IMG/VR virus record: IMGVR_UViG_3300015171_000016
Coordinates: 1-36,858 of that record
DNA: 36,858 bases
DNA from: a virus
Strand: one strand, 5' to 3'
Shown: one piece after another, positions 1 through 36,858 of the stretch
How positions within the stretch are numbered: position 1 is the stretch's first letter
Layout: every line of letters begins with the position of its first letter
The notes under the pieces: generated by a model
Seen by the model: the letters and a program-made list of their open reading frames with translations, nothing else
Databases searched by the model: none
What the model was told of the DNA's origin: nothing
Translations under genes and position numbers: made by a program

Positions 1-1654
1 TTTTTAACATGGCCTCTTTGCATAATTCCCCCGCCAATGCTTGTGAAATATTTTCCAACAACTTACCGCCGTACAGCTTCGATTGTTCCAGGTTCTTTTT
101 CTTGTATACGTCGTACACCCATTCGACACGCCGTTCCTCTTTCACTTGGCGGAGATTCGGATACCGCAATTTCAGCAAGGACGGAAGAACGACGGCTTCC
201 TTAACCATCGTCACGGGCAGGTCCCATTTTTCATACGCGGGCTTAACCGCTCCGGCCAATGCTTCGATAGAGCCGTCCAGCTTCTCCCACAATCGCGGAA
301 CGCCGCCGTAGCGCGTCCGGTACAGATCAATGGCCTTTCGTGCTTGTTCTTCCGTCAGCGTCTCACCTGTCTGAAGCCGCACTGTCTTGGCGAACTTCGT
401 CGCACCCATTCCATACCCGAGTCCTAGAATGGCGCATTTACCAAACCGCCTTTCTTTCGCATCCGCCTTCGTGATTTTGCGACCATAGAATACAGAGGCG
501 AAATCGCAGTAGAGGTCAACACCGGCTTCGATGGCCTGGATAAGCCCTGGATCTTTCGACAAATAGGCAACGATCCGCAACTCGATGTTTGAGAAGTCTC
601 CGACGACGAGACTGTAACCCCGAGGCGCCTCAACCGCTTCTCGGAGTGCTGAATCTCGCGTGAAATTTTGCGGATTCCCGCCAGCACCACTGCCACCTGA
701 GAAGCGGTGTGTTTGGTCAGCCCCAGAAAATTCCACATCAAAAGGCCATCGGCCAGTGCGTCCAATAGCAGCGAGTTTAGCGCTTCGAGTTTCAAGCAAA
801 GTGCTTTTAGCCGCAATACGAGCTTCACATAACGTTTTAAGTCGTTCATTTCCTTCCTCCGCCATTTCTAAGAATTCAGGATCTCCCAAAGCCAACGCAG
901 GTATGTTCTTTCCGGTCCTCGGCGATATCTTCGTGGGTACTTGATACCCATGGCTCTCAAGTAGCTTTGGAAATTTGACATTTGACGCAAACTCTTTTTT
1001 GTCGATACCGATTTCTTTGAAGATGTTCGCACGTCGTAGAGCCTCCTCTTTTGCGGTCTTTTCCAGCAACGGAACATTCAGCTCCAACTTCGGGCTCACG
1101 AACATGCTCACAGTGCGATGCATGGCCTCGTACTGGCCCTCTGGGAAGTCTTTCGTGAGCCGATTGCGGATGGCGCGGCACAGCTCCACGTCATGGACGC
1201 AATACTCGGCCAGCTCGCGTTCTTGCTCCGCTGTCAGTTCGCGTAATCCGTCCGTCTTCATTACGCCTTTCGACGCAAGACCGAAATGCTCCGCTAGATC
1301 GGCCAGACTGTGCGCTTTGACCGACTTACCCAGCACGGCCTTCGACATCCCCTTGGTATCAATAAACTGCCCCGGCACCACCTCGTAGACTTCGTGCAGA
1401 ATCGCCGCATCGAACTTAATGTTGTGGCCCACAACCGCTACATCCGGCCACCCGAATTCCTTCGCGATATGCGAACAAAAATTCGGAATCTGCGAACCTG
1501 GCACCCAGGTAACCGGACCGCCCCCGACCGCATACGCCAATCCGAACGCTTTGAAACGCGGATCGCGGACATACTCAATCATGCTCATCTTCCGAAGAGT
1601 ATAATCCTTGGACGAATACGCAGACTCGAAGTCGATGTAGATCAGTTGTTTCAT
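1..1654 (-). CDS. DNA polymerase I (family A) with 3'-5' exonuclease domain, cut by window edge
   Basis: Replicative phage DNA polymerase. The frame is open from an ATG at 1654 to the window edge (551 codons), so the C-terminus is missing. The N-terminus is a proofreading exonuclease: ExoI DFE (D8, E10), ExoII NIKFD (78-82) and ExoIII YCVHD (Y151, D155). The polymerase domain shows motif A DFSNIELRI starting near D353, and then the O-helix region ERRFGKCAILGLGYGMG. Motif C (HDE) would lie outside the window. The upstream stop is one base from this start (TAA-G-ATG), so translation is probably coupled to the preceding gene. No 5'-nuclease domain is present, as is usual for phage-type family A enzymes. 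The primase-helicase and PD-(D/E)XK nuclease upstream support a replication role. Short open frames on either strand inside this gene are shadows. Confidence 0.95.
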   Translation of the reverse strand, partial: MKQLIYIDFESAYSSKDYTLRKMSMIEYVRDPRFKAFGLAYAVGGGPVTWVPGSQIPNFCSHIAKEFGWPDVAVVGHNIKFDAAILHEVYEVVPGQFIDTKGMSKAVLGKSVKAHSLADLAEHFGLASKGVMKTDGLRELTAEQERELAEYCVHDVELCRAIRNRLTKDFPEGQYEAMHRTVSMFVSPKLELNVPLLEKTAKEEALRRANIFKEIGIDKKEFASNVKFPKLLESHGYQVPTKISPRTGKNIPALALGDPEFLEMAEEGNERLKTLCEARIAAKSTLLETRSAKLAAIGRTGRWPFDVEFSGADQTHRFSGGSGAGGNPQNFTRDSALREAVEAPRGYSLVVGDFSNIELRIVAYLSKDPGLIQAIEAGVDLYCDFASVFYGRKITKADAKERRFGKCAILGLGYGMGATKFAKTVRLQTGETLTEEQARKAIDLYRTRYGGVPRLWEKLDGSIEALAGAVKPAYEKWDLPVTMVKEAVVLPSLLKLRYPNLRQVKEERRVEWVYDVYKKKNLEQSKLYGGKLLENISQALAGELCKEAMLK

Positions 1655-1655
1655 C

Positions 1656-2216
1656 TTATCCTTTGATAGGTCGAATATTTGTAAAGGTCGCGTTGCCAAG
1701 TTTATCGAGGTTTACGTTTGCATCCCGAGGAACGATATACGCCTGTGCGGCTTGAGCGAGGCTCGTCGGGCGGTCGTCGAACCCTTTCCCCATCCCACGT
1801 TTGTCATATGCCGACAGAAACATCAGCTCGCATAACGCGTGGTCTAAGTGCGACCGTCCACTTTCTGGATCGTTATTTTCACCCTGCCACCAGGCGGACA
1901 AGTGACGCTGAAGAGCGCCGAACACTCGCCCGTAAGCAATGCCAAGCTCCCAATTTCTCGCATCGTACTTTCGTGCTCCGTCAGTAAGGACTTCAGCAAC
2001 GCCTTTGATAGCATCGTAAGGCAGTAGCTCCCATCTCGGTTTTTTTTCATCAAATTTTTTCCCGCCATCTTTTGTCTCCTGTCCGTTCATGTTTAGCTCC
2101 TGTAGATTCAAATCCTCCGGTGGGGGAGGTGCTATTTTGATTTCGTCTTTGTGGTCCCAGCCGAATATGTGGCGGCCCTCTTCTCCGCCGCACCAGCATT
2201 TACCAGACATCGCCAT
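1656..2216 (-). CDS. dATP/dGTP diphosphohydrolase-family protein (former DUF5664, MazG-like helical)
   Basis: The C-terminal two thirds match the phage family annotated as dATP/dGTP diphosphohydrolase N-terminal domain: GARKYDARNWELG, then FGALQRHLSAWWQGENNDPESG and SHLDHALCELMFL. The acidic and His residues of this all-helical fold are where MazG-type enzymes bind metal and nucleotide. The expected role is hydrolysis of dNTPs to dNMPs, tuning the nucleotide pool for the adjacent polymerase. Residues 1-60 are a separate stretch with a CWCGG motif and a proline run. The start at 2216 lies inside the end of the preceding gene (17-base overlap) and has only a weak ribosome site. An ATG two codons later is equally possible. 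Family assignment is good, but the actual activity is inferred. Confidence 0.8.
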   Translation of the reverse strand: MAMSGKCWCGGEEGRHIFGWDHKDEIKIAPPPPEDLNLQELNMNGQETKDGGKKFDEKKPRWELLPYDAIKGVAEVLTDGARKYDARNWELGIAYGRVFGALQRHLSAWWQGENNDPESGRSHLDHALCELMFLSAYDKRGMGKGFDDRPTSLAQAAQAYIVPRDANVNLDKLGNATFTNIRPIKG

Positions 2217-2442
2217 TCTGTTCGAGCTTCATCCGTTCGTAGTCTTTCACAATGCGCTGTTCAAAATCAAACCGCGCTCCCTGCAACGACCCCAAGATCT
2301 CCGCTATCGCTCGGTAATTGCGCGGGCTGTTCACCCAGTACTGTTTCAATAGTTGCTGTATCAGATACGTCAGATCCCCCGGTCCCTGCATCGGTAGACC
2401 CTGCTCCAACGCTTGCTTCGATTCCTGGTTGATGTATGGCAC
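2200..2442 (-). CDS. DUF6899-like small phage protein
   Basis: 80-residue protein starting at GTG (2442), preceded by a clear GGAGGA ribosome site nine bases upstream. It begins MPYINQE and ends KLEQNGDVW, the start and end pattern of a small phage family I recall as DUF6899, with a helical middle (LTYLIQQLLKQYW, RNYRAIAEILGSLQGARFDFEQRIV). Function is unknown. It overlaps the next gene by 17 bases and lies in a nucleotide-metabolism and replication neighbourhood. Confidence 0.8.
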   Translation of the reverse strand: MPYINQESKQALEQGLPMQGPGDLTYLIQQLLKQYWVNSPRNYRAIAEILGSLQGARFDFEQRIVKDYERMKLEQNGDVW

Positions 2443-2584
2443 GTTGTTCCTCCATGTACATAGATTCTAAAACCTGTCTTATTTTGTAGGCGTTCTCCGC
2501 CATCTTCTGGATACGCCGCTCGTACTTCGCGAGCTGTGACTCAAGTTTGCCACGATAAACTGATTTTCGCAAGACCTTATTCAT
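2267..2584 (-). CDS. small coiled-coil protein overlapping its neighbour
   Basis: Starts at ATG 2584 with a strong GGAGGAG site and an ATGA overlap with the gene before it. The first ~46 residues (MNKVLRKSVYRGKLESQLAKYERRIQ...) look like a basic coiled coil. The last ~59 residues, read out of frame through the DUF6899-like gene, are low-complexity Gly/Ser/Asp/Thr and may be incidental. The start is well supported but the long tail is not. Function unknown. Confidence 0.5.
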   Translation of the reverse strand: MNKVLRKSVYRGKLESQLAKYERRIQKMAENAYKIRQVLESMYMEEQRAIHQPGIEASVGAGSTDAGTGGSDVSDTATIETVLGEQPAQLPSDSGDLGVVAGSAV

Positions 2585-2709
2585 TTTTTCTCCTCCAATT
2601 TCGCCAAGATTAACGCCAAGAATCCCGCAATAAAGTGCTGTGTGTTGCCAGTGATCGCACCACTTAGGACAAAGCAAAGTCCCGCCACGCTCCACGCAAT
2701 CGAGTTCAT
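2581..2709 (-). CDS. 42-residue membrane peptide
   Basis: Short gene starting at ATG 2709 after AGAGGAGAAAGA and ending in an ATGA overlap with the next gene. The product (MNSIAWSVAGLCFVLSG... to ...AKLEEKK) is almost entirely hydrophobic. It has either one long or two short membrane segments and a charged cytoplasmic-type tail. Both its start and stop are coupled by four-base overlaps to its neighbours, which is the main reason to accept it. Function unknown; inner-membrane location inferred. Confidence 0.7.
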   Translation of the reverse strand: MNSIAWSVAGLCFVLSGAITGNTQHFIAGFLALILAKLEEKK

Positions 2710-3026
2710 TTCTTTCTCCTCTTTAGATAGTACTCCACCGGATGTACAGCGAACGACAGAGCTTTACCTATATGAATCTCAAGATTAGCCCCGCGCGACT
2801 TTGTCCACCCTGGCAGCGTAGCGATATCCGTGCAATTTGTCAAGTGCCGAATATCCCGACGAAGACAATCTTCCCAGAGCTTACAAGGTTCTCCTTCGTC
2901 CAGTTCCGCCGGGTTGACAACCTTGTATCCTTTCTTGCGGAGCGTTCGTGCCGCCGCGTTGAACGCCGGAATGTTGTTATTCGGCAATCCGCTCATTGGT
3001 CCTGACACATAGATCAACTGTTTCAC
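2706..3026 (-). CDS. DUF4406 protein (nucleoside 2-deoxyribosyltransferase-like)
   Basis: 106 residues covering a complete DUF4406 domain: YVSGPMSGLPNNNIPAFNAAA at the N-terminus, the VVNPAELD segment, CLRRDI and TLPGWTKSRGANLEI near the C-terminus. The fold is that of nucleoside 2-deoxyribosyltransferases, which cleave or exchange bases on deoxynucleosides. Activity in DUF4406 proteins is not established, so a nucleotide-salvage role is inferred from fold and location. It ends in an ATGA overlap with the small membrane gene. Confidence 0.88.
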   Translation of the reverse strand: MKQLIYVSGPMSGLPNNNIPAFNAAARTLRKKGYKVVNPAELDEGEPCKLWEDCLRRDIRHLTNCTDIATLPGWTKSRGANLEIHIGKALSFAVHPVEYYLKRRKK

Positions 3027-3035
3027 AGTTCTCTC

Positions 3036-4493
3036 CTAATACGCCTCAACTACGATTTTGCTGCCGTCTGGCGCGAGATCGCGTACCTTCACCAAGAACG
3101 GTGCCATCTTTGTTCCCTGAGTGCATTTGGTATGGTGGACAAACGACGCTTCATCATCATGCTTCACGATCCCCAGACACATCTCCGCTGCCGCCGGTAT
3201 TGCCACGTTGCCCGCCAGGTCCAAGTAACTCGGCGCCTCGCCTTCTCGTTGACTCTGGTACGACATCTTCGTTGCATGGTGGATCAGAACTACCGCACAG
3301 TTAAACTCGTGGCGTATCTGCTTGATGCGCTCCATCACCTGTTGGATCTCCATTCTGTTCGTCTCTTGCTTCGTGTGAAACGTTGCAAAAGAGTCCACCA
3401 GGACTAATGACGGTCGTATGTCTGACATTTCCTTTCGGAGTGCATCGAAAGAGGATTGCTGATCTATTCTCGTAGATGTCCCAGAACGGACAAATAACGA
3501 GTCCTTGATGTCCGAAGCATGGAGTCCCTTTCCCGCAAGCACCGCCTTGAACCGGCGCTGCACTTCTCCCTTGCTCCGCTCCTGGTCGATCAGTAGCACC
3601 TTGCATCCCTTCACTGGAAACTTCCCCATCCATAAGCCGCCTCCACGAGCACATTCAATTGCCAAGTCCACCAAGATCCAACTCTTCCGGCTCTCCGGCA
3701 ACCCGCCTACAATCCCGATGCTTTGCTCGGCGATGAACGGTTTGCAAATCCACTCAATCGGCTTCTCGTCCACCAAGAAATCCTCTATAGATTCTCCCTG
3801 CGAAATATCACCATGCGACACAGGCGGCATGGTGGGAACGTAGCGTCCGATGCTGTTGCATACCGCCTGCAACTCTTGAAGCGGAAAATCTATTTCCTTT
3901 GCTTTCGGTTCCAGAAGCGCATACATCTCTTCAACAGAATATCCTCGTGCTCTAAGGCCGCCCGCGAGACTGGCGAAGGATTGATTGCGGTTGCCAGGCT
4001 TAATTGCGCCAAGCGTAGCGAGCGGCCCGCCGCCAATTTCTCGTCCGTCTTTTTTCGGGAGCGCATCAATCAACCATTGAGGCGGAGACGCCAGAGGTGC
4101 CAAATGGGGGGCAGTTTCCCAACCGTACCAGACGACGTACCCGCCGAATCCTCGGACATCAATGCCCGGTAGAATTCCCGCTTTAGTTGTTGTTCGGCTC
4201 TCAAGCTCAGATACCCATCGGAAGTATACGTGTCTACCATGCGGCGTCTTAACAGTCCAACTATTTGGGATGTGCTTTCCTTCAATTGATTTCTCCCCTT
4301 CTGGCCCATCTATATCCAGGACAAACAAGTTTGAGACTTCCCCAGTAACGATGCCGATATTCCCAGGCGCACCGTGTTCCAGTATCGCCACCTTCTCGTC
4401 GCTGCTCTGCGCCTTCTCTGTGAGATACTTCCAAGAGATGAGAGGTTTCTTTTCCCGAACGGGCATAACATTGAATTGATTTGGCAGCATCAT
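3036..4493 (-). CDS. bifunctional primase-polymerase / RecA-fold helicase
   Basis: 485-residue fusion that should prime and unwind DNA at the phage fork. The N-terminal ~150 residues form a PrimPol (AEP) domain: catalytic LDID (D60, D62), PHGRH with H88, and GIDVRG with D112. A linker follows, then a RecA-like (AAA_25 / RepA type) ATPase: Walker A GLPESRKS at 264-271, Walker B SLVLVDS with D367, and LIHHATK in the position of the sensor motif. The residue before the Walker A lysine is Arg rather than the usual Gly, an odd substitution. The start ATG follows AGGGGACGAC. The gene sits between a PD-(D/E)XK nuclease and DUF4406, with the polymerase downstream, as a replication module. Confidence 0.9.
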   Translation of the reverse strand: MMLPNQFNVMPVREKKPLISWKYLTEKAQSSDEKVAILEHGAPGNIGIVTGEVSNLFVLDIDGPEGEKSIEGKHIPNSWTVKTPHGRHVYFRWVSELESRTTTKAGILPGIDVRGFGGYVVWYGWETAPHLAPLASPPQWLIDALPKKDGREIGGGPLATLGAIKPGNRNQSFASLAGGLRARGYSVEEMYALLEPKAKEIDFPLQELQAVCNSIGRYVPTMPPVSHGDISQGESIEDFLVDEKPIEWICKPFIAEQSIGIVGGLPESRKSWILVDLAIECARGGGLWMGKFPVKGCKVLLIDQERSKGEVQRRFKAVLAGKGLHASDIKDSLFVRSGTSTRIDQQSSFDALRKEMSDIRPSLVLVDSFATFHTKQETNRMEIQQVMERIKQIRHEFNCAVVLIHHATKMSYQSQREGEAPSYLDLAGNVAIPAAAEMCLGIVKHDDEASFVHHTKCTQGTKMAPFLVKVRDLAPDGSKIVVEAY

Positions 4494-4501
4494 GTCGTCC
4501 C

Positions 4502-5329
4502 CTATTTTGGTTCATACTTCCATCTCGGATCGTTGTTCAGCTTATTGAATTCGTAGGTCTCGCGGCACCGGATTGCTTGTCTTTTGAACTCGGCGATTTC
4601 TTCGGGTTTATCGACCAGCAGAGTTTCAAACTCTCCGTCTTCTTTCCCGAAGCGTAAGATTTCCAAACCTTCCACTCGCAGACCAAGCCACTCTTCGATA
4701 GCGATTGCATAAGCCCCCAACTGAATGTACATGTCAAGATAGATCGACTTTGAACTCTTGTAGTCGCTCAAGATCAACTTGCCACCGCGATACGCCAGCT
4801 TGTCGAACTTGCCGCAGAACAAGTGCGTCGGTGATGCCACTAACGCTTCAACGCTATGCAAACGGTCCCCAACGGTCGAGCGCCAAGATTTGAACTTCTC
4901 TATGCCGTTGTATATCTTCGTGCGAGGTTCTTCAGGAAGAGCCGCCACTGTTTTAGCCAGCCCGTCTTTGTCGCCGCCCGTCTCAAATAAGAAACAGAAC
5001 TCGTGAATCACCGAGCCGATGTCTGCAGCCTCTTGCGACGTAACTCGGTCCGCCGCCTTTGCTACCTTAAACAATTCCGGCTTTAGTTCTAGGGCCACCG
5101 GGCGATTGACAATGGCGCTCCACAAGCACTCGAGTGCCTGTCCCTTCTGCCAGGAGATCAATCCCTGACTCGTTGGATAGCCGCCCTTAATAAACGTCGT
5201 AACACCACACGCTTGCTTGCCGTCCAACTTGTAACGATGCGATCCTTCGTTGAACTCGATGACGTGCTTGTTATCGAACGAGCGCGACACGTCCACTTTC
5301 TTCGGTAGTTCTTTAATCTCGCGGGCCAT
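4502..5329 (-). CDS. PD-(D/E)XK exonuclease, Cas4/RecB-like
   Basis: 275 residues with the ordered motifs of a RecB-type nuclease: H109 in GSVIHEF, E161, D176 in CGKFDKLA, D189 and K191 in LSDYKSSK, and Q203 in YIQLGAY. Such phage enzymes degrade or resect DNA during recombination or replication, using metal bound by the Asp and Glu residues. The start overlaps the preceding stop by one base (TAATG) and lacks a strong ribosome site, so coupling is likely. Four-cysteine Fe-S ligands typical of Cas4 are not evident, so a lambda-exo or RecB-like role is more likely than a true Cas4. Confidence 0.88.
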   Translation of the reverse strand: MAREIKELPKKVDVSRSFDNKHVIEFNEGSHRYKLDGKQACGVTTFIKGGYPTSQGLISWQKGQALECLWSAIVNRPVALELKPELFKVAKAADRVTSQEAADIGSVIHEFCFLFETGGDKDGLAKTVAALPEEPRTKIYNGIEKFKSWRSTVGDRLHSVEALVASPTHLFCGKFDKLAYRGGKLILSDYKSSKSIYLDMYIQLGAYAIAIEEWLGLRVEGLEILRFGKEDGEFETLLVDKPEEIAEFKRQAIRCRETYEFNKLNNDPRWKYEPK

Positions 5330-5601
5330 TATTGTGCCGTCGCCAGAACGCGGTACTCATATAGACCTACGGTACGTTCGCCACGATTCCGTTTTTCAAC
5401 GATATGAGAACCAAACCGTTGTTTACGAAGATGGCGTAGTTGCGCGGAGATGCTGGCCTGTGGATCGCCGGTATTGTGCGCAATCTCGTTTAACGTGCGC
5501 CAGTTGCCGTCGCGCATGAACGAATAAACACGCCCCAACTGATTGGTCAAGCGAACATCGTCAAACTGCGGGCTGTAAGTTGCTCCATCAAACCTGTTCA
5601 T
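5329..5601 (-). CDS. winged helix-turn-helix DNA-binding protein
   Basis: 90 residues starting at ATG 5601, after AAAGGAGAACAGCC. An upstream in-frame start exists but lacks a ribosome site. The centre is a winged helix: VYSFMRDGNWRTLNEIAHNTG, recognition helix around ASISAQLRHLRK, then a basic wing (VEKRNRGERTVGLYEYRV). It probably acts as a small repressor or replication accessory factor. It overlaps the nuclease gene by one base and the basic peptide gene upstream by 14. Confidence 0.78.
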   Translation of the reverse strand: MNRFDGATYSPQFDDVRLTNQLGRVYSFMRDGNWRTLNEIAHNTGDPQASISAQLRHLRKQRFGSHIVEKRNRGERTVGLYEYRVLATAQ

Positions 5602-5734
5602 TGGCTGTTCTCCTTTCACGACGTTCCGCACGGCGTTTCTTCGTGTCGGCTTTATTCTCTGCAAACACTGTGCTGCGTTGCGACTTTCTAATCTTTCTAT
5701 TCGGCTGTGTTGCGACTGTCGGATACGCTTTCAC
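5588..5734 (-). CDS. 48-residue highly basic protein
   Basis: GTG start at 5734 inside a GTGA overlap with the previous gene, with GGAGGCGCAGTC as ribosome site. The product (MKAYPTVATQPNRKIRKSQ ... ENKADTKKRRAERRERR...) has about a third Lys/Arg, mostly C-terminal, which suggests nucleic acid binding. No recognisable family. Its last 14 bases overlap the winged-helix gene. Confidence 0.6.
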   Translation of the reverse strand: MKAYPTVATQPNRKIRKSQRSTVFAENKADTKKRRAERRERRTANEQV

Positions 5735-6054
5735 GACTGCGCCTCCACTCGGGCAATCAACCATTGCGCATGTTCTTCCACGTGTTTTTGAAATCCCGCA
5801 AGGTCGTCAAATCGCAGACCGGCTAGGGAGGGCGACACGGTTGCTTGCTGATAAGAGCCTTGTACGAGAATACGGCGCGCCGTCGCGTCCGGATCTCGCT
5901 GCTTGTACGTCGGGTTTGTAGTCTTCTCTGTGAGCTTCGGTTTGCTCAGGCGTTCAATGGCCGCCGTCGCTCCGCTTTCAGCTTGGGCTTCCGTTTTGGC
6001 AGACAGAACCGTCTCTGCAACCAGCGTAGCCGTTTCGGCTTTTTTCATTCCCAT
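5731..6054 (-). CDS. hypothetical protein, Ala/Glu-rich
   Basis: 107 residues, not recognised. It has an Ala/Glu/Thr-rich helical N-terminus (TATLVAETVLSAKTEAQAESG) and a more conserved-looking C-terminal helix (LRFDDLAGFQKHVEEHAQWLIA). The start is one base after the preceding stop (TAA-T-ATG) with GGTGGAA upstream. Location between an OB-like protein and DNA-binding genes hints at a replication accessory, without direct evidence. Confidence 0.65.
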   Translation of the reverse strand: MGMKKAETATLVAETVLSAKTEAQAESGATAAIERLSKPKLTEKTTNPTYKQRDPDATARRILVQGSYQQATVSPSLAGLRFDDLAGFQKHVEEHAQWLIARVEAQS

Positions 6055-6055
6055 A

Positions 6056-6421
6056 TTATTCCACCACCACTTTGTATTGTCCCAGCGTCTTGCCGCCGGT
6101 CAATGCTTTCTTACCCAATGACGTGATCGTGGCAATGTCGCCGATCTCGAGCTGCGGGAGCTTTTCTTTGAGCTGCTTTGACGAACCGATGATCTGCACC
6201 GCGTCGCCCACGGCAACTTCCACTTCGGTGTATACGCCTTTGCTGGGCGAGATAGACGTGCTGCCGTCCAGGTCAATCAATTCGAGCGTGATGGCCGGAT
6301 TGCCGTTATTGGTCGTTGCTTTCGCCACAACCTTACCCTTCACATATTGGCCCTTCTCCCGAATGCCTACGAGCGGCGGGAAGCTCCCGGTCGCTGTGCT
6401 GCCTTGAATTTCTCTGCTCAT
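6056..6421 (-). CDS. OB-fold-like protein, possible ssDNA-binding
   Basis: 121 residues of alternating strands: FPPLVGIREKGQYVKGKVV, a TTNNGNPAITLELIDLDG hairpin, VGDAVQIIGSSKQLKEKLP and GDIATITSLGKK, ending in acidic VVVE. This pattern (a strand-rich body with KGKV and I-T-L-E-L repeats) resembles small OB-fold phage proteins, and its place in the replication block would suit a single-strand DNA-binding protein. I cannot name the family. A good GGAGAAAAT site and a TAA-T-ATG junction support the start. Confidence 0.6.
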   Translation of the reverse strand: MSREIQGSTATGSFPPLVGIREKGQYVKGKVVAKATTNNGNPAITLELIDLDGSTSISPSKGVYTEVEVAVGDAVQIIGSSKQLKEKLPQLEIGDIATITSLGKKALTGGKTLGQYKVVVE

Positions 6422-6422
6422 A

Positions 6423-6575
6423 TTATTTTCTCCTCTTTTTTGTAGATCGTTTTTTATCTGGTATAAAATTCCATCCGTTGTACACCGGGTACCAGGTCCC
6501 GACTTTTCCTTTGACTTTACTCCGGTACGCCTCGCGCTCTGTGTTTATTTCTGCGCCATTAATCCCGTCGCTCAT
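6423..6575 (-). CDS. 50-residue basic protein
   Basis: Starts at ATG 6575 after AGAGGGGAATAG, one base after the holin stop (TAG-T-ATG). The sequence MSDGINGAEIN...SKVKGKVGTWYPVYNG ends in a Lys/Arg cluster (PDKKRSTKKRRK). Not recognised. The basic tail suggests nucleic acid or membrane-phosphate contact. A longer in-frame version from 6629 would overlap the holin gene and is unlikely. Confidence 0.6.
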   Translation of the reverse strand: MSDGINGAEINTEREAYRSKVKGKVGTWYPVYNGWNFIPDKKRSTKKRRK

Positions 6576-6576
6576 A

Positions 6577-7005
6577 CTATCTATTCCCCTCTGAATCAGT
6601 TTTCTTTTCGTACGTCCGAAGTCCCGCAAGTCCCAACATGCCGGTCAGTATCGGCGACATACCCGAAAAGTCCAACACAGGTAGTGTAACAGGATGATGC
6701 GCCGCTGTCAAGATGAAAGTTAACACCGGCTGCAAAACATACACCCACGCGAATGCTGCTGAGCAAACCCAACCGAGCGAGGGGCGCCACCCTGCGATGA
6801 ACAAGTTCGTGCTCTTCGCTTCCTCTAGGTTGATATCGGCCTGCTTACTATTCTGCTCACTGATAAGAGCCATTGCCTTCGCTTCGGCATCCCGCAATCC
6901 CTGTTCGGCCTCTAAGGCTGCCTTCGCTTTGGCCGCCGGATCGGGGATGAAATCAAGCACCTTATTCAGCAACGGCGACAGCAGTGGAATAAGAAATGGC
7001 GGCAT
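6577..7005 (-). CDS. holin, three membrane segments (GTA_holin_3TM type)
   Basis: 142 residues. It opens with a hydrophobic stretch (PPFLIPLLSPLLNKVLDFIPD), followed by an Ala/Glu-rich helix. The diagnostic FIAGWRPSLGWVCSAAFAWVYVLQP segment comes next, then FILTAAHHPVTLPVLDFSG and a last membrane segment (MLGLAGLRTYEKK). This is the pattern of the 3-TM holins found in phages and gene transfer agents, which form inner-membrane lesions at lysis. It starts directly after the preceding stop (TAAATG). The 3D-domain lytic candidate lies about 0.7 kb upstream in the same operon. Confidence 0.88.
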   Translation of the reverse strand: MPPFLIPLLSPLLNKVLDFIPDPAAKAKAALEAEQGLRDAEAKAMALISEQNSKQADINLEEAKSTNLFIAGWRPSLGWVCSAAFAWVYVLQPVLTFILTAAHHPVTLPVLDFSGMSPILTGMLGLAGLRTYEKKTDSEGNR

Positions 7006-7224
7006 TTAATTGTCCTCCACAACAGAATCCGGCGTCACCGGTTTAATCGCACAATTTGCACAATAGAAATAGCGGCTTCCCGCGTCAGATACTTGTTCCA
7101 CGTGCTTGCTGCCTTCGTAAATCGGCTCTCCGCAATCATCGTTCTCGCACCAGGCGAGTAATTTTCTGGTTACACCCGTCATATATTTTCCCTCAGTTTC
7201 GTTCGGCATATAGTGGTCTCTCAT
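7006..7224 (-). CDS. small zinc-ribbon-like protein
   Basis: 72 residues with paired cysteines CENDDC (C26, C31) and YCANC (C55, C58), a plausible Zn ribbon. Not otherwise recognised. The first ATG (7224) is favoured because it follows AGGGGATAG and is one base from the preceding stop (TAG-A-ATG). An ATG at 7182 after GAGGGAAAA is an alternative. The start region is almost identical to that of the small plus-strand gene at 12507. Confidence 0.65.
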   Translation of the reverse strand: MRDHYMPNETEGKYMTGVTRKLLAWCENDDCGEPIYEGSKHVEQVSDAGSRYFYCANCAIKPVTPDSVVEDN

Positions 7225-7225
7225 T

Positions 7226-7732
7226 CTATCCCCTATTTGGCGGTTTTATACCCTTCCCCACCAACTTTTTCTGGATCGAATCCAACGTTTTCTTGACGAC
7301 AGGTTGCGAGATCCCCAAACTAAAGGCCGCTTTGGTTTGAGTTTTGTGCACCCGAACCGCCTCTAACACCTGTCTCTGGCGAGCGGTGAGGCCCGCCATT
7401 GCAACTTTCAACGTCCGCATGGCGTCCTCCCTCACGGCTTCATGCTCCTCATCTCTGGGCTTCCATAAGGCATGTTCATCCGAAAGCATATCGGGATTGG
7501 CCTGTGCCGCCGAGGTTATGGGATATTCACTTTCGATTGCCTCATGGTCGCGGATTGCAATGCCGCCCGCGATCATCGTCGGCTTCACGAGTCCTGGTGC
7601 GTCTCCCACTCGCGCAACTTCTTGCTTGCATTGCCGACAATGGTACATCGCATGGTTCTTGTGGCGAATCACGTACACACCGCGCTCGCCGTCGCAGTCT
7701 ACGCAATATCTTTTCTGGTAAATTTTAGTCAT
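7226..7732 (-). CDS. zinc-ribbon / sigma-region-4-like transcription regulator
   Basis: 168 residues. The N-terminal zinc ribbon has C10-x2-C13 and C32-x2-C35. The C-terminal helix-turn-helix (about 114-160) reads GLTARQRQVLEAVR...KAAFSLGISQPVVKKTLDSIQKKL, like region 4 of sigma70 or a LuxR-type HTH. The middle is acidic and probably flexible. It may switch gene expression, for example recruiting host RNA polymerase to later phage promoters. That role is inferred. Start is one base after the preceding stop (TAA-C-ATG). Confidence 0.75.
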   Translation of the reverse strand: MTKIYQKRYCVDCDGERGVYVIRHKNHAMYHCRQCKQEVARVGDAPGLVKPTMIAGGIAIRDHEAIESEYPITSAAQANPDMLSDEHALWKPRDEEHEAVREDAMRTLKVAMAGLTARQRQVLEAVRVHKTQTKAAFSLGISQPVVKKTLDSIQKKLVGKGIKPPNRG

Positions 7733-7733
7733 G

Positions 7734-8231
7734 TTATTTCACCTCGATTTTATAAACATCCGTCGTTGTCCCTCTACGCCGCTTGTCGAACGCTTTTTCT
7801 TCGGCCAATGATCCCACCCACACATCAATCTGATTGTGGATAACCGTCCGCACCCATTTGCCATGCGCCTTATGAGACGTGTACGCGCCCATCACATCGT
7901 TCACCTCGAAGTATCCCATACCGTCGATATACAACCAGTCGCCATAATGCACTTGGCCAGTTCCGACGGGGCAGATACAGCGACGATGCAAGCGCCTACA
8001 ATCGGAACACAACAAGTCTCTTGACACTGCCACGCCGCCCGCTCTAACATGTGCGCCCGTGCTCGTATGAAAAGGCGTGTCGTCCGTTTGTTCCCTAACG
8101 CTGCGGTATGCCGTCAACGTCTCTCGGCCAATGTACTGACTCTCGAACGTCCTAGAACTCATGGTTGAAGCCGTCATTGTGTCCGTCTTGGTAGTCCAGA
8201 CGAGCATCGCGGCGATCATTATTTTTTTCAT
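7734..8231 (-). CDS. 3D-domain putative peptidoglycan lytic protein
   Basis: 165 residues with a 3D (Asp-Asp-Asp) double-psi barrel domain, the fold of MltA-type lytic transglycosylases. Features are LTAYRSV...STGAHVRAGGVAVSRD at the start, WLYIDGMGYFEVNDVMG in the middle and NQIDVWVGS near the end. The candidate catalytic acids are D72, D112 and D136. Residues 1-12 (MKKIMIAAMLVW) resemble a short signal or anchor. A Cys cluster (C75, C78, C85, C87; CxxCx6CxC) sits inside the domain and could bind zinc. The likely role is cell-wall cleavage together with the holin gene. The start is uncertain because the first 80 bases overlap the previous gene, and later in-frame ATGs exist. Confidence 0.72.
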   Translation of the reverse strand: MKKIMIAAMLVWTTKTDTMTASTMSSRTFESQYIGRETLTAYRSVREQTDDTPFHTSTGAHVRAGGVAVSRDLLCSDCRRLHRRCICPVGTGQVHYGDWLYIDGMGYFEVNDVMGAYTSHKAHGKWVRTVIHNQIDVWVGSLAEEKAFDKRRRGTTTDVYKIEVK

Positions 8232-8394
8232 TGGTGACTCGCGCCTCCTCTCTGATTTCTTCGCGGGCTAGAATTTTCCTCGCCTCGCGGATGGCGTCGA
8301 GCCGTGTAGCCCGGTTATTATCCAAGAAAATTAAAACCTCGCTGTTCACTTCTCTGATAGTAATGCCGCCTCTCTCTAGTGGTTTATTTTCCAT
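8152..8394 (-). CDS. hypothetical charged helical protein
   Basis: 80 residues, ATG at 8394 after GGGAGAAAAGCC. The N-terminal half has strand-like ITIREVNSEVLIFLD. The rest is a strongly charged helix (DAIREARKILAREEIREEARVTNEKNNDRRDARL). Not recognised. Its 3' end overlaps the 3D-domain gene by 80 bases in another frame, and its 5' end overlaps the HExxH gene by 11. Confidence 0.6.
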   Translation of the reverse strand: MENKPLERGGITIREVNSEVLIFLDNNRATRLDAIREARKILAREEIREEARVTNEKNNDRRDARLDYQDGHNDGFNHEF

Positions 8395-8680
8395 TGGCTT
8401 TTCTCCCTAGTCTTCCGACAATTTTCTTAAACTGTTTCAGCAAGTCTCTCTCTACAGCGTAAATGAAGTCGTGTTCCGTCTTGTCGTCCACCTCGAATCC
8501 TTTCTTGGCGAGGATGCGAATCCAGACGTGCAAAAGTTCGTGCAACACCGTCGAAGCATAGCCCGCCAAATATCCATTGCCCTTCTTTGATATAGTGATG
8601 ATTGCTTTATGCGGCGTTGGAAACGAACATTCGCCGTAATCATCCTTCAAGTCTTTTGCGTGTCTTATTTTTATGAGCAT
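8384..8680 (-). CDS. HExxH zincin-like protein
   Basis: 98 residues from ATG 8680, chosen because AGAGGTG lies just upstream; an in-frame GTG six bases earlier is possible. The core is STVLHELLHVWI (H47, E48, H51), the zinc-binding helix of metallopeptidases, with E69/H70/D71 as possible third ligands. The N-terminus gives the edge strand that usually precedes such a helix (HKAIITISKKG). It resembles minimal SprT/M-family zincins in phages. Target unknown; protease activity inferred from the motif only. Confidence 0.7.
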   Translation of the reverse strand: MLIKIRHAKDLKDDYGECSFPTPHKAIITISKKGNGYLAGYASTVLHELLHVWIRILAKKGFEVDDKTEHDFIYAVERDLLKQFKKIVGRLGRKANGK

Positions 8681-8688
8681 ATTCACCT

Positions 8689-8853
8689 CTAGAACGAAAT
8701 TTCATCCACCGCCCTTCGATAGTCGTCGTCCAAACAATCCAACAGCGTGTCAATAATCGCCATTTTCACAATGTCTTTCGGTGGTCCGTCTTCGCCCACT
8801 TCTTTGAGCGCCTGAAAACGCCGCAATGCTTCGTGCTTCTTAAGGCGTATCAT
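8689..8853 (-). CDS. 54-residue helical protein
   Basis: Starts at ATG 8853 in an ATGA overlap with the upstream stop. The product, from MIRLKKHEALRRFQALKEVG to DCLDDDYRRAVDEISF, has a basic helix followed by an acidic helix. Not recognised. Accepted because of the precise four-base overlap and the good fit in the gap between neighbours. Confidence 0.6.
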   Translation of the reverse strand: MIRLKKHEALRRFQALKEVGEDGPPKDIVKMAIIDTLLDCLDDDYRRAVDEISF

Positions 8854-9089
8854 ACCCCGTATTCGTCGTACGGGTTTTTACTCTCGTACATTTCCGGTCC
8901 TTCTGCAAGTCGTCGCGCAACGCCTTTCCATAGCACGTGCATCGTCGTACAGAAACCGATTTGCTTTGCAAGCGCCGGAAACGCGCCAACCGGTTCATGT
9001 CGCTTCAATCGGCAATAATCATTTGTCGCCGCAATTGCAAGCTGTTCGTATTCCTTCGCCAATTCTACAGCGGTTTGATTTTGTTGCAT
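8850..9089 (-). CDS. hypothetical protein
   Basis: 79 residues with GGAGGATAT immediately before ATG 9089. Helical throughout (TAVELAKEYEQLAIAATNDYC...), with a conserved-looking PALAKQIGFCTTMHVLWKGVARRLAEG segment. No family recognised. Coupled to the next gene by an ATGA overlap. Confidence 0.65.
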   Translation of the reverse strand: MQQNQTAVELAKEYEQLAIAATNDYCRLKRHEPVGAFPALAKQIGFCTTMHVLWKGVARRLAEGPEMYESKNPYDEYGV

Positions 9090-9099
9090 ATATCCTCCG

Positions 9100-9285
9100 T
9101 TACCGCATCGCCGCGTCTAAGATCGCCCGGCGCTCTTCCGCTATCAAGGCGTCAAACGCGTTTCGCGCCGCGATAAGCGCGTCTATTTTGGTTTCCGTTA
9201 CCTCTCGAACAAGATACCCGCCGCCATTATCATACACGTACACACTGAAACCGTTCTTCCAGTCTTCGATTTGTGAGTTCAACAT
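9100..9285 (-). CDS. hypothetical 61-residue protein
   Basis: Begins with strands (GFSVYVYDNGGGYLVREV) and ends with a helix (KIDALIAARNAFDALIAEERRAILDAA). Not recognised. The start (GCGAGGTTTAT before ATG 9285) overlaps the preceding stop by seven bases. Confidence 0.6.
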   Translation of the reverse strand: MLNSQIEDWKNGFSVYVYDNGGGYLVREVTETKIDALIAARNAFDALIAEERRAILDAAMR

Positions 9286-9479
9286 ATAAACCTCGCTTTA
9301 TAGGCGCATCCATTGAGCGCCAAAATTCCGCCTACAGCCAAACATACCCACATCAAGATAATTCCCCACGGCCAACGATAGGATACTTTGTCAGCCCGCC
9401 GCCGTCCGCGCCCGCCGCGCTTGCTTCGCCGCGACGTTATACGCTTGCGGTAACGGTCCATTTCTTTGTCGAATGTCAT
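9279..9479 (-). CDS. small single-membrane-segment basic protein
   Basis: 66 residues from ATG 9479. That start is fixed by the ATGA overlap with the stop of the upstream small gene; a longer version would overlap that gene in another frame. A strongly basic N-terminal half (RYRKRITSRRSKRGGRGRRR) is followed by one membrane segment (WGIILMWVCLAVGGILALNGCA). The topology suggests a cytoplasmic basic domain anchored to the inner membrane. Function unknown. Confidence 0.65.
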   Translation of the reverse strand: MTFDKEMDRYRKRITSRRSKRGGRGRRRADKVSYRWPWGIILMWVCLAVGGILALNGCAYKARFIC

Positions 9480-9586
9480 CGCCCGTTGCTCATAAGCAAA
9501 ACAATCTGACCGATTAACCAAATGCCCACCAACACAATCACAGCCCACATCATAGACGAAACCAACGCATCAATAGCTTGAAACAT
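9476..9586 (-). CDS. 36-residue membrane peptide
   Basis: Starts at ATG 9586 behind GGGAGGAAATT, one of the best ribosome sites in the arm, and ends in an ATGA overlap with the next gene. One membrane segment: MMWAVIVLVGIWLIGQIVLL. Function unknown. It could be a lysis regulator or a superinfection factor, but the sequence gives no specific sign of either. Confidence 0.7.
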   Translation of the reverse strand: MFQAIDALVSSMMWAVIVLVGIWLIGQIVLLMSNGR

Positions 9587-9606
9587 AATTTCCTCCCGTT
9601 CCCATA

Positions 9607-9635
9607 AGTATACATCGTAAATCTGAGAATTTCCA
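9607..9635 (-). promoter_or_regulatory. possible sigma70-type leftward promoter
   Basis: Reading leftward, TGGAAA (9630-9635) is followed after 17 bases by TATACT (9607-9612), a 5/6 match to the -10 consensus but only 4/6 for the -35. It lies in the 65-base gap just upstream of the 36-residue membrane peptide gene. Plausible but weak. Confidence 0.35.
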
Positions 9636-9651
9636 GTCTAAACTACCTCTA

Positions 9652-9933
9652 CTATGCTGCCTCGCGCATTTCAAAGTTTGTAATTTCAAATAAACGCTTT
9701 CCGTCCTCATCTATCAATCCGCTTTTAATCAACCGACGCCTGGCCGACGCTATAACCATTTCCGCCTCGATCACGTGAAGCCCAAAGCCCACGGCGTATT
9801 CGCGCCCACCTAAGATACCATAAACCGTATATCGCTTGACGTGGGGCGCGCTAGGCGCTTTGGCGGGCATTTTAACCGTGTTGCCTTCCCCTGCTGCTTT
9901 GAGTCTTGCAAGCTGCTTTTGTAGAAATGTCAT
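9652..9933 (-). CDS. hypothetical protein with basic helical N-terminus
   Basis: 93 residues from ATG 9933, preceded by GAGGAGGTAGAACT and overlapping the previous stop (ATGA). The N-terminus is basic helical (FLQKQLARLKAAGEGN), followed by a strand-helix body (KRYTVYGILGGREYAVGFGLHVIEAEMVIASARRRLI) and EDGKRLFEITNFE. Not recognised. An upstream in-frame start near 9990 is less likely because it lies inside the preceding gene. Confidence 0.65.
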   Translation of the reverse strand: MTFLQKQLARLKAAGEGNTVKMPAKAPSAPHVKRYTVYGILGGREYAVGFGLHVIEAEMVIASARRRLIKSGLIDEDGKRLFEITNFEMREAA

Positions 9934-10136
9934 AGTTCTACCTCCTCGCGTTCGATTGCGTACTGCTCCTCGGCGTCGGTTAAAGCCCACGTGATGAAAT
10001 TCTGGTAATTTTCCTCGGCGTCGGTCGTTTCGCCCACAAATTCACTCTGTACGTAATTGTATCGATAGGTTTTCTCAGCAACTTGTATTACCGTATCAAG
10101 CGTTCCGTCGTCTCTCAATTCTGCTTGCGGTCCCAT
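9930..10136 (-). CDS. small acidic hypothetical protein
   Basis: 68 residues from ATG 10136, one base after the upstream stop (TAA-T-ATG), with GGTGGGAT as ribosome site. An in-frame TTG seven codons earlier is less likely. Strongly acidic (ETTDAEENYQNF, DAEEQYAIEREEVEL). Not recognised. Confidence 0.62.
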   Translation of the reverse strand: MGPQAELRDDGTLDTVIQVAEKTYRYNYVQSEFVGETTDAEENYQNFITWALTDAEEQYAIEREEVEL

Positions 10137-10137
10137 A

Positions 10138-10386
10138 TTATCCCACCATCGCGTCAAGTTCGGTTTGTTCCACTTCGCGCAGTCCGTCGCCGCGCTCTTT
10201 GTCGTATCCGTTTAACTTCAACCATTTGCTGATGTGTCGCGACGTTGTGGCGCTCCAATGCTTGTTTGTCTTTGCGTAGCCTACGCCCGCTTCATGGAAT
10301 GCGACCGGCGTTTTGTAGCTGAATAGTATTGTTTTGTTTCCGATTTCAATTTCCGTCATGTTGCTCGCGATTGGTGAGAGTTTCAT
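10138..10386 (-). CDS. small conserved phage protein (DUF8033-like)
   Basis: 82 residues. The pattern MKLSPIASNMTEIEIGNKTILFSYKTPVAFH...TNKHWSATTSRHISKWL is a recurrent phage family (I associate it with DUF8033): a strand-rich start, then SATTSRHI-x-KWL. Function unknown. GGGAGGCACACAT precedes the ATG. It is the first gene after the 10424-10452 promoter. Confidence 0.72.
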   Translation of the reverse strand: MKLSPIASNMTEIEIGNKTILFSYKTPVAFHEAGVGYAKTNKHWSATTSRHISKWLKLNGYDKERGDGLREVEQTELDAMVG

Positions 10387-10423
10387 ATGTGTGCCTCCCT
10401 TATCTTATTTGTTTGTAAATCTT

Positions 10424-10452
10424 AACATAGTGTACACCCCATACGATGACAA
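10424..10452 (-). promoter_or_regulatory. sigma70-type leftward promoter with palindromic spacer
   Basis: On the minus strand, TTGTCA (10447-10452; 5/6 match) is followed by a 17-base spacer and TATGTT (10424-10429; 4/6). The spacer holds a perfect GTGTACAC palindrome (10430-10437). It lies in a 126-base untranslated gap, so it probably drives the 10386-leftward genes and may be controlled at the palindrome. Confidence 0.6.
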
Positions 10453-10480
10453 AACCAGGGCAATCAAGCGAATCTTGTGT

Positions 10481-10497
10481 GACATTTACCAAATGTC
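10481..10497. repeat. perfect 7-bp inverted repeat, operator or hairpin
   Basis: GACATTT-ACC-AAATGTC is a perfect inverted repeat with a three-base loop, about 30 bases upstream of the -35 box of the 10424 promoter and about 16 bases past the end of the previous gene. No T-run follows in either direction, so it is more likely an operator or RNA-processing hairpin than a classic terminator. Confidence 0.5.
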
Positions 10498-10512
10498 TTG
10501 GGATGGTTCGGA

Positions 10513-10704
10513 TTAAGACCATAACAGCCCCCATTTGTAGCAGTTTAACGTCACGTATTTATTCCGGCGCGTCGGCTTGGTTTTGTAGAACCATGGGAAG
10601 CGCCCGAACGGTTCGCCGTTCAGCCGGTATACCTGCACGTCATATTTTCCTTTTGCGCCGTCGTCGGCGGGTTCTTTTCGCGCGTACACGCTTATGAGAT
10701 TCAT
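10513..10704 (-). CDS. small basic hypothetical protein
   Basis: 63 residues starting one base after the upstream stop (TAA-T-ATG), with AAAGGACACC upstream. Composition MNLISVYARKEPADD...KYDVQVYRLNGEPFG...FYKTKPTRRNKYVTLNCYKWG suggests a small beta-rich protein with aromatic and basic patches. Not recognised. It ends the first leftward gene block before the internal promoter. Confidence 0.6.
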   Translation of the reverse strand: MNLISVYARKEPADDGAKGKYDVQVYRLNGEPFGRFPWFYKTKPTRRNKYVTLNCYKWGLLWS

Positions 10705-10705
10705 A

Positions 10706-10855
10706 TTATCGGTGTCCTTTTGGGTGGATGTGGGCGCTTTTATCCGCGCTACAGTAGCACCATCGTTTATCCATGTATTTTTTGTAGCCCTTACGTTTCG
10801 TCAATACCGTGTAGTAGACAACGTCGACGTTTGTGTTTCCGGCTTGCTTTTTCAT
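10706..10855 (-). CDS. 49-residue basic protein with CxC motif
   Basis: Starts at ATG 10855 in an ATGA overlap. The product (MKKQAGNTNVDVVYYTVLTK...RWCYCSADKSAHIHPKGHR) is basic and has C-x-C plus two His near the C-terminus, possibly a small metal site. Not recognised. Supported by the overlap at its start and the TAA-T-ATG junction at its end. Confidence 0.58.
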   Translation of the reverse strand: MKKQAGNTNVDVVYYTVLTKRKGYKKYMDKRWCYCSADKSAHIHPKGHR

Positions 10856-10974
10856 ATAATCGCCCACACAGTGACGCTGCTTTCTTCAAATCGGATTTCA
10901 TAATCCGCTGTTTGGTAAGGTGCTAACATCTCGTCGGTCAATTTGCTTTCCGGTATTTCTCTGACAAATCGCAT
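10852..10974 (-). CDS. 40-residue hypothetical protein
   Basis: Starts at ATG 10974 behind GGAGGAAAT. Product MRFVREIPESKLTDEMLAPY...YEIRFEESSVTVWAII. A small acidic protein of unknown function. The strong ribosome site and the ATGA overlap with the next gene are the evidence. Confidence 0.6.
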   Translation of the reverse strand: MRFVREIPESKLTDEMLAPYQTADYEIRFEESSVTVWAII

Positions 10975-11066
10975 ATTTCCTCCATGCTGCTTTCTTCTTA
11001 CACTCGAAGTCTACCATGAGACCGACGACAAATCAATGACAAACTGCCCATATCCTGAAGAATAAT

Positions 11067-11300
11067 TTAAACCTTGTATTTTGCTTTGATTGGCTTGTCG
11101 CATCCACGGCATTGGTGAACCGCAACAAACCGCTTTTCCTCTAAACATTTGGGACAAGGAACATAGCCCACACTGACACGGTGTCGCTCGCCTTCCGGCT
11201 TGTCGAATATGCTCTGCCATCGCCCCAACCAAAACGCAATACAACAATCCGGAATGTTTGAGTGACGGCCATATTCCACATGATACGCTCGCGACGCCAT
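11067..11300 (-). CDS. Cys-rich hypothetical protein, zinc-binding candidate
   Basis: 77 residues from ATG 11300, one base after the upstream stop (TGA-T-ATG). Motifs: AYHVEYGRHSNIPDCCIAFWLGRW (a pattern seen in other phage hypotheticals), then YVPCPKCLEEKRF and HQCRGCDKPIK, two CxxC pairs forming a likely zinc ribbon. Function unknown. About 90 bases without a clear gene follow it before the next gene at 10974. Confidence 0.68.
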   Translation of the reverse strand: MASRAYHVEYGRHSNIPDCCIAFWLGRWQSIFDKPEGERHRVSVGYVPCPKCLEEKRFVAVHQCRGCDKPIKAKYKV

Positions 11301-11301
11301 A

Positions 11302-11382
11302 TCAGAGCGCCTTAACAATGGCGTAAAGATACACCATCACCAAAGAATTCAACACAATCAAAGCCCACAATGTGCGCGACAT
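11302..11382 (-). CDS. 26-residue membrane peptide
   Basis: ATG 11382 one base after the upstream stop (TAA-T-ATG), GGATGTGGCG upstream, ending TGA-T-ATG into the next gene. Product MSRTLWALIVLNSLVMVYLYAIV plus a short tail is essentially a single membrane segment. Accepted because of the exact junctions on both sides. Confidence 0.55.
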   Translation of the reverse strand: MSRTLWALIVLNSLVMVYLYAIVKAL

Positions 11383-11383
11383 A

Positions 11384-11458
11384 TTAACGCCACATCCAAA
11401 CATAATCGCCCGTAGGCAGCTTGACTATTTCGTAGTGCCGTCGTGTTCTATCGTTCAT
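11384..11458 (-). CDS. 24-residue peptide
   Basis: ATG 11458 lies in an ATGA overlap with the upstream gene and follows AAAGGGGATTGT. Product MNDRTRRHYEIVKLPTGDYV plus WMWR. Very short, and accepted only because of the ribosome site and exact coupling at both ends. Confidence 0.45.
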   Translation of the reverse strand: MNDRTRRHYEIVKLPTGDYVWMWR

Positions 11459-11682
11459 ACAATCCCCTTTATGCCCTTCCATGCTAAGCTTTTGTCCTTC
11501 ATTGTTACCCATTGAATGTATGTCGGATGCGGCGGAATTTCAAGGCCTATTTTTATGAGTGCGCCCGTCGACAAGGTAGACTTGTAGGACGTATGCGTTC
11601 TATCGAGTACATCGAACAGGGCGAACGGTGACACCTTACCAAATCCGTTTTGATACCCGATAAACTTAACGCGCGCCTTCAT
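11455..11682 (-). CDS. hypothetical protein, beta-rich
   Basis: 75 residues: MKARVKFIGYQNGFGKVSPFALFDVLDRT, then GALIKIGLEIPPHP and a basic C-terminus. Strand-rich and not recognised. Coupled by ATGA overlaps at both its start and its end. Confidence 0.62.
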   Translation of the reverse strand: MKARVKFIGYQNGFGKVSPFALFDVLDRTHTSYKSTLSTGALIKIGLEIPPHPTYIQWVTMKDKSLAWKGIKGIV

Positions 11683-11870
11683 GATAGACCGCGCATTAAA
11701 TACCGCTCGATATTGTCTGGCATGACGCGCGGATATTCCTTAACCATAACCGTTTGCTTGCCGAGCGTAACAGTTGCGCAGCCGTCTTTTGAGAACATCG
11801 GCTTGACTTCGACTTGTCGCACCTTATGCCACTTGATCCCGAGATGACCGTAAACGCCTTTATTTCGCAT
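11679..11870 (-). CDS. hypothetical basic protein
   Basis: 63 residues, TGA-T-ATG junction at the start and ATGA overlap at the end. Product includes KWHKVRQVEVKPMFSKDG and CATVTLGKQTVMVKEYPRV. Basic, strand-rich, unknown function. Confidence 0.6.
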   Translation of the reverse strand: MRNKGVYGHLGIKWHKVRQVEVKPMFSKDGCATVTLGKQTVMVKEYPRVMPDNIERYLMRGLS

Positions 11871-11871
11871 A

Positions 11872-11946
11872 TCAATACCCCTTTTTGTTACCGTCTACCA
11901 GCACTTCGACAACAAACCAAAGAATAAAGGCCGCAAAGAGTATCAT
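11872..11946 (-). CDS. 24-residue membrane peptide
   Basis: ATG 11946 one base after the upstream stop (TAG-T-ATG), with GGAGGGTAAATAG as ribosome site. Product MILFAAFILWFVVEVLVDGN plus a basic tail: a single membrane segment. The strong ribosome site supports it despite its size. Confidence 0.55.
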   Translation of the reverse strand: MILFAAFILWFVVEVLVDGNKKGY

Positions 11947-11947
11947 A

Positions 11948-12262
11948 CTATTTACCCTCCGCTTTGGCGACGGCTTGTTCAATCATCGTATATTCGGCAT
12001 GATGACCGTCATCAATGGCCTGCTCGTCCAGCAAGTTTTTTGCTGCTTTAAGAGCTTCCAGCAGTGCCTCGTGTGAATTGACAGCGCGAATAATGAAATC
12101 AAGGTCCGCTTCTTGATTCGGATTGCCAGACAACACGGCTGCAATGTGTATCCAATCGCGCCCTTTAGCGTCGCCGTTCTTATCGGCGAAAATGGGGTAT
12201 TTATACGCGGGGGAAACGTTTCTGTGCCACGGCGTCGGTGTATGCTGAAGTTCGATATTCAT
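11948..12262 (-). CDS. conserved phage hypothetical (TPTPWH ... NSHEALLEAL type)
   Basis: 104 residues from ATG 12262, TAA-T-ATG junction with GGGGTG upstream; a longer in-frame start lies inside the upstream mini-gene. The N-terminal HTPTPWH and the central EADLDFIIRAVNSHEALLEALKAAKNLL are the hallmarks of a very common phage and prophage early protein of unknown function. It is near the front of the leftward operon, consistent with early expression. Confidence 0.8.
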   Translation of the reverse strand: MNIELQHTPTPWHRNVSPAYKYPIFADKNGDAKGRDWIHIAAVLSGNPNQEADLDFIIRAVNSHEALLEALKAAKNLLDEQAIDDGHHAEYTMIEQAVAKAEGK

Positions 12263-12263
12263 A

Positions 12264-12326
12264 TTATTTACACCCCGTTTTCGGCATGTGGAATCCGTCA
12301 CAACCCTTGCATGGCTTTGCTTTCAT
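12264..12326 (-). CDS. 20-residue Cys-rich peptide, first gene of the leftward unit
   Basis: From ATG 12326, preceded by AAGGCGG: MKAKPCKGCDGFHMPKTGCK, a CxxC plus one further Cys. An in-frame ATG at 12362 would give 32 residues but lies at or near the expected transcription start, so the shorter form is preferred. The TAA-T-ATG junction links it to the next gene. Could instead be just leader RNA. Confidence 0.5.
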   Translation of the reverse strand: MKAKPCKGCDGFHMPKTGCK

Positions 12327-12368
12327 ATTGTCGCCGCCTTGTTTGATGCGATTGTTTTTCATATTCCA

Positions 12369-12396
12369 AGCATAACGGGATTGATCGCTTTGTCAA
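12369..12396 (-). promoter_or_regulatory. main leftward sigma70-type promoter
   Basis: Consensus -35 TTGACA (12391-12396), 16-base spacer, -10 TATGCT (12369-12374; 4/6), reading leftward. Transcription would begin near 12362, just ahead of the first small genes. It is the strongest -35 match in the window and probably serves as the early promoter of the left arm. Confidence 0.75.
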
Positions 12397-12506
12397 CCCC
12401 TATTTTATCGGGTTTAAAAGATAGTTGTGGTTTTAGACGATTATACCGTGTCTATTCAAACTATTTTACGAGAACATGGGTATAAATGGCTCAAACAGGG
12501 GATAGA

Positions 12507-12647
12507 ATGAGAGGGCATTGCTTTGTATATGCTTTTCTTACCCGAACGCCTAACGGAATTGGCCGGTTTGCTGAAATCGAACTTCCCGACAACAACCCTA
12601 ATGAGATAATGGGACTGTCTTACACTTTGGAAGACTCAGCGTCATAA
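12507..12647 (+). CDS. 46-residue plus-strand protein in the divergent region
   Basis: ATG 12507 after CAGGGGATAGA; stop TAA at 12645. Product MRGHCFVYAFLTRTPNGIGR...ELPDNNPNEIMGLSYTLEDS is not recognised. It points away from the left operon and stands alone between the leftward promoter and the hairpin region. Its start region is a near-duplicate of the start region of the minus-strand gene at 7224. Real translation is likely but unproven. Confidence 0.55.
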   Translation: MRGHCFVYAFLTRTPNGIGRFAEIELPDNNPNEIMGLSYTLEDSAS

Positions 12648-12664
12648 ACGAACAATCAAACGTC

Positions 12665-12682
12665 ACCCCTTAAACGGGGGGT
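12665..12682 (+). terminator. weak hairpin after the 46-residue gene
   Basis: ACCCC (12665-12669) can pair with GGGGT (12678-12682), 18 bases after the stop of the 46-residue gene. No proper T-run follows (TAAATCTTCTTTG), so termination is uncertain. Confidence 0.3.
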
Positions 12683-12750
12683 TAAATCTTCTTTGTCGCG
12701 TTGGCGCAATACGCTAAAGACGCTTTTTGATTGGCCCTTAAGCGAGCCCA

Positions 12751-12761
12751 GCGCGAAGCGC
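12751..12761. repeat. GCGC-GAA-GCGC minihairpin
   Basis: Perfect four-base stem closed by a GAA triloop; the core GCGAAGC (12753-12759) is the known exceptionally stable DNA minihairpin, also present at the phiX174 origin. Embedded in a GC-rich patch in the gene-free region. Confidence 0.7.
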
Positions 12762-12812
12762 GCGAGCGACCCGACAATGCCGATATAATCCACTTAATGC
12801 GGTCAATGACAA

Positions 12813-12850
12813 GGTTACTGAGCGGTAAAGTACCAAAGAGCTTTGTAACC
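12813..12850. repeat. nested inverted repeats, three-way-junction-like
   Basis: GGTTAC (12813-12818) pairs perfectly with GTAACC (12845-12850). Between them lie two smaller hairpins, GGTA-AAG-TACC (12824-12834) and AAAG-AG-CTTT (12835-12844). Together they could fold as a three-way junction or cruciform in DNA or RNA. Confidence 0.6.
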
Positions 12851-12867
12851 AATCGCAAAAGACGATT
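12851..12867. repeat. AATCG/CGATT hairpin
   Basis: AATCG (12851-12855) and CGATT (12863-12867) with a seven-base A-rich loop, directly abutting the nested inverted repeat and followed by AT-rich sequence. Confidence 0.5.
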
Positions 12868-12914
12868 AAAACGTATATAACAAAGCAATATAAGTCGTTT
12901 ATTCTTATAATCAC

Positions 12915-12943
12915 TTGGTAACAAGCAAACAAACGAATATAAC
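12915..12943 (+). promoter_or_regulatory. rightward sigma70-type promoter
   Basis: TTGGTA (12915-12920; 4/6), a 17-base spacer and TATAAC (12938-12943; 5/6), about 50 bases before the first rightward gene in AT-rich DNA. Likely start of the right-arm transcript. Confidence 0.6.
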
Positions 12944-12994
12944 GCATAATTTCAAATAATAGTCACAAACTTTTCTTTCTAAGGAGAAAATCCA

Positions 12995-13243
12995 ATGAGC
13001 GAACAATCCGATATCGAACTCAGCCGTAAACTCAAAGAACTTGACGACGCCGCTAGAGTTGTCACCAACGGCCTTAATTGGCTTGCAGACGTTGAAGTTA
13101 AGGTGGCCTACATCCAACCCATTAGTGAATTCATTGGCTTCCTGAACGGCGTCAAAGGCAACATTGAACAGCAACGTAAGGCGCTTGATAGCGTGATGCC
13201 TAAGACAGAAGCGAAACCTATTGAGACTGAAGTACTCGCGTAA
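12995..13243 (+). CDS. hypothetical helical protein, first gene of the right arm
   Basis: 82 residues, with AAGGAGAAAATCC before the ATG. Helical: ELSRKLKELDDAARVVTNGLNWL, then EFIGFLNGVKGNIEQQRKALDSV, with a Lys/Glu/Pro tail. Not recognised. Its stop overlaps the next ATG by one base. Location behind the rightward promoter suggests early-rightward expression. Confidence 0.7.
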   Translation: MSEQSDIELSRKLKELDDAARVVTNGLNWLADVEVKVAYIQPISEFIGFLNGVKGNIEQQRKALDSVMPKTEAKPIETEVLA

Positions 13244-13530
13244 TGGCCTACGCCGATTTAGATAAACGCCGAGCGAAGAACAAACGAGTGCGCGATCATG
13301 GAAACGCCATACGTCGGGAGTTTCTAGCGCGGACCAAGGCCACAACGCCTTGCACTGACTGTAAGTTGTTTTATCCGGCGTACGTTATGGACTTCGACCA
13401 CCTACGAGACAAGATCAAATCAGTGTCCCGCTGCTACTCGCTAACGAGCATGAAAGCGGAGATGGATAAGTGCGAGCTTGTTTGTTCAAACTGTCATCGT
13501 ATCAGGACGTTTAAGCGGCGCGGCCTGTAG
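13243..13530 (+). CDS. HNH-type nuclease-like zinc protein
   Basis: 95 residues. A basic N-terminus is followed by a beta-beta-alpha-metal pattern: CTDCKLFYPAYVMDFDHLRDK (first zinc pair and the DxDH catalytic turn) and MDKCELVCSNCHRIRTFKR (second zinc pair, His-containing helix). Phage HNH proteins next to the terminase genes often help the large subunit cut DNA during packaging; that role is inferred here. Alternatively it is a homing-type nicking enzyme, though its small size argues against this. Confidence 0.8.
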   Translation: MAYADLDKRRAKNKRVRDHGNAIRREFLARTKATTPCTDCKLFYPAYVMDFDHLRDKIKSVSRCYSLTSMKAEMDKCELVCSNCHRIRTFKRRGL

Positions 13531-13638
13531 GATTTGACCCGTACGGCCCCAGTGGGTACGTTCCCTAAGGGGTAGGAGAAAAACCCCAGTATTGCCCCAC
13601 ACACACGAGCTATTTTCCTGATTCTCAGGAGTTTCCGT
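13531..13638 (+). other. 108-base untranslated gap with two hairpins
   Basis: CGTAC (13540-13544) can pair with GTACG (13556-13560), and GGGGT (13569-13573) with ACCCC (13583-13587); the second loop holds an SD-like AGGAGAA with no start codon after it. No T-run follows, so this may be an RNA-processing or attenuation element. Confidence 0.4.
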
Positions 13639-13722
13639 ATGATCGACGACCCAGGATTGGTACTGATGGCTTTGGCCCTTATAGCCTTGGTGTTGCTCGG
13701 ATTGGACGCAAATCGTAAATAA
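13639..13722 (+). CDS. 27-residue membrane peptide
   Basis: ATG 13639 after CAGGAGTTTCCGT. The product MIDDPGLVLMALALIALVLL plus a short tail (GLDANRK) is one membrane segment with an acidic N-terminus. Function unknown. The next gene is also membrane-anchored, so the pair may act together. Confidence 0.6.
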   Translation: MIDDPGLVLMALALIALVLLGLDANRK

Positions 13723-13740
13723 CGCTCTGAGGAGAGCCAA

Positions 13741-13995
13741 ATGAACATTGAGAGATTCTTACCCCACACCGTTTCAGTCACCCTGCTCGTTCTAGGAGCC
13801 GTCCAGCACAGCGCTGCAATGGCGTATGGCGCCGTTGTCACCCTTGGCCTTGTATTGGCCCGCGAAGCCTGGGATAAGGCGCATGCCGCAAAGCCAGTGT
13901 CTTCCGGCCTTCCAGACGAAGCGAAGAAGAAGATCCAGGACTTGGAAGCCAGAGTGACGACAATCGAGTATGGCATAAAACAACGCGGTTTCTAG
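13741..13995 (+). CDS. small membrane protein with coiled-coil tail
   Basis: 84 residues, TGAGGAGAGCC before the ATG. One or two hydrophobic stretches (VSVTLLVLGAVQHSAAMAYGAVVTLGLVLA) are followed by a soluble coiled coil (PDEAKKKIQDLEARVTTIEYGI). The layout resembles small holin- or spanin-like phage membrane proteins, but no family is recognised. A second holin system is conceivable because the 3-TM holin lies in the left arm. Confidence 0.65.
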   Translation: MNIERFLPHTVSVTLLVLGAVQHSAAMAYGAVVTLGLVLAREAWDKAHAAKPVSSGLPDEAKKKIQDLEARVTTIEYGIKQRGF

Positions 13996-14020
13996 CCGCA
14001 AAACGACCTGAGGAGGCGTT

Positions 14021-14149
14021 ATGAAAATTGAGATCCATGTTATGTCCCCGGATGGGAGTCCCATTGAGCTGTCCCTGGCGGAAGCCAAGGAGCTGTATCT
14101 GACCCTGAAAGATTTGTTTGACCCGAAGCCAGCCGTTGCGGTGAAATAA
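14021..14149 (+). CDS. 42-residue hypothetical protein
   Basis: ATG 14021 after TGAGGAGGCGTT. Product MKIEIHVMSPDGSPIELSL then AEAKELYLTLKDLFDPKP: a strand-turn-strand followed by a helix, a compact small fold. Not recognised. Strong ribosome site. Confidence 0.65.
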   Translation: MKIEIHVMSPDGSPIELSLAEAKELYLTLKDLFDPKPAVAVK

Positions 14150-14152
14150 CCC

Positions 14153-14536
14153 GTGGCAATGACCTTCGGCACCAGCGTTGCCGTCAACAACATTCTGGCT
14201 CTTCGTTCCTTTTACACGTTCCTGTTCAATTACGAGCTCCACGATCATCCGACGTTCGTTGAGCGGTTCCTCCTCCCCCGCCTGAAAGCCTGGGTGTCCG
14301 AGAAGGGATGGGCGAATATGTGCGATCTTTTGCGGGATGCTTCGGTACAGGGCGCCTCGGTGAGCTTAAACGACGTTTCTGGCGATTTCTTCGCCGTGCT
14401 CTATCTGGCACAGAACCCCCATGAACTGGGGAAGATGACGACAGGTAAGGAATTGTTCCTTTTGTTGGCCCAAATGGCCCTTGAATTCGAGAAAGTGCGC
14501 AAACCACGGGAGAGCATCCAGAATGGGCCTCGATAA
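14153..14536 (+). CDS. hypothetical protein upstream of small terminase
   Basis: 127 residues from GTG 14153 (or 125 from ATG 14159; the ribosome site is weak for both). Helical: NILALRSFYTFLFNYELHDHPTFVERF, KAWVSEKGWANMCDLLRDA, LFLLLAQMALEFEKVRKPR. Not recognised. Its end overlaps the small terminase start by 14 bases. Could be a packaging accessory. Confidence 0.65.
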   Translation: MAMTFGTSVAVNNILALRSFYTFLFNYELHDHPTFVERFLLPRLKAWVSEKGWANMCDLLRDASVQGASVSLNDVSGDFFAVLYLAQNPHELGKMTTGKELFLLLAQMALEFEKVRKPRESIQNGPR

Positions 14537-14981
14537 GAAGACGGAAGGCAATCCAGCCATGGTGCCGGGGAAGTCCATGAACCCGCAGGGACGCCCGAAG
14601 GGGAGTCTATCCCGTAAGACTCATCCACAGGTCAAAGAACGCCTGCTCGGCAAATGGCAGACTCATCCGGTGGACAAGCTGGTGGAGATTGCCAACCGCG
14701 TCAGTGCCTCAGACCCGAAGATGGCAGCGGAGATTTGGACCAACCTACTCAAATATTTTGAACCCACGAAGAAACCGGTCGAAACTGCGCCGGTACAGAA
14801 CACCCCCGAGGAGTCCGTTCTAGCGGCCCAGGAAACATTCAAGTTACTTGAGGAGATCGAAAAGAATGGACTCAGCAGCGATACCCAAGGAAGTCAAGGA
14901 ACTGGCGTGGAGACAGGGAAGGCTGATGTACCTCCTCAAGCCAGCCCAGAAGAAGATTTATCAGGGGATCAAGACCAGTAA
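14523..14981 (+). CDS. terminase small subunit candidate
   Basis: 152 residues from ATG 14523 (GGGAGAGCATCCAG upstream; an earlier in-frame TTG lies inside the previous gene). The N-terminus carries NPQGRPKGSLSRKTHP, a basic motif common at the start of phage DUF5681-type and small terminase proteins. A helical core (VKERLLGKWQTHPVDKLVEIANRVSASDPKMAAEIWTNLLKYF) and an acidic, flexible C-terminus follow. Its role would be recognising the packaging site and presenting DNA to the large subunit. The gene overlaps the large terminase. Assignment rests on position and general pattern. Confidence 0.65.
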   Translation: MGLDKKTEGNPAMVPGKSMNPQGRPKGSLSRKTHPQVKERLLGKWQTHPVDKLVEIANRVSASDPKMAAEIWTNLLKYFEPTKKPVETAPVQNTPEESVLAAQETFKLLEEIEKNGLSSDTQGSQGTGVETGKADVPPQASPEEDLSGDQDQ

Positions 14982-16326
14982 CGATCTCGTCTATGTTGTA
15001 AATTGCAGCCGTCGCCTTGGAAAGACGTTCTGCATGGTGGCAATGGCCATCGAAGCTGCCCTTCAAAACATCAATTTTCAGATTCATTTCGGCGCGCCGT
15101 ACCAGAACGCTCTGAAAGACATCCTTCTCCCCATTTTTCGGCAGATTCTCACAGATTGTCCCGTTGATCTTCTTCCACAATGGAAGCAGCTCGAAAGCAA
15201 GTGGGTCTTTAAGAACGGAAGCTACATCAAACTTTGTGGCGCAAACAATGGCCAGTTCGATAACCTCCGCGGAAACAAGTCCGACCTGTTCATCCTCGAC
15301 GAAGCCGCCCAGGTTGACAAACTGGACGAGGTAATTAACAGCGTGGTGCTGCCCCAGCTTCTCAGCAGCAAGAATCCGCACAAACGTTTGATTCTCCCGA
15401 GCACTCCGCCGACCACACCGGACCACCCTTTTAAGAAGTACGCCGAAGACGCGCAGGCTGTAGGCGCCTATTCCCATTTCACCATCTTCGACGGCGATTA
15501 TACTGCCGAAGAGTTGAAACCCTTTATGGCGAAAGCCGGGGGAGCGGAGTCCACGACCTGGAAGCGCGAATATCTGGCGCAATTTGTCGTTGATTCGGCC
15601 CTTCACATTGTCCCGGAGTGGACAGGCCACCCGGAATATGTCGCAGAGGTCAAAAAGGACGATTACTTTCAGTTTTATCAGATCGTCGAAGGACTGGACA
15701 TTGGGTACCGAGATTTTACGGCGTTCATCCTTGGCTATTTTGATTTCCAGAACGGGAAGTTGATAATCGAGCACGAGTACGCGCTGAAAGAGAATGACTT
15801 CACGACGGACCTTCTCGCGAAGAACATCAAGGACCTCGAGAGTGAATACACCGTCATTAATAAAACGCGCATACGCCGTATTTCTGATAACAATAATCTC
15901 AATTTGGTTGCTGATCTTGCCCGTCTTCATAAGTTACCTTTTGCTCCTGTCAGTAAAAACACTGGAAGCGGTACGGACCGCAAGGGCAAAGAGTGGATGG
16001 TTAGTCAGGCACGACAATGGGTGAACGCTGGAAAACTCATTATCCACCCGCGCTGCAAGATGCTTTTAGCGTCATTGGAGTTTGGTATCTGGAAAAGCGG
16101 CCACGCCGAGTTCGCAAGAAGCGAAAAGCTGGGCCATTACGATTTCATAGATGCGCTTGTGTACCTAATTGCGGGTCTGATGCCGTCCGTGCAGAATGTC
16201 AACCCTATTCCTCCTTTGTACAAGATCAATGTTGCCACAACGATGTTTCCGAATAATCAAATTCCCTACGTTCATCCAAACAAGCAAGATGAAGAGATAA
16301 AAAAGATGTTCACTCCGAAATTTTAG
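14866..16326 (+). CDS. terminase large subunit (packaging ATPase and nuclease)
   Basis: 486 residues. ATPase domain: Walker A SRRLGKT (about 48-54), Walker B DLFILDEAAQ, and the coupling STPP motif. RNase H-like nuclease: GLDIGYRDFTAFILG (first Asp), ISDNNN (second) and HYDFIDALVYL (third). It pumps DNA into the capsid and cuts concatemers. ATG 14866 follows GAGGAG and overlaps the small subunit by 116 bases; an alternative ATG at 14926 follows AGGGAAGG and would still leave a complete ATPase. Further upstream starts are unsupported. Confidence 0.94.
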   Translation: MDSAAIPKEVKELAWRQGRLMYLLKPAQKKIYQGIKTSNDLVYVVNCSRRLGKTFCMVAMAIEAALQNINFQIHFGAPYQNALKDILLPIFRQILTDCPVDLLPQWKQLESKWVFKNGSYIKLCGANNGQFDNLRGNKSDLFILDEAAQVDKLDEVINSVVLPQLLSSKNPHKRLILPSTPPTTPDHPFKKYAEDAQAVGAYSHFTIFDGDYTAEELKPFMAKAGGAESTTWKREYLAQFVVDSALHIVPEWTGHPEYVAEVKKDDYFQFYQIVEGLDIGYRDFTAFILGYFDFQNGKLIIEHEYALKENDFTTDLLAKNIKDLESEYTVINKTRIRRISDNNNLNLVADLARLHKLPFAPVSKNTGSGTDRKGKEWMVSQARQWVNAGKLIIHPRCKMLLASLEFGIWKSGHAEFARSEKLGHYDFIDALVYLIAGLMPSVQNVNPIPPLYKINVATTMFPNNQIPYVHPNKQDEEIKKMFTPKF

Positions 16327-16337
16327 AGGATAACCAC

Positions 16338-18569
16338 TTGGAAAAATTTGTTTCTGATATTTATTGGGCCTCCGAACCAGATGTTATAAAGCTCATCGGG
16401 TTTTTGTCCGAAAAAGTAAGCCTGTTTGATCGGCACCTGGATATGTCGGGCCGCTGGCTCACTGCGCGCGACCTGTACTACAATTACTTTCTCGTCAACG
16501 AAACCAACTACACCTTCCCCACATTCGGTGCGGATGGTTTTAAGCGTTTGAACATAAACCATTTCCGGGCCATTCTCAAACACCAACTGTCTCTGGTAAC
16601 AGCACAGCGCGTTTCGCCCGAACCGATTGCCACGAACACAGACTACCGTTCCCAGGCCCAGGTCAATTTCTGCAAGAACATTCTCCGCTATCTCGGCAAA
16701 GAAAAGAAGCTGGATAAACAATTTGAAGCAGCCACAGAGATCGCGATAGTTCTCGGAGCGGCCTATATCTCCCGCGAGTGGGACGCCAGCATCGGCGAGC
16801 CGTACACCCAGGATCAAACCGGTGTGGCGCAACGTAAGGGTGACTTTAAGACCGGCGTGTACAACTGGTTGGATGTTATTTTTGATTTCGCTCAGGGCGG
16901 CTACGACGAGTGCCAATGGAAGATTCTACGTAAATACGTGAATCGCTGGGATCTCATCGCCCGGTTCCCCCAATTTACGGACCAGATCAAAAGCATGTCT
17001 GTGGCCCCCGAAGTAAAGCGGCACCGCCTCGGCCACATCATCAACGAGCAGAACGACGATTTGATTCCGCTATACACATTTTACCACGACAAGAGCGCGT
17101 CTATCCAGGATGGCCGTATGACGTTGTTCTTGGACTCCAATACCTGTTTGTTCGATGGTCCGATCCCCTATAAACGTATTCCCATTTCAAGGATTGCCGC
17201 AGATGACCAAATTGATAGCCCGTTTGCCTATTCGGTTTCAATGGATCTTCTTCCGATACAAAAAGTCTATAACGCTCTTTGTTCTGCTATCTGCACTAAC
17301 CAAGCTGCTTTTGGTGTACAAAATATTCTCATACCTCGCGACGCGGCGATCTCACTGAGCCAACTCACCGAGGGTCTCAACGCCATCTACTACGATTCAG
17401 CCGTCACACAAGGCGCCAAGCCCGAAGCGCTGAACCTTTTGATGAACAAGCAGGAAGTTTTCAACTGGATTGAATATCTCGAAAAGAAGATGGCCCAAAT
17501 TTCAGGTGTGAATGATACCATCCAGGGCAACCCCGAAGCAAATTTGAAGAGCGGCACGGCACTCGCCTTTGTGGCCTCCCAAGCCCTCACCTTTATCAGC
17601 CCTCTCTCCCGTTCCTACAACGGGCTAATCGAAGATACCTGGACCGGTATCATTGACATCTTGAAGCAGTACGCGACGACACCACGCATGATTCTGATCT
17701 CCGGCGTGGCGAACAAAGCCCAAGCGGCTCAGTTCACGTCCAAAGAAATCGAAGACATTGATCGTGTCATCGTCGAGGCCGGTAACCCGCTAACCGATAC
17801 CCTCGCCGGGCGCATCCAAGTGGCCCAGGATATGCTGCAAGCGGGTCTGACGACCAAAGAAGAATACCTGAACGTCTTGATGACGGGCCAACTTGAACCG
17901 GCGTATCAATACGAAAATGGTCAGGTGATGCAGCTCAAAGAAGAAAACGAGCAGCTTCAGAACGGGAAACCGGTCAAAGCCATGTCGACCGACAACCACC
18001 CGCTCCATATTCGCGAACACACCGTCCTTTTGAACTCGCCGGAAGTCCGTGATGACCCCAATCCGAACAACCCGGTCAAACTTTCTGTCACCGCGCACAT
18101 TCTGGAACACATGAACATGTGGAGTCAGATGGACCCGCGCCTCGGCGCCGCTCTGGGCGTTCCACCCCCACCGCCGCCTCCGCAGCCACCAGCACCACCG
18201 GCGCCGCCGTTGCCCAAAGAAAGCATTTCTTTCAAAGACCTCCCGCCAGACGGACAGGTTCAAATGGCCGCTCAGGCTGGAATCAAACTCGGTCAGCCGC
18301 AAGCGCCCGTCGCGCCGCCGATGCCGGTAATGCCGGGACATCCGAATCATCCCAGCAATGCCGGGAAAAAGCAGCCCACCGGACGGGAGAACCCGAACGG
18401 AGCCAAGACGCCAGGCGCCCCCAACATTCCGGGGATGATGCAACAAGGCTCGCAAAATAGTTTACCGGGCGTTAATGCGCCCGTCATGCCGCCGGGTAGC
18501 CCGGCCATGAACCAAGAAGCGAACGCTCGTATGGCCGCAAATCAGCAGATTCCGCAGCTACCCCATTAA
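16338..18569 (+). CDS. portal protein
   Basis: 743 residues, TTG start at 16338 after AGAGGATAACCAC. P22-like/podovirus portal pattern: YYNYFLVNETNY near the N-terminus, IVLGAAYISREWD, and VNDTIQGNPEANLKSGTALA followed by helical barrel sequence (SPLSRSYNGLIEDTWTGIIDIL). The dodecameric ring is the DNA gate at one capsid vertex. From about residue 608 the C-terminus is unusual: a run of prolines with Ala, then ~120 Pro/Gly/Asn/Gln-rich residues with no evident fold. Follows the terminase directly, as usual. Confidence 0.88.
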   Translation: MEKFVSDIYWASEPDVIKLIGFLSEKVSLFDRHLDMSGRWLTARDLYYNYFLVNETNYTFPTFGADGFKRLNINHFRAILKHQLSLVTAQRVSPEPIATNTDYRSQAQVNFCKNILRYLGKEKKLDKQFEAATEIAIVLGAAYISREWDASIGEPYTQDQTGVAQRKGDFKTGVYNWLDVIFDFAQGGYDECQWKILRKYVNRWDLIARFPQFTDQIKSMSVAPEVKRHRLGHIINEQNDDLIPLYTFYHDKSASIQDGRMTLFLDSNTCLFDGPIPYKRIPISRIAADDQIDSPFAYSVSMDLLPIQKVYNALCSAICTNQAAFGVQNILIPRDAAISLSQLTEGLNAIYYDSAVTQGAKPEALNLLMNKQEVFNWIEYLEKKMAQISGVNDTIQGNPEANLKSGTALAFVASQALTFISPLSRSYNGLIEDTWTGIIDILKQYATTPRMILISGVANKAQAAQFTSKEIEDIDRVIVEAGNPLTDTLAGRIQVAQDMLQAGLTTKEEYLNVLMTGQLEPAYQYENGQVMQLKEENEQLQNGKPVKAMSTDNHPLHIREHTVLLNSPEVRDDPNPNNPVKLSVTAHILEHMNMWSQMDPRLGAALGVPPPPPPPQPPAPPAPPLPKESISFKDLPPDGQVQMAAQAGIKLGQPQAPVAPPMPVMPGHPNHPSNAGKKQPTGRENPNGAKTPGAPNIPGMMQQGSQNSLPGVNAPVMPPGSPAMNQEANARMAANQQIPQLPH

Positions 18570-18583
18570 TCAGGAGAAACACA

Positions 18584-18940
18584 ATGTCAGGCAATTTAAT
18601 AACCGGAGAATTCCCGGTAAAGCAATACCGCAACATCAACATGAGTACCACTGGCGCTGTGGTTAAAGCGGCCAAAGCTCAGATTTTCTTCTACGTCTTG
18701 TGCAACAACGCCGCTTCCGCCCGCTTCGTGAAGCTCTACGATCAAGCCACAGCGGCCACTGCCTCCGACACGCCAGTAATGACGATTGAAATTCCCCTTT
18801 CTTCCACCCTTCAATTGGCAGTTCCGCAAGGTATCGAATTTTTGACGGGAATTAGCGTTCGCGCGACGACCCTTGTCGCAGACAACGATAACACGGCTCC
18901 ATCAACGAACGATGTGGTTGTAAATATCGGATATCTTTAA
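18584..18940 (+). CDS. head-decoration-like beta protein
   Basis: 118 residues, CAGGAGAAACAC before the ATG. Single beta-sandwich pattern: AQIFFYVLCNNAASARFVKLYDQATAATASDTPVMTIEIPLSS...GIEFLTGISVRATTLVADNDNTAPSTNDVVVNIGYL. Similar small proteins occur between portal and capsid genes in many environmental phages and are thought to be virion or capsid-surface proteins. The structural role is inferred from pattern and place. Confidence 0.7.
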   Translation: MSGNLITGEFPVKQYRNINMSTTGAVVKAAKAQIFFYVLCNNAASARFVKLYDQATAATASDTPVMTIEIPLSSTLQLAVPQGIEFLTGISVRATTLVADNDNTAPSTNDVVVNIGYL

Positions 18941-18999
18941 TTTCTAGGAAGTACCCCACCTAAGCGGAGAAAAGCCCGCATGGTTAAAGGAGAATAACA

Positions 19000-19929
19000 A
19001 TGGACGTTCCCAATATCCCAGCCGCACCCGCAGTACCAGCAGCGCCCGTCGCAAATGCCGTCCCCGCAACACCCGCAGTAAAGGCCCCCGAGGTAAAGGC
19101 CGGAGCACCGGTTGATGCAAAAGCCGCCAACGCAATCAAAACGACTACGGCTGCCGAAAAAGCCGTCATCCAGAAGATCAAAGTCGGCGACACAGAGTAT
19201 GACGAAACCACTCTGCGGTCCATGATTGAGAAATCGAAAGGCGCAGACAAGAAGTTTTTAGAAGCCGCTCAAGCCCGCAAAGAAGCCATGCGGTTCTTCA
19301 AAATGGCGAAAGAGAATCCCCGAGAGTTCTTGGAAAAGACGGGACACGACCCACGGAAGTTCTCGTACGATGAAGTGGCGAAAGACATACAGGACAAATT
19401 GCGCGATCCGCGCGAAGTGGAACTGGAAAAAGCGCAGGCCCGGCTGAAAGAGTTTGAAGCAAAAGAAACCGCCGATAAAGAACGTGTCCAGCAAGAGAAA
19501 CTGGGCCGTCAAGCGAAGGCGCTCGAAGAGCGTATGCACTCGCAAGCGATCCAAGCCTTGGAAGCCCATCCGGCGTTGCCGAAAAACGGCTTCACCGTGG
19601 CGAAGATGGCGAAGTACTTGGAAGTCGTGCAGCAAAAGACCGGCGAACTTCTTACCTTTGAAGACGTGGCCGGTGTCATCGAATCCGATATTCGCAGCGA
19701 AGTGAAAGGCATGGTTAGTGGCGCCACTGCGGAACAGTTGATCGAGTTGATCGGCGAGCAAGGCGCAGAAGCCATCCGTCAGTATTATCTCAACAAGCTG
19801 AAAGACCCATTGAAAGGTGGAACCGGAGCCGCAACGTCCGAGTCCTCCAAATCAAAACCAAAATACAACGGCTCAAAAGACTTCTGGAAGACAATTGATC
19901 GTGCCGCCAAAGCTGAGCGGGGTGAATAA
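19000..19929 (+). CDS. scaffolding protein candidate
   Basis: 309 residues. A Pro/Ala/Val-rich flexible N-terminus (about 1-50) precedes long charged coiled coils (EAAQARKEAMRFFKMAKENPREFLEKTGHDPRKFSYDEV, ELEKAQARLKEFEAKETADKERVQQEKLGRQ). The C-terminus is basic (SKSKPKYNGSKDFWKTIDRA), where scaffolds usually contact capsid protein. Composition, length and position between portal and major capsid gene all fit a scaffold that guides procapsid assembly. AAAGGAGAATAAC precedes the ATG. Confidence 0.72.
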   Translation: MDVPNIPAAPAVPAAPVANAVPATPAVKAPEVKAGAPVDAKAANAIKTTTAAEKAVIQKIKVGDTEYDETTLRSMIEKSKGADKKFLEAAQARKEAMRFFKMAKENPREFLEKTGHDPRKFSYDEVAKDIQDKLRDPREVELEKAQARLKEFEAKETADKERVQQEKLGRQAKALEERMHSQAIQALEAHPALPKNGFTVAKMAKYLEVVQQKTGELLTFEDVAGVIESDIRSEVKGMVSGATAEQLIELIGEQGAEAIRQYYLNKLKDPLKGGTGAATSESSKSKPKYNGSKDFWKTIDRAAKAERGE

Positions 19930-19931
19930 CC

Positions 19932-20132
19932 GTGAGTGAAATCAAAGGTTTCAAACCCGTAGGCGTCACACGAGAAGCGTATTATATGCGCCCTAAAGAT
20001 GGTGGTTTCCAGTTGATGAAGTTGACAATCGAAGACGACATGGTTCTTCTCGACGAGAAAGTTAGCGATCCAGATGCGTGGAATCAGGTGATGAGCGAAC
20101 TTGAGTACGAGATGAGCAAAAAGTTTCAATAA
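19932..20132 (+). CDS. small hypothetical protein
   Basis: 66 residues, GTG start at 19932 after GGGGTGAATAACC. Product MSEIKGFKPVGVTREAYYMRPKDGGFQLMKLTIEDDM... with an acidic helix at the end. Not recognised. It is coupled to the scaffold gene and so is probably part of the head module. Confidence 0.6.
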   Translation: MSEIKGFKPVGVTREAYYMRPKDGGFQLMKLTIEDDMVLLDEKVSDPDAWNQVMSELEYEMSKKFQ

Positions 20133-20633
20133 AATTCATTTTGCTGGGTTGGTACCGTGATAGGCGGAAAACAAGCGTGGAATGCGCTACCCCGACACCG
20201 GCAAATAGATTCGGAGTTTACCCGACAAGGCAATATCCGAGGCTCGGGAAGTCCCTTAGATTTCCCCAACGTCCAGGGTGATGACGCAAAACTCACCCAC
20301 ATTTTTGGGAAGTAGCTCAGCCGGTAGAGTAGACGACTGTTAATCGTCAGGTCGTTGGTTCGATCCCAACCTTCCCAGCATGATTTCTGCGTAGGAGTTA
20401 GGGCGTTACGCACCTGAGCCGGGAAGGCGATAACTTCAAATCCCGCAAAATTTCAAATCCTCTCCACCCTTAACCGGACGAGACGGCCTCGAAAGAGGGC
20501 AGCAAAAGTATCGACACGAATAGCACACGACGGTGACCCGTAAGATCCACCCAATCAACTGCACACGTTCTTGCTCGATCCTGTCACAGAACCGCAGTAT
20601 CATACAAAAATAATTTAGCACAAGGAAAATAAA
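20133..20633 (+). other. 500-base untranslated stretch holding a tRNA
   Basis: Only the tRNA-Asn gene at 20306-20378 is recognisable. The flanks (20133-20305 and 20379-20633) contain no supported gene, no clear promoter and no second tRNA; some T-arm-like pieces near 20430-20465 do not fold. AAGGAAAATAAA just before 20634 is the capsid ribosome site. Confidence 0.6.
20306..20378 (+). tRNA. tRNA-Asn (anticodon GTT)
   Basis: Complete cloverleaf. Acceptor TGGGAAG pairs with CTTCCCA; D stem GCTC/GAGT; anticodon stem GACGA/TCGTC with loop CTGTTAA (anticodon 20339-20341); T stem GTTGG/CCAAC with loop TTCGATC; discriminator G at 20378. The 3' CCA is not encoded. A phage-borne tRNA would support translation of AAC/AAU codons, which are frequent in the capsid and tail genes. 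It lies between the scaffold-region gene and the capsid gene on the same strand. Confidence 0.95.
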
Positions 20634-21911
20634 ATGGCCGCAACAATCCCATCTTCAATCATCGGAGATTTTAAGGAGCGCTACAATACCAAAGGTATTC
20701 AAGACGCGATCCCGGAATCCCGCGTAATTCTCAAGAACGTAGAATTCGACAAAGCTACCCTCGTCGGAAACGCGTTCCACACCCCGGTTATTCTGTCAGA
20801 CGAAGCCGGTTTCACCTATGCCGCGAACAACGCCGGTAACTATGCGTTGAACGGGCCGATCAGCTTGAATGTGCCGGACGCGCAAGTTCGCCCCGCTCAG
20901 ATCACCCTGGTCTCGCAAATTGCTTACGACGCTCTGTCCCAATCGCTGGGTACTGGCGCCGCGTTCTTGTCCGCGACGAAACTCATCACCAAGCGCATGA
21001 TCGACTCCATGTCCAAACGTGTGGAATTGGCCGCGTTGTACGGTGGAACGGGTCTCGGCAAAACTTCCGCGACTGGTTCGTCCGCTGTTAGTTCGACCAA
21101 GGAAATTGTGGCCTTCACGCAGCAAACCTGGTCCGATGGTATTTGGGCCGGAACGGTGAACAACCAAGTTCAATTCTACAATGGTGTCACCCTGGTCAGC
21201 TCAGGCGCAGATAGCGTGTTCACGATCACCGCTGTGAACCCCACTCTCCGCACCTTGACCGTCTCAGGCTCCACGACCGGTATCGCGGCTCTCCACGCTC
21301 TCGTGGTGACTGTCCCGACGACCCTCGACATTTATTTCAATTCCGCTTATGGAAACGAAATGACTGGTATCGACAAAATCCTCACCAACACCGGCGTTCT
21401 GTTCAACATCGACGCTGCGGTCTACGACCTGTGGAAATCCAACGTGATTGACAATGCCGCTGGCAAATTGACGTTCTTGTCCCTTCAGAACGCGGTTGCG
21501 ACGGCTGTCGGTCGTGGTTTGGACGAATCAGTGGACGTTATCCTGAACCCGAAAGTTTGGGCGAACCTCGTTACCAGCCAATCTGGTGCGCGTCGCTTCG
21601 ACTCGAGCTACAAGAAGACCCAAATGGAAAACGGAGCTGAGAAGCTTACGTTCTACTCGCAGAATGGCACGATGAACATCACGCCGAGCTTGTACCTGAA
21701 AGAAGGGGATTGCTTCATCCTCCCGTTCGACACGTATCAACGCATCGGCTCCATGGACATCGAGTTCATGCCGCAAGTGATGGGTTCTGATGAGTTCTTC
21801 CAGTACGTTCCTGGCTACAACGCCTACGAACTGCGTCTCTGGACCAACCAGCAGATCTTCTGCACGTTGCCCGCTCGTTCAGTGAAAATCTTCAACATCT
21901 CGCTGAGCTAA
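20634..21911 (+). CDS. major capsid protein
   Basis: 425 residues of HK97-fold, P22-type pattern. A helical N-terminal arm (IIGDFKERYNTKGIQDAIPESRVILKNVEF) leads into strand-rich ALNGPISLNVPDAQVRPAQITL. A long spine-helix region follows (FLSATKLITKRMIDSMSKRVELAALYGG). An inserted beta domain lies near 165-230, and the axial domain ends LWTNQQIFCTLPARSVKIFNISL. AAGGAAAATAAA precedes the ATG, and a terminator follows the gene, as expected for the most abundant structural protein. Some residues are missing relative to E-loop-rich HK97, which fits a small podovirus head. Confidence 0.85.
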   Translation: MAATIPSSIIGDFKERYNTKGIQDAIPESRVILKNVEFDKATLVGNAFHTPVILSDEAGFTYAANNAGNYALNGPISLNVPDAQVRPAQITLVSQIAYDALSQSLGTGAAFLSATKLITKRMIDSMSKRVELAALYGGTGLGKTSATGSSAVSSTKEIVAFTQQTWSDGIWAGTVNNQVQFYNGVTLVSSGADSVFTITAVNPTLRTLTVSGSTTGIAALHALVVTVPTTLDIYFNSAYGNEMTGIDKILTNTGVLFNIDAAVYDLWKSNVIDNAAGKLTFLSLQNAVATAVGRGLDESVDVILNPKVWANLVTSQSGARRFDSSYKKTQMENGAEKLTFYSQNGTMNITPSLYLKEGDCFILPFDTYQRIGSMDIEFMPQVMGSDEFFQYVPGYNAYELRLWTNQQIFCTLPARSVKIFNISLS

Positions 21912-21928
21912 TAGTTCTCAAACGGTTT

Positions 21929-21956
21929 GGGGTCATCCGTAAAACCCCCTATTTTT
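21929..21956 (+). terminator. rho-independent terminator after the capsid gene
   Basis: GGGGT (21929-21933) pairs with ACCCC (21944-21948), followed by CTATTTTT (T-tract 21952-21956), 18 bases after the capsid stop. Probably a partial terminator that keeps capsid mRNA abundant relative to the tail genes. Confidence 0.6.
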
Positions 21957-22014
21957 CAAGAAGCTAGTTCTAAGAGTCCGTACGCTTCTATCTATGTATC
22001 AAAAGGAAACTAAA

Positions 22015-23202
22015 ATGTCATTTGTAAAAATTCTCATGTCAGTCCCCGACTCCTGCGAAACGATGAAGAACATTCTTCAATTGAAAGCGAGCCCCGTTAA
22101 CCAGGTCGATAATCAGAATCTCCAAAAGTTAATCGGAGACATGGTAGACGGTTCACAACTGTCCTACACAAAAATCTCTACGTGCTTGGTCCAAGCCACC
22201 GGAAACATTACGTTCAATGGTCTCCTGGCCAATGATACGATCACCGTAAATGGTACCGCCACCCCGGTTGGACCTGGCGCCGGGCCGAATCTCGGCGCGG
22301 CTGCCACCATGGCGTCCGCCGCGAGTACGACCGTCACCAATACGGGCAGTTCAGTTCTGACGGGAGATCTGGCTTTGTCGCCAGCCGGTTCCATTACGGG
22401 CTTCCCTCCTGGGACTGTTTCAGGAACCATCTATAACGGCGGTGCAACAGCATCAGCCGCTCAAACTGCGATGACCGCCGCGTACAATGACTTGGCATCT
22501 CGCCCAACGAACGTTGATCTCACTGGTCAGAACCTCGGTGGATTAACCTTGGTCCCTGGTGTGTACAACTTCTCCACATCTGCTCAATTAACGGGCACTC
22601 TTACCCTGGATGCCCAGAATAACCCGAATGCAGTGTTCGTCTTTAAGATTGGATCGACATTAACGACGGCTTCTGCTTCAACTGTCACTCTAATCAACCA
22701 AGCGAACGCTTCCAATGTGTTCTGGCAAGTGGGAAGTTCTGCGACGATTGGTACGACCACCGCCATGAAAGGTACGATCATCGCCTTGGCGAGCGTCACG
22801 ATGAATACTGGTGCAGCCTTAATCGGACGAGCCCTTGCTCGTACTGCTGCGGTTACGCTCGACACCAACGTCATCACTGTCCCTACTGCTCCTGTTCCGG
22901 CTCCCGGTAGCGGAACAACCTTCACTGCGAAAGTCACCCCGACGGGCTTGTACGAGTTCGCTCTCGGTGCGAATGATACGGCGGCTGCGTTCAACGCGGC
23001 AGTCAAAATCAACGCAATCATGAGTAACCTCGTTTCGGCTTCTGCTGTTGGAAACGTAATTACGATCACCGCGGTTCAACCTGGTGTTACTGGTAGTGCA
23101 ATCGTCATATCGAGTTCCAATAACACTCGGGCCACTGTTGTCACGATGTCCGGCGGTTCAGACGGTGTTGAAGCCACCATCAACTACGGCTGGGCTCAAT
23201 AA
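22015..23202 (+). CDS. virion surface protein with nested DUF3494 ice-binding-like domain
   Basis: 395 residues from ATG 22015, preceded by AAAAGGAAACTAAA; an earlier in-frame ATG lacks a site. Residues ~61-81 (ATGNITFNGLLANDTITVNG) and ~299-384 (TFTAKVTPTGLYEF...AAAFNAAVKINAI...) together form one phage beta domain of the 'DTVTVNG-x-TFTA' type. Between them, about 92-290, lies a full DUF3494 domain: NTGSSVLTGDLALSPAGSITGFPPG, GTIYNGGATASAAQ, AYNDLASRP, GGLTLVPGVYNF, LTLDAQNNPNAVFVFKIGSTL, NVFWQVGSSATIG and GRALARTAAVTLDTN. In bacteria this right-handed beta-solenoid is the fold of type-1 ice-binding proteins and related adhesins. Location between capsid and tailspike suggests a capsid decoration or tail attachment. 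Ice binding itself is not shown. Confidence 0.85.
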   Translation: MSFVKILMSVPDSCETMKNILQLKASPVNQVDNQNLQKLIGDMVDGSQLSYTKISTCLVQATGNITFNGLLANDTITVNGTATPVGPGAGPNLGAAATMASAASTTVTNTGSSVLTGDLALSPAGSITGFPPGTVSGTIYNGGATASAAQTAMTAAYNDLASRPTNVDLTGQNLGGLTLVPGVYNFSTSAQLTGTLTLDAQNNPNAVFVFKIGSTLTTASASTVTLINQANASNVFWQVGSSATIGTTTAMKGTIIALASVTMNTGAALIGRALARTAAVTLDTNVITVPTAPVPAPGSGTTFTAKVTPTGLYEFALGANDTAAAFNAAVKINAIMSNLVSASAVGNVITITAVQPGVTGSAIVISSSNNTRATVVTMSGGSDGVEATINYGWAQ

Positions 23203-23274
23203 TCAATTCTCACAAGCAAGCTGGCTCTGCTCATAAACCAGCACAATTTAAATTTCGACATACAGGAATAAAAA

Positions 23275-26200
23275 ATGTCATTGCTTGTAACTTTTAACGG
23301 CGCCAATTACATCATTCCAACCACCAACGAGGTCGGATGGGGATCAAACCTCGATGCCTATCTCGTCGCTCTCGCTGGGGGTACCCTCCAAAAGACGGGT
23401 GGCCTTTTTACATTAACAGCCCCGCTGGACTTCGGTTCCGGCTTTGGACTAAACGCCCTTTCCTATGCGTCGCGCAGCAGCAATGTCGCGTCGACAGGAG
23501 TTTTGCGCCTCAATAACAATTCCGATGCGATAAGTTTCAGAAACGCGGCCAACAGCGCCGACCTCCCTCTGTCAGTGAATGCGGCAAATCAGCTCATCTT
23601 TAACGGAGCGGTGGTTGATACAGCAGGAGGAACCGTTCTTCTCGCAGACGGTACCCTTTCGTCTCCTTCCCTCGCATTCCTGTCTGAAACCACAATGGGG
23701 CTTTTTAGAAACGCTCCTAGCGCCATGGAATTTGTTGTGGGTGGCACCGCAGTCGTACAAATCACCTCAACAGCCACGACCTTTATGTCCAACGGCGTGT
23801 ACAATACAACGGGAAGCGCCTCCGTCCCCTCCTATTCTTTTAGCGGTAGTAGTAACGCCGGAATGTATCTCAACGGTCTAAACGACATCGGCTTTACGAC
23901 CGCCGGAATTCTGGCGATGGATATTGACGCGAGCCAAGTGGCGCACTTCGCAAATCCACCCATCTTTACTTCGCTTACGGCTTCCACGGTTCCTTTTTTG
24001 AACGCGAGCAAGGTGCTTACGTCTTCGGCAGTTACGCCTACCGAACTTGGCTTTTTATCCGGCGTTACATCGGCGGTCCAAACACAGATAAATGCCAAAG
24101 CGACCGGTACAATTACGGCGGCTAGTGCGAACCGACTCACCTACTATTCCAGTGCCACCACGCTTGCGGGTGTGACCGCCATTACGGCGTCTCGCGCCCT
24201 CTCGTCCGATACTAACGGTCTGCCGGTTGCGTCTACGACGACGGCGACAGAATTGGGTTTTGTTTCGGGTGTCACATCGGCGATTCAAACGCAGATTAAT
24301 ACAAAAGCCCCCTCCGCGAGTCCTGTTTTCACGGGAACTGTCACCACCGCAAATCTTAGCGTGGCTGGACCTCGCCCTTGGGCCGATGTAAGAGCCTATG
24401 GCGCGGTTTGTAACGGCACGACGGATGATATCGTTGCGATTCGGGCGGCGGTTACCGCGTTGGAGGCCGTCGGCGGAGGAACTCTCCTCGTGACCGGTAT
24501 TTGCGGAATCAGCAATACAGTTTATCTTCCGTCGAATGTCACCATTCAAGGAATCGGAAAAGACATCAGCGGTTTCTTCTGCGTCGTAGGTTTTGCGTCT
24601 GGTTCCAGTTGCGTGGAGATCAGACACGCCAATGGAACTTATTATCCGACCGGAGGTTTCGCCGTAAACAGCGCCGTACGTGACATCCTCATCAATGCGG
24701 TAAACGCCCCGAGTGGGTTTACATACGGCGTGGCGCTCAATCTGGTCAATTATGGATCAGTGGAACGCTGCCACATTATCTCCACCACCAAACATGGCGT
24801 GTTCCTCTCAGGAACCGACGGCACAGTCGATCAGATGTACCCCCTTGTTCGGGACTGCTTGTTTGAAAATTGCGGGCGCGATGGCGGAGCCGATACGATA
24901 GGCGGTGGAAATTATACTGGTGGACGAATTTTAAACAACACGATACTTACACCGAACGGAACGGGTATTGATAACGTCAATGTCACAGAAGCCCTTTGGG
25001 AAGGAAACATTTCTATCGGCGCGACTCCGGGACTTGGCAGCATTTGGTCTGACTTCGGCATGACCAACAGCCAAGTCACCAACAACTATATTAAGAACGG
25101 CAGTATCCATCTTTTCGGGTACCTCGCCCCCGGTCTATTGGGCGCGCCGTCGGATATTCTGGTTGAAGGAAACCACATTGTGAACGGTGGAGCTCCCGCC
25201 ATTTTGGTTTCGCCTTCCAACCAAATAGTATCTGACACGCGTGTTACCTACGGCATGAGAATTGTCAACAACCGGATTGAAAATTGTAGCGAAGCCGGAA
25301 TTGTCCTGGTAGATGTCCAAAACTCTATCATTACCGGAAATGTCATAACGAACTGGGGAACAGTCAACAACGCGACAGACGGTATTGCCCTTGCAGAAGG
25401 CCCAAATCCCGCATTGGGGTCCAAACAAAACGTTGTTGCAGATAACTCAGAGATACCTAATGCGGCAACATCTGGTTATCGAGAAACAACAAATTCTAAT
25501 AACAACACCGTATTTGGCAATACTTTTGGGTCGGCTTCGCAGACGTTCTCCCCGACGATTCCCGTTACTGCTTTTAATCTCGCAACACCCCTGAACGTCG
25601 CCGGTGTTATCACTTCCAACCCCGGACGGATCTCTATCGTCACGCCTGCAACTGCCTCCGGCGGATCGGCACTTTCCATCACGGAAGCCGATACGGTGAA
25701 TGCCGTTACAATCCTACCCACGAACGCGGCGTTTATAAACGACGGTATTTTCATAAACACCACCCGCGCAGCAAGTTCTGCCTTTAATTTCGTAGATTTT
25801 CAAGCCGCAGGTGTCAGTAAATTTAGGATCGACGGAACGGGTGCGACCACCTTTTTAGGTTCCATCACAACCGCCCTGGCGGCAAATCGGGCGATAGCAA
25901 CCAATGGGTCTGGCACCCTTGTGGCGTCTACCACAACGGCTACCGAATTGGGCTTTTTAAGCGGCGTCACGTCCGCGATTCAGACCCAGCTCAACGCAAA
26001 GGCCACCGATAGTTTAGTGGTGCACATCGCCGGAGCGGAAACCATTACCGGCGCGAAAAGTTTCTCAGCCGGAATTGGCATCACTCTGCTAAACCAATCT
26101 GCAATTGAATTTGCTGACGCGGGTAGTTTACATGCCATTACATTTGCAGCTCCCAGCACGGTTACCAGCTTCAATTATCTTCTTCCTGCCGCCGCCCCAG

Positions 26201-27867
26201 CGGTAAACGGCGCCATCATGACCGCTCTCACGAGTGGGGCCATGTCGTGGACCTCCACCCTTCCGGCGGCCAACGGAGGAACGGGTACCACAACGAGCAC
26301 GGGAAGCGGAAGCGTCGTTCTTTCGACAAGTCCGACCCTCGTCACGCCGATTCTCGGTACTCCAACGTCGGTCACTCTCACAAACGCGACCGGTCTTCCT
26401 TTAACCACGGGCGTTACAGGAATTTTACCTATTGCGAACGGGGGGACGAATAGCGGAAATGCCTTGGTTAATGGGAAATTGATGGCATCCGTTTCTGGGG
26501 CCATTGTTGAGTCGGCTATAACGAGCACGACAACTGGTACAGGCAGCGTGGTTCTCGCGACGAGTCCAGTTCTGGTTACCCCGAACCTTGGTACGCCATC
26601 GGCTATTGTCTTAACTAATGCTTCAGGAACCGTAACAAATTTAACGCTCGTTACTCCTGCCCTTGGAACTCCGTCGGCTCTAGTTCTCACAAATGCAACC
26701 GGGCTCCCCCTCACGACTGGCGTTACGGGCGTTCTTCCTGTAGCGAATGGCGGAACTGGGGACAATACTTTAGCCGCCCACGGCGTATTAATCGGCAACG
26801 GTACTAGCGCGGTAAGTGTCTCGACCGCCGGTTCTTCCGGTCAAGTTCTAACGAGCAATGGCGCGTCCGCCGATCCCACTTTCCAAAATGTGGCAGGGAC
26901 CGGTACGGTGAATAGTGGTACGCAATTTCAGTTGGCATACTATGCCACGTCTACGAACGCCGTATCTGGGCTCACGCTCATCACGGCCAATCGGGCGCTC
27001 ATCTCCGACGCAAACGGACTCCCCGTTGCCTCAGCGACGACAGCGACGGAACTCGGGTTTGTCAGTGGCGTCACAAGCGCCATTCAAACACAGCTTAATG
27101 CGAAGGCAGGACTGGCGAGTCCGGTTTTTACCGGACAGGTTCAGTTTGCCCCTGGATCAGCAGCAACACCATCATGGGCCTTTTCTACCGACACAAATAC
27201 GGGATCGCATAGCGGCGGCGCGGATCTTTTATACTTCACGACGGGTGGCGTAGATGCTCTGTTGATAGATGATACCCAGCATACTCGGGTCATACTCGGA
27301 ACAGTAGGGGCTCCTGCATACTCTTTTATCGCGGATAACGATACGGGAATTTATTCTCCGGGATCTAACCTCCTCAGTATTGCGACTGGCGGCGTGGATG
27401 CTATAACGATTAGCGCGGCTCAGGCCGTTGCGATTCGCGGAATCGCGACAAGTGGAAACGCCGCAGCAGGTTTTGTTGGGGAGTACATTTCCAGTAGCGT
27501 ATCCTCGGCAAGTGCGGTTTCGGCCACCGGGACTAGCCAATGGTTCGACGTTACCTCGATCAGTTTGACCGCAGGCGACTGGGACGTAAGTTTGGTTCAC
27601 GCCATGATATTGAACGGCTCTGTTACAACAGCAGCCACAAGTGGGATTGGAACAGCCACCGGAAATAGTTCAACAGGTCTTGTGCAGGGAGATAATCGTT
27701 TGAACTTTACGCCATCTACAACGTCTACTGGGGATGTTGGAGTGTCTATTCCGTCTTATCGCGTTTCCATCGCATCCACGACGACCTACTACCTAAAAGC
27801 CCTTTACGTTTATTCGGCTGGAACTCCTCAATCGTATGGTCGCATCTCAGCCAGGAGGGTTCGATAA
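23275..27867 (+). CDS. giant tailspike/tail fibre with pectate-lyase-type beta-helix
   Basis: 1530 residues. An N-terminal attachment part reads YIIPTTNEVGWGSNLDAYL. It leads into several lipocalin- or fibre-like blocks and the first two ELGFxSGVTSA repeats (near residues 254 and 323). From about 365 to 750 comes a parallel beta-helix beginning RPWADVRAYGAVCNGTTDD, the Pectate_lyase_3 start used by phage depolymerases and tailspikes. Next are two more ELGF repeats (888, 1256) and tandem NATGLPLTTGVTG-L-P-ANGGT fibre repeats. The C-terminal domain ends SIASTTTYYLKALYVYSAG...GRISARRVR. It probably recognises and may cleave a host surface polysaccharide. CAGGAATAAAA precedes the ATG. Confidence 0.87.
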   Translation: MSLLVTFNGANYIIPTTNEVGWGSNLDAYLVALAGGTLQKTGGLFTLTAPLDFGSGFGLNALSYASRSSNVASTGVLRLNNNSDAISFRNAANSADLPLSVNAANQLIFNGAVVDTAGGTVLLADGTLSSPSLAFLSETTMGLFRNAPSAMEFVVGGTAVVQITSTATTFMSNGVYNTTGSASVPSYSFSGSSNAGMYLNGLNDIGFTTAGILAMDIDASQVAHFANPPIFTSLTASTVPFLNASKVLTSSAVTPTELGFLSGVTSAVQTQINAKATGTITAASANRLTYYSSATTLAGVTAITASRALSSDTNGLPVASTTTATELGFVSGVTSAIQTQINTKAPSASPVFTGTVTTANLSVAGPRPWADVRAYGAVCNGTTDDIVAIRAAVTALEAVGGGTLLVTGICGISNTVYLPSNVTIQGIGKDISGFFCVVGFASGSSCVEIRHANGTYYPTGGFAVNSAVRDILINAVNAPSGFTYGVALNLVNYGSVERCHIISTTKHGVFLSGTDGTVDQMYPLVRDCLFENCGRDGGADTIGGGNYTGGRILNNTILTPNGTGIDNVNVTEALWEGNISIGATPGLGSIWSDFGMTNSQVTNNYIKNGSIHLFGYLAPGLLGAPSDILVEGNHIVNGGAPAILVSPSNQIVSDTRVTYGMRIVNNRIENCSEAGIVLVDVQNSIITGNVITNWGTVNNATDGIALAEGPNPALGSKQNVVADNSEIPNAATSGYRETTNSNNNTVFGNTFGSASQTFSPTIPVTAFNLATPLNVAGVITSNPGRISIVTPATASGGSALSITEADTVNAVTILPTNAAFINDGIFINTTRAASSAFNFVDFQAAGVSKFRIDGTGATTFLGSITTALAANRAIATNGSGTLVASTTTATELGFLSGVTSAIQTQLNAKATDSLVVHIAGAETITGAKSFSAGIGITLLNQSAIEFADAGSLHAITFAAPSTVTSFNYLLPAAAPAVNGAIMTALTSGAMSWTSTLPAANGGTGTTTSTGSGSVVLSTSPTLVTPILGTPTSVTLTNATGLPLTTGVTGILPIANGGTNSGNALVNGKLMASVSGAIVESAITSTTTGTGSVVLATSPVLVTPNLGTPSAIVLTNASGTVTNLTLVTPALGTPSALVLTNATGLPLTTGVTGVLPVANGGTGDNTLAAHGVLIGNGTSAVSVSTAGSSGQVLTSNGASADPTFQNVAGTGTVNSGTQFQLAYYATSTNAVSGLTLITANRALISDANGLPVASATTATELGFVSGVTSAIQTQLNAKAGLASPVFTGQVQFAPGSAATPSWAFSTDTNTGSHSGGADLLYFTTGGVDALLIDDTQHTRVILGTVGAPAYSFIADNDTGIYSPGSNLLSIATGGVDAITISAAQAVAIRGIATSGNAAAGFVGEYISSSVSSASAVSATGTSQWFDVTSISLTAGDWDVSLVHAMILNGSVTTAATSGIGTATGNSSTGLVQGDNRLNFTPSTTSTGDVGVSIPSYRVSIASTTTYYLKALYVYSAGTPQSYGRISARRVR
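24034..27108 (+). repeat. four copies of a 69-base tail-fibre repeat
   Basis: In-frame copies of the 23-residue unit T-x-T-ELGF-[LV]-SGVTSA-[IV]-QTQ-[IL]-N-x-KA at 24034-24102, 24241-24309, 25936-26004 and 27040-27108. Two lie before the beta-helix and two after. The nucleotide copies differ at many wobble positions, so they are old or selected at protein level. A second repeat family (NATGLPLTTGVTG with flanking VVLATSP-x-LVTP) fills 26290-26790. Confidence 0.85.
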
Positions 27868-28022
27868 TGCCTACATATGACATAGAAATATATACCGCCG
27901 TCGATAGTGTTACTGATTGGTATCTGGCGTCAAGTCATACGCAATCGTCGGACCGGGATTTGCAAATGCAGAGGTTTTTAGCGTCCGGTATTCTACCGGT
28001 GAACATTCGGAACAAACAATAA
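27867..28022 (+). CDS. 51-residue hypothetical protein
   Basis: ATG 27867 overlaps the tailspike stop by one base (TAATG); GCCAGGAGGGTTCG upstream can act as ribosome site. Product MPTYDIEIYTAVDSVTDWY...QSSDRDLQMQRFLASGILPVN. Not recognised. Coupling to the tailspike suggests a fibre-associated role such as a chaperone or cap. Confidence 0.62.
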   Translation: MPTYDIEIYTAVDSVTDWYLASSHTQSSDRDLQMQRFLASGILPVNIRNKQ

Positions 28023-28038
28023 TTTAAGGAGAATTCAA

Positions 28039-28473
28039 ATGATGCCAGACAATATGCCCCAACACGATGACGAAGCAGAAGATGCAGACATGATTAAAAA
28101 AGTCCTGCAAAAAATAATCGACGAGATGGACGGCCTCGAATCCGATCGTATCCATCCGAAGATGCCCGCCACCCCGATGGATGCTGCGGTAGCCCAAGAC
28201 GAAACCCAACCGGACGAACAGAAGATGGCATTCGGTGGAGCCGCCGGTCTTCGCAATCCCGCGAGCAATCATGCAGAAACGCCGGAAGAATCCGAACCAG
28301 AGAACCAATTCAACCAACACGAAGGTTTGGACGACGATATTCTGAAAAAGCTTCTGGATAAAGCCGGGGATGCTAATGAGTCCGGTTCAGAATCAGAAGA
28401 TGAATTCTTGGACTTGCCGCCCGCGATTGCCGACGCCGTTCGCAAGAAACGCCAACCCCTCCCAAAGAAATAA
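28039..28473 (+). CDS. acidic disordered protein
   Basis: 144 residues, rich in Asp/Glu/Pro, with helices at DADMIKKVLQKIIDEMDG and DDDILKKLLDKAGD and a basic end (DAVRKKRQPLPKK). KMAFGGAA in the centre resembles the A-x-GG motifs in later structural proteins. Probably virion-associated or an assembly factor; family unknown. TTAAGGAGAATTC before the ATG. Confidence 0.65.
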   Translation: MMPDNMPQHDDEAEDADMIKKVLQKIIDEMDGLESDRIHPKMPATPMDAAVAQDETQPDEQKMAFGGAAGLRNPASNHAETPEESEPENQFNQHEGLDDDILKKLLDKAGDANESGSESEDEFLDLPPAIADAVRKKRQPLPKK

Positions 28474-28485
28474 CAGGAGATCCTT

Positions 28486-29412
28486 GTGATCGATTATAGC
28501 GTAAACGCGCTCCTCAAGAGCGTCAAACAGCGTTCCATGAACGCGGACAACCAAAACCTTCTGCTCGATAGCGACATTGTTCGCATCGCCTCAGAAGAGC
28601 TACAGGCCGTCCTGATCCCCTACATCGAATCGGTGAAGGGCGAGTACTTCGTTACGAATGAAGATCAGCCGTTCGTCCAAGGGCAATTAAATTACACGCT
28701 GCCTCAACGGGCGACAGGTACGAAGTTGCGCGACGTTTGTTTGGTGGACATGCAGAACAACGAAGTGTTGCTGAACTACATAAACCCGGAAGATATGAAA
28801 TCCTCCTGGGCTTATGCGCCTTACCAATTCGGCTTCTATCCAAAAGACAACCAAATCGTTTTGGTTCTCGGAAACTTGATTGGATCAGCAAATTATAAAT
28901 TCGTGCGGATGGTCTATTTCCGTCGTCCCAACACGCTTTGCGCATCACTGGCGTCCGACGCCTCGACGGCAAACGCGGCACAAGTAGTTTCATTTAATCC
29001 TGGCGCACAGACGATCACTCTGGACTATGCTCCTCCGGCATGGACAACGGCGACTCAATTTGACATCGTAAATTCTCTCCCGCCTTTTCAAGCGAGGATC
29101 GACAATGCGACTATTAGCAATATCAGCGGTTTCGTCCTTACTTTTACTGGCGCTCTACCTTCGGGCCTTTCGATTGGCGATTGGGTGAGCGAAGCAAACT
29201 TCTCCCCCATCCCACAGATCCCCGTTGAGTGTCACCGTCTCCTTGAAGTTCTGACGGCAGCCCGCATTCTGCAATACACGGGTGATCCAGCGTTTGCGGT
29301 CATGCAAGCAATGGCAGAAGGAATGAAGAAAGACTTGTTCCAAGTTCTCAGCCCGCGCATCGATGGGAGTCCTCGTAAAATCCCTATCAGAAATCGCCTT
29401 TGGGGCTGGTAA
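28486..29412 (+). CDS. podovirus adaptor (head-to-tail connector) protein
   Basis: 308 residues, GTG start at 28486 after CAGGAGATCCTT. The N-terminus (IDYSVNALLKSVKQRSMNAD, SDIVRIASEELQAVLIPYI, YFVTNEDQPF and the KLRDVCLVD strand) is the pattern of SU10-type adaptor proteins that dock under the portal. A beta domain (FNPGAQTITLDYAPP, FDIVNSLPPFQ, GFVLTFTG) and C-terminal helices (ECHRLLEVLTAARILQY) complete it. Followed at once by the nozzle candidate, as in podoviruses with adaptor-nozzle tails. Confidence 0.8.
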   Translation: MIDYSVNALLKSVKQRSMNADNQNLLLDSDIVRIASEELQAVLIPYIESVKGEYFVTNEDQPFVQGQLNYTLPQRATGTKLRDVCLVDMQNNEVLLNYINPEDMKSSWAYAPYQFGFYPKDNQIVLVLGNLIGSANYKFVRMVYFRRPNTLCASLASDASTANAAQVVSFNPGAQTITLDYAPPAWTTATQFDIVNSLPPFQARIDNATISNISGFVLTFTGALPSGLSIGDWVSEANFSPIPQIPVECHRLLEVLTAARILQYTGDPAFAVMQAMAEGMKKDLFQVLSPRIDGSPRKIPIRNRLWGW

Positions 29413-29415
29413 GAA

Positions 29416-31914
29416 ATGGCCACAAGTCGCCAACCTCTACAAGAAACAGAAACTCTTTCGATTAAACCGAAAGGTCTGTTCACGTATCCAAATCCGCTCT
29501 CTGAAGTTCCGCAGGGTGCTCTGCTCCAAGCATTGAACGTTATTTTGTCGCGCCCTAGCGTCCTCGAACAAAGACGCGGTATCAACTCGTTCGGAACGGC
29601 GCTTTCCGCCAACACAACTCAGCTTTATAACTACCAGGGCAGAATTATCATAAGCGCGGGCACGTCTCTCGAACGCGACTCCGATGGAAACGGAACATGG
29701 GTCGCATATTCCGGCACCTACACAAAGCCGACGGACGCCTTGGTGATTCGTTCATTTCAGGCCAACAAAAATATATACTGGTTGACAAATACCGGTCAGA
29801 AGAAACTTGACGAGCTTACCAATGCCATTACTTTTTCTGGCGCCCCAGCCGGTCTGGATGGATCAGGTACAACCACTGGATCAGGTTGGTTCACAAATAG
29901 CACTCAGGTCGCCTACAGAATTTTATTCGGATATACTGACGCCAACAACAATTTAATCCTCGGTGCGCCGTCACAGCGCATCGTCGTTTCCAACAATTCG
30001 GGAGGGGCAACGAACGTGTCCCTCACGTTCACCCTCCCAGCCGGTTTAACAACCGCTTGGCAGTACCAAATCTACCGGAGTCCGATGTCCGTCGATTTAA
30101 ACACGGAGCCCAACGACGAGTGCGCTTTGGTGTACACCGGACATCCGACAAGCGGAGAGCTTGCCGCTAATGTGGTTACAATTACTGATAGTATCAGTGA
30201 CGCGCTAAAAGGTGCGTTCATCTACACCGCATCCAGCCAACAGGGCATTGCTCAAGCAAACTATCAGCCACCCATTGCGACAGATGCTTGTTATTTCAAA
30301 GGCTACGTTTTCTCGGCGAATACAACCTCCCAGCAGCAGACTCTCGTGACATTGGTGTCCGTCGGTGCCCCCGGTCTCCAAAGCGGAGATACGGTTACGA
30401 TTGGTGGGGTCACATACACGGGCGCCGGGTCTGAGGTTATCGCATCCGCCCAATTTCAAGTGTTCACGGGTGGGACGCCTTCCCAGAACATCACGAACAC
30501 AGCCAACAGCCTTGTTCGTGTCATTAATCGCTACACAGGCAACACGACGGTATACGCTTATTATTCTTCTGGTTATTCGGATCTTCCAGGACGGATTACC
30601 CTAAAGGAACGCGGCATCGGCGGATCTGTCTTTAACAGCGTATCCTCCCGCGCAGGTGCATTTGTGCCTGATATTGGCACTACGGCTTTACCGTCCAACA
30701 ATCAATTGGCACCAAACGGCATTGCCGTCTCGAAATATCTCCAACCAGAAGCGAATCCGATTGGGCAAATACTCGTGGCGGGATCTGCCGATAAGTCCAT
30801 TTTACGCATAATTGCGTTACGCGATTATGTATTGATTTTTAAACAGGACGGCGTATACCAGATTACTGGTTCCGATCGCAGTTCATTTACGGTGCAACTT
30901 GTGGACAGCACCACGATTCTTCGGGGTATCGAAACCGCCGTTGCCTTAAACAACAAAGTTTATTTCTTCTCCAACCAAACTGTGGTATCTTTGACCTACA
31001 ACGAAGGAGCGGTTCTAAAATCATTGTCCATCAAAAAAGATCTTTTAATTCTGTCCTCGCCATTGTACCCGGCGTTTGACGCCGTGAGTTACGCGATTGC
31101 CTACGAATCTGAAAATCAATATATTCTTGGTACGGTTACTGCCCAGACAGATACTACGGCTACGCAATATTTTGTCTACAACTATCTGACGGACTCTTGG
31201 ACGACCTGGCAGTTCCCATACACAATGGGCGCGGGTTTCGTGAACCCAACGGATAATAAGCTATATTTTGGCTCGTCTGACTCTGCTTCCCGGTTTATCT
31301 ACCAGGAACGGAAGAACTATACCGAGTTTGACTACGCCGATAATTCGTACCCCATGACAATCGTTAGCTCCACGGGTTTGAGCGTACAAGTGACGGACTC
31401 CTCCGTTGCCAAAGTGGGATGGACACTGAGCCAAAGCGACCGGATTTCTGTCATCACGGCAATCCCTGACGGCACGCATGTTGTCGTCGCCAATCTTTTA
31501 AGCTGGACTGCGGGCGCCACTTTGGTTTATCGTCCGATCTCCGTGGCGCTGCAATTCGTACCGGAACATTGCGGCAACCCGGGTATCGTGAAGCACTTCA
31601 AAGAAGTTCACGCCATTTTCTCCAATGCCGATTTTAACTCCTTTGATCTCGGGTTCTACACAGATTTTAATCCGGCCATCTTCCGCACAACGCTCATGCC
31701 GAAATCTGGCGTGGGATGGGGTACAGGTCCGTGGGGCGAATTTCCCTGGGGCGGCGGAACACCGCAGGCACAGGTTATTCGCGGTCTTGTACCATTGGGG
31801 CAGCGTCGCGGTCACTGGCTCGACGTTGCCGTAAACTACGCCGACGCGCTAACGAATTTCGCGTTCGACGGCTTCGTCTTGTATTACCAAACCATGAGTC
31901 AACGGTTCCACTAG
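29416..31914 (+). CDS. tail nozzle / hub protein, beta-propeller-like
   Basis: 832 residues. The opening ETETLSIKPKGLFTYPNPLSEVPQGALLQALNVI and the repeated propeller-type strands (LYNYQGRIIISAG, NIYWLTNTGQKK, ALRDYVLIFKQDGVYQITG, NQYILGTVTAQTD, NYLTDSWTTWQFPY) are those of the large podovirus nozzle that closes the tail tube. Between about 300 and 400 sits a SGDTVTIGGVTYTG domain, homologous in pattern to the one that carries the ice-binding-like insertion upstream. The C-terminus has an aromatic-rich GVGWGTGPWGEFPWGGG loop. Start 29416 is three bases after the adaptor stop. Confidence 0.78.
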   Translation: MATSRQPLQETETLSIKPKGLFTYPNPLSEVPQGALLQALNVILSRPSVLEQRRGINSFGTALSANTTQLYNYQGRIIISAGTSLERDSDGNGTWVAYSGTYTKPTDALVIRSFQANKNIYWLTNTGQKKLDELTNAITFSGAPAGLDGSGTTTGSGWFTNSTQVAYRILFGYTDANNNLILGAPSQRIVVSNNSGGATNVSLTFTLPAGLTTAWQYQIYRSPMSVDLNTEPNDECALVYTGHPTSGELAANVVTITDSISDALKGAFIYTASSQQGIAQANYQPPIATDACYFKGYVFSANTTSQQQTLVTLVSVGAPGLQSGDTVTIGGVTYTGAGSEVIASAQFQVFTGGTPSQNITNTANSLVRVINRYTGNTTVYAYYSSGYSDLPGRITLKERGIGGSVFNSVSSRAGAFVPDIGTTALPSNNQLAPNGIAVSKYLQPEANPIGQILVAGSADKSILRIIALRDYVLIFKQDGVYQITGSDRSSFTVQLVDSTTILRGIETAVALNNKVYFFSNQTVVSLTYNEGAVLKSLSIKKDLLILSSPLYPAFDAVSYAIAYESENQYILGTVTAQTDTTATQYFVYNYLTDSWTTWQFPYTMGAGFVNPTDNKLYFGSSDSASRFIYQERKNYTEFDYADNSYPMTIVSSTGLSVQVTDSSVAKVGWTLSQSDRISVITAIPDGTHVVVANLLSWTAGATLVYRPISVALQFVPEHCGNPGIVKHFKEVHAIFSNADFNSFDLGFYTDFNPAIFRTTLMPKSGVGWGTGPWGEFPWGGGTPQAQVIRGLVPLGQRRGHWLDVAVNYADALTNFAFDGFVLYYQTMSQRFH

Positions 31915-32306
31915 TGAAGATCACGCTTCCGCAACAATTGCAGCGCACAGACTTCCCAGATGCCCCAAACTGGATCTCCAAACTCCTGTATCCGCTACAG
32001 CTCTTTCAGACATTGGTGACGAGTGCGCTCACAAACCAGCTGACTTTGCAGGACAATGTTTCATGCGCGATCAATCAATTAACTTTCGTGGCGGCAGCTT
32101 CGGCGGACCTGAACAAGTTTCAATTCATTTGGCCCTATGCGCGTCAACCGATTTCCATGTTTATGCACGTTACTCGTACAGACGGCACGTATCCTACTAT
32201 CTATCCTGTCCCCAGCTGGAACCTTGTTGGGGGGAACATCCTGATTAACGGTATTCAAGGTTTGACGGCGGGCGTGTCCTATTTCATACAAACGGTGGTG
32301 ATTTAA
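31914..32306 (+). CDS. hypothetical tail protein
   Basis: 130 residues, GTG start at 31914 overlapping the nozzle stop by one base. Product MKITLPQQLQRTDFPDAPNWISKLLYPLQLFQTLVTSALTNQLTLQDN... then a beta half (FIWPYARQPISMFMHVTRTD, WNLVGGNILINGIQGLTAGVSYFIQTVVI). Proteins with KITLP...DFPDAP...LLYPLN and LT-x-QDN follow the nozzle gene in other podoviruses. Probably a tail or appendage structural protein. Confidence 0.72.
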   Translation: MKITLPQQLQRTDFPDAPNWISKLLYPLQLFQTLVTSALTNQLTLQDNVSCAINQLTFVAAASADLNKFQFIWPYARQPISMFMHVTRTDGTYPTIYPVPSWNLVGGNILINGIQGLTAGVSYFIQTVVI

Positions 32307-32307
32307 T

Positions 32308-33921
32308 ATGTGGTTGGATACTGAAAACGAGCAAGACCCGTATAATCGCACCAATGCGGCCCCGCAAGCTCCGAACACGGCTGTCGGTGCAGGAGGAGGC
32401 ACAACTTCCCCCGGTGGAACAACCACAGCCGGTACAGCAGCCAGTGGGACATCCAGCAACCCCTCTACTGCCACACCCGCTCAGACCATCGGTCCGACAC
32501 AGACTTTCGCAACGGTTCAAGACTACTTGGGTGGTAACAAAGCTCAAGGGGAACAACTTGGTCAAAACTTCTCCAACAAACTCGGAGAAACGGCGACGAA
32601 CGAGAAGAACACCATCGCCGGTGCGGCAGATACAACGAAACAAGATATTACGGCGAACACGATCAACTACGATGCGAGCCTCGTAAATCGAGCGGCCACA
32701 GATCCGACCAAGGTTACCGGAGATTCCGGTCAGTTGGACTCATTTTTAAAACAGTGGAACGCGGCCTACAAAGGACCAGATTCTTTTGAGTCGTCCGCCA
32801 ATTACGGTACCGCTGCAAATGCCGCAACGAAAGCCAACGAGAAGGCGGAACAGTTGAAAACCGCTGGGGGGCAACAACAACTCTTGCAGGATGAATATGG
32901 TGTGTACGGCCAGGGGAACAAAGGTCTCGACCAGGCTCTTCTACAAACGTCCAGTTATTTTCCGAAGGTGCAGGATCAGGCGAAAGAGTTCGGCGGCATT
33001 CAGAACTACTTGAGCAAAAATGCTGCGGATGTGAATTCATTGGTCCCCGGTGCAAAGAACACAACTGCTCAAACCAAAGCCGCTATCCAAGACAAGTTTT
33101 TGAATCCCACCACCGGCACTTTGGCAGGTTTCCAGAGCAATTTGGACCGGGGGGTCACGGCAGCTCAACAGGACGCGGCGACGCGCGCCAAGCAGGCCAA
33201 CGCCGCTTTGACATCTGCGACGCCTACGGATATCTCCGATGCCGATCTCCAAAATTTGGGAGTGACGCGGGACGAGTACAACAAAATCCAATACGAAAAG
33301 AACGTGGCGTCCCAAGGTTTTGTCATGCCGGACAACTCGGCCAATATCCCCGGCACGTCCGTAGATCTGACCAAATACTTGACCTCCAACCAGGACAAAA
33401 TTAATCGTGGGACAGTCATCACCCCCCAGGATTATGCCAAAGCGCAGGCGTACAAAACTTTGACGGAGAATCAGAACGTGTTGCCGTCCATCGACGCTGC
33501 CCAAGTGGGTACACCCGTCAGTCCCATCAATTTCGACAAAGGGAATTTGATGACCTATCTACAGAGCTTGTACGATCCCATCCAGAAGGCTGCGCAAGAT
33601 CGTCAGACTCGGTTACAGAATGATCCTAAACGCCCGGTCATTCCAAAATACCAGCCAGGCGACCCCGTGTTTAAGTCCCAACCAGTTCTCCCGAGCCAAC
33701 CGATCCCGCAATTTAATCCCGGTATTTCCCCTACAGTAGCTCCCACACAGCCGTCCATCAATATGCCAGTGGCTCCTGTCGTCGTTCCGCCTGTTTCCAA
33801 ACCAGCGACCGGTGTTTTGCGAGCTGGCGGCGGTAATGGTAATAATCCCGGCGTGTTCCACGAGGGTGGAACCGTACCGGAAGACAATCTACAAAATTAT
33901 TTCAAGAAGGAAAAGAGGTAA
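32308..33921 (+). CDS. virion structural / internal protein, largely disordered
   Basis: 537 residues. The N-terminus is Ala/Gly/Thr-rich and disordered (APNTAVGAGGGTTSPGG). The centre has helical blocks (VQDYLGGNKAQGEQLGQNFSNKLGE, KEFGGIQNYLSKNAADVNSLV, DYAKAQAYKTLTENQN). A Pro-rich linker (KPVIPKYQPGDPVFKSQP region) leads to VFHEGGTVPEDNLQNYFKK, a motif shared with the next protein. Likely an internal or ejection protein; exact role unknown. Confidence 0.68.
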   Translation: MWLDTENEQDPYNRTNAAPQAPNTAVGAGGGTTSPGGTTTAGTAASGTSSNPSTATPAQTIGPTQTFATVQDYLGGNKAQGEQLGQNFSNKLGETATNEKNTIAGAADTTKQDITANTINYDASLVNRAATDPTKVTGDSGQLDSFLKQWNAAYKGPDSFESSANYGTAANAATKANEKAEQLKTAGGQQQLLQDEYGVYGQGNKGLDQALLQTSSYFPKVQDQAKEFGGIQNYLSKNAADVNSLVPGAKNTTAQTKAAIQDKFLNPTTGTLAGFQSNLDRGVTAAQQDAATRAKQANAALTSATPTDISDADLQNLGVTRDEYNKIQYEKNVASQGFVMPDNSANIPGTSVDLTKYLTSNQDKINRGTVITPQDYAKAQAYKTLTENQNVLPSIDAAQVGTPVSPINFDKGNLMTYLQSLYDPIQKAAQDRQTRLQNDPKRPVIPKYQPGDPVFKSQPVLPSQPIPQFNPGISPTVAPTQPSINMPVAPVVVPPVSKPATGVLRAGGGNGNNPGVFHEGGTVPEDNLQNYFKKEKR

Positions 33922-33926
33922 CTCCC

Positions 33927-35609
33927 ATGGGAATGTTCAGCTCACTTTTCGGCAAAAGCGGAAGCGATAAAGCCGATCAAATGCGGCAGAAGGCAATTGA
34001 TGCCTTCAATGCAATCCAGACACCGGAACTTAAAGATCTTCAAGTCCAACTCAACAAATATGTGTTGGCCGGACAATTAAGTCCAGAAGCCGCCGAATCT
34101 GAACTTCTCAAGTCGAACGCGTTTAACGATATCGTCACCGATCCCAATCTGGAAGGTGCCCAAAAGAAAGCCCTGAGCAGCATGCAGAACGTGGCCGACT
34201 CCGGTGGTTTGACGGCCATCGACAAAGCCCAACTCAACGACATTCAAATCGGACAGAACCAGGCGAATCGTTCCCAGAACGAAGCCACCATGCAGCAAGC
34301 GCAGCAACGCGGAATGGGCGGATCGGACATCAACACCGTCAACCAGTTAATGAATGAACAAGGAAACGCCGACCGCGCATCAAACGCAGGCCTCACCGTA
34401 GCGGCTCAAGCGCAAGCTCGCGCCCTTCAAGCCATGCAGGCCGCTGGAAAACAAGCTGGCGACATTCGCACCCAGGATTATGGAGAAGCCGAAAAGAAGG
34501 CCCAATCCGCAAATGCCATTGATCTCTTCAACAAACAAACCTTGAACGCCACGGACCTGTACAACGTCGATGCGGCGAACAAAGCCCAGGCCGCCAATCT
34601 GGCCGCAAAACAGGCAATCAACGATTCCAACACGAATACTACAAACCAAAACGCCATCTACAATTCTCAGCAAGTTCAACAGCGTTTCAACGATCAAGCG
34701 CAAAAGGCGCAAGGCGTAGCTGGCACGTACAATAACTGGGCGAATGACGCAAATACCGCTGCCGCCACAGACAAAGCTGCCGATGTTGGGTTCACAACCG
34801 GTCTCATGAAAGCTGGCGCCACCGGTGCCGCTGCTGCATTCGGTGGACCCGCTGGTGCGATGGCTGCGAATAGCGCAATGGGTGGTAGCGGAATGGAGAA
34901 CAGCGGTGGATCTGGCGTCGCAGGATCGACCAATGCAAACTACGGTCCCAACGGTTACGCGCCGAAACGGGGACAGACCGCGTTCGGATATGCTGAAGGT
35001 GGAGAAGTGACTCCCGATCATCCAGACCATCCCGCGCACATGGCGATGGGAGGACACGTTCATTGTTATGCACACGGCGGCGAAGCGCACCATCATCCCG
35101 AGTGTTACATGGCGCAGGGCGGAGATGTTCCTGACAACGCCACGCAGGATGAAGTTAACCAATCGTTTATGCAGGGAATGACAGACAAACCAAAACCAGC
35201 GCTTCCGATTGAATGGAGCCCAGAGGCGTCAAAGTGGGAACTTCGTGATAAAACTGGAAACCACATTGGTTCCTTTGCGTCGTACTCAGATGCTACGGAT
35301 TTCGCGGATAAAGTCGCAAGCAAAGATGCGCCTCCCGTTCCTAAAATGGCGGAAGGCGGAGACTTTCGTGCAGGTGGCCCAGTCCCCGGTGTGCCAAAAG
35401 TTCCCCACAACAGTTTGAAGAACGACACCGTTCCCGCCCGGCTCAGTCCCGGCGAAGTGGTGATACCGCTCGATGCCCAAAAGAGCGACGCTGATTTCGA
35501 GAATTTCATGAACCAATTCAAACCTTCCAAAAAGACTCCGAAGATCGACAAGTCCATTCCGCTGGACAAACAAGCGTTGTCAAATCTGCACAAACGGATG
35601 GGAAAATAA
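33927..35609 (+). CDS. internal virion protein with GGxV motifs and a His/Cys-rich segment
   Basis: 560 residues. Gln/Ala/Asn-rich helices fill 1-290. A Gly/Ala-rich hydrophobic stretch (GLMKAGATGAAAAFGGPAGAMAANSA) follows, a possible membrane-interacting segment. A repeated A-x-GG-x motif region (AEGGEV, AMGGHV, AHGGEA, AQGGDV, AEGGDF) starts near 357. Residues 364-397 contain nine His and two Cys. The C-terminus has NDTVPARLSPGEVVIP, a motif seen at the end of many phage tape-measure and ejection proteins. Probably ejected at infection; metal binding is inferred. Confidence 0.72.
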   Translation: MGMFSSLFGKSGSDKADQMRQKAIDAFNAIQTPELKDLQVQLNKYVLAGQLSPEAAESELLKSNAFNDIVTDPNLEGAQKKALSSMQNVADSGGLTAIDKAQLNDIQIGQNQANRSQNEATMQQAQQRGMGGSDINTVNQLMNEQGNADRASNAGLTVAAQAQARALQAMQAAGKQAGDIRTQDYGEAEKKAQSANAIDLFNKQTLNATDLYNVDAANKAQAANLAAKQAINDSNTNTTNQNAIYNSQQVQQRFNDQAQKAQGVAGTYNNWANDANTAAATDKAADVGFTTGLMKAGATGAAAAFGGPAGAMAANSAMGGSGMENSGGSGVAGSTNANYGPNGYAPKRGQTAFGYAEGGEVTPDHPDHPAHMAMGGHVHCYAHGGEAHHHPECYMAQGGDVPDNATQDEVNQSFMQGMTDKPKPALPIEWSPEASKWELRDKTGNHIGSFASYSDATDFADKVASKDAPPVPKMAEGGDFRAGGPVPGVPKVPHNSLKNDTVPARLSPGEVVIPLDAQKSDADFENFMNQFKPSKKTPKIDKSIPLDKQALSNLHKRMGK

Positions 35610-35610
35610 C

Positions 35611-36858
35611 ATGAGTGTCATCGACGACGTGCAAGCATATTTCAAACAAAATCCCGACTTCTTAAAAAACGCTCTCAGCGGACTTCCCGGAATGGGCTCT
35701 GTTGCCGATATCGCCTCCAACGCCGGTCCGTTAATGGACGAAGCGGCTAAGAGTCCGACTGTCCAGGCAATGGCGAACGGCGTCACTGGCGCCCCCCTCA
35801 TGTCCGACTTCCCGAATCCAGGCAACCCAATTTCCGGCTTGGCCGAAGGTATGGTGGCTCCAACCCTCAAGAATGCGATGCAAGACGCTCCGGCGCCTGC
35901 CGCCGCTCCAAGCCCGGCCCCCGACCTTTCCGCCCCGCCTGCGCAGCCTGACGCAGCCACACCGCCTTCTGATGCCCCTTTGGCTCCTCCGTCGTCTTCG
36001 GCGGCTGCCCCAGCCACTCCCGCCCCCATCACCACTGATCCCAGCGAAGACCAACGACGCCGGGAGGCCAACGACGCCGCTTTGGAGCACAAACGCCGCA
36101 TGGGTCTCATCCCCAACGCCCTGGCTGGCGTAGGCGATGCTTTCGCCTCCGGCGCTCAAGGCTATGGTCTCCACCTCGGAACCGACGGCCAACAGAAGAT
36201 GATCGAAGGACAGAGAGCCGAGGAAGATAAAGGCAAGGCCGAATTCGAGACCAAACTGAAACAAGACCCCAATTCCGATCTCTCCAAGTCCTATCGCGCA
36301 ATGGTGGCGCAAATTGTGCCAGATATGGCGAAGAATCCCGACTTTCAGAAGATGTCGGCTCAAGCCATTGGCGACAAACTGCCGATGATTGACACGATGA
36401 TGAGAGCCCAAGCTCAGAAGGATGCCAAAGAACTGGGGATGAAAAATCTCCAAGCCACGCGCGAACTGGCGCAAGGGCAGAAGAACTCTAGCGAGCAAGA
36501 TCGTTTGGAATCTCAAGCGATGCAGCGCGTGTCCAGTTTGCGCGGCGACCAATCGTTGGCCCGTATTGAAGCCCAACGGGATGCGTCAATCAGTGCCTAC
36601 AGCCTCCTTCAACAAGCCAAGAACGAGAAACGTCCTTTGACGCAACCAGAATATTACGATTTGCTCGGCCAGCTTTGGAAAGCTCGCAGTGGTGCCGCCC
36701 CGACCCAAGAAGCCATGCGCGACCTCGACACGAAAACATTCAAGGGCGATATCAACAAGATGGCCACATATTTTACGGGTAAACCCGCCGGTGCGACATC
36801 GCAAGGTGTACTGGACAATCTCATGCAGTTCACCAAGCATACCGGTGACTTGATGGAC
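35611..36858 (+). CDS. internal/ejection protein candidate, cut by window edge
   Basis: At least 416 residues from ATG 35611, two bases after the previous stop; no stop in the window. N-terminus VIDDVQAYFKQNPDFLKNALSGLPG with amphipathic helices, then an Ala/Pro/Ser-rich linker (about 93-145). Long charged helices follow (EDQRRREANDAALEHKRRMGLI, RAQAQKDAKELGMKNLQATRELAQ, RVSSLRGDQSLARIEAQRD). The layout matches podovirus internal core proteins that form the ejection conduit. Antisense open frames across this gene are shadows. Confidence 0.7.
   Translation, partial: MSVIDDVQAYFKQNPDFLKNALSGLPGMGSVADIASNAGPLMDEAAKSPTVQAMANGVTGAPLMSDFPNPGNPISGLAEGMVAPTLKNAMQDAPAPAAAPSPAPDLSAPPAQPDAATPPSDAPLAPPSSSAAAPATPAPITTDPSEDQRRREANDAALEHKRRMGLIPNALAGVGDAFASGAQGYGLHLGTDGQQKMIEGQRAEEDKGKAEFETKLKQDPNSDLSKSYRAMVAQIVPDMAKNPDFQKMSAQAIGDKLPMIDTMMRAQAQKDAKELGMKNLQATRELAQGQKNSSEQDRLESQAMQRVSSLRGDQSLARIEAQRDASISAYSLLQQAKNEKRPLTQPEYYDLLGQLWKARSGAAPTQEAMRDLDTKTFKGDINKMATYFTGKPAGATSQGVLDNLMQFTKHTGDLMD

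Follow-up and report, generated by a model that had tools for sequence, protein, structure and literature searches.

The stretch of DNA analysed here (the window) covers positions 1 to 36,858 of an IMG/VR virus record (IMGVR_UViG_3300015171_000016). A cluster of structural genes lies on its + strand, and the first gene after the major head gene encodes a composite protein in which a DUF3494 domain is nested. The features of this region are given below, with the evidence in parentheses.

14848..16326, + strand: terminase large subunit (phrog_2, E=8.1e-30)
16338..18569, + strand: P22-like portal protein (PF16510, E=2.4e-10; phrog_156, E=3.8e-19)
20634..21911, + strand: major head protein (phrog_14242, E=9e-10)
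22015..23202, + strand: composite virion-type protein of 395 aa with nested DUF3494 (open reading frame, AAAGGAAA motif, position after the head gene, PF11999 match)
22015..22251, + strand: N-terminal flank, residues 1-79 (alignment with eight insert-free relatives, AlphaFold2, 63-aa relatives)
22252..22914, + strand: inserted segment, residues 80-300, comprising linkers and DUF3494 (excision restores a single-domain match of 142 bits)
22321..22878, + strand: DUF3494 (PF11999) ice-binding-like beta-solenoid domain (PF11999 match, match to a solved structure, Foldseek)
22915..23199, + strand: C-terminal flank, second half of the beta domain, TTFTAK...INYGWAQ (alignment, excision scan, AlphaFold2)
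23275..27867, + strand: fibre/spike-type virion protein of 1530 aa (phrog_16122, virion structural, E=7.6e-26; tail-fibre phrogs; Beta_helix)

The AAAGGAAA motif lies just 5' of the ATG at 22015 and favours the 395-aa reading; a 402-aa reading from the in-frame upstream ATG at 21994 is likewise open. Using the Pfam profile PF11999 (Ice_binding), we found that the composite protein was matched with E=1.4e-61 and 208.3 bits, far above the cut-off of 28.7 bits, and that residues 110-295 (402-aa numbering) covered positions 3-208 of the 208 in the profile. This bears out the preliminary description of this DNA, which had placed a full DUF3494 domain inside the open reading frame. The match at 22321-22878 was the only one to PF11999 in the whole 36,858-base record, and the same kind of profile search gave 0 matches in 14 control genomes. 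The nearest solved structure by sequence was 6EIO (E=4.3e-48). With E-values this low, a chance match is of no concern for the identity of the domain. Pfam matches to peptide deformylase and MCM_C in the composite protein were dismissed as noise, and PHROGs held no family for this protein.

The two flanks were scored with a profile built from 25 insert-free relatives. As separate pieces they scored 53.6 and 62.7 bits, while joined after removal of residues 80-300 they scored 142.0 bits in one piece; when an excision of the same length was slid along the protein, the score peaked at residue 80. These results indicate that a single phage beta domain is divided between the two flanks, as had been proposed from the letters alone, and in the alignment the proposed split between ITVNG and TFTA was correct to within 1-2 residues. 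The N-terminal flank probably begins with an anchor region of ~55 residues, after which the beta domain starts and runs as far as the hairpin strand DTITVN. The GC content at third codon positions was equal across the flanks and the insert (0.55/0.54/0.56), which together with the unbroken frame gives no sign of mis-assembly or of a very recent graft. An assembly artefact that joined a bacterial ice-binding gene to a phage gene would be compatible with an IMG/VR virus contig that has no end repeats, but we consider it extremely improbable, since the two flanks lie in the same frame of a single gene and have the same third-position GC as the insert, and the same junction was found in an independent contig (L117, below) with a different head gene.

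Head proteins 83-95% identical to that of the window are encoded at 12 IMG/VR loci. At eight of these (L032, L033 and L035-L040; head proteins 83-91% identical) the order of head gene and beta-domain gene is the same as in the window, and the next gene encodes an uninterrupted homologue of both flanks with a length of 178-181 aa. At three further loci the next gene encodes a 63-aa protein that matches the N-terminal part only (L030, 9389-9580; L031, 9378-9569; L034, 9391-9582), and at the twelfth (L029) the contig ends after the head gene. A profile search detected no PF11999 in the records of L030, L032, L033 and L035-L040 (n=9). By this comparison the domain insertion looks as clean as sequence can show, and an empty site of this kind, in which one phage group occurs with and without the insert at one hairpin, would allow a direct test by a single excision. 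At the loci with the 63-aa genes, the whole beta domain is optional and the presumed anchor alone is retained. A second copy of the beta domain was seen after or within the first in L058, L059, L063, L086 and L098, which suggests that several hairpins tolerate insertion.

AlphaFold2 (AF2) modelled the insert-free protein of L032 with a mean pLDDT of 87 and strands at 76-79 and 82-87, separated by a two-residue turn. In the AF2 model of the window protein the equivalent strands are 75-79 and 301-306, and the remaining secondary structure of the flanks follows in the same order, which indicates that in the model the insert occupies the turn of one beta hairpin and that the flanks close into one domain. 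Both flanks were confidently modelled (pLDDT 63-92 by 10-residue block for the N-terminal flank and mostly 77-95 for the C-terminal flank), in agreement with the earlier claim that a single-hairpin insertion leaves the host domain folded. The pLDDT of the insert was low to moderate (~29-76 by block). The alignment for this model contained relatives of the flanks only, so that the insert was folded without homologues, and this accounts for its modest pLDDT. The insert model shows a long alpha-helix plus a beta-solenoid pattern. When it was compared with the PDB using Foldseek, the top 30 matches (E<=0.001) were all DUF3494 ice-binding proteins, consistent with the solenoid fold expected earlier, and the best match was again 6EIO (E=2.5e-11, TMt 0.69, 51% identity in the structural alignment). 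From the full-length domain match and the predicted fold, the domain appears to be like the type-1 ice-binding proteins (6EIO, SfIBP_1, FfIBP, TisAFP7 and AnpIBP). The coils of DUF3494 are ordered beta1-beta6-beta5-beta4-beta3-beta2, with the N-terminal coil packed on the C-terminal coil (PMC7966756, PMC7277481). Since beta1 lies beside beta6, the two ends of the domain would be close to each other, as an insertion in a hairpin needs.

The host beta domain was found in other phages as well. Its profile matched gp13 (E=6e-24) and gp17 (E=9e-31) of the isolated phage RcTitan. By the annotation of RcTitan, the gp13 gene is the second after the one for the major capsid protein, and the gp17 gene just precedes those for the tail chaperonins and the tape measure. 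An insert-free relative gave weak matches to the tail sheaths of A-1(L), Milano, 7-7-1 and PhiTE (best E=5.5e-3) and stronger matches to predicted proteins of RcTitan and other phages, and 5 of the 17 members of the beta-domain family matched a PHROG named 'tail sheath'. These matches suggest that the host beta domain is itself a phage surface-type module. The likeness to contractile sheaths with external domains (Milano, with its extension domain at residues 91-203, PMC10811340; A-1(L); 7-7-1) is a weak fold match to these sheath proteins. Unlike the composite protein, the Milano, A-1(L) and 7-7-1 sheaths and RcTitan gp13 and gp17 all lack DUF3494. Among 50,697 phage records, tblastn with L038, a relative of 179 aa, gave no match, which reflects the sensitivity of that search, because the profile does detect gp13 and gp17 of RcTitan; when IMG/VR was searched with a single sequence, either the whole protein or the joined flanks, no confirmed relative emerged. 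Part of the beta domain recurs within the window, in residues 321-376 (E=3.6e-8) of a virion-type protein of 832 aa (29416-31914, + strand; phrog_3287).

Further DUF3494 domains in IMG/VR were found by a DNA pattern for NVFWQVG followed by an alignment search, and the pattern matches L005, L015 and L016 were set aside as chance. About 60 further non-redundant open reading frames on phage contigs contain DUF3494, at an internal position in 38, at the N-terminus in 11, at the C-terminus in 10 and alone in one. The following carriers are referred to below.

L002 (phrog_279) and L004/L007 (phrog_2839, PF17482): tail sheaths carrying DUF3494
L155 (phrog_6, E=5.7e-30): baseplate wedge carrying DUF3494
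L126 (phrog_9922): minor tail protein carrying DUF3494
L002, 7734-10595, - strand; L264, 1811-4498; L265, 1882-4713: tail sheath genes with permuted DUF3494
L120, 4893-5576; L124, 4911-5855; L177, 4536-5765: DUF3494 proteins of the bacterial secreted type

The contigs G014, G015, G026, G027 and G033 have 4-5 PF11999 matches each, across several large virion-type proteins, which in G026 include the baseplate wedge. DUF3494 is thus an optional domain that recurs in several unrelated classes of virion protein and is absent from the close relatives of the window. Its recurrence in sheaths, baseplates and tail proteins suggests that it serves phages as an exchangeable module for surface attachment. 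Host-gene contamination was considered as a source of the nested copies and rejected. The copies in L120, L124 and L177 are either true auxiliary genes or the host flanks of proviruses. In polar viral contigs, PF11999 genes of the same Pfam family as the window domain have been read as auxiliary genes for host cryoprotection (Arctic vOTUs; PMC11515562, the available part of which describes neither nesting nor a virion location), and the copies with signal peptides in L120 and L124 would fit a product that guards the infected cell from freezing outside the virion. For the window gene this is very unlikely, since the protein that surrounds the domain has no signal peptide and is related to products of head-cluster genes, and since DUF3494 elsewhere lies in sheath and baseplate proteins, which are necessarily in the virion.

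On the contig of L117, terminase and portal genes accompany a major head gene of another type (phrog_1357). The gene cluster just after this head gene encodes a beta domain of the kind seen in the window, with DUF3494 at the same hairpin; the contig stops inside the second half of that beta domain, so that this half is only partly visible. L011/L119 has DUF3494 in a second hairpin of such a beta domain; without the insert, the local score rises from 24.9 bits to 54.6. In three related sheaths (L002/L133, L264 and L265) the domain is circularly permuted, with profile positions ~37-199 followed by 2-50, which fits the coil order that places the N- and C-terminal coils side by side. The permutants and the nested, apparently portable unit of beta domain and DUF3494 are natural answers to a problem of protein engineering, namely how a loop can take up a large domain while the host domain stays folded.

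The 80 closest cellular homologues found are of the secreted type, mostly with leader sequences, as judged by eye, and with C-terminal stalk or anchor regions. They come from Chloroflexota, Acidobacteriota, Actinomycetota, Myxococcota and others, ordinary Streptomyces included, and homologues from mesophiles or non-polar sources reached identities of 65% (a Chloroflexi MAG) and 62% (Streptomyces ureilyticus). In contrast to these secreted, independent domains, the domain of the window is enclosed by a second domain in a phage structural-type protein that has no signal peptide and whose N-terminus is the phage domain MSFVKILMSVPDS... A quick tree required five changes between phage and cellular labels, two of them forced by well-supported branches, so more than one transfer between phages and cells is likely. 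The window and L117 were joined in this tree with modest support (SH-aLRT 81), and we tentatively suggest that their nested unit may share one origin. The extracellular nature of the bacterial homologues, with their signal peptides and wall or stalk extensions, and the presence of phage copies in baseplate, sheath and other tail proteins could also mean that the domain serves host-targeted adhesion only, as an auxiliary receptor-binding device that recognises the surface of a particular host. We regard this as rather unlikely, since a dedicated fibre/spike gene (23275-27867) lies directly downstream, close relatives do without DUF3494, and positions on heads and sheaths suit general binding over receptor-specific binding.

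The window protein, the L025 domain and the L004 domain had no tblastn match in the 50,697 phage records. As a positive control, the same search with the window domain matched 38 plasmid records, including plasmids of soil Rhodococcus and Streptomyces. The statement of the preliminary description that no characterised phage displays such a domain holds in these phage records as well, with the qualification that PF11999 was already known on polar viral contigs; for Southern Ocean viruses, a single 'antifreeze protein' gene was reported (PMC8407431). Phage S-SKS1, named as a homologue in this earlier work and so a candidate for a known phage with an ice-binding domain, had no PF11999 match in a direct profile search. 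Our literature search found no paper that combines ice-binding, DUF3494 and phage. The display of domains on virions is itself already known, and what is new here is the domain that is displayed, the mode of insertion and the permuted forms. Among catalogued phages, only the record CP017838.1 (L041), MWH-Nonnen-W8red 1 from Silvanigrella aquatica, encodes a protein related to the head protein of the window (24.5% identity); this record carries no annotation and no PF11999.

We consider that the DUF3494 of the composite protein serves as a mobile module for display and adhesion on the virion surface, with a probability of roughly 0.7. The composite protein is most likely a head decoration protein, as judged from gene order and the weak fold match; the slot directly after the head protein gene is usual for head decoration proteins. 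We infer that the protein is present in the virion, where the N-terminal anchor of ~55 residues, followed by the phage beta domain, would attach it to the head, and the solenoid inserted at the hairpin turn would project outward. The flat face of the solenoid could then bind an extended extracellular target, such as a polysaccharide of the matrix or cell surface, mineral or organic particles, or ice, and the bound target would hold the virion near its hosts or shield it, as is thought for phage Ig-like domains. Alternatively, the insert may be a neutral passenger, or may affect stability instead of adhesion.

That the target is ice in particular is suggested by the nearest solved homologues, which are ice-binding proteins (6EIO, 51% identical), and by viral PF11999 genes in polar waters, whose abundance was reported to peak at -1 to +3 C (PMC11515562). 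A displayed DUF3494 would in that case adsorb virions to ice or stop recrystallisation, and so give freeze tolerance or concentrate phages with their hosts in brine or at ice. Homologues from mesophiles and non-polar sources are, however, as close to the window domain as Antarctic ice binders or closer, and we think this explanation unlikely. The DUF3494 family has no conserved motif for its ice-binding site (PMC7966756), so the sequence cannot decide on ice binding. Ice-specific roles are possible, and it is the family name that points to them. Equally doubtful is the broader reading in which repeated uptake of DUF3494 by tailed phages, also in circularly permuted form, and its display over head, sheath and baseplate amount to a phage-borne trait for ice attachment or freeze survival, with virions binding ice or the surfaces of a frozen matrix.

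For the display and adhesion module, the Ig-like domains of tailed phages (I-set, Big_2 and FN3; Fraser et al. 2006, PMC9022992) offer the best working analogy. They are likewise mobile, beta-rich, found in several classes of virion protein and optional between relatives. They occur promiscuously in five virion-protein classes, one lies between strands of its host domain in the tail tube of YSD1, and their function in tail tubes is unclear (PMC9022992); mucus adherence is known for some of them. The two differ in that DUF3494 is a beta-solenoid of an unrelated fold and family, is permuted in sheaths and was not found in catalogued phages, and the composite protein had no Ig-family Pfam match. 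T4 Hoc and mucus-adherent phages are reported to have binding domains displayed on the head that raise encounter rates at a surface, a likeness in working only and not in homology. With DUF3494, a second, unrelated fold joins the few domains known to be exchanged by phages across their virion surfaces, and for this fold the physical activity of relatives is known. If ice or matrix is indeed what these domains bind, this would help to explain how some phages persist and find hosts in cold or particle-rich habitats.

Two other features of the window were noted. A tRNA-Asn gene (gtt; 20306-20379, + strand) lies amid the structural genes, after the gene at 19000-19929 and before that of the major head protein. 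On the opposite strand, alongside replication genes, the gene at 1656-2216 (- strand) encodes a protein of 186 aa that matches phrog_801 and phrog_2252, the latter of which is named endolysin.
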